DNA of 64,000 nucleotides from Phoenix dactylifera (taxonomy: Eukaryota; Streptophyta; Magnoliopsida; Arecales; Arecaceae): positions 1,910,843 through 1,974,842 of the forward strand of contig NC_052401.1 of NCBI RefSeq assembly GCF_009389715.1. The letters are read 5' to 3'. Made by a program: the position numbers and the translations under genes. Position 1 is the stretch's first letter, and every line of letters starts with the position of its first letter. Positions 1 to 64,000 of this stretch are shown here, one piece after another. The notes under the pieces are model-generated. The model did not search any database. It saw nothing but the letters and a program-made list of their open reading frames with translations, and had not been told where the DNA came from.

Positions 1-852
1 TTTGAGATCGTGTGGCTACCGTACCCACACCGACGGACCCTCATAAAGCAAGCAAGCGGATTATTTATTGCTTCCCATCCCCCATTTAAATATACCCAAG
101 AATTCGGTTCAGATAAGTCTTGTATTTAAATATATTTTTTTCGAATATGAACTCTTTCCAACCTCATCCTCAAATAGAATTTCTTTTTAATATTATTAAA
201 TTAAATTAAATGCAGTTCCACATCCAACTAATGTATTGCACTAATATTTTTTTTCCAGCACAAGTATAGTCAGGAGAGTCTAAAGAGAGTAAAAATAGAG
301 GAGCCTCTCTTTAGTATTAAACAGGCAAACTCATTTCGTGCCCATATTTACCTCTTAAAACACATATATGGTCTGAAAAGAATTGCAATCTGTCACTATC
401 CTGCAAATATCATGAAGCAGCAGGTGTCCATCTTTCCATCGATCCTCGTTTCGAATCTGTCCGATAATCATTATTAGATCCTCCTATAGTCAATCCACCC
501 TAACACACTAATAAAAGCTTCAACTACTTGATATATTGCTGGCTAGTGCTACACATAAAGCCTCTTACCTTATTTGAGATCTTTTTTTCTATTCATCATC
601 CTCACCAAAGTCACCATCACTCAGCACACCTAAACTGGAGTAAACTTTAATTTCAAGCGTGTGGCCAAGTATTTTGGAGGTTCGAATATTTTTTCCTGAC
701 CCATTTGGAGGTAAATCTCTGACTATACACGTGTCCTCCCTGCTGAAGACTAGCGTTGCCGCTACCTCCTCAATCTTCACCGGGAAGGGTGACGGGACTG
801 CTCGGCTATTCTTTGGATCAACCGGAGACGGCGGACACCGAGGGCCGCTATC
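1..852. other. 5' flank of the TLDc gene, no gene seen
   Basis: This AT-rich stretch shows no coding signal on either strand that survives inspection. The short open frames between about 590 and 850 have no family resemblance and overlap each other. It presumably holds the promoter and 5' UTR of the TLDc gene that starts at 853, but I cannot place a TATA box or transcription start with confidence. Confidence 0.5.
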
Positions 853-3800
853 ATGGGCAACGCTCAGTCACCGTCCGGCGACCCGCGCTTCGTCACGGCG
901 ACCCGGTACAATTTTCCCCCTCCTCTTCATCTCTCAATCTCTTCTCACCTATTACATCCATCTATTAATCTTCGTTCTTCGATCGTCTATTTATCTGTTT
1001 GGGGAAAAAAAATTAGGGCTTTTACTAATCAGGAGCTGGAGGATCTTAGATCACTCTTTATGTCCCTGGCCGCCCAATCCCAGAGCCACGGCAAGTTCGT
1101 CAGCAAATCCGTCTTCAAGGTCCTTCTTCTCCTCCTCCACTCTCCCCCCTCCCTTTTTGCATCCCATCGAGAAAACCCTAATGATTCTTTGATTGGTTCC
1201 AATATTATCAATGGCAGACGTATTTCGGGATTGATGGGTTGCTGGGCGATAGGATGTTTGATTTAGTTACTCAGAAGCGTAATGATGGCATGCTCGCTTT
1301 TGAGGATCTCATCGTATCCAAAGTAATCTCCTTTTTCTTCATCTAATTTTTCTTGCTGCTATTGCTATTCTAGATTGAACTGGACTTGTATCACAAAGAG
1401 AGTATTAACTTTCAGAGTAAGTTCTCATTTATTTTCATATTTAGTTGATCAGCAAAATGATTACCTGTCTTCTCATTGATTTGAATTTCGGAGAAAGGAA
1501 TTGCAACGCTAGCTATATCTGACAAGCCCTGTCCTGCTTATGTCATTGCTACTCTGAAGCTGCTTTTCTGCAATCTACCAATTGGACTCTTTTGCCACAC
1601 ATTTTTTCTTATTTTGAAATGAATTATGGCTCAACGTTATATTATTCACTTATATTCCTTGCATAGCCGAATGCGCTTTTCCTTTTCGCAACTATCTTAA
1701 CCAAAAAGATCAGGACTTCATGTACTGCTTTTAAGAAGTGTTTGTTGTGATAAAAAATGGAACCAGTTTGTTAGTTTGGCGTCATCTCATGGTTTGTTGT
1801 TACGGAACCACCATTTGCACTGTTGGCAGTCCAAATTTGAAAATATTTCTTTATCTGTAACCCCGGACACCGTCCCACTTACCACGTCTGCACAATTATT
1901 TACTTGTCTCTTGGCTATTATTCATCTTCTTATGTCAGGGAACATATGAGAAAGGAACTCGAATTGAAATTGAGGAATACATACATGAGCTGTGTGATGT
2001 TACAGGGGATGGTGTCTTGGGAAGGTATCATTCTAAGGCTGAATTGACTTGTACTGTCAATTCTTTACTTTTAATGGCTACCATGGATCATTTGTAATAC
2101 GTACCAAGCTTGTTGTTTGATTCTTTGGTATATTGTTAAGTTTATCCCGAAATGGTTTATGTTGGCCTTTTTCTTTATTTATGTGTGCAGCATGAACTCA
2201 TGGAGCTAGTTCTTGTAAACTGTTGTAAACCTAGCAGTATAACGATTGATTCGAGTACTTGGTAAAAGGATAATAGCAATTGCTGAGTCAAGATGAACTC
2301 AATTGTTTCTATGCTAGTCCCTAACCTACAGTCATATTTTTCTTTACACCTCTTATTCTCCATTCTTAATGATGATGAAGGTTACTTGTGAAGTACCCTA
2401 AGCTTGATACCATCTACATGGAATTTCTTTCATGTTTCATGTGTGGTTTATCAAGGGTTGAGGATGTCCTGTATGCAGAGTGTCAACCCTCTGACCTTGT
2501 TCCAGAACCTGGCCAAGGCAGCCTTGGCAAGAGGGTCCTTTAATAGTTTCTTGTAGAAGTGTCTTGAAAAAAATGAAGTTTTCAAATGCCTTCAGTTAAG
2601 CTATAGTGGAGTAACTGGACAGAAATGCTGATTGACCATTAGCACATGCATATTATGCTTATCTATATAAAAAATGCATATTTTGTAAGGCAACAAGCTT
2701 GTGATCATGGTTTTTTGTATTCTCATAACATGACTATCTTCTATTAGTTTAGGTCTTATTTCCTTGCTCTATAGTTGAAACTTATTGATTGCTTGTTATA
2801 TCCTGCTGTTCTATCAAATATTGTGATATGATACGATACCATCACTTCTTAGGTCTGATCTGGAAGCTGTTTTGAAGTCCATACGTAAAGCTGTATTTTC
2901 TCCAGAAATTGATGAAAATGGCTTGAACTTGCATGAAAATGTTTTGGAAGTATTTCTCAATGCAGCAACATTTTCAAAGAAAGGTGAAGAAACAGCAGAA
3001 AACAGTATGTCTTCAACAGATTTTAGAAATTGGTGTAGCCTTCTTCCATCTGTGAGGAAATTTCTTGGAAGTTTGCTGATGCCACCTGATTCAGGTTCAG
3101 TCCTTTCATTGTATTTCTTTCTTCCCTGCATTTGCTATACATGGCGTATCTTGAAGACTTCATGCGATGTCTTTTTTAGTTCTTCTGGTTATAATATTTT
3201 AATTGGTGTCCAACCTAATGGATTTTGGCCTGCTGAATTATAATCTCTGAATTTGTAAGGATTAGCCTCCAATTTGTTACAGCTATTCTGGTTGCAACTT
3301 CATCATGCTAATGTGTCTTCATGTCTTAGTTGAAGCTGTATATGATTCTTCAAATTATCATAGGCAACATCAATAGGACATACAAGTCTTATTCCTCAAT
3401 ATTGTAAGATGTGATTGTATCTGTATTATATAGTATATTATATTATACATATATAATTTATAAATATATCATATTAAAGAAAGTTTGCCTGTAAATGTAA
3501 TATAGCAGTAGGATTCTTGAAGTGAGCTTTCCATGTGAAAGATAGAATCTGATAAGACCTACACATGCATGTGATAATTGAAGGAATAAATTATATAAAT
3601 TTACCCTTCTAACCGAACTGGTTGATGGATCTTATATTTGTGTTTCCTGTCATCTGTTGGTGAATGGATCTCTTAGCTTGAAAACTATGTTGATGAGTGT
3701 TTTCGGAGAGAGAGAGAGAGAGAGGCCATTACCCAGTTATGGTCCCTGTTATCCGGGGTCTTGGGAGGGGCAGATTGGGGATAGTCCTAGTCTTTGGCCT

Positions 3801-5611
3801 TTTTTTTTTGTTCTTTTACATGAAGTCTCTGCCTCAGGACTTATACCTGTGCTATTGTGCTTGTCAGTCCAAACCTTTACTATTGCACCAAGCAATGACC
3901 CCTTCCTATATTCATCTATATCCCTTTTTTTACAGGCAGACCAGGTTTTCAAGTTCCACATCTACAATATCCAGAAAATTTAACATCCGATTTGCTAATA
4001 TTAAGGAGAGAATATGCTTGGCACATTGGAGGAGTCCTTTCTCAACATGAGGTGGAGGAATGGAAGCTTTTGTACCATAGTTCAATTAATGGCTTAAGCT
4101 TCAATACATTCTTGGGAAATATATCGTGAGTATGCTTTTGTTTTGCAAGTTTGCTATCTGTGGCTGATTGAATTTGAAATATAAAAAGAATACTCAAAAC
4201 ACAATGTGGTTTATGTGAAAAGAATTACAGAGCATCACATTATTTGCGATACTCGCATGCTGTAAATGATCATTTGCATTACAAGTTAGCACTTACAAAC
4301 CTCACGCAAGGAAAAGGTAATTTTTGCATGTTTTCATGGAAGATGATGACAACACATAAGATGATGCTATAATTAAAATGTTTTGCTCCATAAGGTGATG
4401 CTTCTATGTGGCGTCACTGTTGTCTGAATAGAATCTAAATCCCTGTGATTTTGTTTTCTAGGTTTCTTGTAAGCAATGCTGGATGTCCTATTTTCCAATC
4501 AGCTTTACAAAAAAGAGGGGAAAAAAGGGGAAAAAAATAGAAGTATTATAATTTCATTATGCTGATTGGGCAGCTTTCTGTACATCTGCAGGAATGGAGA
4601 TGGACCAACTGTGTTGATTATCAAAGATGCTGAAGGTTTCATATATGGAGGATATGCCTCTCAACCATGGGAAAGGCAAAGCAATTTTTATGGTGATATG
4701 AAGTCCTGCCTCTTCCAGCTATATCCTCAAGCATCCATTTTCCACCCTACAGGAGCAAACAATAATTTGCAGTGGGTGAGATTTTATGAAAACTTACTAT
4801 GACACTTGATCTGTTCTTCCCTCTGAGATTGAATAATTTATGTCATTATTTTCCTGACTAATAGCTCTACCATTATTGTTATGTTATTGTCGGGATGTTT
4901 GTCCATGTATTTACAGAATTTGTTTGTTCTTTGTAACTTTCCATTTTCCCTCCTTGTTCATGCTTGTTTGCTAATGAAACCTGGATAGTACATCACTGGT
5001 TCTCCTCTATTTGCTCATGTACCTATATCAGTCAGGGGTGCATATCATGGTGTTACCAAGAAATTGCTTTGTTTCAGAGCTTATCAAAGCTTACATGCAC
5101 AGGTGCTCACTCCTTGTGCAAAAGAAATAACTTGCCAACCATAAATATAAGACATCCTTTTATTTCCTGTTGGCTTTGAAGTAATGATTATGTATCAGTA
5201 TGCTCATCTAAGTAAAAAGTTGCTATAATTTGAGATAGTGTAAATTGCCTTCTGCCAAACACAGAATAAAAGCCAACCCTGACAACTGATACCTTATTGT
5301 GGTAGTGTGCTGTGAATTTCAGTTCGGATAGCATTCCCAATGGCATTGGCTTTGGTGGGCGGGCCAATCACTTTGGTCTCTTTCTGTCTGCAAGCTTTGA
5401 TCAAGGGCACACGTTCCCCTGCACCACTTTCAACAGTCCTTGCCTCTCTAAGACAAACAGAATACGACCAGAAGTAATTGAATGCTGGGGAGTCCTATCG
5501 AAAGGAGTGCAAAATGAAAGGCCAGATCTTGTTAAAGGTACAGTTCTCGAGAGATTTAAGGAGGACCGGAACATGCTTAAGATGGTAGGCCTGGCTAATT
5601 CCAGCAACTGA
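853..5611 (+). CDS. TLDc domain protein with EF-hand, predicted N-myristoylated
   Basis: Eight exons can be joined in frame: 853-905, 1017-1119, 1218-1322, 1939-2024, 2853-3094, 3936-4125, 4592-4775, 5306-5611 (1269 nt, 422 aa, stop TGA). All junctions are GT-AG and the phases agree. The start was chosen because the protein begins MGNAQS, a good N-myristoylation signal (Gly2, Ser6), suggesting membrane attachment. About residues 106-120 contain an EF-hand-like loop, DVTGDGVLG. The TLDc domain runs from about residue 213 (REYAWHIGG) to about 385 (PEVIECWGV), including LIIKDAEGFIYGGYASQPWE and IGFGGRANHFGLFLSAS. TLDc proteins in animals protect against oxidative stress and bind the V-ATPase; the role of the plant EF-hand type is less defined. 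The gene looks intact. A (GA)n tract lies in intron 5 at 3706-3724. Confidence 0.9.
3706..3724. repeat. (GA)n microsatellite in TLDc intron 5
   Basis: An uninterrupted GA dinucleotide run lies inside the fifth intron of the TLDc gene. It is far from both splice sites, so an effect on splicing is not expected. Confidence 0.9.
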
Positions 5612-6546
5612 AGATTATGCCAAGGGAGCATCTTATAAAGGGTAATGATTATGAAAATGGCAATGTATTAACAAGACCATATTTTATGATATTATTTGTG
5701 TCCTTCATCTATCATATGGATGATGTATCTGACAAGTTTAGTTCAAGTTCATTACAGATGGTGGATGGGGCTTACAGATGCCACACCAACCGCTTCGGCT
5801 TTGAAGCAGAGGTTATAGCAATATGAGGTGGAAAAGGTGGCGATGAGCTATTTGATCCTGGAGGCTTTATGATTTATGTTAGAGACTAAAGGGGAAGTCT
5901 ACATTGATAATTGCTATAATGACTGGTTACCATGTAATTTTGGAGATTATGACAGCTCAACAGGATGGGGGAAGTTTATGCTTTCTTGTTTCTTGTGCAT
6001 GTTTGTCTACTTGTCTGGTTAGTTGTATTGCTGATGTCTCTGTCTTGGGTGGTGGATGCGATCAGCCAAATGTACCATGGGAAACTGCTTGTAGGAGACA
6101 TATAATTGAAGTAGTGAGTTTGAGTTTCTTTTATTATATTAAGACTATTTGTTCATTTTTTTTTTATTGTAGGGAAAGCATAATCTTATCACATTTTAAA
6201 TTTACTTTATGTTATCAGATGCCATAGCATTAGCTTAGGGGCGTTTGGTTGTACGAAAAAGTCGTCATTTTTCTTTAAAGGTAATTTTCTGAAAAAAATA
6301 ATTTTTAGTTGGAGTGGAATTTTGTGGTTTGATTTGTCTGAAAAGTGAATGCTAAGAATTTTCAGTTATGAGACTTTGAGTGCGAACTTTCCAAAGTGAA
6401 AGTAGTGTTCGATATATGCATGAAATATTTAAACAAAATAATATAATTTGCACTGGATTTTCCAACTTATAAGACAAAGTAAAAGGAATTCAAAGCCTTC
6501 TGAACACTAAATTTACACCAAAAGAATCTTTCTTTGTTTAAACTTT

Positions 6547-6592
<46 letters not shown>

Positions 6593-8312
6593 AAATGTTT
6601 AAGGGTACATGAAGGTTAATTTTATGTGCCTGTAGAACAGTGAAGGTAGCATAAAGATGGTGAGGTTTCCCTCTCTTTAAATACCAAATTGAACACACAA
6701 AGCACTCATATTCAAAATCAACGGCTCAAAAGTAGCTTGTTAACACCGTAATAGTCGGATGATGCCAAACTTTCCCAACAACCTCATCTGCAAAACCAAT
6801 GGTTGATGATAAAGAATCCAAGACCGTATCCCCTCAAATGTCTACCCACTATGTCAATCTCAACACTAAAAATTCTTGGATAGTTTCTCTCTCTCAAAGA
6901 AGCAAGCTCAACATTGAGATAAGCATTAGTGTTGTTTGTTCATGGCTAGTCATGGCTGTTTGGCCTACCATTACCAAAAGGAAGCAACAGTTACCAACGA
7001 GTGCATCTTACTGTATACCTTTCTGATTATAATAGGTGTTATTAGTTGATAATTGCAGCAAAATAGCAGTGTCATGCAATAAATTTACGGCTCCCAGATG
7101 ATAACATTTTTTTTTGGGTTAACAAATACATCAATATGTCTACGAATTATTACTATGAAAATAAAAATTTGTTCTGCAAACAATGAAAAGATCAAATAAC
7201 AGCCGAATGTTTTTCAGTTGGTACATAACATAATAGCAGAAAATTAAACTAATGGCCATTAATTATTTAGTTGGGTGCTACTACTGTTATTAAATCCGGT
7301 TTAAAAATCATAACCACAACATAGTTCTCATATTCTCATAAGTGTTTGAATAGAAGATCTCCTCCAAGATGCATGTAAAGAAATTATTTTGTTACTTGCT
7401 AAAGTGTTGGAAGCTGTCCAATTCGTCAGGATGCAAGCATGTGGTGGGGTTGGAGTCTGGCTGCCTAACCTGCTTGGGTTCGTGAGCTACATGGTGAGGT
7501 TTAAGAGGTTTGTTGTCATGACTGCAGCGTAGGTACCATGGAGAATCAAAGTCCTTTGATGGTAGAGAGGTGGCTAAATATTTGAGCACAATGTCAGATT
7601 ATGCCCTGGTTATCACTAATCTGAAGAAGAATCTGAGCTCCACTATGCAGCACTATAAATAGACCAAATACAGTGACTCAAGGAGCACCTAATCTGCCGC
7701 TGCTTCCGGACATCTAGAGCTTGATGAGAGCATGTGTCTTTGTAGGAGCGAGGCATATCTTCACAGGGAGTGCTGTGGACTGGATGGCTTCTCTTATGGC
7801 GGATCACTCAGATGAAATTTTCTAGACAAGGGAGGCGCAGTTGCCAAGGACTTTTCGATATTTGTTGTTTTCTAACTTTTTTTGGATGTATTTATACTAG
7901 AGTAGCGTGGAAAAAAAAAAAAACGCACCTAATCATATTATTCCTCTTATTAGTCTCTCTGGTTCCACATTTTAAGTCACTTCCTAAAGCGTAAGCTCTG
8001 TCCTACGATGTCCTCCCTATTCTACACAAGAATAAATATCTAAGTCAAAGAATTGCTATGAGGAAGCAATGGTCATTCTTTAAATCGGAATCTATTATTA
8101 TAGACTTATATTTTGTTACGGAATGCAATTATGTGAAGATTAAATTTGTGGGACTTGAACAGTTGCGATCTACTCTACTAAGTTATGAGAGTTTCTGACC
8201 CAAATAATTTAAAGACCAACATTGCACTGCGATAGATAAAACACAGATCAGAAAACATGACAAGCCATGGTGTACACAACAGTACACAGAGCCTGAATGG
8301 AGATCGAGTCTT
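5612..8312. other. Intergenic region between TLDc gene and PSAO
   Basis: The first few hundred bases after 5611 are presumably the 3' UTR of the TLDc gene. From 6239 the sequence (GGGGCGTTTGGTTG and onward) resembles the end of a MITE, but I found no partner end. A (TC)n run lies at 6550-6588. I saw no credible gene from 6600 to 8312; open frames there are short and lack family resemblance. The 3' UTR of PSAO should lie just below 8313. Confidence 0.5.
6550..6588. repeat. (TC)n microsatellite
   Basis: About 39 bases of perfect TC dinucleotide repeat in intergenic DNA. It creates an artificial Arg-Glu repeat open frame on the minus strand that should not be taken for a gene. Confidence 0.95.
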
Positions 8313-9066
8313 TTAGAAGTATTGGTCAGTCCTTCCCTTGAAACCAATCTGGCCGAATGTGAGGCAAAGGAACAGCCCCAGGTGCCATAAGACCATCCAC
8401 AACCTACAAAGTCACCAACTTGCCATCAATACCAAGAGAGAAGGAAAATGTCAACAAAGGAACTTAGTCTTATCCCTAGGAGTTGATCCAGTTCAGACCA
8501 GAATTGAGATGTGAGGGCCGGGCCAGTGGGCCAGTGAGCGAGCTCGGCGCCGATGCTCTGGAAGAAGAGCCCTGTCAAGCTGTTGCCATTGATCGCCGGA
8601 ACGCTCGATGGTGCAAGCCACCCAATCAGGCCAAATCCAATCACATTCAGATCGGTGCGAAGCCAATCCCTCTCAAAGCTGTCTCAAATGATGAAAAATC
8701 TCAGTGTTTACAGACATGCCTGCTGGGCTGTTTAAATGACTCTGTCTAGCTACATATCTTAAAGAAAAAAAAGAAAGAGGATGAGCAGGGATAGAGAAAC
8801 GTATCTCTTACCAGGTGAACCTTCCACCTGAAGCCAGGTTCAGATTGAGAGGGTTCCTTGAAGCCACCTGAGGCCTTATGAATCCTAGAGATATGCAGAG
8901 GCATCCAATTAGAGAGTGAATAGAAACCAGGCCTCCGTAAGCATTACTGCCTTGTGCTTGCATTACCAGAAGTGATGAGAGTTGGCTTCGAAGAACGGCG
9001 GCGTACGAGAGGGAGAGGAGATCCCAGGCCTGCTGCAACACTGGAGGTAGTTGCCATGGCTGCCAT
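8313..9066 (-). CDS. PSAO: Photosystem I subunit O (PsaO), chloroplast precursor
   Basis: Four minus-strand exons join in frame: 9066-8967, 8884-8812, 8678-8499, 8403-8313 (444 nt, 147 aa, stop TAA). The exons are short, so no single long open frame reveals the gene. PsaO is a small thylakoid membrane subunit of photosystem I that, with PsaH, PsaL and PsaP, helps dock light-harvesting complex II during state transitions. The first ~50 residues are rich in Ser, Thr, Arg and Ala with few acids, as expected of a chloroplast transit peptide. The mature part has two hydrophobic helices, VIGFGLIGWLAPSSVPAI and HLGLFLCLTFGQIGF, and the family stretches PAINGNSLTGLFF and FPTGPAL-like HWPTGPALTSQFW. 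A second in-frame ATG lies at 9057; I chose the first. All splice sites are GT-AG and no lesion is visible. Confidence 0.92.
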
Positions 9067-9230
9067 TTGCCCGCCTCTGCTTCACTGCCTTGGGTTAATT
9101 ATTTTTAGAGGATTTGGAGGTGAGGATGAGTGGAGTACGTTAAAAAAGATTTGGTGTTTTTTGTGGTTGCGTATCGCTCTCCGTGGATGCCATGGATTCA
9201 GTGCCGGAGACATGGGCTAATGAGACCATG

Positions 9231-9256
9231 CCACGTGGATAGATGTGGATAAGATA
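9231..9256. promoter_or_regulatory. G-box and I-box pair upstream of PSAO
   Basis: A palindromic G-box, CCACGTGG, lies at 9231-9238 and GATAAGATA, matching the I-box core GATAAG, at 9248-9256. They lie about 165-190 bases upstream of the PSAO start codon. Paired G-box and I-box elements are a known signature of light-regulated nuclear photosynthesis promoters (rbcS, Lhc). The sites are seen directly; function is inferred from position and the downstream gene. Confidence 0.6.
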
Positions 9257-10265
9257 TCGTATCTATCATTCCCTCTCTTCTCCTTTTTTTTTTTTTTTAT
9301 CTTCCACATTCATCGCTATATCACGCAGCAAAACAATGAACCGGGCATCATATTTATCTCAAAAATATTTAAAATTTTTTAATATTAAAATAATCACTGA
9401 AATAGCAGCTATCTTATAGTGGTGTTAGAATGGAAAAATAACACTGTAAAAAAAATAAATATAAACAAAATTATTTTAATTAGAAAAGTACAAGTAAAAA
9501 TAATGATTTATTATAATGGTCCATTACAATAAAGTATAATGAAAAATAAGAGCTATTATATTTTTTTTATGTTACTTATCTCAATGGCATCACAGAGGGT
9601 GGTTGAAATCCCTGCTGTCATTATAGTGATTATAACGGTCATTATACGGTCAGTGAAGGACTTTGGTGAATACACAGACAGAATCAGTAAACGTTATACA
9701 GTCCAACGGATAAATGTGCAAATTAGAAATCAAACAATACAAAGACTGAAAAAAGATGACCAAGCTTCAACTCATGCCATATCTTATGTAACCTACAGCA
9801 ACAAGCCATACTCTCAGCTTCTCAATCTAGGTCACGTTGGCCTGCTTTACCTCTGCAGCAACATCTATTTTCAAGAAGGGATACTGTATGATAGCAATCA
9901 ATTCAGAATTCATCATGTAATTAAACTGATAATCGGCGAATGGCAGGGGACTGTGGCTCCTTCGGGGCCACTCATGTTTATCGGGAGGCTAACACAGTTG
10001 CTGACCGGGGGCCTCCTACACGGCGCATCACTCCGGAGGTTTTCTTTGGGTGAACCAGACGGATGTTCCCTACTCGCTTAGCCATTTTTTTTTCTCATTT
10101 TAGTAGTCGTACTTATATACATTTGGTGCGAGGAGCCGGTGTACCAAAAAAAAAAAAATAACCTGATAAACTGCAGACTACATTCAGTTGGAACTAAATA
10201 AGATATATTCCACAAAATTTTGCCAACATTACAATTCCGTAAATTGCGAAACACTGTCAATAACA
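9257..10265. other. Intergenic block, partly open on both strands
   Basis: A 180-codon plus-strand frame (9539-10081) and a minus-strand frame over about 9920-10080 both remain open. Neither matches a family I recognise. Composition changes at about 9950, where a GC-richer block begins; it is followed at 10085-10160 by T and A runs. This may be a repeat fragment or further 3' exons of the minus-strand gene that ends near 10266. I see no confirmed gene. Confidence 0.35.
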
Positions 10266-13200
10266 CTACAACCACCCATGATGATGAAGCACCACCTGGC
10301 CAGGGTTATTAAGGTCAAGGGAACTGATGCCATGAGGACCTTCAGGGTTCACTGCGCCAACTGGAATCATTCCCTACAAAAGAAGCATGACACTGAACAT
10401 AAATACAGTTCAAAACATAGAAAAGAATTTGATGTGCCAATTGTTGACCTGAACCTGGCCCAAGTGGTAAAGTCCTAGAGCAGAAGTTCCATCCTGCCCT
10501 TGTAGATAGCAACTACTGCCAGTGATGTCTCTATAATGTGGAAATAGTCCTGGTTGTGCAACCATCAAAGCCTCCTGCAAGACCAATCAACCCTAATTTC
10601 TCTTGTTGTTGCAGAACATGGGTGTTGACCATACAATTTCTCCAAGTTCTCGGAAATATACCTGACTTAAACTGTGAAGTGGATGGTCGGTTACAAAAGC
10701 AGGAGGTTGAAGTATAGCATCCCCACTGGATTCCTGCAAAAATTGTCTCAACAAATATTAGCAATAACAATGTTATTAAGTACCAGTCAAATAGCATGGT
10801 TCTCAGATCTGCATGCTATACTCCAATCACAAAAGCTGAAAACCACAAAAATAATTGCATCATGTTTCACAATCTAGATTACTTGATTCAAATGGTGAAT
10901 TTGATGGCCACTAATGACTACAGGAGATTGCTGCAAACAGTGCAAGTTGGATGCCTACAATCAAATAGCATTAGTTAATAATACTGTAATAAAACATAGA
11001 TTGACAAATTGACAAGGCGACATCACCAATGTCATACTTGACCCAAAATATGAAGTTGATGTGCAGCCATAGCAACTGGAGACTGATGCATAATAGTCAT
11101 GTTCGGTCCCTACCAAATGTGCATACATGTTAACATAAAAACTTATGACCAAAAAAACTCTATGGATATGTCAAGTAAACATTGTATAGATTATGAAGGA
11201 TCTGAATGTTCTCGTAATAACACCTGGCCTAAACAGTGAAGTTGGTGGCCAGCCATGGCAATGGGAGACTGCAGCATAGCACTTCTATCGCACACCTATG
11301 AATTTTATACCATGAAAAATTGTAATCGCTCAATCTAATGAAAGCAGTCTATCACAAATAGGAAATCTTAGACGGACAGAGCACAATATTGCAGAAGGTC
11401 GATGACTATGTACTTGACTCAAATGGTGAACTTGTTGGCCATCAATAGCAATTGGAGATTGTTGCACAGCAGACATGTTGGGGCCCTGCAAGATGAGCTT
11501 CATATAGTAATATTGGTGATATAATGAAAAGCTTAATATATTGACACAGTACTGTTGCATATTTCATACCAGCGCCAAGAAATGAAGTTGATCAGATGCC
11601 ATAACAGCAGGATTTTGTTGCATAGCAGCCACATTGGATACCTGTAAGAATTTGTTTTTTGGAAAAAATAAGAGAATCCATTATAAATTACCAAAAAAAT
11701 AAATTAGCAACTTCAAGAATGTATGGTCCAACTGCAACAAGAACAATGTCCTTCAAGACAAATACATCATAATTCTACTTCATAAACATGACATGTCATA
11801 TTGTTTCTGAAAGGCCATAGTTTCTCAGATCTCACCTGGCTTAAACAGTGATGTTGATGGCTGGGCATTATCATGGGAGACTGCGTTGTGGCACTCACAC
11901 AGGGACCCTGCAAATTTGTTTGATCAGAGGTAACAGTAATCAAACAGTCTTAAGCTGTATTAACACAAAAGCATATCAAAAATTAAATGCAATGGAATAA
12001 TAAGAATGCCCAGGTACTCCATAACACAGTATAGAGTTCAGGAAGCTTGCTATCAGATGCCTTTGATAGCATCAAGAAAAGCTTCCTAGTAGATCTAAAA
12101 TCTGGGTCTGGATGGTAAAGGACAAATATAATTCCTATGTAATGTTAATTGTCGATACCTGACTTAAATAGCAAAGTTGATTCGTAGCCACAACTGGAGA
12201 AAGTTGGGTATAAGCCATATTGGATCCCTGCACAGTTTATACTATAAGTAAAATACAAACAGCGTAACAAAAACAATTCAAAATATCTGTTGCAATCATC
12301 AGGTTTCTGGAAAGAGCGGTCAATCAAAATCATAGCAAGTGAACATAAAAGCTAATTCATGTACCCCAAAATGATACCGGGCTTAAGCAGTGAGGGTGAT
12401 GGCCAGCCATTGCAATAGGAGGTTGTAGCCCAGCACTTGCATTGGAGCTCTGCAAAATTGTTTTATCGCAAACAACATTAAAACATACGATCCATCTGTA
12501 GGAAAGCAGAAAGTTGATCACAAATAAATGGCAAAGAGCAATAGAAAAGTTGATAAAAACAGAATGGACTTGCAAATAATTCTATGCAACAATCCAAGAC
12601 CTTGCACAAAAAGGCTAGCCAAAGATATTATTTGGGTTCCTTAGCCCTCCCTATATATCCAAGATCTACCCAATGCATAATCAAGGGATTAAATACATGC
12701 CCACATGTATTCTCACACACTCCTCCAGTTTAAACCCGAGCATTTTTGCCAGGCTAAATGTTCATATCCAATCACAAATACCATAAAAGGCCTGTGGTCG
12801 GCCTTGTACGAGACCATGTTGCAGTGTCTCCAAGTCCACATTAGCTATGAACCAGGTTTACTCTGATAATATTTGCAACAACCCAAGACCACACCCAAAA
12901 AGGCTAGCCAAAGATATTATTTAGATTCCTTGGCCCTATACAAACGTGGGACTAAGCACATGCCTATGCGGATCTTGACACAGAGAGAGAAAGAGCTCCA
13001 TACATGAGTGGCCAACCCAGCCCACCTTACATACACTCGTGTGTGGTAATTAGCCTAAAAGCCCACAAGCTCCACCATCAGCCCGTAATCAACTCCAAAA
13101 TGGCCCATGTTGTAGGGTCCTCTAGTCCACATAAGTCATGGATTAGGTCTACTTTGAAACCATTTCTAACAACTCAGAATCTCACTCAAAGGTGTTATTT

Positions 13201-16200
13201 GGGTTTCTTGGTCTTGTATAAGTACCCAAAGTATCTCCAGCACACAACCGATATGGAACTAAACAAACACTCGCACAAGTCCTTGTACACTCCTCTCGTA
13301 TAAGTCCTGAAGATTTTATTAGGAAACAGATTTAAATTCAACCAAATCCAATCACAAACACCACAACTAGCCCATGGTCATCCCCAAAAGGACCCGTGCT
13401 ATAGTGCACCTACTCCATGTGGTCCAAGGCTTAAACAGGGGAAGTATATAAGAGCCCGTGATGGCATGTGTTTAGTCCCACGTCAGTTGTACGCTGGAAA
13501 AATCTTGGATACTGATACAAGCTAAAGAATCCAAATAATACCTTTCGGCTAGCTTTTCTAGATGAAATCCTAGGTCATTACATTCTACAAGATATATGAT
13601 TGATACGGTAATTTTTGTCATCATCAATAAAAACAGGAAATTAATACAATAAACATGATGGAGCACAGTAAAGTGGATGTTCACAAACTACTGCCAATAA
13701 ACAATACAAATAGCTTAAAGAAATAGCAAGGCAATATTGCGAACTTCATACTTCATTACCAGATTGCAACACTGAAGTTCATGGGCAGTCATAACAGGTG
13801 CAGATTGCTGCATATTTACATTACATGCATAAAACATAACCATTAAATGCAAGCAGAATACAACAAGAAAGCTTCTAAATGGCAGAGAAACGTTTCAGGC
13901 TTTAGTTACCTGACTCATAAAATGAAAGTCACTGCTATTCCTGGTAGAAAGACAATTCATACTCCTGCCATTGCCCAAAAGAAAGGTAACATGGATTAAT
14001 AACCAAAAATTCTTCTAGGTAACAGCTTTTGACGTATTGATCTAATAAACTACCAATTTCATTTACTTTTATTTACCTGACCAAGTTTCTATGATACCCG
14101 CCTATAGCATCAGTTTGGTGTACACAACTCTTAGGTTCATTACTTGTGCTTGAAACCGAAGCCTGTGCACTTTGTCCTATACCCATAAATGACCAAAAAG
14201 GTTACTTAGACCTGTAATATCGTGTTTGACTTTCTGCAAATACTACACTCTTACCCTCTTTGCACTTCATTTTCCCTTTTCCATTAGGCATTTTGCTTGA
14301 GCTTAATTTTTTGTCAGACCTGGCAGTCTTTTTCTGCTTAGCTTGCTTATTCAGAAGCTTCATGCTACAATCTTGTTCTTTTTGCTTCACAATAGGCGCA
14401 TCACGTGAAGGTGTCCTAATATGATCCAGAGTCACAAATAAATTCATTACATATCAACAAGCTACTGGGATGAGGATTCGTCAACAGGAAAATCAGTTTT
14501 AAAAGTAATAGAAGGGAAAGGAGTTTGCCATGTCCCCCCCCCCCCCCCCCCTTCCTCCTTCAAAACAAATTTTTAATCTAGAAATGGATTAAGAGCATGC
14601 CCTTAAGGCATCAATGCAATTTTAAATTGCTAACAGTGTGCTTTTCGCAAAATTTCCTGGATAATGATACTCAAAATAAAAGGGAACAAATTTATAGATT
14701 TAGCATAGGAGCACCAACCACCCTCAATTGTTATTAGAGTCTTTCTTTGGTAAAATGATAAAGGGAATGAAATAAAGAGTGGAAGAAGAGAATAAAAAAG
14801 GAAACATATGAGAAGGAATAAGACAAAAAAGAATCCTTCTAGAAAAGATGGCTAAAACAGTAATTATACCATGATATGCCTTCTTTAAAAGAGAGAGAGA
14901 GAGGGAGAGAGAGAGAGAACTAAGGGGATTATCTTATGATATCTCTTGGCCATCAGTGATAATGGAGGCTTCACTTTCAAAATCTATATATATTGAAACT
15001 GCATGAATTAAAATCAGACTTGATCTAAGGATACTTTTTTAAATCTAAAATAAAAGCAAGAGCAACAAAAATGGTATAAAGTTATATAAATCTTACACTT
15101 AAGCTACTATAAGTATTCTTAATGACTCCTATGAGCATGCATTTCTTAAATTAGCCTTTTTTTTCCCTTTCAAGGGTGCTAATTTACCATGTTCACGTTA
15201 CTGGACAGAGGGTCTCAATTATCTGTAATAGTTACATGTGACTGGCTCCCCTACCCTCCCTGCCATCGTTGGCAAATTCTATCATTTAGACCCATTTCCT
15301 TCCTAAATCTGATTATGACCCAGTTCACTAACACATCCTGTACTGATCTTCAAAAGAATCTCCCATGAAATATTCAGCATTGAAACATATAAATTAAAAC
15401 ATGAGCATGTTCCAACAATTATGACACTGAGCATGTTGGTGTTTGACCTTGTCCACGCAGACTCCTACAAAAAGTTGAGCACTCACTACTTGTTCACAAA
15501 CATTGCACATGCAAAGGACGTAAATGAAAAATTAAATTACAAGTTTTATTCATGATACTAAAAATGAAAATAATAAGAAATAATTAATGACAGTTACCAT
15601 CTAGTAAATTTTGTTATTATGCCACTTACAATGGAAATGGATTTGCTAAGTTGCTAATGCTCGGAGTGCTTCTATGTTCATCTCTTTCAGCAATCTCTCT
15701 CAGACTATACCATAGTTTTCTCTTCCTTCTGCAGGACCCACCAACAGATTTTCCTGAATCTGTTGCTGCAGAACTGTTATGACAAGCAGATTGCTTATCT
15801 GAGCCTGATACACTTACTTTCTTTTTCTTCTTTGATGCTTTTTCACCAAGTTTCTCTGAAGGAGTGGCTGGACTCTCCTTATTGTGGACACTCAGTAAGG
15901 GTTGATGCTCACTAATTTTGGGAATCTCATCCGTAACATGTAACAATTTCCTCCTTTTCCTTTTAGTTCCTCTGGCTTTATCTGAAGCTGTTGCAACAAA
16001 GCAATTTTTAGCAGTATGCATGTCTGACTCAGATACGCTCGCTTTCCTTTTCCTCTTTGACAAGATACTACTCTTTTTCTCCACAGGAATTACTAGATTA
16101 TCACTGCTTCTGCATTTTTGGGTTTTGTACTCACTACTTTTTGGAGTCTCCTTCAAATTACACAAGGCTTTCCTACTTTTCTTGAACTTACTAAGAATTT

Positions 16201-16978
16201 TTCCCTCACTAGCATCTTCTCTGTCTAATCCTGATATACCCACTTTGCTTTTCTTCTTTGATAAGATCATGTGAGTTTTCTCCATAGGTGTCACCTTTCT
16301 GTTCTTGTTAAGATCCTTAGCTGCTTCAATTTCCCCAGAACTAGTGATTTCTGATGCAGAAACAGATTTCGAATTCAGATAAATGCTTTCTTTCTTGTTC
16401 TTATATAATTCCCCCTTAGCTAGCGAATCTTTCATACCATTTCCTGCTTTCTTATCTGTCGACCTACGGGGTTGTGAGATCGAAATGCATCTTGGTTTTG
16501 TAGCTAGTAGCTCTTTCACATGGCCTGTTGGTGTGCCCCCTTTCAAGTTCCGGTGAGAACAGAAATGGCATTTGTAAATAATGTTGTTCTGGGTGGATGC
16601 TTTGATCTCATTCTTATCAATTCGAACAGTGCAGTTATAACCAGGCTGTAGAATGGTTTCGCATCTGCACACAAATTTTGAGAATGGAACATAGATATTG
16701 AAACTCAAACAAAAACCTAGCGTTTAGCATGCCAAAGCCAACTAGTAAAACAAATCTCACCTTTCACAAGGAAAAAGAAATGGATCTAGAGGAGCTCCAG
16801 CAGCCTCTGCATGAGCAGCCAAGAGGCGGCCAAAGAAAGCACTCAGAGGACGAACTGGAGCTTCCTTGCCAGTCCATGTTGCCATTTTCTGCAGATGCTT
16901 TAACCTCAAGATAGATCTAACATTAAAACATTTTTTACCAGTGCTTTCCTCTCGAATTGTAGCACCTTGATGTCCCAT
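10266..16978 (-). CDS. Nuclear protein with Rpr2/Rpp21 zinc domain and tandem-exon tail
   Basis: Seventeen minus-strand exons join in consistent phase: 16978-16761, 16664-15630, 14415-14255, 14176-14077, 13964-13910, 13807-13760, 12449-12378, 12227-12159, 11907-11836, 11641-11570, 11485-11414, 11295-11224, 11109-11038, 10954-10883, 10733-10662, 10574-10455, 10373-10266 (2490 nt, 829 aa). Residues 1-110 resemble plant proteins with the RNase P Rpr2/Rpp21/SNM1 domain: two CxxC pairs (Cys71/74 and Cys105/108) that would bind zinc, flanking GYNCTVRI. Rpr2/Rpp21 itself is a protein subunit of the tRNA-processing RNase P. Residues about 110-470 are very rich in Lys, Ser and Arg with several KKKRK-type nuclear signals. 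The tail from residue 540 is made of repeated 23-24 aa units, one per exon. The ATG at 16978 is used because the frame upstream lacks an ATG. The 3' end is uncertain: the last predicted exon again ends in a CAG/GT donor-like site, and reading through exon 16 would instead stop at 10410. Confidence 0.75.
10662..12449 (-). repeat. Array of nine tandem 69-72 nt phase-0 exons
   Basis: Nine exons in the Rpr2-domain gene are tandem duplicates: eight of 72 nt and one of 69 nt (12227-12159), each flanked by AG and GT and each starting and ending between codons. They encode related 23-24 residue units with the pattern G-x-N-x4-Q-x-S-P-x-x-M-x-x-H-Q-L-H-x-L-x-Q; examples are MHQSPVAMAAHQLHILGQ and VQQSPIAIDGQQVHHLSQ. 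Start-to-start spacing ranges from 155 to 323 bases, so introns diverged more than exons. No unit has a stop. The conserved splice sites and frame argue that the units are used, though transcript evidence is not available here. Confidence 0.8.
12596..13583. repeat. Repeat block in intron, direct and inverted copies
   Basis: Inside the intron between 12449 and 13760, a segment with GGCTAGCCAAAGATATTATT occurs at about 12596-12652 and again at about 12875-12935; a diverged third copy starts near 13166. A further copy lies in inverted orientation at about 13525-13583. The direct spacing is about 280-290 bases. This looks like an inserted, internally repeated transposable element of a class I cannot name. 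Confidence 0.6.
14534..14551. repeat. C18 homopolymer
   Basis: Eighteen consecutive C residues lie in the intron between the large basic exon and the next exon of the Rpr2-domain gene. Homopolymers of this length are often miscounted in assemblies. Confidence 0.9.
14891..14918. repeat. (GA)n microsatellite
   Basis: A short GA-rich run with one interruption, in the same intron as the C18 tract. Confidence 0.85.
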
Positions 16979-18620
16979 GATAGAAATTAATTGTAGCACC
17001 TTGGTGCAATCTATAAATTACAAACCTCGTCAACTCATCTTGGATCTTTGAAATTCCAAAATCCAAACACATCACACATCACAGGCAACAGATACAATTA
17101 CCTGTTAAGAATCAAATTTCCCATTCTGAATTCATGTGACAGGAAAATGGTGTTTATAATCAATGAAAGAACAAAATTTTACATTAGAATGCAATTGAAA
17201 CACTTAAAAGCTGCAATTTAACAATACACAATGGGTATTCAATCAGCTCGCAGAAAGATTGTTTAAGATATTGAAAGCAATCCAAAGAAAAGCCTTAGTT
17301 TTAGGAAGTGGATCCAGTACGGGTACATGGAAGTCGGTCTCTTAAAAAATTTAGTAAAAAACACTTAGGAAGCAGGTGTGGGGACGAGTTCTTGAGGAGA
17401 TCCGGAAGCGGGTGCGCCGCCCTAAATAGAAGACTACTGCAACTAAGAGAAAAACAAAATATTTAAGAATAACAACCGACCCAAAGAAGTTGCAAGCTTT
17501 CAATATGCATTACCATGACTGAACCATAAAAAATTTCAATTCAAGCAAGATTTATGCAGGGGAGCCATTCATACTAGCTAGCAAATGCAGGAATATCTGG
17601 CAATAAGTCCATCATAAAAGAACATTTTTTTAGTTAGTCTGGTATTGAAAAAAAAAAGGGTCAATCATAACATAATGAAAGAAACCCAAGAAACCAAATG
17701 ATAATAATGCAGAAAAAGAAACTGCCTTTTACGGTTTAGTTTCCATTTTCATCTTAGATAAATTTTATGCAAGATACATTTGTAATAATAGTTAAAGATG
17801 CCAAAAGTGTTTCAAACCCAAAGATTGGAAAATTTTCTTATGTCCAAAAAGAATCCGCCACAATACCACCTATTAACAATCTTATTTTTCATCATAACCT
17901 CAGTGATCTCATCGAACCAGCACAAGTTCCAATTCAAGCAAAATTTCAAACAGGGACACCAGCTAAGCAGATACAAGATTACCTAATCACAAGTCCATCA
18001 CCAAAAGAAAAAAAAGGTTCATAAGCTAGATTGACGCGCGCGCACATCGAGTGAGCGAGCGAGAGACCAAAGAGCCAAATAATCCATTATGCCTGTGGGA
18101 ATAGTTCTAGGAAAGAAGTGCTTGAAAACCCAATCAACATAAATGAATCTTCTTACGCCTAAAAAGAATTGGATCCATGAACGGCTATCAAGCATCAACA
18201 TAAATAATTGCCATCACAAGCTCGGTGATTCCATCGAAACCTCCGCAGGAAAACAGAATTAAATCAGCAATCACCAAACAAACGAAACACAGATAGCATA
18301 ATCGATTAAAAGAAAGGTTTTTGAACAGACAGCAGCACTTCATCCGATTAAAGAATTAGGATTTCACAAACAGAAACTGAATTCAAGAATCGATGATCCA
18401 ATAGATCAAAGAAAGAACTCTGAGAAGCGACAAGGAATGGAGAGTAGATTACCCCTTCGTCTCTATGGTAATGGCGCCTTGAGATCGAAATCGAACCGCT
18501 CGAGTCAGAAACTCGTCTTTCTTTTTCCCCCCCTCCTTTTTTTCTTCTATTGGGCATTTCGACTCTCCTTTCTAGGGCTCGCCATCTGTCGAGTCGTTGG
18601 GTTGGGTTGGGCCAGGTTTA
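16979..18620 (-). other. 5' UTR region and promoter of the Rpr2-domain gene
   Basis: An acceptor-like TATAG on the minus strand at 17013-17011 lies just upstream of the start codon. A strong donor (AAGGG/GTAATC) lies at 18452-18451 after a GC-richer segment. The simplest reading is a 5' UTR exon ending at 18453, then a 1.44 kb intron, with coding exon 1 starting near 17010. Transcription would begin around 18560-18600. No open frame in the intron is convincing. Confidence 0.5.
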
Positions 18621-19949
18621 TAAGATGACCCAAGGTCTGACCCAAACTAGCTTTGGGCTTGACATTGAAGCCCCTTTTAGTGTCTTTAAACTTTACGGAT
18701 TTGGGACTTTGGGATTTAAGTGAAGTCATTTGTTGTCACGTCTGATCAAATTCTATTTTGCTTGATTGTGTTTAATTTTGTACATTTGGATCGGACCTTT
18801 AACTAAGGTGAGTAGAAATTTTGACTCTAGTGGGGATCAAATCAGATCATCTATTAGTTCAATTGGAGTCTATCCGATCCACTCGCACCTTCTATCTGGA
18901 TCTAGGTCAGGTTCATCTAATAATTTCTATATCCCATGGTCAAGCTCTTTCAGAGTTGTCCCATATAAATATATGGTGCATTGTACCTGGAATATACTCA
19001 ACACTTACACCTCCTTTTGCAATAAAGAAGTGATGTAAAGTATTGATGCCTTATTGCTCAAGTGGTTAGATGTGGACTCTAAGCATAATGTTGGATGCAA
19101 TAACTTACAGCGCATGGAGAAAACTTACTTTTTGATTCTCCTTTTGACTTTAGCTAGTGGAGATCCATGAAGGTTCTTAAAGCTGGAATATCATGACTCA
19201 TCGACACCTCTAGGTACAAGCTAGGCTGCACGATCGAACCCTATATTTCATAGGAGAGGGGCATTTCAATACTTCGCTAGCCACGGCATCAAGCTAATGC
19301 GACAACACAGAAAGAGGGATCGAATTGGAGCTTACAACCGATATGCACACATCAATGCAATTCCCATCCAACGGATCATCGAGCAGGGCAGCTTATTTAG
19401 TGGCATCCATTCGTGAAGACTAACTTGATGAACCAAAATGTTCTAATGAGCCTGCCACGTAACTCTTATTTTCACTAGATGACTAACCTAATATGGACGT
19501 AGAGAAACGAGAATTCTTCTCGATGTGCTAATTGGACCTCAACATGTCAACTAACAAAGTTCTATTTTATTAAAAATCTAATCATTTTTCGTAGATACCA
19601 TAATAAAATCATATACCGTCACATTCACATTGCGAACATATGCTAGCATTTTTCGCTGGACCGGATATGACGAAATGGATGACAAAGATGATGATAAGGT
19701 ACCTACCACCTTACAAATGAGTGCTCTATCATGCCTTCGAATGATAAGCACGAAGAACAGGCTTATATATGCTGTGAGTCAGAGACCTCCTCTCCACTAC
19801 TCCTCAGTAGAATGGGTTGTTTTGTTAGTGCCTCGGCCTTTTGATTGACCACTTAGATGCTTGCACATGTTCCAACAAGTTCCACGAGTCGGAAGTATGT
19901 GGCTTTCCTAAGTGGGGGACCAAGAAGGGGAAGGTCTCAACGGGCCAGG

Positions 19950-20300
19950 GCTCTACTCCCTCTCTCTCATTAGGTCATGTTGGGCTGGCCTTGGCTCCTT
20001 CATCATGGGTGATCGCTTGCTTCCAAGTTCCAAAGGGACCAGACCCAGAGCATGTGCCCTGAGCCCCTGACAGAACTTTTTTATTTTTTCGCTAAAACAG
20101 AATGTGACCGGTACAACATCAGCCCATATCCACGAGACCTCTCTGAAGTGATGGACAGTAAAGAAGGCCACCCAGTCTGCCGCCCTATTTACCTCAGCAT
20201 GAATCTGGCAGTACTCTTTCACCATCATCTTGTGGCTTAATTAATACTGTGGAGGTAGGACAGGGAGGTCAGGTGTGTCACCTAAGACCAACTGTTTCAT
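19950..20300 (-). mobile_element. LINE 3'-end remnant (RNase H region)
   Basis: A minus-strand frame contains EVNRAADWVAFF, the signature REANRAADWLA-like stretch of the RNase H domain at the 3' end of plant LINE-type retrotransposons. The surrounding frame has stops and no reverse transcriptase is present, so this is a 5'-truncated, decayed fragment. A related copy with REANRAAD lies at about 54890-54930 on the plus strand. Confidence 0.5.
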
Positions 20301-20733
20301 GGTCCGGTTCAGTCCTGAAGGAGGGCATCCAATTCATTGGACAACTCCCCACCTACTTGTTAGACTGAGACATCCAGTGCTACAATTTATGTGAGATGAA
20401 TATTTTCTTAGTGATGAGCAAATATCCCCTCCATAACTTGAATCTTGCCAAGTCCAAAGCAGCAGCAGCAGCATCCATAACTTGATTTTTTACATTGCAT
20501 GAACCATTCCATGATCTTTGCGATCGAATTCTATCGAATTTCAATTGAATTATCAGATTATAATGAGGATATTGCTCAACCTTCGACCCGATGCTACAAG
20601 TTAGAGATGCATGCCTGCATACACACATGTACACTATGCTATGAGCTATAATCTCATGCACATGCATGCAGCTTTAGCACGAGATTGGTGGTGCAGCACT
20701 TTGATAGAAAGAGTACATGAACAGTGTGCTTCT

Positions 20734-20990
20734 CATTCGCCCCAGTGTTGGAGAGGAACAGAGAAGAAAGAGAGGAGAATTAAAGGCTGCAGAAACCCAC
20801 CAAAAGAGAGAGCCAATGCCTCGCCATTTCCATCCAATCATGCGTCCGGATCTCCAAAAGAGCTGTACCTCCCCTGCCCCAAAAAATGAAGTCTCTCTCA
20901 GTGACTGGAGGAGGGAGTGGGCTTCCCATTCGCTCCAGTGTCGGAGAGGGGGAGAGAGAAAATAATGAAGGAGAGAAGAATTAAAGGCCG
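20734..20990. repeat. Duplicated purine-rich segment, 193 bp apart
   Basis: A segment with CATTCGCCCCAGTGTTGGAG starting at 20734 recurs with a few changes at 20927, each followed by a GA-rich stretch and GAATTAAAGGC. The copies are imperfect, so the duplication is not recent. No coding role is apparent. Confidence 0.6.
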
Positions 20991-21755
20991 GACCGACCGT
21001 TCCCACCCTGCAATCACATAAGTAGCTGATCCAGGGAAAGAAAGGGTCCCACCAATCGCCTCGACTATGGGATCGACGCGTGGAGATACGTACGGGATGC
21101 AACTACCCCAGCCGTAGATTTGGTGGACCCCATGGGGGGAAGTGAGAGGAACATGCTCCCCTCCCCCGGTAAGGCGCACAGACGTGTGCCCTACCCTTCT
21201 GCTCCCCTCTCTCATTATTTATTTGTTTTCGGGTTATTTATAATAGTAATTAGGAGGGTACGTATGCTCATTATGATTGTTACACCTAGAACCAGGTGGA
21301 TGCAAAATTTTTGACACCCATTTTTACATTACAACTTACTGTTGATTGATCAATAGTTTCCACACACACGCACAAAAAAAAAAAAAAAAATCGTCATGTT
21401 ACATATAACGTCAACGTCCACAATAGACGACGGTGCTACTGCCATCGTCTTGAAAAATAGTTTCTCTGTCATCTTAACCCCCGCCATATCTTCTGCCATA
21501 CCGCTACCATCACAGCCTTTATTATCTCCCCATTATTATCATCACTGGTGCCCCATCGCCACTATCACCGCGACTATTATCACCATCTCGACCACCATCG
21601 TGATGTTTATGTTCATTAGTTATGTTTATATTTATAGTTTTAACTGAATATATTTATATTTTAAAATTAAAATAAAATAAAAATAATTTTTTCTTGAAAA
21701 TAAGGAAATTAAAGTGAGGCCAAAGGGCACCTAAATTTTTTATACTTATATTTCA

Positions 21756-22166
21756 GGACTTATTTGGTTCGTGGAAGAAAAAAATTTTCTCATTGAAATA
21801 TTTTTTTTAGAAAAATAATTTCTAAGAATATGATGTCTAGAAAAATAGTTTTAACATGTTTGGTTGATCATTTACTTTTCTGAAAAGTTGTATAAAATAC
21901 TTATTATATCTTTAATAAAGAAAAAGATCTTACTTATGAATTTTGATGATTTAAAGGTACTTTTGGGAAGAAAAAAAAAAGAGCCCTAATTTCCAACCGG
22001 TGGAAAAGCAACTTTTTTATATTTCCCGTGAGTTTTTCTTTTCTATAAAATATGGAATCTTATTCCCTTAAAAATGCTACTTTTCCATTTCAAACAAGAA
22101 GTTTCTTTTTTTTTTGTTGACCATATTTTTTCTTCCCTTTTTTTTTTCCGCGAATCAAACGAATCC
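21756..22166. mobile_element. MITE with 22 bp imperfect terminal inverted repeats
   Basis: The left end GGACTTATTTGGTTCGTGGAAG and the complement of the right end (GGATTCGTTTGATTCGCGGAAA) match at 16 or so of 22 positions. The element is about 411 bp, AT-rich and non-coding. The flanking triplets are TCA and TAA, so a TTA/TAA target duplication is only partly preserved. Tourist (PIF/Harbinger) origin is possible but unproven. Confidence 0.6.
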
Positions 22167-23274
22167 TAAAGATAACCCCTGATATTAGGGTTCTGAAAAA
22201 GTTATTTTTATCTAGTGCCAGATAGCACCGGAATTCTGAAATCAGGTACGCCAGAGTAGGATTAGCAGCAGGATGGACTACTCTGAGAAGTCCTACGCAT
22301 GCCCCCCAAGAAAGAAACAAGAAGATAAAAAGGTTGGTAAATAACAAAGTCACGGCCACAAGTAGTTAAAACATTAGAACATAACTCTGACTTCTGCATC
22401 CACCTTATGATTGTGACACCTAGTTCATAATGCTCAACAACAAGGGTGAGTTGGATGGATGCTAATTCTATTCGGTCAAGATCTATATGATACTAATCGT
22501 TTTCCGGGATTTATGTCCCGAGATAAGATTGAAACTGTTTCAAGTAATGGACAGAAAACCAACCAAACCTAACCCTAATTACCTACCCGAACCGCAGTAG
22601 GAATCTAGAAGACTAGGTTATATGGGTTGACTAGTTAAGCTTGGGTCCAAAACTTCTAGTCAAAAACCGTTTGTTGCTTCAGGTGCAGTCATGAATTTCT
22701 ACACTATGGGTAAAACTGAAGGAAAAGCAAATCCAACAATGGCTTGATACACCATTGGAGTGTTTTGAAAGTCTAACAGATGCAAACAGCCACATAACTT
22801 TGCCAAACATAACCTCTATCGATTGGTAGCATTCAATATTAGGATGTGTGTGTGGTGCCTGTCAGGCATCTAAACCACTCTCCAGATGTGAGTGAATTGA
22901 TTCCAACTCTACAGTAAATAGTTAAAATGAAGAGAAGAGAATCAGGAGGGCACTATAATAGGGATGTATATCTATCTCAGCAGGACTTATGTTGTCTTCC
23001 AATGCAGAAGAAAATCTGACTCCTACGAGTCAAACGTACCAGCTAAAATGTCTGTAGACGAGAGTTTTTCATGGTCTTCTACCCCTGGATGGCTGTGATG
23101 AGGCCACAATGACAGCACTCACTTTTTAGCACCACCACCTTATCACTCCTCATCAAACTCACTAAAATATAGTAACTTTAGGAACTTTAAACCATCGATT
23201 CTTCCTGTCCACCCAAGTTAAAAAATATACACCTCTCATATCATATGTTCAGATCAATTGAACCAGGCCCCCCT

Positions 23275-23280
<6 letters not shown>

Positions 23281-23310
<30 letters not shown>
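23281..23310. repeat. (TC)n microsatellite upstream of the B3 gene
   Basis: Thirty bases of perfect TC repeat end about 240 bases before the B3 start codon, within the likely promoter or 5' UTR. Confidence 0.95.
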
Positions 23311-23312
<2 letters not shown>

Positions 23313-23550
23313 GTGCAAGTAAACATATCTGTCTAGTTTCATGGCATTTTGTCCTAACCATAAATTGAAAATTTTCTCGATAGGTTATAAATGCATAGCA
23401 ATAATATCTCCATGCTTCTCAACACCAACACCATCATCACCACCATTTCCACCGCCAACTTTCCATACCCTTCCTTTTCTCCTCCTTTCTCCTCTCTTCC
23501 GTTCTCTTCCCTGCCCTGCAAGACTCTAAACTCCATTCCGGAAGTCCTAA

Positions 23551-24374
23551 ATGCCGATAAACTCTACGCACTACCATCCCCCACAAGCTTGGTCCTGGGA
23601 GCCACCTATGAACCCACGCCATGACCAGCCCCAGCACTACTACCAGTATGAGTACGAGAGAGAGCGCATGTTTGAGAAGCCCCTCACCCCAAGTGATGTG
23701 GGCAAGCTCAACAGGCTGGTCATTCCCAAGCAGCATGCCGAGAAGTACTTCCCCCTCGCCGGAGACTCGGGCGAGAAGGGCCTGCATCTGAGCTTCGACG
23801 ATATTGAGTCAGGCAAGTCATGGCGGTTCCGCTACTCCTACTGGACCAGCAGCCAAAGCTATGTGCTCACCAAGGGCTGGAGCCGCTTCGTCAGGGAGAA
23901 ACGGCTCGACGTGGGCGACGTGGTCCTCTTCGAGCGCCTGCGGGACGGCGGCGACCGCCTCTACATTGGTTGCAGGCGCCGCGGTGATCCCGAAGCTACG
24001 CCGGCTCGCACCATGGCCAGGCCCAATGCTGCAGTACCCTGGAGTCCCGTGTACTGCACAGCAGCAGCCTCCAGTTCCTACTGGTACCTTAGCTCAGAGC
24101 AACAAGACTGTCTTCTTCATGCAGGTAGATGTGGTGATATAGCCATGATTTAAGCATCGTGACTACTGAATCAAAGAGCAAGCATGTAACTCATGAACTT
24201 TATCCAATTGCAGGAGATGGATCAGTGGAGAAAGCAGCACCGGTTACCTCGAAGCGGCTGAGATTATTTGGCGTGAATCTGGAATGCGGGCCGAACTCGC
24301 CGGAGCCACAGCCGGTGCAACCAGAACCATGCTTAACAGACCAGAGCCCCAGTGCCCCCAGCCCCCAACCATAG
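23551..24374 (+). CDS. NGATHA-type B3 transcription factor with RLFGV motif
   Basis: Two exons, 23551-24124 and 24214-24374, join in frame (735 nt, 244 aa) across an 89-base GT-AG intron. The B3 DNA-binding domain covers about residues 40-147: [50 protein letters not shown], and [10 protein letters not shown]. This is the RAV/NGATHA type of B3. There is no AP2 domain, which separates it from full RAV proteins. After the intron, [12 protein letters not shown] contains RLFGV (residues 208-212), a plant transcriptional repression motif. NGATHA factors act in leaf margin and style development, so a nuclear repressor of organ growth genes is the likely role. The start is the first ATG in the frame, 40 residues before the domain. 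A stop lies in the intron 9 codons after the splice site, so intron retention would remove the repression motif. Confidence 0.9.
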
Positions 24375-27300
24375 CCGCGGGGGGGTACAAATTGGTCAGC
24401 AGGAAGTCTAAGAAAAGAGTGACTACCTCTTTTGTTTAAGGTGATGGATTGCACTGTTGTAGCTTAATGGTTTGCTTGTTATATTACAGGATGGGCTAGC
24501 TCTTCGAGGAAAGCTTAAAAGTATTGGTGGAGGAGATGAAATGAGGAGAAAGAGAGAGAAAGAGAGGAGATCTGACTTCTGAGTCCATGTTCTCAAATCC
24601 CACCAACCAATCCCCTCCTCTCCCAAGTGACGTTCTGATTGACTTGTGAGGGAACCACAGGAAGAGATGGACGAGAAGAGAATAGCTGGGAGAAAAAACA
24701 AAGGAGGGACGGAAGGAGGGAGGGAAGAAATCCCTGGTTTTCCGGGCAATCTCCGTTTTCTTTTCATTTCCTCTCAGGAAATCCACTGTACAGGGCCTGT
24801 CAAGGGATGGGGTCAGGTCTCAGGAAACATCAGCTTGGAAAGGAGTAGATATGTGTGGGGCCCAATAACTTTGGCAGGGAGGGAAGCATAGCCCAATAAC
24901 TTTGTTAACCTGTAATCTTTTTGAAGGAAAAAAAAATAAAAAGAAATGTAATGAGATTTTTATTCCATTTTACTTTTCCTAGTTATTCTGCTTCGTCATC
25001 TGGTGATCTCTGATGGTGTCTGTGAAGTGAATCGTGGTGTACTGGGGGTGGGTTCTGGTGCATGGGTACAGTGAAGACCATGATATGAAAGAAATATCAG
25101 GGGGGGGTGGGGGGGCAAGCAAGAATGAAAGAAAAGACATCTGGGGATTTCGATGTCCTTTGCTTTTATTTCTATACTTGTGGTTGGTCTCCTTTCTGTT
25201 TCTTGGGAAGAAAAGCCTAATTTCGTGTGGCAAGTGGGCTCACACCCCCCAAAGGATGTGAGAAAGTTGCTTTGGCTAATGGCTTGGAGACAAGTTCAGA
25301 CACAATGGGCAACAGTTTTCAAGTATAATAAGCTGGATTCTCATTAGTTTAGACTTCAGAACCAAGCTCTGGAGACCTGTCTCCTCTGAACATTCAGTAT
25401 TATTGTCCACACTAATAGCTAAGTTTCAAAGTTACACAGGGGAGACCTGTGGAAATGGTACATGGGGTAAAAGCTATCGGCTAATAGCTGTAAAGAGAAA
25501 GGTTTACTCAGTAAGACCAACATGAGCCATCAAAAAGAAAGGGCTACCTGGGTAGAATAGAGTGAAAACTATCAAGATCTTTTACAAAGCCGACTATTTA
25601 AGGACCAAGCTTTACATGTGAGGTAGATGCCTTTGGAATATTAATTTGGGTCGTAACAGTGTGGCAGTACAGCTAAGAAGCTAAGAAAGAAACCAAAAGA
25701 TGGCTACCACCATTTAGAAGGAGGCAAATAGGATTCATCTCAAAGGAATACATAAGAAGGATTGCAAGGATCATCAAGTTTGCGGGATGATTAATGGAAC
25801 CGGATCAACAGAAAGATTTCCTGTCTGCTGATAAAACAATGATCCATGTGCTGCTATATTAATTTAATCTTGACAGTTAAACATGTTATCCAAATGGCAC
25901 GAATCTAACACATCAACACCTGAGCATTCATACTTTGATTCAAAAAATTAAGCAAACTAATGCACAGACTACCAAGGATCATGTTCCCTGGCACTAAATC
26001 CTGTCCTGCTGAAATGATTCACTAAATGGCAATAATAACCACTAATTCCCCATGCATCTCCAAAAGAGTATCTCTTGCTACAAATAAGAGTTCGGATTTC
26101 AGACAATGGAGTCAAAGGGAGAGTACCTGAGGTCATGTTTGGAGGACAGATATGACTCTTGACACGATGAAGAGCGCACGGTGAGGGATCACAGCAAGAT
26201 AGACCTGCATTTGAAGATGATGATGTCTCAAATGATACACCCACCAATCTCTGAAGCAACGAATTCCCTGGGCCCTACGAACTGCTTATTATGATATGCC
26301 CCGTCCACATCTTTTCTTCAAGAAGTCGCTGCCTTCATCAACCCTACCTGCAAGCATGGTCCACCAAAAATGGCTGACCCGATGACAGGTCATCTTTTTC
26401 TTCAGCAGACCTCAAATGAGTTATTCCACCTTTCCATGTCCCTGCATAGTTCTCCAGCCCAGTTTTTCCTATTTCACAGCGCATTCTGAGAAACAAATTT
26501 AGCAGCAGAGAAAGTGGACCATGAAGTAAAGCCTGAGATTAATTACTAGCAGACAGTGAAAGCTGAGAGAAATTCTTCATTTTGGTTTAGCCTAATGCAT
26601 GAAATATATTAATGGAACAAAAAGATCCCATAATCCCAGATGATGATCATAAGTACCCATAGCATCTGTGTAATTTCATGTTACCATTTAGACCAGTTGA
26701 GCTTAAATCATTGAATTGAGAAAATTCTGTTCCGTGGAGGGGGAGGTGCAAGCAACGGTGTCATCCATCTGTCCGCATTTTATTCATGGCATCACCTCCA
26801 GTTGCTCATCAGCAAGCGGACAGCAGCGAGTAACATGAGAAAAGGTGGATGGTGGACCATACGGCATGAGTCACTGTCCATGAAATAGCATGTTCAATTT
26901 GAGCAGGTAGAAACTCAAGACCAGTGCTTGATGTGGATAGCATTTTGGTGATCGAGGATGGAAACAAATTGCAATCAGCATTTGGCGATCAAGGATGAAA
27001 ACAAATTGCAATCAGCATCCGTATCAATAGAGGCAGCAAAAATCAAGATTAATGACTGTTGAACACCTTGACTGGAACAAACATGCCAACATATGGTTAA
27101 GATTCATGAGGAGATTACACCTTAACATTGAAAGCAGGCAATAGAATAGTTACAAAGATCTTTTTCTTTTCCCGAAAAAAACCTCATTGGCATAACTTTA
27201 AAATAAATAAATGAGCAAAAAAATGAGACATAGTGTGAAGCCGAACTTTCGTCGTTCAAGATGATCGCATTCTTTAATAATAAAGCATTACAGGGAAATA

Positions 27301-27813
27301 GAGGACAGGAAAAGTAATCAAAATGTCAAACTATCAGCCTACCAATCCGCTTGTGTGAGATTTTACTGTTGTTTTTAGGCCAAACTTTTGATAAAGATGA
27401 GGTAGCTAGACTTATGGTCAACAGGGGCAAACTTGAGCACAGATCAGGTCAGATGTCCCTCATCATAGCATGACAAACTTTGCTCTTTATCTTGCTAGTG
27501 CAAGTGGCAGTTAGAATCTTGCTCCCTTATTCAGGTGCAATGAATTCTGCAATTAAAACTGAAGAGCGGAATGCTCAATTGACATGATATATGATAATTC
27601 TAATTATTATGAGATAAACTTTTTCACTTCGTGCATGACCATCCAAATAGCACATCCATGCTCCATTTCCCAGTCTTCAGCAATACTCAATTAAAAATCT
27701 CATTAAGAACCCATCTCTAAGTGTGCTTCAATATGGTTCCAGAGAAGCATTAATAAGGTCAGACATCCTGAAAGCGGAGGCCACACCACCTACCTGTCAG
27801 CTGAATGATAACC
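24375..27813. other. 3' UTR of B3 gene and intergenic DNA
   Basis: The first several hundred bases are probably the 3' UTR of the B3 gene. A minus-strand frame at 25969-26259 has no family resemblance. A short imperfect tandem duplication lies at 26940-27014. I see no gene in the remainder. Confidence 0.45.
26940..27014. repeat. Two-copy tandem repeat, 37-38 bp unit
   Basis: The unit GCATTTTGGTGATCGAGGAT and onward to ATTGCAATCA at 26940-26977 is repeated at 26978-27014 with four differences or so. It is a local slippage-type duplication in non-coding DNA. Confidence 0.85.
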
Positions 27814-28122
27814 TTATCAACAGAATAATTTCGGCATGGTCCAGCGACAGACAAAAGTAATATCATCAAAAACAAATGGTCATTCTTCACACCTGATTGT
27901 CCTGCAGGAACATAACTTATCAACAGAATAATTTTGGCATGGTCCAGCGACAGACAAAAGTAATATCATCAAAAACAAATGGTCATTCTTCACACCTGAT
28001 TATCCTGCAGGAACATAACTTATCAACAGAATAATTTCGGCATGGTCCAGCGACAGACAAAAGTAATATCATCAAAAACAAATGGTCATTCTTCACACCT
28101 GATTATCCTGCAGGAACATAAC
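27814..28122. repeat. 103 bp tandem repeat, three copies
   Basis: Three nearly identical 103 bp units start at 27814, 27917 and 28020. Differences are few (for example G or A in CCTGATTGTCC versus CCTGATTATCC, and TTTCGG versus TTTTGG). The array ends where a fourth copy would begin with TTACC at 28123. It lies 3' of the PPR pseudogene. High identity implies recent expansion. Confidence 0.95.
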
Positions 28123-28323
28123 TTACCTATAAAATGGCGAGTTTGGCCAGTCTCTCACCGATGCATAAGACAAACCCATCAGTGGATGTGCTGATCCATA
28201 TATCAGGACAAAAAGATGAGGCATGGTCATGCACATGGAGGAAGATATGAGTCGTATGACAAAATAAAAAAAAATGATACCAGAATCTAGCTGATAGTTC
28301 CCCAAAAAAGTGAAGTTTCCTTA

Positions 28324-29960
28324 TTACCGGAAGTCCCTGCAGGAACAAATCCCATCCCTGAAATGATGAAATCGATTAGCATCCCTGACGCTCCCTATCA
28401 GCAGTCCCTGAGGATGTGAACTTTATATAAAAACTGCAGTCTCCACAGACTCTAGGATTCTTGTTTATCCTGATTGGCATCCCAGAAGGCAAGCTAAAGA
28501 GATCGAAAGCAAGTGCCAACTTCTCATTGTGGTGCTTCAACAGCTTTATAAGATCATATATACTCAGCTTTCTAAGACAAACTCTGGTGTGGTTACTCTC
28601 TCCAACAACAGAAATTTCAACTTTGCCCTTTTCTTCCATCCAACTCTTCCTCGTCTCCTTTTTTGCACCAATATCTTTCAAAAGCATGCTTGCCATTGCA
28701 ACGTCCCCCATTTTATATTCACAACATATATATTTGAAAGCAAAACATGATTTCCCACATTATTGGTTCAAGCTCAAAAAGATGCTTAGCCACAGTTTTA
28801 GGCAATTTGAGATTTCCATGGATCCTGTATGAACTGAGCAGGGATCCCCCCATAGAGGCAGTAGCCTTAAATGTCATTCTTTGAATCAATTCCCGAGCTT
28901 CATCAATCTGACCAGCCTGACCAAGAATGTCAACCATGCAAGAATAGTGGACATTGGGTGCACCAAAATTATCTCATCAACAGATCCCAGTAATGACAGC
29001 ACTTTTCAACTAAACCGACATGGCTGCAAACAGAGAGCACTGAGATATAACTTCATTTAGGTGCATCCCATACTGCTGCATTTTCTCAAAAAGTATCATG
29101 GCTTCACAGAATCAAGCATGCCTGGAACAACCAGCAATCATTGCATACCACAAACATGCCCTTGTCTTCCATTTTGGCAAAAAGTAAGCCTCCTCTACAT
29201 GTTCACGCCGGGAGTAGACATCAATAAGAGCAGTGGCCAGAAAGGCATCAATAGTGGATACTGTGTCAACTCCACTCCAATCTGCTGTGCTTTACAGAAT
29301 AACCTCAAGGCCTTCTCATGAAGATCATTTTGCACATACCCTGCTACCAATGAACTCCGTGTGACTGATGATTTTTTTTTTGGAATTTTGTCAAAAACAC
29401 AGAATGCATCATTGATCGTATTACATTTTGCAAAAAAAAAAAAAAAAAAATCAAGAACTGCAGTTCCAGCAAACAACTTGGAACCCATTGCAGTCTGAAC
29501 TGTTTACTATTGATAACAGCAGATCAGGCAGCACATGCACAGAGGACACTTGATAGAGTAAATTCACTAAGTGGTGCCACTCCTCGATGCATCTGCAAGA
29601 AAAGCTTCAGTGCCTTTCTGTCCACTCTGTAGTGGGTATGTCCAGCAATCATGGTACTCCATGAAACTTTACTCTGGATATGCATCCTACGAAACACATG
29701 ACGAGCTGATTCGACATGGCCACATTTGGAGTACAGGTTGATGAGGATGTTACATGTGAGGATATTTCTGAGCATATCATCTTGAAAAGCTAAACCATGG
29801 AAGGCTCCTCCCTAACACAATGAACTTCCTTTTGCACATAGATGAAGGAGATCTTGCAATCCCAATACATTGATAATGTTAGTATCAACCAAGACAAGCT
29901 GACCTTTATCTGAAGGCTCATAATCAGCACCACCAATGTTGACTGCACCACTACTTGCAA
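28324..29960 (-). pseudogene. PPR protein (PLS subfamily, DYW class), decayed
   Basis: On the minus strand, pentatricopeptide repeat sequence can be read through at least three frames from about 29960 to a TAA at 28326-28324. Recognisable parts are [72 protein letters not shown], the E/E+ segment KVEISVVGESNH, and the DYW deaminase-like segment with HHNEKLALAF and VCGDC. After a frameshift the C terminus reads VRDANRFHHFRDGICSCRDF then R, where the canonical last residues are DYW. Internal stops and frameshifts (near 28380, 28940-29195, 29490) show it is broken. Intact relatives are organellar RNA C-to-U editing factors. The 5' end runs towards the (AT)n tract at 30011 and no start codon is evident. 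Confidence 0.85.
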
Positions 29961-30004
29961 TTTTTAATAAAAGTTGGGTGGCTTAACTGCCTCCCTTTTC
30001 ATGA

Positions 30005-30010
30005 AAAGAA

Positions 30011-30106
<96 letters not shown>

Positions 30107-30112
30107 TTCTTT
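30005..30112. repeat. (AT)n microsatellite inside a perfect palindrome
   Basis: About 95 bases of AT dinucleotide repeat run from 30011 to 30106. The flanks AAAGAAGTATA and TATACTTCTTT are exact inverse complements, so the whole tract is one palindrome able to form a hairpin or cruciform. Its length is likely unstable. Confidence 0.95.
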
Positions 30113-32599
30113 ATTTTGATTAAAAAATTCAAAACATTTTGCATATATAATATATGTGCATTATTTAATCTATTATGATTATATATTTATATCTGAATAT
30201 TATGAGAGCTCTAGATTGTGTTTGGTTCATCCTCCAACATCTAGGACACCATAAAAAGAGTAAATTTCAAGTCTTAATTTCCTATTAACTGTCCTAATAT
30301 TGGAGTCTAGACAGCCTGCAACAAATTCCTTCATAACCTATGCATTTGCCTCAAGATCCGCCATTGCATGTAGGTAGCCCCTAACCCTTATTGTCCTACA
30401 ACAGGTTGATATTATTTTGGGGCCATGACTAACGCAAAATTACCTGACACACTAGTTGAATCAGTGAAGAGTACCAGAAATGGTAGTGGTAAGTTAAGTA
30501 ATGCATAAATAATACTATTATATTTACCAAAAAAAAATAATACTATTATTTGAAAATCAGTAGAAAGCAAACGGAATCTGCTTCCAGAGATGGTGACCAG
30601 ATGAATTACAGTAATCTAAATGTAGCATAGGGCAACACCATTACATGTGACTGAGGACGAAATATATCCATAAAAATGTGTAGAAATCTACAACTAGCTA
30701 GAAAGTGTGACTGTGCCTATCCATAGAAGAATGCAGGCTAATGTTCTAGTGGCGCATCTTTTTTTCCTTTTATTTGATAGAAGATCATGTGGTGCCTCTT
30801 ATTAAAGGCTAAAAGTGGAAAATAAAAAGATCACCGATCTAGAAGATTTAAGATAACTAAGAGATATTAGAATCTTGTAATTGGATCGCTCACACATATG
30901 CATCTGCACAGAACATTCAGCAAGAAAAATAACAAGAAAAGAGGGCAAAAGATACGATAACAACAATTGGATCATACGCTATGAAAATTTGCATGAAAGA
31001 ATGTTTATATGCTTAATACTATCCCGGCCTTCTCCAGTATAAGGAACAATGTTTTCATGAATAATTTATACAATCATAGTTATCCAAAACATCATTCAAG
31101 ATTTGAATCTATCCCTACATAAACTGCATCTGTAGACATACACATATTTATGCAAGGATTACTAAACTAAATCACATAAATCTAAATATTTTACTCATGC
31201 TAGGCAAGTGTAGGATTGCTTTCTGAAAGAGAGATCGTAACCAAGAGAACCTTTTTTCTTTTTACTCGCTGCTTCTTGTTTAAGAGGCACCAAATAGAAT
31301 TCCTATCATTCATACGCCCCACATCAACTTGATGGGCCAATTAGTCCTCTACTCTAGTTAACAAGCAGTCCGTAGTTGACACAAGTTTTCTTTCCTTCTT
31401 CCTTTTTTTCCATTTTTCCCAGGCAAATCACATTCTATATGATAAGAGTTTCGTCTGGCTTCTCAGGATCAGCAACCATCTTGACTCAAATCCCTCCAAC
31501 TATGTCCCAATCATGTACAAACTTTAGACTTTGTAACCAATACAATGTATGGTTACTGATTTTTCACTGGCAGCTCCATGATGCATCATCTTCTTGTGCA
31601 AGGATGAAGGACACATCTTGTCTCCTTATTCTGACTTTTACTGTCATGCCTGTAATAGGGTCGTCAGCAATTGTGATTATACAATTCTTTCATCAAGTAC
31701 AAGTTTTCTTAACCCATGTGATACTTGAGCTCCGGTTGTCATACTGTGATGGACCTTTAATCATGTTAATATGACTCTAAGCTTGAGAGTGTGTAAAAGG
31801 TTGTCTAGCAATAATAGGACAAATCTTGTTAAATAAATATGCTAGGGAATAATGATCTTTCCACCTCAACAAACATTAAATCTATATAATCTGGACATTC
31901 TCATAAGATCAAAACCACTTGCTCGTATGAACTTATACTCAAAGAACAATCATCAAGCTCTATATCATCAACAAAATTCAAACATATTCACGTACAATCA
32001 TCTTTCAGAAATAAAATCAGACTTCAGCAAGGTTTCCACAATATTTCACCAAGCTGTAAAGACATTTCGAAAACCATTCTTTTTTTTTTTATTCAATCAA
32101 TATCGCAATGGTAAGGTTGCTCCATTCTGACATGGGTATCACGAAACATAGAAACAATCTCTCCATATGTAAAAATAAAGTTGTGTACATTTGACCTTTT
32201 TTAGATCCTGCAGTGGCGGGAACCTTATGCACAAAAACATCTTTCAATCAATATTACCTTTCATTTAAGAAAATTCATTCTTTTTTTCTTGTGGAAATTT
32301 GTCACAGACTAATGTTCGAACCTTCTGTTTTTTACTGTACTTTTTTTTTTGTGGATCTTTGCTAAACCACTCACCCCTACTCCTGCCACCACCCACAGAG
32401 ATCCTAACTTTTAATGTACCAACTGATTTTTAATAAAGAAACTTCTAGTCACTAATGTAATAGAAGAAACCCCAACTTCCGAATCAGCTAATCGCTTCGC
32501 TCACTTTATCCTCTATTAAAGGCCGGTCCTAACCCATAAGCTTCATATATGCAACCCTTTTTCATCTTTCCATGCTTATTCAAAACCATTTGATCCTTG
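30113..32599. other. Gene-poor AT-rich region
   Basis: No gene is supported. A 132-codon plus-strand frame at 31376-31774 and a 92-codon frame at 31852-32130 match no family I know, and their composition equals the surroundings. Confidence 0.45.
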
Positions 32600-34240
32600 T
32601 CATCTCAGCAGACTGTGCAGCATTCCAATCGAAATATTTGCAGCTTGATTCTTACCTTCAATTGCTGCATCTTTAGTTGGGTCCACGAAAAGTAACCAAA
32701 GTTTATCCTTCAAAAAAGATAAATAATCAAACCTAAAAAACTATACACTCTCAGCATAATTGAAGTTAAATTAACATAATGAAATCAAAAAGTCTGAAGA
32801 AATTCAACTAGACAATGGAATTTTATTACCTTAAAAATGGGTTTCATAACCCAAAGGCATCAATTTAGAAACCAATCATAGCCAATCCATCAGCCCAACA
32901 AAGTTCCCATCAATTTCACTAAAAAGCAAGCCAAAATTCTACCTAAACAAAGAAATTATCATCTCATTTTTGACGAAGCTGCCACCTTTTATAGCTCCCA
33001 CCGACAAAAATGCCATTTTTTTCCACATAGCTGCAACCTAAGCATTTGCAGCTTGACTCTTGCCTCAAGATTATACATTCTTATGATAATACTGGGTGAT
33101 TGGGGTGGACTATTTCTCACCCTTATCTCCCCTTCCATCAAAAAAAGATTATGCATCTTAGGTCTGATTGAAGAAAAACAATCGAAGTTTATAATGTAAA
33201 AAGAAAAGATAAATTATCAGAATTGCAAAAGTCATTCAGTTTATGCATCGACCGAACTCAACCCAAGACTGCAACGAAATTTATTGAAATATGGAGTCTT
33301 ATAATATCATTAGCATAAGTCTTAGGCCCCATTTGGGGGAGCTTTTGGAGGGCCAAAAAGTACTTTCTGCCCTTCCAAAAGCACTTTTAGAAGAAATAGG
33401 GGTGTTTGGTAAAAATTTCGAAAAGCTATTTTAGCTTTTCTAGAAAGTTAAAAATAATTTTTTGAAAGAAGCTCCATTTTAAAGCTTTTCGGAAAAGCAC
33501 TTTTAGACCCAGTCGAGAAGCTATTTTTTTGACCAAAATACCCGTGATAAAATATAACAATTACACAAAATGTCCCTTTAATTATTATTTAACCAATTTT
33601 ATTACCTAGCTAGAAAATTTGTTATATTTTGAAAAATTAATTTATGCTAATAATTATAATATTTTATATCTTTATTATTGTATTATACTATAAATAAAAT
33701 ATTATATTATATTATATCATAATACATTAATATATTATGTTAAATAATTTAATATTATATTAAATTATTATTCTACAATATACAATATTATATTACTATA
33801 TTATAATAATATTATTTTACATTATAATAATATTATACTATATCATATATTTAAATATTAATACATATTATATTTTGCTATGCTCTATTGTATAATACTA
33901 TGTAATATTTTTTATGGTCATTTTGTCATACCAAGTACTTTCTCAATTTATTTACCAAATATATATTAAAGTGGCACGACACTTTAAAAATGTAGTTACT
34001 AAAGAACAAATAGCTTTTTATAAAAGCTCTACTTTCAAAAACTCTACTGTCAACAACTCCCCCAAACGGGTCTTATTCACTAGTTTAAAAGCTATCCGAA
34101 GGCATCCATTTAGAAATTAAACACAATAAATTCCTCGATCCAACAAAGTTCCCATCAATTGCACTAAATAGCAATCAGAAATTCTACCTCAACAAAGAAA
34201 CTACCAAGCTATCACCTTTGCTGTGTCTGCTGAAAAATAA
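32600..34240. repeat. Local segmental duplication interrupted by a MITE
   Basis: Sequence from about 32618 to 33000 is related to sequence from about 33035 to 34240. Shared landmarks are TTTGCAGCTTGA (32640 and 33048), AAGGCATC followed by ATTTAGAAA, AACAAAGTTCCCATCAATT (about 32897 and 34141), and AATTCTACCT followed by AACAAAGAAA. The second copy is longer because it holds the 748 bp element at 33325-34072. Identity is moderate, so the duplication is old. No gene is evident in either copy. Confidence 0.6.
33325..34072. mobile_element. Tourist-like (PIF/Harbinger) MITE with TTA target duplication
   Basis: The left end GGCCCCATTTGGGGGAGCTT and the complement of the right end (GACCCGTTTGGGGGAGTTG) form a terminal inverted repeat. 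TTA occurs immediately before (33322-33324) and after (34073-34075), the target duplication typical of PIF/Harbinger elements. The interior is very AT-rich with no transposase, so it is non-autonomous. Confidence 0.75.
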
Positions 34241-34289
34241 TTCCATTAAATAACAAAAATTAAATAGAATGGAGCTCAAAAATCTCACA

Positions 34290-34520
34290 ATAGGAGGATC
34301 GTAAGCGCACCGCCTCCGTCTCGAAGTGGCGGCCCATCCCGCCTGGCAGCCGGCGAGGGAGGGGAGCACGACGCAAGACGCGAAGACGCCCAAATCTCTT
34401 CGAGATGGTCAGAAACCCTAAGCTCGGGATTTGGGAAAGCGTAGAGGAAGCGGGACGAACGCGAGGGCAAAACAGGACGTCGGTCGAACTCGGCTGATCC
34501 AAAAAGTTGAGGACTGAAAT
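34290..34520. other. CpG-rich block of unknown nature
   Basis: This block is sharply GC- and CpG-richer than the surrounding DNA. On the minus strand it keeps short open frames in all three phases (for example 34470-34285), and a GT-rich downstream segment could be a donor. It resembles a first exon or CpG-island promoter, but no following exons can be recognised and I make no gene call. Confidence 0.35.
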
Positions 34521-34859
34521 ATAATAATTATTGTCTAGGATCTTGCATAAAATAATACCAAGCACTAATTTTAAACTAATCTCGTCAAGCGGCTTGCAGG
34601 TACTAGTTCAAAAATTGAAAGGATTTACTACAAATACCCCCCTGTCTTTGGAAGGTATTACCGTTAAGTGGCAGGCAGCGTGACCAAACAATGTTCAAAT
34701 ATGGTCAAGAACTTATTACATGATACCTATTTAACCATCTTAGAATGCGAAAAGATTACAAAAACACTCTATCAAATTTAGGCTATTTATATTTAGATCT
34801 AAATATTTAAAAATTTTAATTAACCACTAAAATTTTATTTTTTATTGTAATATAGCCTA

Positions 34860-35260
34860 GTCATCCATACGGATCTCAAAACACTCTATTCTCTGTCATC
34901 CATCTATCTGTATATATCTTAAAATGCTCAATGCTCTAGCATTCATCCACATACGTATATCTTAAAGCACTCTAAGCTCTATTATCTATCTACTTGCACA
35001 GATCCCAAAGCACTATGTTCTCTATCATTCATCCATCTGCACAGATCTCAAAAGAAATATATTCCCTATTATCCATCTACTTGCACAGATCTTAAAAGGC
35101 TCATCTTATATTATTCATTTGCCCCAGCACAAATCTCAAAGCATCCATCTTTATCACATCCGTCTGCATAGATCTCAAAGTGCTCTAACTTTTATCATCT
35201 AACCACCTGCAAGATTTCCAAAGGTCCCATCCTCCGCCATTCAGATCTCAAAGCGGCCCG
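34860..35260. repeat. Degenerate minisatellite, unit about 50 bp
   Basis: A motif of the form CATCCATCTRCACAGATCTCAAAG followed by CACTCTATGCTCTATCAT recurs about eight times with many changes. Similar wording occurs at about 53245-53330, nearly 18 kb away, suggesting a dispersed family. Confidence 0.65.
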
Positions 35261-36239
35261 TGTTTGCATGCAGCTCCCCCTCTTCAATTCATGTCAAGAG
35301 AAGAAATGCTTGCTAACTTATTAGAAATGACCGTTTTCAAATTTTATTAAAGTTTGATTATCAAATGACACTTACATGATAATATTTTGTAATGGAGATA
35401 GACAGTTAGGCCACATTGCAATAAATCTAAAGTTTGGCAACTAATTAACATTTCCTAAACTTTCGAAAACTAACCTAAATTTGAACGGGTGTTTCTGCAA
35501 TTTTTTCTAGATATCTGTTAAGCTAGGTACGAGGATTTACTGCCCATTAATTCCCCAATAGATGTAGAATATTGATGCCAATTAAAGTTTCACATGAGGA
35601 CTGGATTGCTTACGGACTTAGGTGCCTGAAGGTTAATGAACGGTTCACAAAATGTATTTTTTAAGGAGATACCATATCACATCAATTGCCTCCTTTCTCA
35701 TGCTTTCCCTCTTGGATCCATGGCCCGTGAGGACCCACCCTTCCAGCCTATTCGATAACTTGATACATTGCAATCGCATTCCAAATCTTTTTAGGGTATC
35801 CAAATCTTTGACTTCAGAGAGAGAATGGGCAATGAGCTAGAAGCCCAACCCTAGTATGTGGCATGGGCCACAACCTAATGTAGGTCCAAATCTGGCTAGA
35901 GTCGATTCATATGAGTCTAACTTAAACCCAACCTAGTCAGAAGGACTTGGGTCTGCTAGTTGACACCTTTCTGCCTAAACGCATTCTAGGGACAGGTTCC
36001 CAGCCCAAGGCAGAGAGGTGGCACTCCACTGTTATTATTAGAAGAAAAGGAAAGAACCATGTATATATATCCGTAATACTAACACATCAACAGAGTTTAC
36101 TGAGTGATTCAATGGATGATGGCATGAAATATATATTCACTTTCTACTAATATTTAAGCCACAATACATGGATGAGGCCCAACCTACGTATCACCATCTT
36201 CTAGGTTTCTTGGCAAACTCAATGTGGCCTAGGCTGAAT

Positions 36240-36695
36240 CCTCTAGGCCAAGAGAGGAGATGGGGATATCGGAGCTGATCATCCGCCCGTCTAGTCCACC
36301 ATCTTATTTGCATTTTTATTTTATTTTATTTCTGAGCTTGTTTGCATTTTATTGTTGTAGGATTTTATTTGTGTTATTTTGGGCTTTATTGGAAAATATT
36401 TTTGTGTTAAGAGTTTTATATTAATTGTCTTGTTTAGGCCCCTATAAATAGGAAACTCTCATTGTGATTAGGGTTTAATGAAGTGAATTAAGAATTTCTT
36501 CCCCCGCGTCTCTTCTCCTCTCTCTTTTCCCTCTCCTTCTTTCCTTCTTCTCCTTCTTCTTTCCCCCTTCCTCTCTTCTTCTCCTCCTTTCTTCCTTCCC
36601 CTTTCTCCTGTTTTCTCTGATCTATCACCACAACTGCCCTGTCCCGTCTCCGTTCTGCATCAACAACAGCCCTTTTCCGTCTCAGTTCGTTATCA
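36240..36695 (+). mobile_element. Probable LTR of a retrotransposon
   Basis: T-rich sequence leads to CCTATAAATAGG at about 36440-36451, a strong TATA box of the LTR kind, then an AGGGTTTAATGAAGTGAATT stretch and a pyrimidine-rich tract. At about 36690 TTATCATGGGGAGAGG resembles a decayed primer binding site (TGGTATCA-type). No gag or pol follows, so it is a solo or truncated LTR. Confidence 0.45.
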
Positions 36696-37057
36696 TGGGG
36701 AGAGGCTTATAGAATGCCAGGAAAAGGAGTGGAGTGCATATTCTTTGACAAAAAGGAACGCAAGAAGGTGGAAGCAGATTTGGTTTAAGAGAGCCGAATC
36801 TAGCGAGGCTTAACCCTTTTAATTGCTTTCCACCCATCAAGTAGGCAATGAACTTAGAGTAGGATAAGAAGCGATCTTTTGTCTCCCAATATCCCATAGC
36901 CAATCCTTATCTCCATTGTTGATGCTTAGAAAGCACTCACTAGCTAGTAGTCAGATGAGTGATCACAATGGAGGTAAATGGAAACCAAAAGGGACATAAA
37001 GTGGTTAGCTGAGATATGGAATAAAGCAATCTAATTTGGAAGACTTTTGTTTAGCCT

Positions 37058-37131
37058 GGATTTGCACTACTTATTTAGTCAAGTTGTGAACTATGGATTT
37101 GCACTACTTATTTAGTCAAGTTGTGAACTAT
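37058..37131. repeat. Perfect 37 bp tandem duplication
   Basis: The unit starting GGATTTGCACTACTTATTTA occupies 37058-37094 and is repeated exactly at 37095-37131. Exact identity implies a recent event or an assembly artefact. Confidence 0.9.
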
Positions 37132-38518
37132 TTGCAACCACATGAGAAGGATATGTACCATTGGCAAAGTGATCTAGTTTGATGCTAAAGTAAGTCTAGC
37201 CCCTATGTTTAACTTCTTCCACAATGGATAGATATGCAGGAGTTATTCAAATTTTCTTGCATCCTATCTCCTTGGTCTCATTAGTGACGTCCATGTTTGC
37301 CACCTCTGGGATTGGATGGTGGAAAGAAGGTAGGAGGGTGGGAAAGAAGGGTTGCCCTGCGATTTGACCATTGCTTTAAAAAAGATATCACGAGATGAGT
37401 GTAGCATAAAGCGTGGTGGATTTGTTGTTATCATCTTAATACTGCCGACCCCCGGACAGAGGAATGGAAGTGCATGGATTTGGTGGGGGCCGCAATTCTC
37501 CTCTCTTGTCTCTTGTCACAATTTTGCAGCAGAAATGGCTACGGATTGGTGCAATGGTGGTCTCATAATCTTAGATCATGAGCAGGAGAGGGGTTGGGAC
37601 TGTTGTTATGATTCATATGCGAGAATTGAAATGGTTGCAGCTATCTCATGTTTGAAAGCAACTGGGGATAAAAAAAAAACAAAGATTAGATCTTGATCGG
37701 ATAGAATGTCACCATGATTTGATTCGGCCAATCCCATGATATGATGTGCTCACAAAATATATATGAAAAAAAAACAAGCTAGCAATTATGATAACGCGTT
37801 AACAAAATAATTTAAATAGTGCAGATGAGCATAAAGATACGAGGAGGAAAACAAATATGCTGAGCTCCTAGCCATTTCTGCGGTTTGAACTATTGATTTA
37901 CGTAATTAGAAGTAACTAATTGGGTTTCAAATATCTCTATGGAATTGACCTCAATAGAGAACTGCTGAGGAACGACAGTAAGTGATTGACTTCAGTAGTT
38001 CCTCATAAAAAAATATTGACTTTAGAAATATGGTAATATGGAGAAGACAAATTGTTTGAAGTAAATAGAATCAGACAATTAGACTTCTTCCACCGCAGCA
38101 GCAAGAAGTTCCCATGGAGTAACAACACTTCTGCAAGAGAGCTCTTTTATGAAGTCACAATGCCAAAGAGCAACAACACTAGTTACAAATAGTTGACCCT
38201 CATTTCATGATCAGAAAGAGACACAATATAGATGTAATTAATTTGAAAACCACCAATGCTACAGCTTTCATGCATAAAGCCTTCCTATTTTTGCTCTTTC
38301 TTTGGCATGTTTGCCTCTCAGAATTTCTTTTTCGCCCACCTTTTTAACTTCCCCCTCATCAACCCCATCAAAAAAAAGATGAAAAGTGGAGAAAAATAAG
38401 CGGAACGTAATTAAACAGAACAAAACAAAAGATGGCACTTTTCTTCTTCAGTTCCTTCACACCATGAAGGCATGAAGCTTCCATTATCATTGTTTTCCTC
38501 TGGATGTCTCCAGCTATC

Positions 38519-41500
38519 TCAAACTTCGAGTAGATCACCATTCTCTTCAGCATCAAAACTCGCATGCACGCCATATAGAACATAAACAAGTACGGCAATC
38601 ACCGAGAAGAAGCCGAACCGTATATAGGATGGCCCTTCAAGAGAACCCAACAAGAACAAATTCAGGAATGCCGATATGGATGGTATCCAAGGCATCAATG
38701 GCACCCCCCAGAACTCTGGCTCTCGAGCCTGCGGCACGAGGACTTGGAAGGCATGTAGGACGGCGATGGCCGCCACGGCGCACCCACCAAGGAGAAGAAA
38801 CTTCGTCCTCCCGGGAGGAGCGCATCGCCATACAAGGGTGAAGGCAAGGGACGCAAAGGCGAAGCAGAGGAGAAATGAGACGGTGGGCCATGGGTTCGTG
38901 GATCCCACCACCACATAGCGCCGGTAGATCACGGCATTAGAAACCATGTAGAAGACGAAGAGGGTGCCGATGGACACGAGGTTGAGGAGGACGTCCAATT
39001 CAGTGATCAGAGCTATCGCAGCCGTCAACACCCCTGGAAGAGCCAAGAAGAAAGCTATTTAGCAGCAGAACTAAAGCAAAATTTGCTACATCCGACCGTT
39101 AGTGAAATTTTCAAATAGCCCCTTCACTATTCAAACATCAACATCCAGAGGCCAACTCGAGGACATTATTACCGTATACAAGCGATAGAGATTGAAGAAC
39201 AAGTGGACAGCACTTTCATAATGAATAATTATTTGGAAGTTACCCATAGCTTTCAACCTTCTTTTTTTTTTTGTTTTTTTTTGGGCACGCCATAGCTTTC
39301 ACCAAGCTGAATCCGGCAATAACAGTGCCATTCTTAAATCTCAAGTGATCAAATGTCTATAGGTAACATGATAAAAAATCCCAATTAGAACAAGTTTTTA
39401 TAAAAATACTAGCTTGTGCGTCTTCTTCTGTATCTAATAATTCATTTTTTTTTGTTAATTAGGAACCAAACAAAGTACATGCTGTCTTCAATTTCACCTG
39501 CCTCTTTCTACTAAATGATACGTAAAACTTACAGGATTTATGATCAGTAATTTCAATTCATTCATCTATTTAAGACCGTATTTACTTGCAGTATTTAGTA
39601 AATTAACAAAATTTAGAAAAACAGACCACAACCAAACTTGATCGTCACCATTTCCCAGCCCACATCCTAAATCCTGGAGCTTTTCACCTTATCCAGTTCA
39701 GCTAAACATAAAGAAAAAAAAAAAAGTTTCACCAGATTTTCTCCATCCCACCAAATTTAACACTAGACTCCAGGGACTGCTTTTTTTGAGTAAAAAAAGA
39801 GAGAGAGTATATTCATCGAAATTTAAAGCTTTGAAAAGAAAAAAGATTAAAAAAAAAAAAGAATTTTTTGCATGGATACCCTTCTAAATATCGGATTTTG
39901 TATGAATATCCTTACAAAATTAATATTTGCATATATATCTACGTAAAACTCCGTTATTGTACAGATGCCCCTAATATAACGATTATTCTAACGATGCTAA
40001 GAAAAATTAAATTTATATTAATTAAAAATAAAATAAAATTATAAAATTATACGATTGTCTCTGCCTTCTTTCGAGATCGTGATCTATTTGCAAGTTTGCC
40101 CATTAAGGATATTTTAGTTATTCTAATTTAAAACCGTTAATTTTTTAACATCGTTAGATAGAATGAATACATATGTAAAAATAAATATATATAAAAAAAA
40201 AGTAGGATAGCAAAATAAGTATTTGACAAGAGTATATCTGTAAATATTTATTAAAAAAAAAGGGTATTCATGTCAAATTTAATATTGAGGATGGTATTTA
40301 TGTAAAAAAATTCAAAAAAAACAGAGGTGTACCGAGAAAAGCGGAAGCGTTGACGGGCGTGGCGGTGGAAGGGTGGACCCGGGCGAGCCACGCTGGCACG
40401 ACGTTCGACCGTCCGATCACACACAGGTACCTCGCCTGCCCCAGCATCGACACCAGCAACGACGTCAGGATCCCGAACCCCGCCCCCGCCCCGATCGCGT
40501 TCGACACCAATCTCCAGCCGTCCGATTTCCTGAACGCCCCTGAGAACGGCGATTCCGTGTCTATCTGCAGCACGAAAAACACCGAGTTATGGCAAATATA
40601 CGCGCCTAAGATACCTGGGGCCCGCAGAATCGATCCAAATTCGGATATAAGAATGGATCGATTCGACGGCGGTGATTCAGAATGAAAGCACCGTGGGACC
40701 GCCGGCTTGACGGTCAGGATACGAGGCAGTAGAGAGGAGTCACAGGGGAGGTCCTCACAGCGTCATAGGGGACGAGCATGGCGAGGGAGGCAGCCATGAG
40801 GCAGTAGAGAAGAGTGACAAGGACGACCGAGCCCGATACGCCGATGGGGATGTCGCGGGTGGGGTTCTTCACCTCCTCCGCCATGGTGGACACGGCGTCG
40901 TAGCCGATGTAACTGAGGTAGACCATGGCCGCTCCGTTGAAGACCCCCGAGACGCCGTAGGGGAAGAACCCGCCGGGGTTCTTGGCCGGGTTCGCCGGCT
41001 GCGTGAAATTCTTCCAGTCCCCTCTCCAGAATCCCATCAGGATTATAAACAGGATGAAGGCTATGTGGATCGACGTCAGTACCAAGTTTAGAACCGAGCT
41101 TTCCTTCGTACTGCGATGCAGAACAAGTACGAGGATTCGTTGGACATAGAAAACAAGGAATGAAAACGAAAGAGATACTCGAAAGCAAAAAGAAAGAAAA
41201 TGGCAGTTTTATAGAAAAAGGAGCCACCTTGGAACAGAGAAGATTCGAAGGAAGGTAAAAAGAAACGCAGCATGTAATTAACTTGATTTGTTTTAATCGG
41301 AGTGGAAGAACAATTAAAAGAGATGCGAAACTAGGCGAGAACCATGAAATTTTTCAGAAAAAGGAGCCGTCTTTGAACCAAGGAGATCAGGGGAAGGTGA
41401 AGACACAAAGCTGCCAACTTTCGGGTTACTCAGTTTGTTGATCCCAGAGTGGAATAAAGATTTTGACTGTTTGAGCGAGAACGGGGAGGCCATCCAAGGT

Positions 41501-42951
41501 AAGAGAAAAGGTGAAAGATGAAGGGAATTTTGGATAGAAGGTAAAAGGATTGATTTGAAGACAGAAGAAACAAAGGAAAAATATGATGATTGGAAGCATG
41601 GAAAGGTGAAAGAAGAAAGCCCCACGCCATCCTTATGACAAGTGACAACTAGAACAGAGCTAACGATTGAGACAGGCAACCAATCTCTTGCTCTTCTTGT
41701 GTTAAAAAGCGACGGTGATTACCTGTAACAAATGCACACGGAGATGATCAAAACTATTGTCACCGCAAGGAGATCGATCTGGTTGAAGCCCTGGGGGAGG
41801 CCAGAGACAGTGATCCGCCATTGCGCCGCCGCGTCCTCACCGATTGCCGTCCCTAGATACGTTGTGAAGCTCCGCGCCACTGCCGCGTTGGAGAACACGT
41901 ATTCCATTATTAGATTCGCTCCTGTCAAATAGGCCGCAAATTCCCCTGAAAACAAAGAGACACAGAAATAAACAAATCAGAAGATTGTGCCAAATCCATT
42001 CTGGCTGGAGGACCCCATTCAATCATTTTAAACAGAGATGAGGGGAAAAAACAGAGATGTCGAAAACATAAAAAAGAAAATCTAGTAAAAAGAGCAAAAC
42101 CAAACGATATTAAATAAAAATTTTAGAAACAGTTCCAGTGGTTCAGATTGTTATGAAAAACTCAGATATTTTGCAACGAAAGCATTTAAAAACATCCAAT
42201 AAATAGCAAATTACACTGCGAAAGAGGCGAATGATATAGAAACGAAAGCAGAGCGTAACTATGAATGGGATCGCTTATTTGGAGAACAAATATAACTTGT
42301 TGAAACTTTAAAGAACCAGGTTGATCCCAGATTTCAGCAATGACTGCCGTTCTTCCTGGTTTTTGAGGGGGAAAAGGAAGATAAAAAACCGAAAAACTAG
42401 TTTTAAATCCTTTTTTTCCCGTTTAGAGTGAACTTAAAATCCCTTTTCTATCTTGTAAGCGGAAACAAAAGCCATTATTTAACTGTAAAAGAGATCTTTT
42501 TATAGATGGAGAGAGAGAGAGAGAGAGAGAGAGACGGACCGAATGTGACCCTGAGGTAGCTGAAGGCGCCGCCAGCGATGGGCATGTCGACAGCGAACTC
42601 GGTGTAGCAGAACGCTGACAGGAGGGCACAGAGCCCAGCAATGGCATAGGACACCACGACAGCGGGGCCGGCGTAGAGGCGGGCGGCGCGGCCGGTGGCT
42701 ACAAAAACCCCGGCGCCGACCATTCCCCCAAGCCCAAGCCCCACGAGGTCCGGCCACCGCAGAGCCCGCGCCATGTCCGGCCCTGACCGGGCCCGCACCC
42801 GGCTCATCTCCTCGTGCGTCGTCGTCACCGACCACGCACGCCGCCGCAGCCTCCAGGGCGTCTCCGCCAGGGCCCGCCTGTACGCCCTCGGACTCGCAAA
42901 CGACGACGCCGTCGCGGCGGCGCCGGAGGTGAAACCCGCTAACTTCTCCAT
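38519..42951 (-). CDS. Cationic amino acid transporter, CAT6/CAT7 type
   Basis: Five minus-strand exons join in frame: 42951-42540, 41945-41723, 41110-40759, 40564-40333, 39033-38519 (1734 nt, 577 aa). This is an APC-superfamily amino acid permease expected to import basic and neutral amino acids across a membrane. Family stretches in order include EEMSRVRARSG, LVGLGLGGMVGAGVFVATGR, CYTEFAVDMPIAGGAFSYLR, AAYLTGANLIMEYVFSNAAV, GVSGVFNGAAMVYLSYIGYD, SMLGQARYLCVIGRS, NASAFLG, LLNLVSIGTLFVFYMVSNAV and PEFWGVPLMPW. The length fits plant CATs (about 570-600 aa with 14 membrane spans). The frame is open upstream but has no ATG, so the start is 42951. Exon 1 is very GC-rich. The exon 1 donor (GTCCGT) abuts a (GA)n run, and intron 4 carries a MITE. 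No lesion is visible. Confidence 0.93.
39861..40313. mobile_element. MITE in intron 4 of the CAT gene
   Basis: The left end (GAATTTTTTGCATGGATACC onward) and the complement of the right end (GAATTTTTTTACATAAATAC onward) form imperfect terminal inverted repeats of about 50 bases. The element is 453 bp, AT-rich and non-coding. Its right end stops about 20 bases from the donor of exon 4 (40332). The superfamily is not clear from the ends. Confidence 0.65.
42509..42534. repeat. (GA)n microsatellite at a splice donor
   Basis: On the gene strand this is a (TC)n run that begins within the first six bases of intron 1 of the CAT gene, right after the GT at 42539-42538. Confidence 0.95.
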
Positions 42952-43984
42952 CTCTCTCTCAAAGAGAAGTGGGTATTGTGTGTGCTGCAAGAGAAAGACA
43001 GAGGGAGTGGGTGTTATAAAGCGTGAGGAGAGTGGGGTGGAGATAACGGCGAGAGAAAACGAGACGAAGAAGGAGGGGGAGCGAAACGGGCCAAAAGCTT
43101 GGTAAGTGGAGGACCAAAAGCTTGGTCGGGAGAAGAGAAGGTAGAGATTAATTATTTAATAAGTGGAGGACTGAATAGGAAAGGTAGTGATTAACTATTT
43201 GATGGAGAAGAGAAGGTAGATATCAATTATTTGATAAGTAGAGGACTGAATTGCAAACACAACAAAAATCTGACCTCCAAGGACATTTTTTTGACTCCCA
43301 AAATGCAACCACTAAGATTTGTGCATGGGATTGGTCTTTGTTGATTGGGTGGCTGAGAATTTGGTGTGTTGGTGATTGTCTTGGGAAAGAGGCGAAAGGT
43401 ATTCGAAGTGAAGAAATTTACTGGATAAAAACTTCACATGGGTGTAGTTTAAGGTTATAAATGTCTTCAAAATTATGACAATGGTACAGTGGATGTTGAT
43501 GGTGATCTGGATATGAGTACGAAGAGGTGATAATTGTATTTGGCTTTGGTTGATTCCATTGTTATTTGTTTCCTTTCAAGTGTTTTTCTTCCTAATTCTT
43601 GTTGCTGAGAATGCAGATACTGTAGTTGTGACCATACATTTTGTTATGAATAATTTGCAAGAGCTATCCATTAAGAATTCTAGATGCAAATGAAATTTAA
43701 TGGTACCTTTTATAATCTGGTTTCCATCCAAAAAAAGAATCTCAAGGAAAAGAAAATGTATTTTTGGTTGGTTGTAGTAATATAGTACAAATTTATGAGA
43801 TTTAATTCAATGGACAGAGCTACTATTTTAATAGAATAAATATAGCCAACATATTTGGAACAACTTATTCCTATCTCATATTGGAGTTAAGATGATTCAT
43901 CACCTCTATATACACATACATACATACATATATACATATATCTGTTTCATTATAAGTCGGATCTTAGCAAGATGATACTGGATA

Positions 43985-44600
43985 ATTACAACTGCAAATC
44001 TACTTATGTATAAAATAAATGCCTCGGTACTCTGCCTTATTCAGTCAATATCAAAAGATTTCAGTAAACTCCTATTTAATATACTTCTCTTGATTCTTTT
44101 TCTTAGCAACTATAAGATAAAATAAGTACTTTATATTATAATAGAGCAATCATACTGTTGTGTCAAGACACGCAAACACATATATATTTTTGTGCTAACA
44201 TCGAAAGCTTTCAGCAAACTCTTGTCCTTAATAGGCTTTTCTTGTCTCTTTTTCTTAGCAATCATAAGACAAAATGAGCACTTCAGATAACAATAGAGAT
44301 ATTTTATCATTGCATTGTATATGTGTGTGTATGTGTGTCGGAAAAGACCAATTAATTATTTGTCAGATCTTAATAGAACAATATTGAAAAAATGTAATTG
44401 CAAATCTACTTATTTGTAAAACAAATAGCTCAGTATCCTACCATGCTCGGCAAGCATAAAAATATTTTCAGCAAACTCCTATTCTAAGTAAGCTCTTTTT
44501 GGCTCTCTTCCTTAGCAACCATGAGATGGAAATGAGCTCTTTAGTCAGAATGAAGCAATTTGCCTATTGCATCACGGTATACTCTCAAAATTTGTATGAA
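43985..44600. repeat. Degenerate tandem repeat, three diverged copies
   Basis: A module containing TTTCAGCAAACTC, then TTTTTCTTAGCAA and ATAAGA, recurs near 44060, 44210 and 44465. A second shared module, TGCAAATCTACTTAT followed by GTAAAAC-like text, occurs near 43995 and 44400. Copies differ by many substitutions and small indels. Confidence 0.6.
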
Positions 44601-45029
44601 ACAGTTAATTGCTCATCTGAGAATACTATGATACCACTACACTGTATGTCCTCGACTTTCTTCATGAATATATAACTTGTAATTGTTCTACAAATTGATT
44701 ATAATTCCCTCTTTTTCAATGCTCCATCACATGAAAGAGAGTGCTGATCAAATTGTACTTTATTTATTGGTCTAAAAATAATAAATCCAATCATGGCAAT
44801 ATCACTATTGCAAGAATTTATTAGAATGTTTACTTATCAAATTTACCATATAATCAAAACCATCAACCATGTCCATCACCTCTTTCCAAAGAAAAGTGAA
44901 AACCACATGTACTACAGTTGCCTAAGTCGCACTTTTAAATCAGTCGAGTACATCCTCTTTTTGGGGCTCATGTGCTGTCAGCGAGAAAGTGACTTTAATT
45001 TACCCTGAGCTTAAAATTAACGGCTAAAG

Positions 45030-45290
45030 GCACCATCCGCGTGCCACTCCCCTCCAAGTCACGTGCACGTCACTCTCGGTCTCCGAGCCGTTGTTTTTGT
45101 CCGCTGGCACCCTCGCTCGACGTGGCGCAACGGAACGCGCGAGAACTTCGCGATACACGTGTCGCAATTCTTGTGGACGAGCTGCGGATGAGTACGGAGG
45201 GCGTGGGGAGCAGCAGAAAGCCCGGCGGCGGTGCGCGCAGGCGAAATAATTAGTAGAAAAAATCTCTCTCCAACCAGTAACGGAAGCTTG
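45030..45290. promoter_or_regulatory. GC-rich block with clustered ACGTG motifs
   Basis: Within this CpG-rich block are CACGTGCACGTCAC at about 45060-45073 and ACACGTGTCGC at about 45154-45164, both containing ABRE/G-box cores. Such clustering is typical of plant stress or abscisic acid responsive promoters. No gene is recognisable on either side, so the promoter idea is tentative. A 105-codon minus-strand frame crosses it and may be chance. Confidence 0.3.
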
Positions 45291-47963
45291 TTGAGGTACG
45301 GAGGGGTTTTCAGCCAAACACCTGTTTCTTAGAGCAGGCAAGGTTATGGATTGAATGGCTGCTTATATGGTCAGTCATTTTGATAGTGCTTTACAGACTG
45401 AAGATGAGAAGTTAATTTTTTTTTTTTTGTTATTGTTGAAAGGAGAGGCAAGCTACCTACCTTTTATTAAAGTAAGAAAATGGGCCACACAAAGATTGTC
45501 ACCAACATTACGACCACTCGTATAAGCGGTGGCTTTGGGATGAAGGGTACGGCTTGAGGTCTTATGGTGAAGACTGTCTATTTCTAGACCAAGCATTCAA
45601 ATGGGAGGCCAATGGCCAGAACGACACTTGTTATCTCAATTGGCGATCACAACCTTATGGGTGTGGCCTCTCGAGCTAGGCATGCTAAGCCAAAATGAGC
45701 TGCTACCTCTTTTTCCTTTCTATTGTTTTTTTCTTCTTTCTTTAACAATAATGTCAACTTTATTTTTTTTCTTAAATAGTTGTGAAGCACCGTCAATCAT
45801 TTTAAAGAAACTGTATAATAATTGCTCATATCATGGAGAAATATATCTCCAAAGACCGGACCAAAGATCTTCACCCAATAAGAAGGCATGCATGGAGCCA
45901 CGACTTGGCTATATAACCAAGTGTTGCACCAACCATATTTCTCTTTTTTTTATTTTTTATAGATTGGATCAACTTTGATTTTTTTTTTCTATTAACGAGT
46001 AGTGATATACGATGCTCTCCTACATTGGATGCATTCTTGTCTTAAATTTTGTTCTTGAAGTTTTTGTCATGTTTCTTTCTTTTTCCTGAATCTTAGGTTC
46101 AAAGGCACTAATATGCTGGAGAGAATCAAGAATGCAACAATTATATTTGCCGAGGATTCAACTAGGAGAAACTAATGGAAGACATTAATGTGTATTCTAG
46201 CTAAAGTTGTGAGAAATTTATTAAATTCGGACCAAGACGAAAGTGCAGCTCGAATGACCCTGAGGTCGGCTGGAGACGAGTTGAGCAGCTGGTTGAGGCG
46301 TCGGTCACTGGTCTCCACAACTGGGTGGCCTGCAAGAAGTCCACTTGTCCGATGCCTAAGTTAGAATGATAAGATAACAATATAAAAAAGAGAGGTTTTC
46401 AACAGAGTGTGGTTTATGTGAGTAATATTACATCGTACCTCAGGTCCTTCGGTTATATAGAAAAACCATTTTTTTCGTTATCTGAGCCAACATGGCGTAC
46501 AATGATGGACAAGCAATGGCCGGTGGCACGGTCACGGCGTGGAGGTCAGTCTGCGTGGCCGGCGTAGGCCTAGTGCTGGGCGTGGTGCAGCTGTAACTGC
46601 AAACTGGCAGGGCTATTGGTTGTGGCTATTTCAGAGGAAGCTATTTCGAGGTCCGTCAAGCTTCAAACATGACCATGGATGTGAAGGAGGCTTTGAAAGT
46701 ACTCTAATGAGTGAAAGAGTGGAGCTTCAGAAACCTAAAGAAAGAAGATAGCTATCTGTTCTTCCGAAATTATGCTCCATTATTTCACTATAGGCAAGTA
46801 AAATTGTAGACGAAATAATACCTAGTTCTCAACAGCTACCTATTTCAAGTACGACTTGAATGAAATGGATTGCAGCAACGGCATATGGGGACGATGGAGG
46901 CTCATCCCGCGCGGATACAGTACCAGAAACCAAGGCTATTGCACTCGAACCCCAGCCATGACACAACGAGGTCATCTCAGATATGATCGAAGAGATGAAG
47001 GGTGGTGGGAGGAAGGTGCAGCTTCTCAACATCACATATTTGATAGGATTCAGGAAAGACGGCCACCATTCGAGCCATCGGGAGCCCGGCACGCCGACTG
47101 ATGCTCCTCAAGATTGTAGACACTGGTGCCTGCCGGGGGTGCATGATATGTATACATACATGCATATAAACTTTGAACTGCAAGGCAGTTCTTGTTGTAA
47201 CTTCTATCATGGCCATGAACAAGCTGAAAAACTGATTTCAAACGATAACTTTAATCTTATGCCATTTCCAGCTGGTCGTAGGTGAAACATTAGCAAATAT
47301 CATCTTGGTCAGAATCATAGTCTTTATTTCGATGTCGTTCATCTTAATGTAAATGCCAAAATCAATATTATTGCTCCAATTTTGGATACATTTTTGACCA
47401 CAGATACACCTTTCCGCATTGTGGAGAGCAAAGTCAACCCAATTCAAAAATGATTGTTACCATTTTGACTAGCATGGTCATATATTAGGTAGCATTGCTA
47501 TGGCAAAAGTAACAGCCATCATGATCGTTTGCTTTCAAAGATTATGATAGGAATTCTAAATTTAAGACAATTATGGCAAAAGAAAAAAGGTTAACATCAA
47601 TCAGAGATTTTTGCCTTCACTCGGGAAGACAGAAAATGAGGTTGTTTATTGGATTCTAAGTCCTGGCATCATGTTCTTTGGATTCTTCTTGGCAGGACAA
47701 GAGATAACATCAATCAGAGATTGGAATGTTGTATGCTACCTAGAGTAACAATTTTTTTTTTTATTTTTTTTATCGAGACACAGTTCTAAGGTTGCTTTGT
47801 GGATAGATGAACTTTGCTTAAGCCTAAAAGTGAAGTTATTAGCACAAACTAACCACATTTGTTCATCAGACTAAACTTATCTCTGCATGTAAACCAATTT
47901 GCACGCTCAAATTAAGTTTATATCCTTCGACAAATCAAAACATCCAAAGAGCAAGAAGAGGGA

Positions 47964-50900
47964 GTGATGGCAGCCGTTTCAACTTTCCGAGGAGAAGCTG
48001 ATCAAAGGCGTTTTCTAGGAGGCAACTGGAAAGCAGAAGATGAAGCCAGGCGAGCTCAATGCCAAAGCTCATGGAGACCTACTAAGATGACGGAAACAGG
48101 GATTGATGGGTCATCATCGTCCCATTCTCATGCGGCTGCTATCGATCTAGGCAAAGGTCCAAACCCTTAGAGACCTGAGAAGAAGATGGATGGTGAAGGT
48201 GATATCTTCATTGCTAGGAGACCTGAGAATCTTTCAATGTTTTTACCGACCACAGAAGGAGTTCGTCCACCAAGTGCTCCGGAGGTATCCTCGGGCTCTT
48301 CGGCGCATTCACTCAAGAGGTTGATTGGGATCCTATTAAGTTTGGATGCGGAACTTATCTAGTCCTCTTTCCCAATCGATTGAGCTTGCTGCAAGCAGCC
48401 CGACGAGGATCAGTGCGACACAGTCTCTTCTCCTATTCAGTGCAGCCGTGGTCGTACAGAGATGGGGCCATACCCCATCGGCTCCAGTTCCTTGGCATCC
48501 CACTCCATGCATGGGATGCGGAGACGGTAAGAAGATTGACCTCTGGTTTCTGTCAGCTTGAGAGGGTGTCTCCATGGACACTAGTTGGCCAGGATCTTTC
48601 TATTTTTGAAATTTATGCATTCTGTGAGAGGATGGAGGAGAATCATGCTACTCTAAGAGATGCCACAAGTCTTCAGAGGAAAGCATGCGGGCTGATCATA
48701 ACGTCCGCGTTGAACAAGATAAAGAAGACATTGTGGATAACACTGAGGCAGGGAAATTTTGGAGAATGAAGAAGGCGGCTCCCAGTCAACTTCAAGGCTA
48801 AGAAAGTCAACTACATTAAGGGCAGTGGGCTCTGTGAGGGAGGCAACTGCAGAGTTAATTCCAATTCATAGGAAGAAAAGAGGTGTTAAAGTAGATGAGT
48901 TGATCTTAAACCTATCAAAGCCGAGGATGGCTCTTGTCCGATGGTGGAAAAGGTATGAAATCCAATAGTTCCACATCGGAAAGACTCATTACAGAGCCTG
49001 AGCATATGAGGCAGGTGTCTCCAAATTCTGCAGACGCATTTTGGGAAGAAAACAAAATCAGAGAGGGGTGAAGAATGCTTGCGTGAAGCCTCGGAACCGG
49101 ATAATATCTGGCAGGAGAACAGCGACTTCTCTTAGAATGGAGAAGGACATGTGGGTTTTCTTTCTCAGAGGATGTTGCAAAGGAAGTCGTCGACAGCCTA
49201 CTTGCGTTGGAGAAGGGGAAGGCGGCAGCAGTGCTTTTGGTTGATGGTTGGTGGTGGTCTTCAATCAGCTATGGGTTTCTGCTTGTTATGTTAAGTTGGC
49301 CCTTGCTTTTGTAACCAGGATGTTCTTCTGACGATAGAAGGGGTAATCAGCAGAGCTTGAAGGACAATTTGATCTTTATGGACTTCATATCCTCTCTTAA
49401 TCTTATAGATCTTGATCTTAAAGGAAGGAACTTCACGTGGAGCAACCGAAGAGATCATCCTTCCCTGGCAAGACTTGATAGTTTCCTTTGGTCCCTGCTT
49501 CTATAAAGAATGGTCTTTCTAGCTCAGCATCCGATCATGTTCCAATAGCGCCTGAGTGTGATATCAAATTTTATGCACCAAAAATCTTCACTTTTGAAGA
49601 ATGGTGGCTGAAGGAGCAGGACTTGGATGATGTTGTTATCAACTCTTGGAGTAGTATCATAGAAGTCATAACCATGCAGCAGCTTGGGTGGATAATTTGA
49701 GGCGGCTCCGTTTGGCACTTAAGAGGTGGTCTTCCACTAAAAGAATTTCGAATAGAGATTTAAAAGAGAAACTACAGCATGATGTGGATATTCTTGATAG
49801 GAAGGAGGAGTGTACTGATCTCTCACCAGCAGAACTTATTTCTAGAGGATTTGTACCATAAGGAGGAATTGTATTGGAAGCAAAGGGCTAAAATTACTTG
49901 GCTTAAGGAAGGGGATAGAAACACCACTTATTTCCACAAAATAACATCAGGTAGGAAGAAGAGGAATTATATTGCAGCTCTATTGGATGATGGCACCGAA
50001 TTCACATTACAAGAGGACAAAAACTCTAGATTGCACTTCTTTTTCAAGAACTTATTTAGCAATACCTACACTCCTAAAATCTCTATTAACTAGAGTCTAC
50101 TATATAGTGATTGTTGGGTGAATCTAGGTGAATTGGATGATCAATTCACACTAGAAGAGGTCAAGAATGCTGTTTTTTCATTTAATGGATTGGAAACCCC
50201 TGGGCCAGATGGTTTCATAGAGATGTGTTTGACTTCACCAGACTGAGCTTTGCCTTCATTTCACTCATACCCAAAAAAGAAGGTGCACTCACTGTGCATG
50301 ATCTCGGAGCGATCAATCTCCTCAATAGTCTTTACAAAATTATTACTAAGATACTTGCAGGAAACTTGGCAAAGTTTCTCCCCTCTTTAATTGACCAATT
50401 CCAATATGCTTTTGTCAAGGGCCGATACACTATAGAGAATTTTCTTAGTGCCCATGAAATGATCTCCTATTGTAAGAAAATGAAGCAAAAAGGTGTTTCT
50501 GTGCAAATTGGATTTTGAAAAGGGACTTGATAAGATAAACTGAGATTTTTTTTGCAACTCTCTAAGCCAAAGGTTTTCCTAGCAGGTGGATTAGTTGGGT
50601 GCACAGTCTTCTATTTTCGGACTTCAGTTGCTCTCCTTGTAAATGGCAGACTTGAAAGATGAATCAAGTGTAGGTAGGGCTTACAGCAAGGTGACTTGCT
50701 TTCTCCTGCTCTTTTCATTATTGCTGTGGATATGTCAGTTAGACTTCTCAAGCAAGCTGGTGCACTTGGTCCAATTGAAGGAATGGAAAATAAGCAAGAA
50801 TTTAGAGAAATCAAGTTTGCAGTTTGCTGATGTTACACTGTTATTTTCTGCTAAAAAATAGGCAAACACAATGGCTGCTAAAGCAATCCTCTTAGCTTTT

Positions 50901-52320
50901 GAAGAGGCATATGGTCTAAAAATTAGCTTTCACAAGAGCTCTATTCTATGTATCAATATGGAAGACAGGGAGGCTTCGATGTATGCTGATTGGATGAATT
51001 GTAAAAAAGGATCAGTTTCTTTCTCTTACTTGGGTCTGCCCCTCTGTGACACGAAGATGCCTAAACATTGTTGGTTGCTGCTCATTGAAAAGATCAATTT
51101 AAGATTGACTTCTTGGAAAGGCAGTCTCTTGTCTTGGGGTGGTAAACTAACATTAATTAATTTTGTTTTGACTGCATTACCTTCATACTACATGTCTATT
51201 TTCAAGTTGCCCAACTGGGTCATCAATAGAGTTGATAAAATGAGGAGGACCTTCCTATGGAGAGGAGAAGAAAGTGTCTATGGCTTCTATTGTCTGGTTA
51301 ATTGGGATAAAGTTTGCTGAACAAAAGAGCAGGGAGGATTGGTATAAAAAATATTGATCAAATGAACCAAGCCCTTCTCACCAAATGGCCTTGGAAATTT
51401 CTTAAAGGATCTAAGAACCATTGGTAGAATCAGATAAATAGTGCCTACTGCAAGAGGTTCAAGTTTGGAACGAGATCGAAAAAAAGTCTTGTTAAGCTGT
51501 CACCTATTTGGAGGGATATTAGTAAACAGGATGGCGCCTTCTAGAATTGTATCTCCTTTAAGCTTGGAAATGGACGTAGCATTCACTTCTGAGAGGATTC
51601 ATAGATTGATTCAGTACCATTTTGCTCTCTTTTTGCGGATTATATGAAAAGGTTGTTAAGCATAACACCCCTGTGACCAATTATTGGAGTTGGAGAATAT
51701 TGACATGGCACATTAGACTACGAGGTCCTTTGGCTCAGGAAGAGATGAGACAACTAGAAGCTCTTCACGAGATTCTTGCCTTACTTAGACCCTCAAGGCT
51801 GGCTGATGTGCCAATATGGAAGTTAAACCCAAATAGTATATATTCAGTTGACTCTTACTATAATTTTTTGAATAATAGAGGATTAAGATGCCCATATCAC
51901 AAGAATATCTAGAGAGCAACCATTTTAGAGAAAGTTAGAGCCATCCTTTGGCTTGCTTTAAGAAACAAACTTCACACAGGAAAGACTCTAGCAAATAAAG
52001 GATGGAATGTTTGTGTTGGGTTCCCTTTATGTAGCTATAACAGTGAATCAGTTAATCACTTATTTATAATGTCCCTGTTCTCTATAAGCATTTGATCCAC
52101 TATAAAACTACAGTTGAATTTGAAGGGTAGCCTACAAATTTTCATGATTTATGGACCTAGTGGAGAAAAGTAGGAAGAAGTGCAGGGGGTTGACTTCTTA
52201 CCGCTATTTGCTGGGGGATTTGGAAACAGCGAAATAAGAGAACTTTTTTCAAAAGGAATCGATCCATCTACTTTATTCTTCAAAAAGCATTACATACTTT
52301 TCATAGTTGGGAGTGCATAT
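47964..52320 (+). mobile_element. LINE (L1-type) retrotransposon, decayed
   Basis: Plus-strand fragments follow the order of a plant L1-type LINE. ORF1 remnants start near 47964, with a DUF4283-like segment at 48380-48640 (FLGIPLHAWDAETVRRLTSG). The endonuclease end lies at about 49340-49500 (NLIDLDLKGRNFTWSNRR). Reverse transcriptase spans about 49850-51320: ITWLKEGDRNTTYFH, ISLIPKKEGA, QYAFVKGR, SYLGLPLCDTKMP, GGKLTLINFVLTALPSYYMS. A zf-RVT-like end follows to about 52300. Many frameshifts and stops break it, and the catalytic F/YADD box reads FADV, so it is dead. Confidence 0.85.
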
Positions 52321-54299
52321 ACTCAATGAAAACAAAGGAGAAAGACCTATAATCCACTGAATATCAAGTGCAGTGCATGTTAACTTTATATCACCCCTTC
52401 CATAAACATCTCCAATGTCATATCCACTAATGATGATTCGGAAGTCATGAACTATATGAATACGATTAATGAACTCCATTGAGAAGTGGAGAGGTGCCAA
52501 TTGCCCGGGTCAAGTCCTAGTCAGTGGAGGATATGGTGACTTATATCTGTATCATTAAAGTTTCATGTACTTCTACAATGACATCCGGAGATATTGCAAT
52601 CTTTGCAAACTATTGAATTAATGCCAACCAACTGCTATTTGGGTCTCCCCTTAGTTCAAATGTTCAGTCAGTTGTATGCCTATAATATGGACCAAGGGTC
52701 CACCCATGTACTCCATAATTTAGAAGCTAGAAATCATCTTCAAAACAATTTTAACCTACATTTATATACTATTAATTTTTTAAGTTGGAAAAGCCATGAA
52801 ACATAAAGATTGAATGAAAAGATAAGAACTTGATGAGTGGTTAGAGAATTTCTTTAGAAAAAGGTTTACCAAACAACTACAGGAGAATTCCAGGAAGTGA
52901 AAAGTCTAGATTTTTGTTTTTTTTAGTTTCAAAAAAAAATACCGATAAAAATTTATTTAAATAAGTTTTTACGTACATGACACATATTAAATACTAATAC
53001 AATGCAATATTGCTCTAGAATATTTACATTGCAAAGAGCTGCTCTAGAATATAAATAACGTATATTTTATAGTTCGGCCATATTTAATGATTCAAAGGGA
53101 TGGTCGAGACACCATTGTCTAGCCATTTGTAGGCATGCGCATAGCTGAAGCTCCAACGTACAACACTCTTTCTAGCGTATGGCTCGACGGATTCGAGTTG
53201 CATCTTTCGTGCAAAAGAATGATTAATCTTCTTTCGCAACACCGACCGTTGGATAGCGCATTGCATAGATCTCCAAGCACTTCAAACTCATTCATTCATC
53301 TACCTACACAAATCTCAAAACAAATGAATTCTTGAGAGGAAAGAAAATTCCTTCTTAAATTCCTGTACTATCATGCAAAGATGAAGAAGATATGCATGTC
53401 TTTGAGATCGATGATTTTGACTTGGCCCAAAGTTAGATGTAGTGAGAAGGACCCAAGAACTCCTCTCTTCCACGCATTTGATTAAGCATGCCGTGGCTGA
53501 CCAGGTGATAAGGAAGACACACTCGTCTTACAAAAAGTCAAAAATGGAGTGCCACAGGAGGCCAGAGGAATAATAAAACCAATAAAGAAGGACCCTCGAA
53601 ATGTGACCCCCCAACCCCTTTTGAATTAAGGTTGCCGGGGTTTGTAGAGCACGTAATATAAAGGCATTTGGGGTCGAATCAGAGTCACTGTCTCATGGTG
53701 AAAAGGAAAGCTGAACTCTTTTGAGGTCTGCTTCAAAACTAAACCCTATTGTATTATACTACTTTTTCACTACTTACACAGAACTATAAAAATTTAATAG
53801 GAGAACATGACCAACTGCCAAAGATGTAACCTTAACATTCTCAACTCTGCAAGTCTGTTCTTTTTGTCAGCGAGCTCTCGTTACCATTTTTTCCTGAAAA
53901 AAGCTTCATAGTTTATGTAATGTGGCGTCCCTGGGGATTTTAGAGTGACATCCATTGGCTAGTGTTTACTGTATAAATAAATATGCATCACCCTTAGTTG
54001 TGTGCTTTATATGATGTAACAACATATGATAGATCTATATAAAAATTGAAAAAGAGTGAATTCGAACTTGTGGCAGGGAAAAGTCCTAAACCTGTTCTGA
54101 TTCAAGATTACATGGCTGTTCGTCTCACAACAGTTGCTGCTATCCCTATAATAAGGTTATGCCCAACCTAGTTATCACCACCTAAGCTGACACTGCTGAA
54201 TAGAGACTATTTGTGCTTTAGTTTAGGTATGGATAGCGAGGATTAGATGTACAGCTATAAATAGCATCACTTTTAATGTCCATGTGCATCAAACAAAAA
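52321..54299. other. Intergenic DNA between two LINE fragments
   Basis: No gene is supported. Part of it (53245-53330) resembles the degenerate minisatellite at 34860-35260. A minus-strand frame at 52273-52500 has no family resemblance I can name. Confidence 0.45.
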
Positions 54300-55095
54300 G
54301 TTCCCTGATGTATATCCGTCTTGACAGGTGTCTCCTTTGGGACCGTGAAGAGAGACATCACCTGTGCCTACTTGGCGTATCACATTTGGTTGAATATAAA
54401 TGCCCACACCTTTAAAGGAAGGAGGGCATCCCCGAAGACTGTGATAGATAGAGCTATTTGTCTGACCGAGATCATCACCACTACACTGAGGTGGGCTAGG
54501 AACATTTGGGATTTCCACATCGCTATCACAACGCCTTGAGTTACTTTTGTCTTTTGGGAGCCCCTATCCCCGGGCCACCTCAAGGTGAACTTCGATGGTT
54601 GTTTCTTGGTAAGAGGAGACAAAGGAGGAACGGGGTTTGTGATCCGAGATCACTAACTCCAGACTGATTACGGCAGATGGGCAGCACACTTATGATATGA
54701 CTGCTATTCTGAGTTTAGGGCAGCATGGGAGGGCATCACCTATACGAAGAGTATCCTGGGGGCTGACTACATCATCCTAGAAATTCTACCATGATGATTG
54801 AGTGAATTCGTGATGTAAAGTGATAGGGCCACTGCTCAGGGACATCCAGAGATTGGTGACAGGTTGCTGCTCTATTCTAGTTGCATATGTTTACCGAGAG
54901 GCGAACAGAGCTGCAGATTAGATTGCTTCCTTTGCTATTTATCATTCAAGAAAAAATTTATAGACATGGTCTGACACTGCCCCTCCCCTCCTCCCAACTC
55001 TATGTCATCTCATTTCTCTTGACTCTGTAGGTAGCACTCATGCTAGATTGAGGTGTGCTACCGATGTTATAATAATTAAAAAAAAACAAAAAAAA
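54300..55095 (+). mobile_element. 5'-truncated LINE with RNase H domain and A-rich tail
   Basis: The plus strand shows HLKVNFDGCFLVRGDKGGTG and VIRDH, the start of a plant LINE RNase H domain, then YREANRAAD near 54900, with several stops between. The copy ends in an A-rich tail at about 55077-55098. The 5' boundary near 54300 is approximate. It may come from the same family as the remnant at 19950-20300. Confidence 0.7.
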
Positions 55096-55400
55096 ACACC
55101 TGTCTTCAGATTGCGTATACGAAAGAGAGGTGAAATAGCGGATATGAAAATCGTGCTAACAACGTTGCCTCCCCTCTTCATCACCAGCCAGCCAACCTAA
55201 TCCCGGAATAACCAATCCCCAACGGAGTCGTCAAATCGAGCCTCATATCAGCGGCCCTTCCAAAATATACCGCCAAATAAAAATATTACTTATCGGATCC
55301 TAATTCCTTGTCGGATCCTCTCCCCTTGTTTATATTAAAGCGACCCCCTTCTTCCCCGCTTTCGCTCAAAGGCGAGATTTTTAACTCGATCTCCATTCCG

Positions 55401-56342
55401 ATGGCAAACGAATCGACGCCGACCGGCGGCGGAGCCACCACAATAGAGGACCTCCACGATGACGTGCTGACGAGGGCTCTCCGGCACCTGGACGGGCCTG
55501 CGTTGGCGGCAGCGAGCTGCGCCACCTCCCGCCTCCGGTCGGTCTCCACCCAGCCCCACATCTGGCGCGACATCTGTCTCGCCACCTGGCCCTCCCTCCG
55601 CCACCCCCGCCTCCTCCGCATCCTCCCTTCCTTCCCCCACTCTTACCGCTCCTTCTTCTTCGATGCCCACCCCTTCCCCTCCCTCCACGCCACTGCAGCC
55701 GGACGCGGCCGCCTCACGGAGCTCATCTCAGCCGTCGATCTCTACCACGACGGCGCCCCGATCTTCTCCCGTGTCGTGGAGACGGAAACCACCTCTTCCT
55801 GGTTCCAAGGCGCGCCCTTTCGGATCGACGCCCTCGACCGGAAGGACCTATCAACGGCGGCCCTGGTGATCTCGCCGGCGGACCTGACACTTAGCTGGGT
55901 AATTATCGACCCGGCCGGACTCCGGGCGGTGAACCTATCTAGCCGGCGACCGGTGGCGGTAGACCGCCAATGGTACACGTGGGACACCCTGGTCCGGTTC
56001 GCGACGGTTTTGGAGGTGGGCGGCTCGGTTTACTCGGCCACGGTGGTGGTCACGTGCCACGAGGCGACGGGGCACGTGAGGGAGCTGGGCCTAACGGTCG
56101 AGGACATTGATGGGATTTGCTTGAATGGAAGGAACAGTCTGGGGATTTTGGGGGCGGCGCTGGAAGGTGAAAGGAAGAGGGAAACAGAGGGAGAAACGGA
56201 GATGAGATACGAGGGGTTCGCGAAGGGGAAACGGCAGCGGGAGGAGTGGACGGCGATGAGAGAGAGGATGCTGGATTTGTGCTGCACCACCGTCGGGGTC
56301 TCGGCGTTCCTCAGTTTTTTAGCACTGGTGGCTTTCCCATAA
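55401..56342 (+). CDS. F-box protein with C-terminal hydrophobic segment
   Basis: A single-exon gene of 313 aa. The frame is open from 55308 but the ATG at 55401 fits the family, placing the F-box at residues 15-55 (EDLHDDVLTRALRHLDGPAL and TQPHIWRDICLATWPSL). It resembles the intronless plant F-box proteins of the At2g27310/At2g36090 group. F-box proteins bring substrates to SCF ubiquitin ligases through SKP1. A conserved middle includes SSWFQGAPFRIDALDRKD and LSWVIIDP. The last 23 residues (CTTVGVSAFLSFLALVAF) form a likely membrane anchor, seen in this group. Codons are very GC-rich compared with the flanks. A LINE tail ends about 300 bases upstream. Confidence 0.87.
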   Translation: MANESTPTGGGATTIEDLHDDVLTRALRHLDGPALAAASCATSRLRSVSTQPHIWRDICLATWPSLRHPRLLRILPSFPHSYRSFFFDAHPFPSLHATAAGRGRLTELISAVDLYHDGAPIFSRVVETETTSSWFQGAPFRIDALDRKDLSTAALVISPADLTLSWVIIDPAGLRAVNLSSRRPVAVDRQWYTWDTLVRFATVLEVGGSVYSATVVVTCHEATGHVRELGLTVEDIDGICLNGRNSLGILGAALEGERKRETEGETEMRYEGFAKGKRQREEWTAMRERMLDLCCTTVGVSAFLSFLALVAFP

Positions 56343-58476
56343 TTGTTATAGATAAAATACAAGAAAGGAGTAGTGTGATAATTTATTTTTTTTTCATGTT
56401 CATTGCCGGCCGGTAGGTCGGAGAGTTCGAAAGATCAGAAAATTACAGCCTCACTTAAGGAAGCAATGCCAATTATACGTCGAAATATACGCAGCGAAGA
56501 AAGCTCATGGATAAGATTCTTCGATTGTGCCCAATCTTCGATATAAATTTTCTTTCTCATAATATCATTCGTATATGATTAAGATGAGCTAATCGTTCTT
56601 GATTTCTTGTATTTTTGTAGGCCTCTGATATCTTGGGAAGTTTTATGTACATTTCTAGGTCCTTTAAGCTGAATGCTGACACAAGCTGCATTATGCTAAT
56701 ATTAGGAATTATATACGACCAAGCATGCATGTAAATTTTTGGTACTTGGCTTACAATTTATAAACAAGTAAATACAGTGAGTAGGTTTGATTTAAAGTAA
56801 TATCAGGATCAAACATGTGGAGTACAAGTCCTTGGAATCAGCAGGATAAGAGATTATCAGCTTAGTAGAACTTACAGTCTGATCTAGAAATAAGAAGTGG
56901 CTAACACTTGGCAGGACTAGTAATACCTTGACAACCAGTCAAGGCAAACAAGTAATCTCACCAAATCAGGGTTGCCACTATGGTCTTGTGCCACTAAAGT
57001 TTCGATCTAGGAATCCCCTGATGTTAATTTTCTGGAGTTTTAAAATAAAGGAGCTGACTACCTGATGATGTTTCGCAATCACTGTTAGATATCGGTCAGT
57101 TTTTCTTCAGGAAACAAAGAAAGTATTCTTGGATTCCAAGTATCTTACCACTTGAGCCAGTTGAATGGGGCATGGAGGGTGGATGGAGGGGAAAGCAAAC
57201 AATAGTTCATGAGGTGGAAGCAGAGGCAGAAGTAGAGAGGAAGGCCAGGATAAAGGGGAATGCCGGCGCTTTATGATAAGTAATTCCATCTGATTGTTTG
57301 ATTGATCATCCAAATGAATCACCGGAATGGATCAGATGACAGTCTTTGAATTTAGGCTGCCAACCTGATCTGAAAAGGATGATGGAGAAAAATAGAAGGA
57401 ATCAAGAATCAAAACCTAGGACTCATACTCTTCTAACATATGCATCACTGTTGAAAGTGCTCAAATATCTTAGTGAAAAGCTACGTATTTTTCTTTATAC
57501 TAATTTAGTACAAAGAAAAGCTAATATATGAAAGAGATCATGGATAAGGTATTTTGGTGGATGTACCAAATCATGTGAAGCAGTATAAACTTTACTATGT
57601 GGGCCTTCTCATGGTAGCATGTTCTAGGCAATCACAATATTCCATTCAAACTAAAGAGAGTCTTCGGAACAATCTCGAGTTTTTTTTCATGAGGAAATTA
57701 TGAAAATGTAAATAGTCAATTATATGTTAATTTCATCAATTACTCATGATTTTTCATGACTTCTGAAATAACATTTGATACCTTGCCCTGGCATGCAACA
57801 GGGCAACTGGAAATATCTTTTAAAATATCACTCAAAAAAATAAATTCGCCTAGATGAGGATTGCTATTGTGGTCTTCTCCAACTAAATCTCAAACAGAGA
57901 TTTCTCTTCCACGAGGGACAGGCCGACTGTGCAAAAGATAAGCCTGAATATTCTAATGATGTCTTCTCAATAGCCATGACGCTATGAAATTTATTAAGTC
58001 ATTCTTCTTAAAGAAAACAACTTCAGTAACCAACTTCAGTGTTCTCTACATTTGTTAAAACAAACAAATGGTAAGTAACCACCCCCCCCCACCCCAACCC
58101 AAAAGGAAAAAAAATCTCACCTGCAAAGAAAAGAAGAAAGAGCTTAAGAAACAAAGAGAAAATTATTCCATGCATCTGATTTTTCAAGTTTGTCAAGCAA
58201 TGAACATAAGCTAACTTAATCATTGTAAATAAATTTGATGTATCGCAATATTGATGGATCAGATAATTATAGATACAAAAGGTGATACTTAGACAATATT
58301 TATTTATTTTTCTTTAATGTGACTGACTATAGTCTATAGATGGCTAAAAAAATAATGGCAGATTGATATTCATACACCACATGAAACAATTTTGAGAAAA
58401 TATCTAAGTTCAAGTATCATACTTAAAAGAGATTAATGACAGTGTTCGCAAATGCTTGTAAGAGTTTGATTACGGA
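56343..58476. other. Intergenic region between convergent genes
   Basis: This holds the 3' UTRs of the F-box gene (plus) and the LRR gene (minus). No other gene is supported; short frames at 57107-57322, 57346-57531 and 58023-58223 lack family resemblance. A C-rich run lies at about 58081-58090. Confidence 0.5.
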
Positions 58477-61400
58477 CTAATCATCCCATGCTGATGGCCC
58501 ACCCATTCCGATTTCTGAGACTGGGGCCAGGAACCGAAATGCTGAATAGCCCATACCTATGCCTTTAACCTTTTTCTTCTTCTTAGCATGGTCCACCACC
58601 AATCCTCCAAGCAACTTTGTATCCGAAACTACTTCATTGTCCTTCTTGTTGTCCAACTGTTGACTAGTCTTATCTGATAGAACAAGGTCTAATAATGGTG
58701 TTTCTGCATCATCAATTCCCTCAAATTTGCTCTGTTCTTTGTTCACAGGCTTCCTCCTCTTTGATTCCTTTGCCTTTTTTAGATCAGTAGCATCACCAGG
58801 AGAATTGCAATCCTCTGATTGAAATGCATTAATTTTCTTGGTTTTTACACTTGATTTTGCTTTTTTCTCCTTTATTTCCCTTTTAGTTTTAACAATAGTG
58901 GAAACTTGAAAGACACGATCTTCCTCACTAGAGCTTTTCAATATGTTCTCTGCACAGGCTTTAACATCTAATTTGGGTCTTTTCCTCTTTACTTCATCCT
59001 TTGCTTCAATTTCAGGGGCATTATGGAGAGGAAGATCATCCTTACTGCAAGACAAGCCATCCTCTCCAGAGATTTTCTCACTCCCGCTACCCTTTTCTAT
59101 GGGTTTAGCATTGAATATCCTCAAATTTGGTAACAACTTTTTGACCTGACATAGAGTTTAGGAAAAGTAAGAATCGTTATCTTCTTGATAGGTAAGTCAC
59201 AAACATGACAAGAAGATAAAAAGATCAGATAAAAAATTACCTTCCTAACTAACTTATCTTTCTCAGCAATAGGATTTCCTTGTAAGTTGAGGTTTTTTAA
59301 GTTGTGTAATGCAGAAAGAACCTATCATTTAGTTGAACTATTAGCACCTTTCAAATTGAAGTAACTATCATGAAATACAAAGTTGACAATCACCAAATCA
59401 CTGACCTTTAAGTCTGACCAATTCTCAATCAGATTGTTCCCCAGATCAAAATTTTGGAGTTTGATGTTCTGTGCCAGTTCACTTGGGAGAGTCTGGGAAA
59501 TTAAACAAGACACAATTACAGGGAGCAGAGACTAGCTAGGACTTGCTGAAAACAACGATTGTAACAACAATAACATGTGTGTTATGGAATAGATACGTGA
59601 AAGGAAACTAAAGAAGAAAATTAGATATCAATTTAAAATATACCGTGATCTTGTTGTGAGCAAATCTGATTTCCTTCAGATCCACACATGACATCAGAGA
59701 AGATCCAATATTTTCGATTTGACAATGGGAGAGGGACAGCTGAAATAACGAACAACACAAAAAAGCTTAAGCAATTTCTGATATAAATGAGTAAGGCAGC
59801 ATAGTTGCCAAAACAAAAGAAACAAGTAAAACAATATCAATATTTAAATTCTTACTTTTCTGATAGACTTCAGTTTCATCATCGAGTCACCGATATCATG
59901 AATTGGATTTCGTGAAAGAACTGAAGACAAAAGACTCAGGAAGGTTTAAAGTTAATATCACCATTTTTTTGAGAAATATTTCTTCTCAATGCTCATTATA
60001 CTGAGTTGTGCATTAAGTGCATGCAATAGAATAGCCAAAAGATAAAGAGATGCTATAAGAAGCATAATGAGAATAAGATTCATAATGCAATTACATCCAA
60101 GTCAAACTAAGAATAATCAAAAGACCATAATCAGACATGAGACAGATTTTATGCCAGTTTCCACATGTTTCTAAATATATGCTGTTGCTGTTTTTTTTTC
60201 AATTTATTTAAATCTATAGAAACAATGTATGAGCTTTTGCTCCTATTCTCTATGGAAGTGACGAATTGGCTCATAAAGTTTCTCTTCAAATTAATGGTAA
60301 ATGGAACAACGAACTTTCATCACCATGGTGATGACACTAATCCTCGATAGGAAAAAAATGATAGGAAGCCCAGAGAAGATAGACAATATTTACTACTCTA
60401 GAGTTAAAGAAACAAAAGTAGATTGCATACAGCATACTAACAAAACTAAATATTACTTAGGCATTTGACACATAGTAATCTTTCCTTTTCCTTTCTTCGA
60501 CAGGAAAATTTTCCAACCCCAATTTGTCAATGGAACATATGTCAGACACAAGAAAGATCATCTAAGTCCCCAAAAGATTACCAGAACACCAGACAGAATA
60601 ACTTATTTATGTGCAAAATGTGAAAATCTTTATGAGAAATATCGGGCAAAACATAAATAATATTGCTTCTATAGAAAACTATTGTTTGTCTGTTATCCAT
60701 ACCGAGCGTATTCAAGTGCTGTAGCTGATCAAGCTTGCAGATGGAAGATATGTTGTTATCTGCAGCATAGAAGACCGAAGAAATATATTACACAGAGCTA
60801 AATATTGGATTGATCCAGGTATCCACTTTCCTTTCAAAACAAATACCATTCAGAATTAAAGCTCGTAAGCTTGTGACAGTTCTAATTTCGTTCATTGTTC
60901 GGAGCTTATTTTTTCCAGCATTTAACACCTGCATCACAAGGATAAAAGAACGAATAAATTTAATGCCAACTAAAATCTCAATAAGTATCCATGATATATG
61001 GTTACTTTGTTTGTATAACAAAACTAGCATTGCCATCATCAAACATAAAGTGAGAGCGCAGTGATGGCAGAAAGTGATAGCAGTGATAAAGCTCCTCAAC
61101 CATTTCGTGTTTGACTTCTTTTGTTTCAGAACTATGTGATCCTATGTGGGTCTGTTTCAAATTTGAACAAGCTTGATGTGCATCTCAAAGAGAATCAGCA
61201 CTACAACTGACTAAGCTGATACCCTTCAAAGCTGCACCGTCAGATTACCAGTAGGACAACTGAATATACCCACCTTAACACATACAAGAAAATATAAATG
61301 TGGTTAATCCAAATAACCCCTAACTATACAACATTTGTATCCAATGCGAACTACCCCCTTCAAACTAACCACAAGGCAAAAACTATTGCAAACCAGAGCT

Positions 61401-62147
61401 TATGCCTCATGATATAAACCCAAGAGAAATATTACAAACAAGAATATCATAATTGAAGAGAATGAATTTTTACTGCATAACAAAGTGGTTGTTGAAACTA
61501 ACTGTCAGCTTAGTGAGACCTTCAACCCCTTTTAAGCTTTCAAGCTTGTTTTCCACGACAGAGAGCCATTTTAAATTGATGCACGAAGACAGATCCTGCA
61601 TGGAGCATCAAGAGTTTAAAACCCTCCATATTTCAAACAAAAAAAAAAGAAAATAACAGATTGGCATCTAAAATAAATTCCAATTAAAAAGTAAAACAAA
61701 CACATGCTAACTACCATCCTAGCAGTAAACCGTGAATTAAAATTACACTTTATTAACACTGGATGATGAGGAAACTAAAGTAAATTGTCCCACTAATTTG
61801 GATCGAAAGCAAGATAACTACTAACAGAAACTCCAACAAAACTACCTCGAGAGTTGAGAGACAATTGCAGCTGAGGTCGAGCCTCTCCAAGTTCTGGAAT
61901 TTACTCAAACACGAGACCTACAGAGGCAAAGAAACTATCAAAAGATCCAAAATTTCGAGTTTCTTAACATCACTTCAAGAGGGTCTTCCAGTGACAAAGT
62001 TAATTAAAAAAAACAAAAAAAAAAATTGCGGGGGCTTCGATGACTCACATCGGAGAGTGCTCGATGGGAGAGCTGAAGCGAAGTGGTCTCGACGACTTCG
62101 CGGTTCTTGTTCTCGCGGGAGATTTGCTCCAAGGTGAGGCGAGCCAT
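58477..62147 (-). CDS. SDS22-like leucine-rich repeat nuclear protein
   Basis: Ten minus-strand exons join in frame: 62147-62049, 61917-61846, 61595-61503, 60928-60847, 60759-60703, 59920-59856, 59739-59644, 59492-59406, 59321-59241, 59145-58477 (1401 nt, 466 aa). The start MARLTLEQIS is the only ATG in frame at the GC-richer 5' end. Residues 34-244 are about nine SDS22-type leucine-rich repeats: LERLDLSCNCLSTLE, NLKWLSVVENKLESL, VLNAGKNKLRTM, FDLGNNLIENW, NLKNLNLQGNPIAEKDK. SDS22-type repeats usually form protein-binding platforms, for instance for protein phosphatase 1. Residues 245-466 are hydrophilic and Lys-rich with KRKRPK and KKKKKVK nuclear signals, ending in a conserved-looking GIGMGYSAFRFL and PSAWDD. 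Several introns are phase 0 and split the protein at repeat boundaries. No lesion is seen; the partner is unknown. Confidence 0.9.
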
Positions 62148-64000
62148 GGCGGCATCCGAGAGATCAGAGAAGGGGGCCACCGCAGTGGAGTAGAGTAGGA
62201 TAAGATAACGGAACCCTAACGTTAACGGTTCTGCCGGGGAGGAGGCGAGGAGCTCCTTTTAAAACCATCGATGACTTAGAGCCTTTGACCCCTCCACAAA
62301 TATGTCCCAGCCCCGCTCCCTTCGTGACCTTTGAAATGTCAAGCTTTTAGTAATATTAAATTGTACAGGGGATTCTTGTGAAAATGCCATTGTAAAGTTT
62401 GAACATATTTCGGCAAAGTCGTTGCCGACATTAGGTTGACTTAACACTCACAATTTTCATATAACGCCCATACAATATCGAGAATTATATGGTACTTTCA
62501 AACCATGAGAATGATGCTCCATGGATGACCTGAAGAAAAAAAATATTTTCTGAATTATTATTAGCATTTATACGCGAAGCCCCACATGGGATTTATCTAC
62601 CTAATTAACATGAGTTGTTCGACAATTGCAGAGAAATCTAATTAAAATTTTATACATGTAATATGTAACTATTCCATCCATCCCTTCAATGATAGCCAAT
62701 TTTCTTGTGGTATGCAGTGTTAATGAAAGGATTACTAAAAAAAGTTACACATTATTCATGTAACTTTTTTTGTTTGAGATTTTTGTGCAATATTAATTTT
62801 TTTATTTTATATTATCATATAATGTATGCTGTTGTTGTACCAGAAAAAATCACAAACTATTTTTTTGAGCTTCAGTTTACTTCTTGGTATCCTAGAAATG
62901 CTTATTTTTCTTATTTTGCTACCCTTGTGCATGCACAAATTCAGCTACATCAGCCATTGAAGCATGATCATGGCAATTAAATTGTCTTGACTAAAACAAG
63001 AAAAGAAAAAAAATAGATATGCTGGATATTTCAAAAAGAAAAAAAATAGAAGAGGTAGTCTACCTTTATTGATATTGACTCTGTGATTGCCTTAGCTAAT
63101 GGACACCATACTATATCCTCTCATACCATGCCTCTCTTGGTGGCTTTGATACTGCTCTCCTTTTTTTGTGAAATCTAATTTAAATCCTTCTCGGCTTATT
63201 AGCTCAAAATAAGTTATTATTATTTGAATTTGTTTATTGGTTTACATGATTAACATATAGGTTGTTCTACTATATTATTTTATTAATATTAATATTTTGC
63301 CCCTTTCTCTCATCCTCTTAGAAAAATAAGATCTTTTAGATAACTAGCTTTATCTAGAGTCCACTAAGTTTATTTTATAGTTAAGTTATCTACAAGAATA
63401 AAGATGGGGGTGAAGTAGTTAGATCTACTTTTTTTTTTTTTTTTTGAAATGACAAAGAATTTAATTGATAAACTTATATTGGAGAGAGTTTTTGTTCTTC
63501 CATGATGTTTTTTAAGTGCACCAAATCATGACAATTTATAAGAGACTACAGAAAGGACCATTATAGCGCAAAGCAAATAGTGAGAGCAATGGCCCAATCT
63601 AATCTTAATTATCTAGTTAGAGAGGAGTATCTTCTATTTTTTCATAAACACCCTTATCTCAACCACTCACAGAATAATAAGAATTGGACTACACACTAGA
63701 ATTCAGTTCCTTAGCATTTTTTAGAATAGATTATGTTTAAAGATTTGATTCTTCAATTTGGATGGTCTACAAAGAATTTTAACATTGTTGACTCCTTATA
63801 TAATCCAACTCAAACAATAAAATTTTTACATTTTGTAGCCATGGTGTCATGATCAGAAAATGCCAAAATTTTATAATAGCAACATTTAACAAGGGTTAAT
63901 ATGTAGAAATACTGGTGCTAAGTTTGAATTATACGGGCAAACAATTTGCTAAAAAATTAATTTAAATTAAGTAATAGATTTTCTTATATAACTCCTCATG
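62148..64000. other. Promoter of the LRR gene and AT-rich intergenic DNA
   Basis: The first ~150 bases are GC-richer and should contain the 5' UTR and promoter of the LRR gene. Beyond that the sequence is AT-rich with T runs and no credible gene to the window end. Confidence 0.5.

Follow-up and report, generated by a model that had tools for sequence, protein, structure and literature searches.

Does an array of short repeated exons in the date palm, Phoenix dactylifera, encode the tail of an Rpr2-domain protein, or does it belong to a gene of its own? We addressed this in a window of 64,000 nt, the whole stretch of DNA that was analysed (NC_052401.1, positions 1,910,843 to 1,974,842 of assembly GCF_009389715.1). 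The original prediction had placed nine tandem duplicated exons in a gene whose 5′ part carries an Rpr2/Rpp21-type zinc domain. All coordinates below are those of the window, and strands are given as + or -. Elsewhere in the window, open frames at 49764-51912 (+) look by eye like a LINE-type reverse transcriptase, a 200-aa open frame at 23551-24153 (+) like a B3 DNA-binding domain protein and a 353-aa open frame at 55281-56342 (+) like an F-box protein.

Anatomy of the unit exon array

The nine related exons lie on the minus strand, and the outer coordinates given for them (10662..12449) are exact. Moreover, the AG/GT borders and phase 0-0 claimed for these exons hold for 9/9, and none contains a stop codon. 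Eight of the nine are 72 nt long and the remaining one, exon 8, is 69 nt. They are numbered 7 to 15 in a gene model, all of whose exons are predicted from the sequence, that has 17 coding exons in a continuous frame; every intron is GT-AG with compatible phases, and introns 5 to 16 are all phase 0. The unit exons, all on the minus strand, are exon 7 (SSNASAGLQPPIAMAGHHPHCLSP, 12378-12449), exon 8 (GSNMAYTQLSPVVATNQLCYLSQ, 69 nt, 12159-12227), exon 9 (GPCVSATTQSPMIMPSHQHHCLSQ, 11836-11907), exon 10 (VSNVAAMQQNPAVMASDQLHFLAL, 11570-11641), exon 11 (GPNMSAVQQSPIAIDGQQVHHLSQ, 11414-11485), exon 12 (VCDRSAMLQSPIAMAGHQLHCLGQ, 11224-11295), exon 13 (GPNMTIMHQSPVAMAAHQLHILGQ, 11038-11109), exon 14 (ASNLHCLQQSPVVISGHQIHHLNQ, 10883-10954) and exon 15 (ESSGDAILQPPAFVTDHPLHSLSQ, 10662-10733).

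A tenth unit, shortened to 48 nt, forms exon 6 (13760-13807, -) and is recovered by a DNA profile (nhmmer) at E 4.7e-6. The array is preceded by exon 4 (14077-14176, -; 100 nt, phase 1-2) and exon 5 (13910-13964, -; 55 nt, phase 2-0, C-terminal HFMSQ), and it is followed by exon 16 (10455-10574, -; 120 nt, phase 0-0, C-terminal LYHLGQ) and by the final coding exon 17 with its TAG stop (10266-10373, -). Exons 5 and 16 were considered as extra units. Exon 5 is faintly unit-like, and the best stretches of exons 5 and 16 match the unit profile at E 0.058 and 0.58 respectively; these matches are weak or not significant, and the two exons are therefore not claimed. Coding sequence of the array gene is first recognised in an exon at 14255-14447 (-), which is either exon 3, if the gene is fused (14255-14415), or an exon that opens with its own ATG at 14447. 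Intron 6 also contains, at 12585-13379, DNA repeated at a spacing of about 280-290 nt and of 580 nt (families D4-D7); this may be a mobile or tandem repeat by which the intron was lengthened.

Relatedness of the units and constraint

Pairwise similarity of the unit exons was compared with that of shuffled sequences. It exceeded z 3 in 24/36 pairs, with the top five at z 17 to 21, whereas the same comparison among introns 6 to 15 (n=10, ends trimmed) gave a best value of z 2.5 in 45 pairs. The units are thus homologous exons of one phase, with likeness in the exons and not in the introns, as is found for duplicated symmetric exons. A protein profile searched against the six-frame window recovers all nine at iE 4.8e-11 to 1.7e-14, with the next match at iE 0.054; this recovery is circular, as the profile was built from the same nine units, and the comparison of exons with introns is the independent control.

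The open frame of the nine units was matched by 0/2000 mononucleotide shuffles, and the other two sense frames contain 13 and 4 stops. Identity among units at the three codon positions is 0.618, 0.617 and 0.551. The pooled pN/pS is 0.65 (bootstrap 0.45-0.91), with a Jukes-Cantor (JC) dS of 1.03 and dN of 0.49. A dN/dS comparison among units had been put forward with the original prediction; once run, it gives a pooled ratio of about 0.5, which mixes functional divergence with constraint, since units are compared with one another. Judged from this divergence, the units are old duplicates under moderate protein constraint. The original proposal was that the tail grew by unequal exchange and could give many isoforms. 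Growth by exon duplication is supported, given exons that are alike, introns that are not and constraint on the protein, and variable isoforms by exon skipping are possible by phase.

These data also bear on the reading that the array is a relic, either an old part of a gene that is no longer transcribed or a set of unused exons. One unit is shortened and another possibly decayed, and tblastn and a motif search found no second array in the genome, all of which would suit a relic. However, the nine units, whose mean dS is about 1, have all stayed open and kept their splice sites, and the introns diverged while the exons did not. We therefore consider a relic improbable.

The unit consensus is xSNxxAxxQSPxxMAxHQLHxLSQ, in which proline 11 and leucine 22 are invariant. 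Exons 6 to 15 encode 231 residues, among which Q, S, A, L and H are abundant and there are 1 K/R and 7 D/E; in contrast, 394 residues of exons 2-4 carry 89 K/R. No significant match to the array was found in Pfam, NCBIfam or PDB sequences, the sub-threshold Pfam hit being DUF6118 at E 0.091. Leucine-rich repeats (LRRs) were considered for the 72-nt exons, and no LRR Pfam match was seen at E≤1. The array tail may resemble the C-termini of FAR1-related proteins. The unit has no family match in the libraries searched; arrays of symmetric repeat exons are of a known kind.

A shortened unit, a possible decayed unit and a possible order of blocks

Exon 6 scores iE 2.7 against the protein profile in the six-frame window and E 0.0018 within a set of four exons. 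It has been truncated on its 5′ side: the preceding 21 nt are still unit-like (ACNVNMQ) and there is no AG at the old border, the acceptor AG now used lying directly before the shortened exon. Exon 6 resembles exons 14, 13, 12 and 10 to about the same degree.

Moreover, intron 6 tentatively contains a decayed unit without splice sites (13594-13664, -), whose nearest exons are 11 (63%) and 14 (57%). Its best-of-nine score was reached by 1/400 dinucleotide shuffles and its score against exon 11 alone by 0/400, counts that are uncorrected for the 16 introns examined; the score was also reached by at least 1/100 plain shuffles. The DNA profile did not find this candidate (E 28). The shortened exon 6 and, tentatively, the decayed unit suggest that units can be lost.

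The similarities among units hint at blocks of three, pairing exon 9 with 12, 10 with 13 and 11 with 14. With exons 7, 9, 12 and 15 labelled A, exons 8, 10 and 13 labelled B and exons 11 and 14 labelled C, this order is not significant for the nine units, as 2552/20000 permutations were as good. For eleven units, where exon 6 joins B and the decayed unit joins C, 492/20000 permutations were as good and the same A-B-C labelling was best, in a test that includes a decayed unit picked for its unit likeness. In a tree of the units 0/8 forks reached the support mark; the decayed unit with exons 11 and 14 stood at 83/91, and exons 7, 9 and 12 at 80/85. Taken together, the similarities give a hint, and only that, of growth in blocks of three.

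The Rpr2-type gene and its relatives

The 5′ part of the model begins with coding exon 1 (16761-16978, -), which is open, starts MGHQGATIREESTGKK.. and is similar to the start of a paralogue, C17b. Coding exon 2 (15630-16664, -) holds the zinc-ribbon cysteines, a K-rich body and the C-terminal ..ANPFPL, and the TAA stop of the resulting short protein of 418 aa (15626-15628, -) overlaps the GTAAGT donor of the putative intron 2. Correcting the start from ATG 16885 to ATG 16978 gave the full domain; the long form then has 829 aa and a single stop. The Rpr2-type domain predicted for the 5′ part is confirmed after this move (PF04032, E 5.4e-12, profile positions 1-90 of 90), at 46.3 bits against a gathering score of 29.3. 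Two CxxC-type zinc-ribbon pairs are present, CERC and CHFC, with CQRC and CHFC as the counterpart in C17b. No match to the Rpr2 part was found among PDB sequences at E≤1; in NCBIfam, ribonuclease P protein component 4 came up below the threshold (E 0.085). Membership of the gene product in RNase P/MRP is predicted from the domain. The domain and zinc-ribbon cysteines are like those of RPR2/Rpp21/Snm1 proteins (PF04032), AtRPR2 included, and the protein starts MG.. and ends ..PF.L* as AtRPR2 does.

The K-rich body (residues 162-387 of the 798-aa model) contains three copies of a repeat of about 70 residues, ..TPxEK..SKKKxKxxxS.SD..KRKRK..., of which the paralogue C17a has one copy and C17b a shorter one. 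The Rpr2 gene itself thus seems, from its sequence, also to have grown by internal repetition.

Paralogues were sought by tblastn with a 798-aa model, that is, with the start before correction. The date palm genome gave 24 matches, with paralogues of the Rpr2 part on contig C17. Two tandem Rpr2 paralogues lie there about 12 kb apart (C17:15095973-15111094; L022, L023). C17b is intact, with 275 aa and the start MGRKQEKK..TTLRDENTGKK, while the frame of C17a is broken in its first exon. Between the Rpr2 parts of the window and C17b, dS is 0.99 across 112 codons. As the units have nearly the same pooled dS, the array taken as a whole is not young.

Matches to the array tail came only from the window's own locus, save for one weak match on contig C1 (E 0.99). 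The open frames of the latter look unrelated and chance-like by eye, and it was rejected as a second tail. In the 30 kb around the C17 paralogues there was no convincing tail match, the best of those overlapping the tail (E 0.06) being K-rich and on the opposite strand, and unit profiles did no better there than iE 4.8 and E 0.67. A degenerate unit motif searched across the genome with up to 2 mismatches gave 10 sites, 4 in the array and 6 outside contig C10. The six outside sites were rejected as arrays: at four (L028, L032, L033, L034) the profile finds the motif site alone, at E 0.0027 to 0.58, and at L031 and L035 it finds nothing. Therefore neither tblastn nor the motif search, both of which can miss diverged 24-residue exons, found a second array in this genome.

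The putative gene boundary: stop codon or splice donor

Whether the Rpr2 exons and the array form one gene turns on the 1214-nt interval between them, the putative intron 2. The second exons of the paralogues end ..SSFAIPFHI* (C17a) and ..SSFAIPLRI* (C17b), and that of the window ends ..SNLANPFPL* if intron 2 is retained; the window end ..PF.L* is similar to the ..PF.I* of C17a. The cloning primer for AtRPR2 (At5g41270), as given in PMC3324470, translates to NFKIPFLL*, and the forward primer there reads MGKRGPKK by eye. A homologous C-terminus and stop codon are thus common to three loci of this genome and to Arabidopsis AtRPR2, the latter from one primer. Unlike the model of the window that runs into the array, C17a, C17b and AtRPR2 end before the place where the array would begin, and none of these three relatives carries the tail or lacks a conserved stop before it. 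The original prediction had itself named such ends as counting against it.

The window stop sits within TTG TAA GTG, which is the donor of the putative intron 2, and TTGTAAGTGG holds the full GTAAGT donor core. One reading is that the locus is a single gene, in which splicing at GTAAGT removes the old stop and fuses the array to the K-rich Rpr2 protein (829 aa); the 418-aa protein would come from transcripts that stay unspliced or are polyadenylated early. In its favour are the frame, unbroken across 17 coding exons with GT-AG borders and compatible phases throughout, the single stop of the 829-aa form, and the K-rich composition of exon 2, which by eye carries on into exon 3. The phases of exons 2 and 3 fit, which has a 1 in 3 probability by chance. 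However, the ends of C17a, C17b and AtRPR2 lie at the homologous codon, the joining intron is the weakest of the 16 at both donor and acceptor, and there is no convincing tail within 30 kb of the C17 paralogues. The donor of intron 2 scores 0.8 (others 3.2 to 10.2) and its acceptor -4.5 (others 1.4 to 12.8) under a leave-one-out model that has 15 training sites, ten of them beside mutually related unit exons, and is thus biased toward their style. Moreover, TTG TAA is common to the window and AtRPR2, and the following GTGG to the window and the C17 genes; splicing is therefore not needed to account for the donor-like string. We regard a single gene as possible though doubtful.

A more specific scenario, which we consider unlikely, is that an ancient Rpr2 stop turned into a splice donor, one locus making the ancestral RNase P/MRP subunit as well as a long form whose array, of up to ten modules, is skippable.

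The shared stop is open to a counter-argument: any phase-2 intron that opens with GTAAGT necessarily has TAA in frame, so paralogues that lost a tail could end at this codon too. Only the Arabidopsis end, known from a single primer, favours an ancestral short protein.

Two further features lie in the interval. Its sole AATAAA is 76 nt past the stop, although a single such signal is no rarity in 1.2 kb of AT-rich DNA, and an in-frame ATG at 14447 lies 32 nt upstream of the supposed border of exon 3. Taken together, the conserved stop, the weak splice sites, the AATAAA, the ATG and the lack of a convincing tail near the C17 paralogues lead us to prefer two genes. The claim that the Rpr2 exons and the array form one gene was accordingly not borne out: the intron that would join them begins at a conserved stop and has the weakest splice signals of the model. 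On balance we favour head-to-tail neighbours on the minus strand, an RPR2-type gene that ends at the shared stop and then an array gene of ten duplicated unit exons. The two have probably been merged into the supposed "Rpr2-domain protein with a repeat tail".

Proposed origin of the array and its significance

With two neighbouring genes, the first would be an RPR2-type RNase P/MRP subunit of 418 aa in two coding exons, from 16978 to 15626. The second would run from about 14447 to 10266 and encode about 422 aa if the in-frame ATG is its start, its start and boundary both being putative; no promoter was recognised for it. It would have a short K-rich start, ten phase-0 unit exons, all complete but one, which is shortened, and then a further two phase-0 exons. 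We propose that the array grew as exons were duplicated along with their introns, and that the introns afterwards diverged past recognition while selection held the sequence of the units. Each of these nearly uncharged units, about 24 residues long and with abundant Q, S, A, L and H, may be one copy of a weak interaction motif. The array protein would then be a multivalent, flexible tail, probably nuclear, and the strength of the tail may scale with the number of units. Units could be gained, lost or skipped; that this leaves the frame unbroken is observed, and differing isoforms may follow from it.

Arrays of short symmetric exons that encode one repeat each occur in collagen genes, with 54-nt phase-0 exons, and in plant and animal LRR genes, with 72-nt exons. 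The present array has in common with these that the exon is the repeat unit, that a single phase is kept and that growth is by exon duplication. Unlike them, its consensus reads neither as an LRR nor as the collagen Gly-X-Y. The tandem exon duplications of PMC9013439 are spliced in a mutually exclusive way, one exon being chosen per group; the systems described there and the present array both have tandem related exons, whereas here consecutive phase-0 units can all stay in frame. Within the open-licence literature of PubMed Central we found no title or abstract that describes a plant Rpr2 protein with a repeat tail, or such an exon array.

In summary, the locus illustrates how two neighbours can be merged into one gene model where a stop codon resembles a splice donor. 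A true fusion would be a clear example of splicing that opens the end of a protein by passing over its own stop codon. The array itself is a clean natural series of exon duplications in a plant, in which the introns have no likeness to one another and the units are open and constrained.
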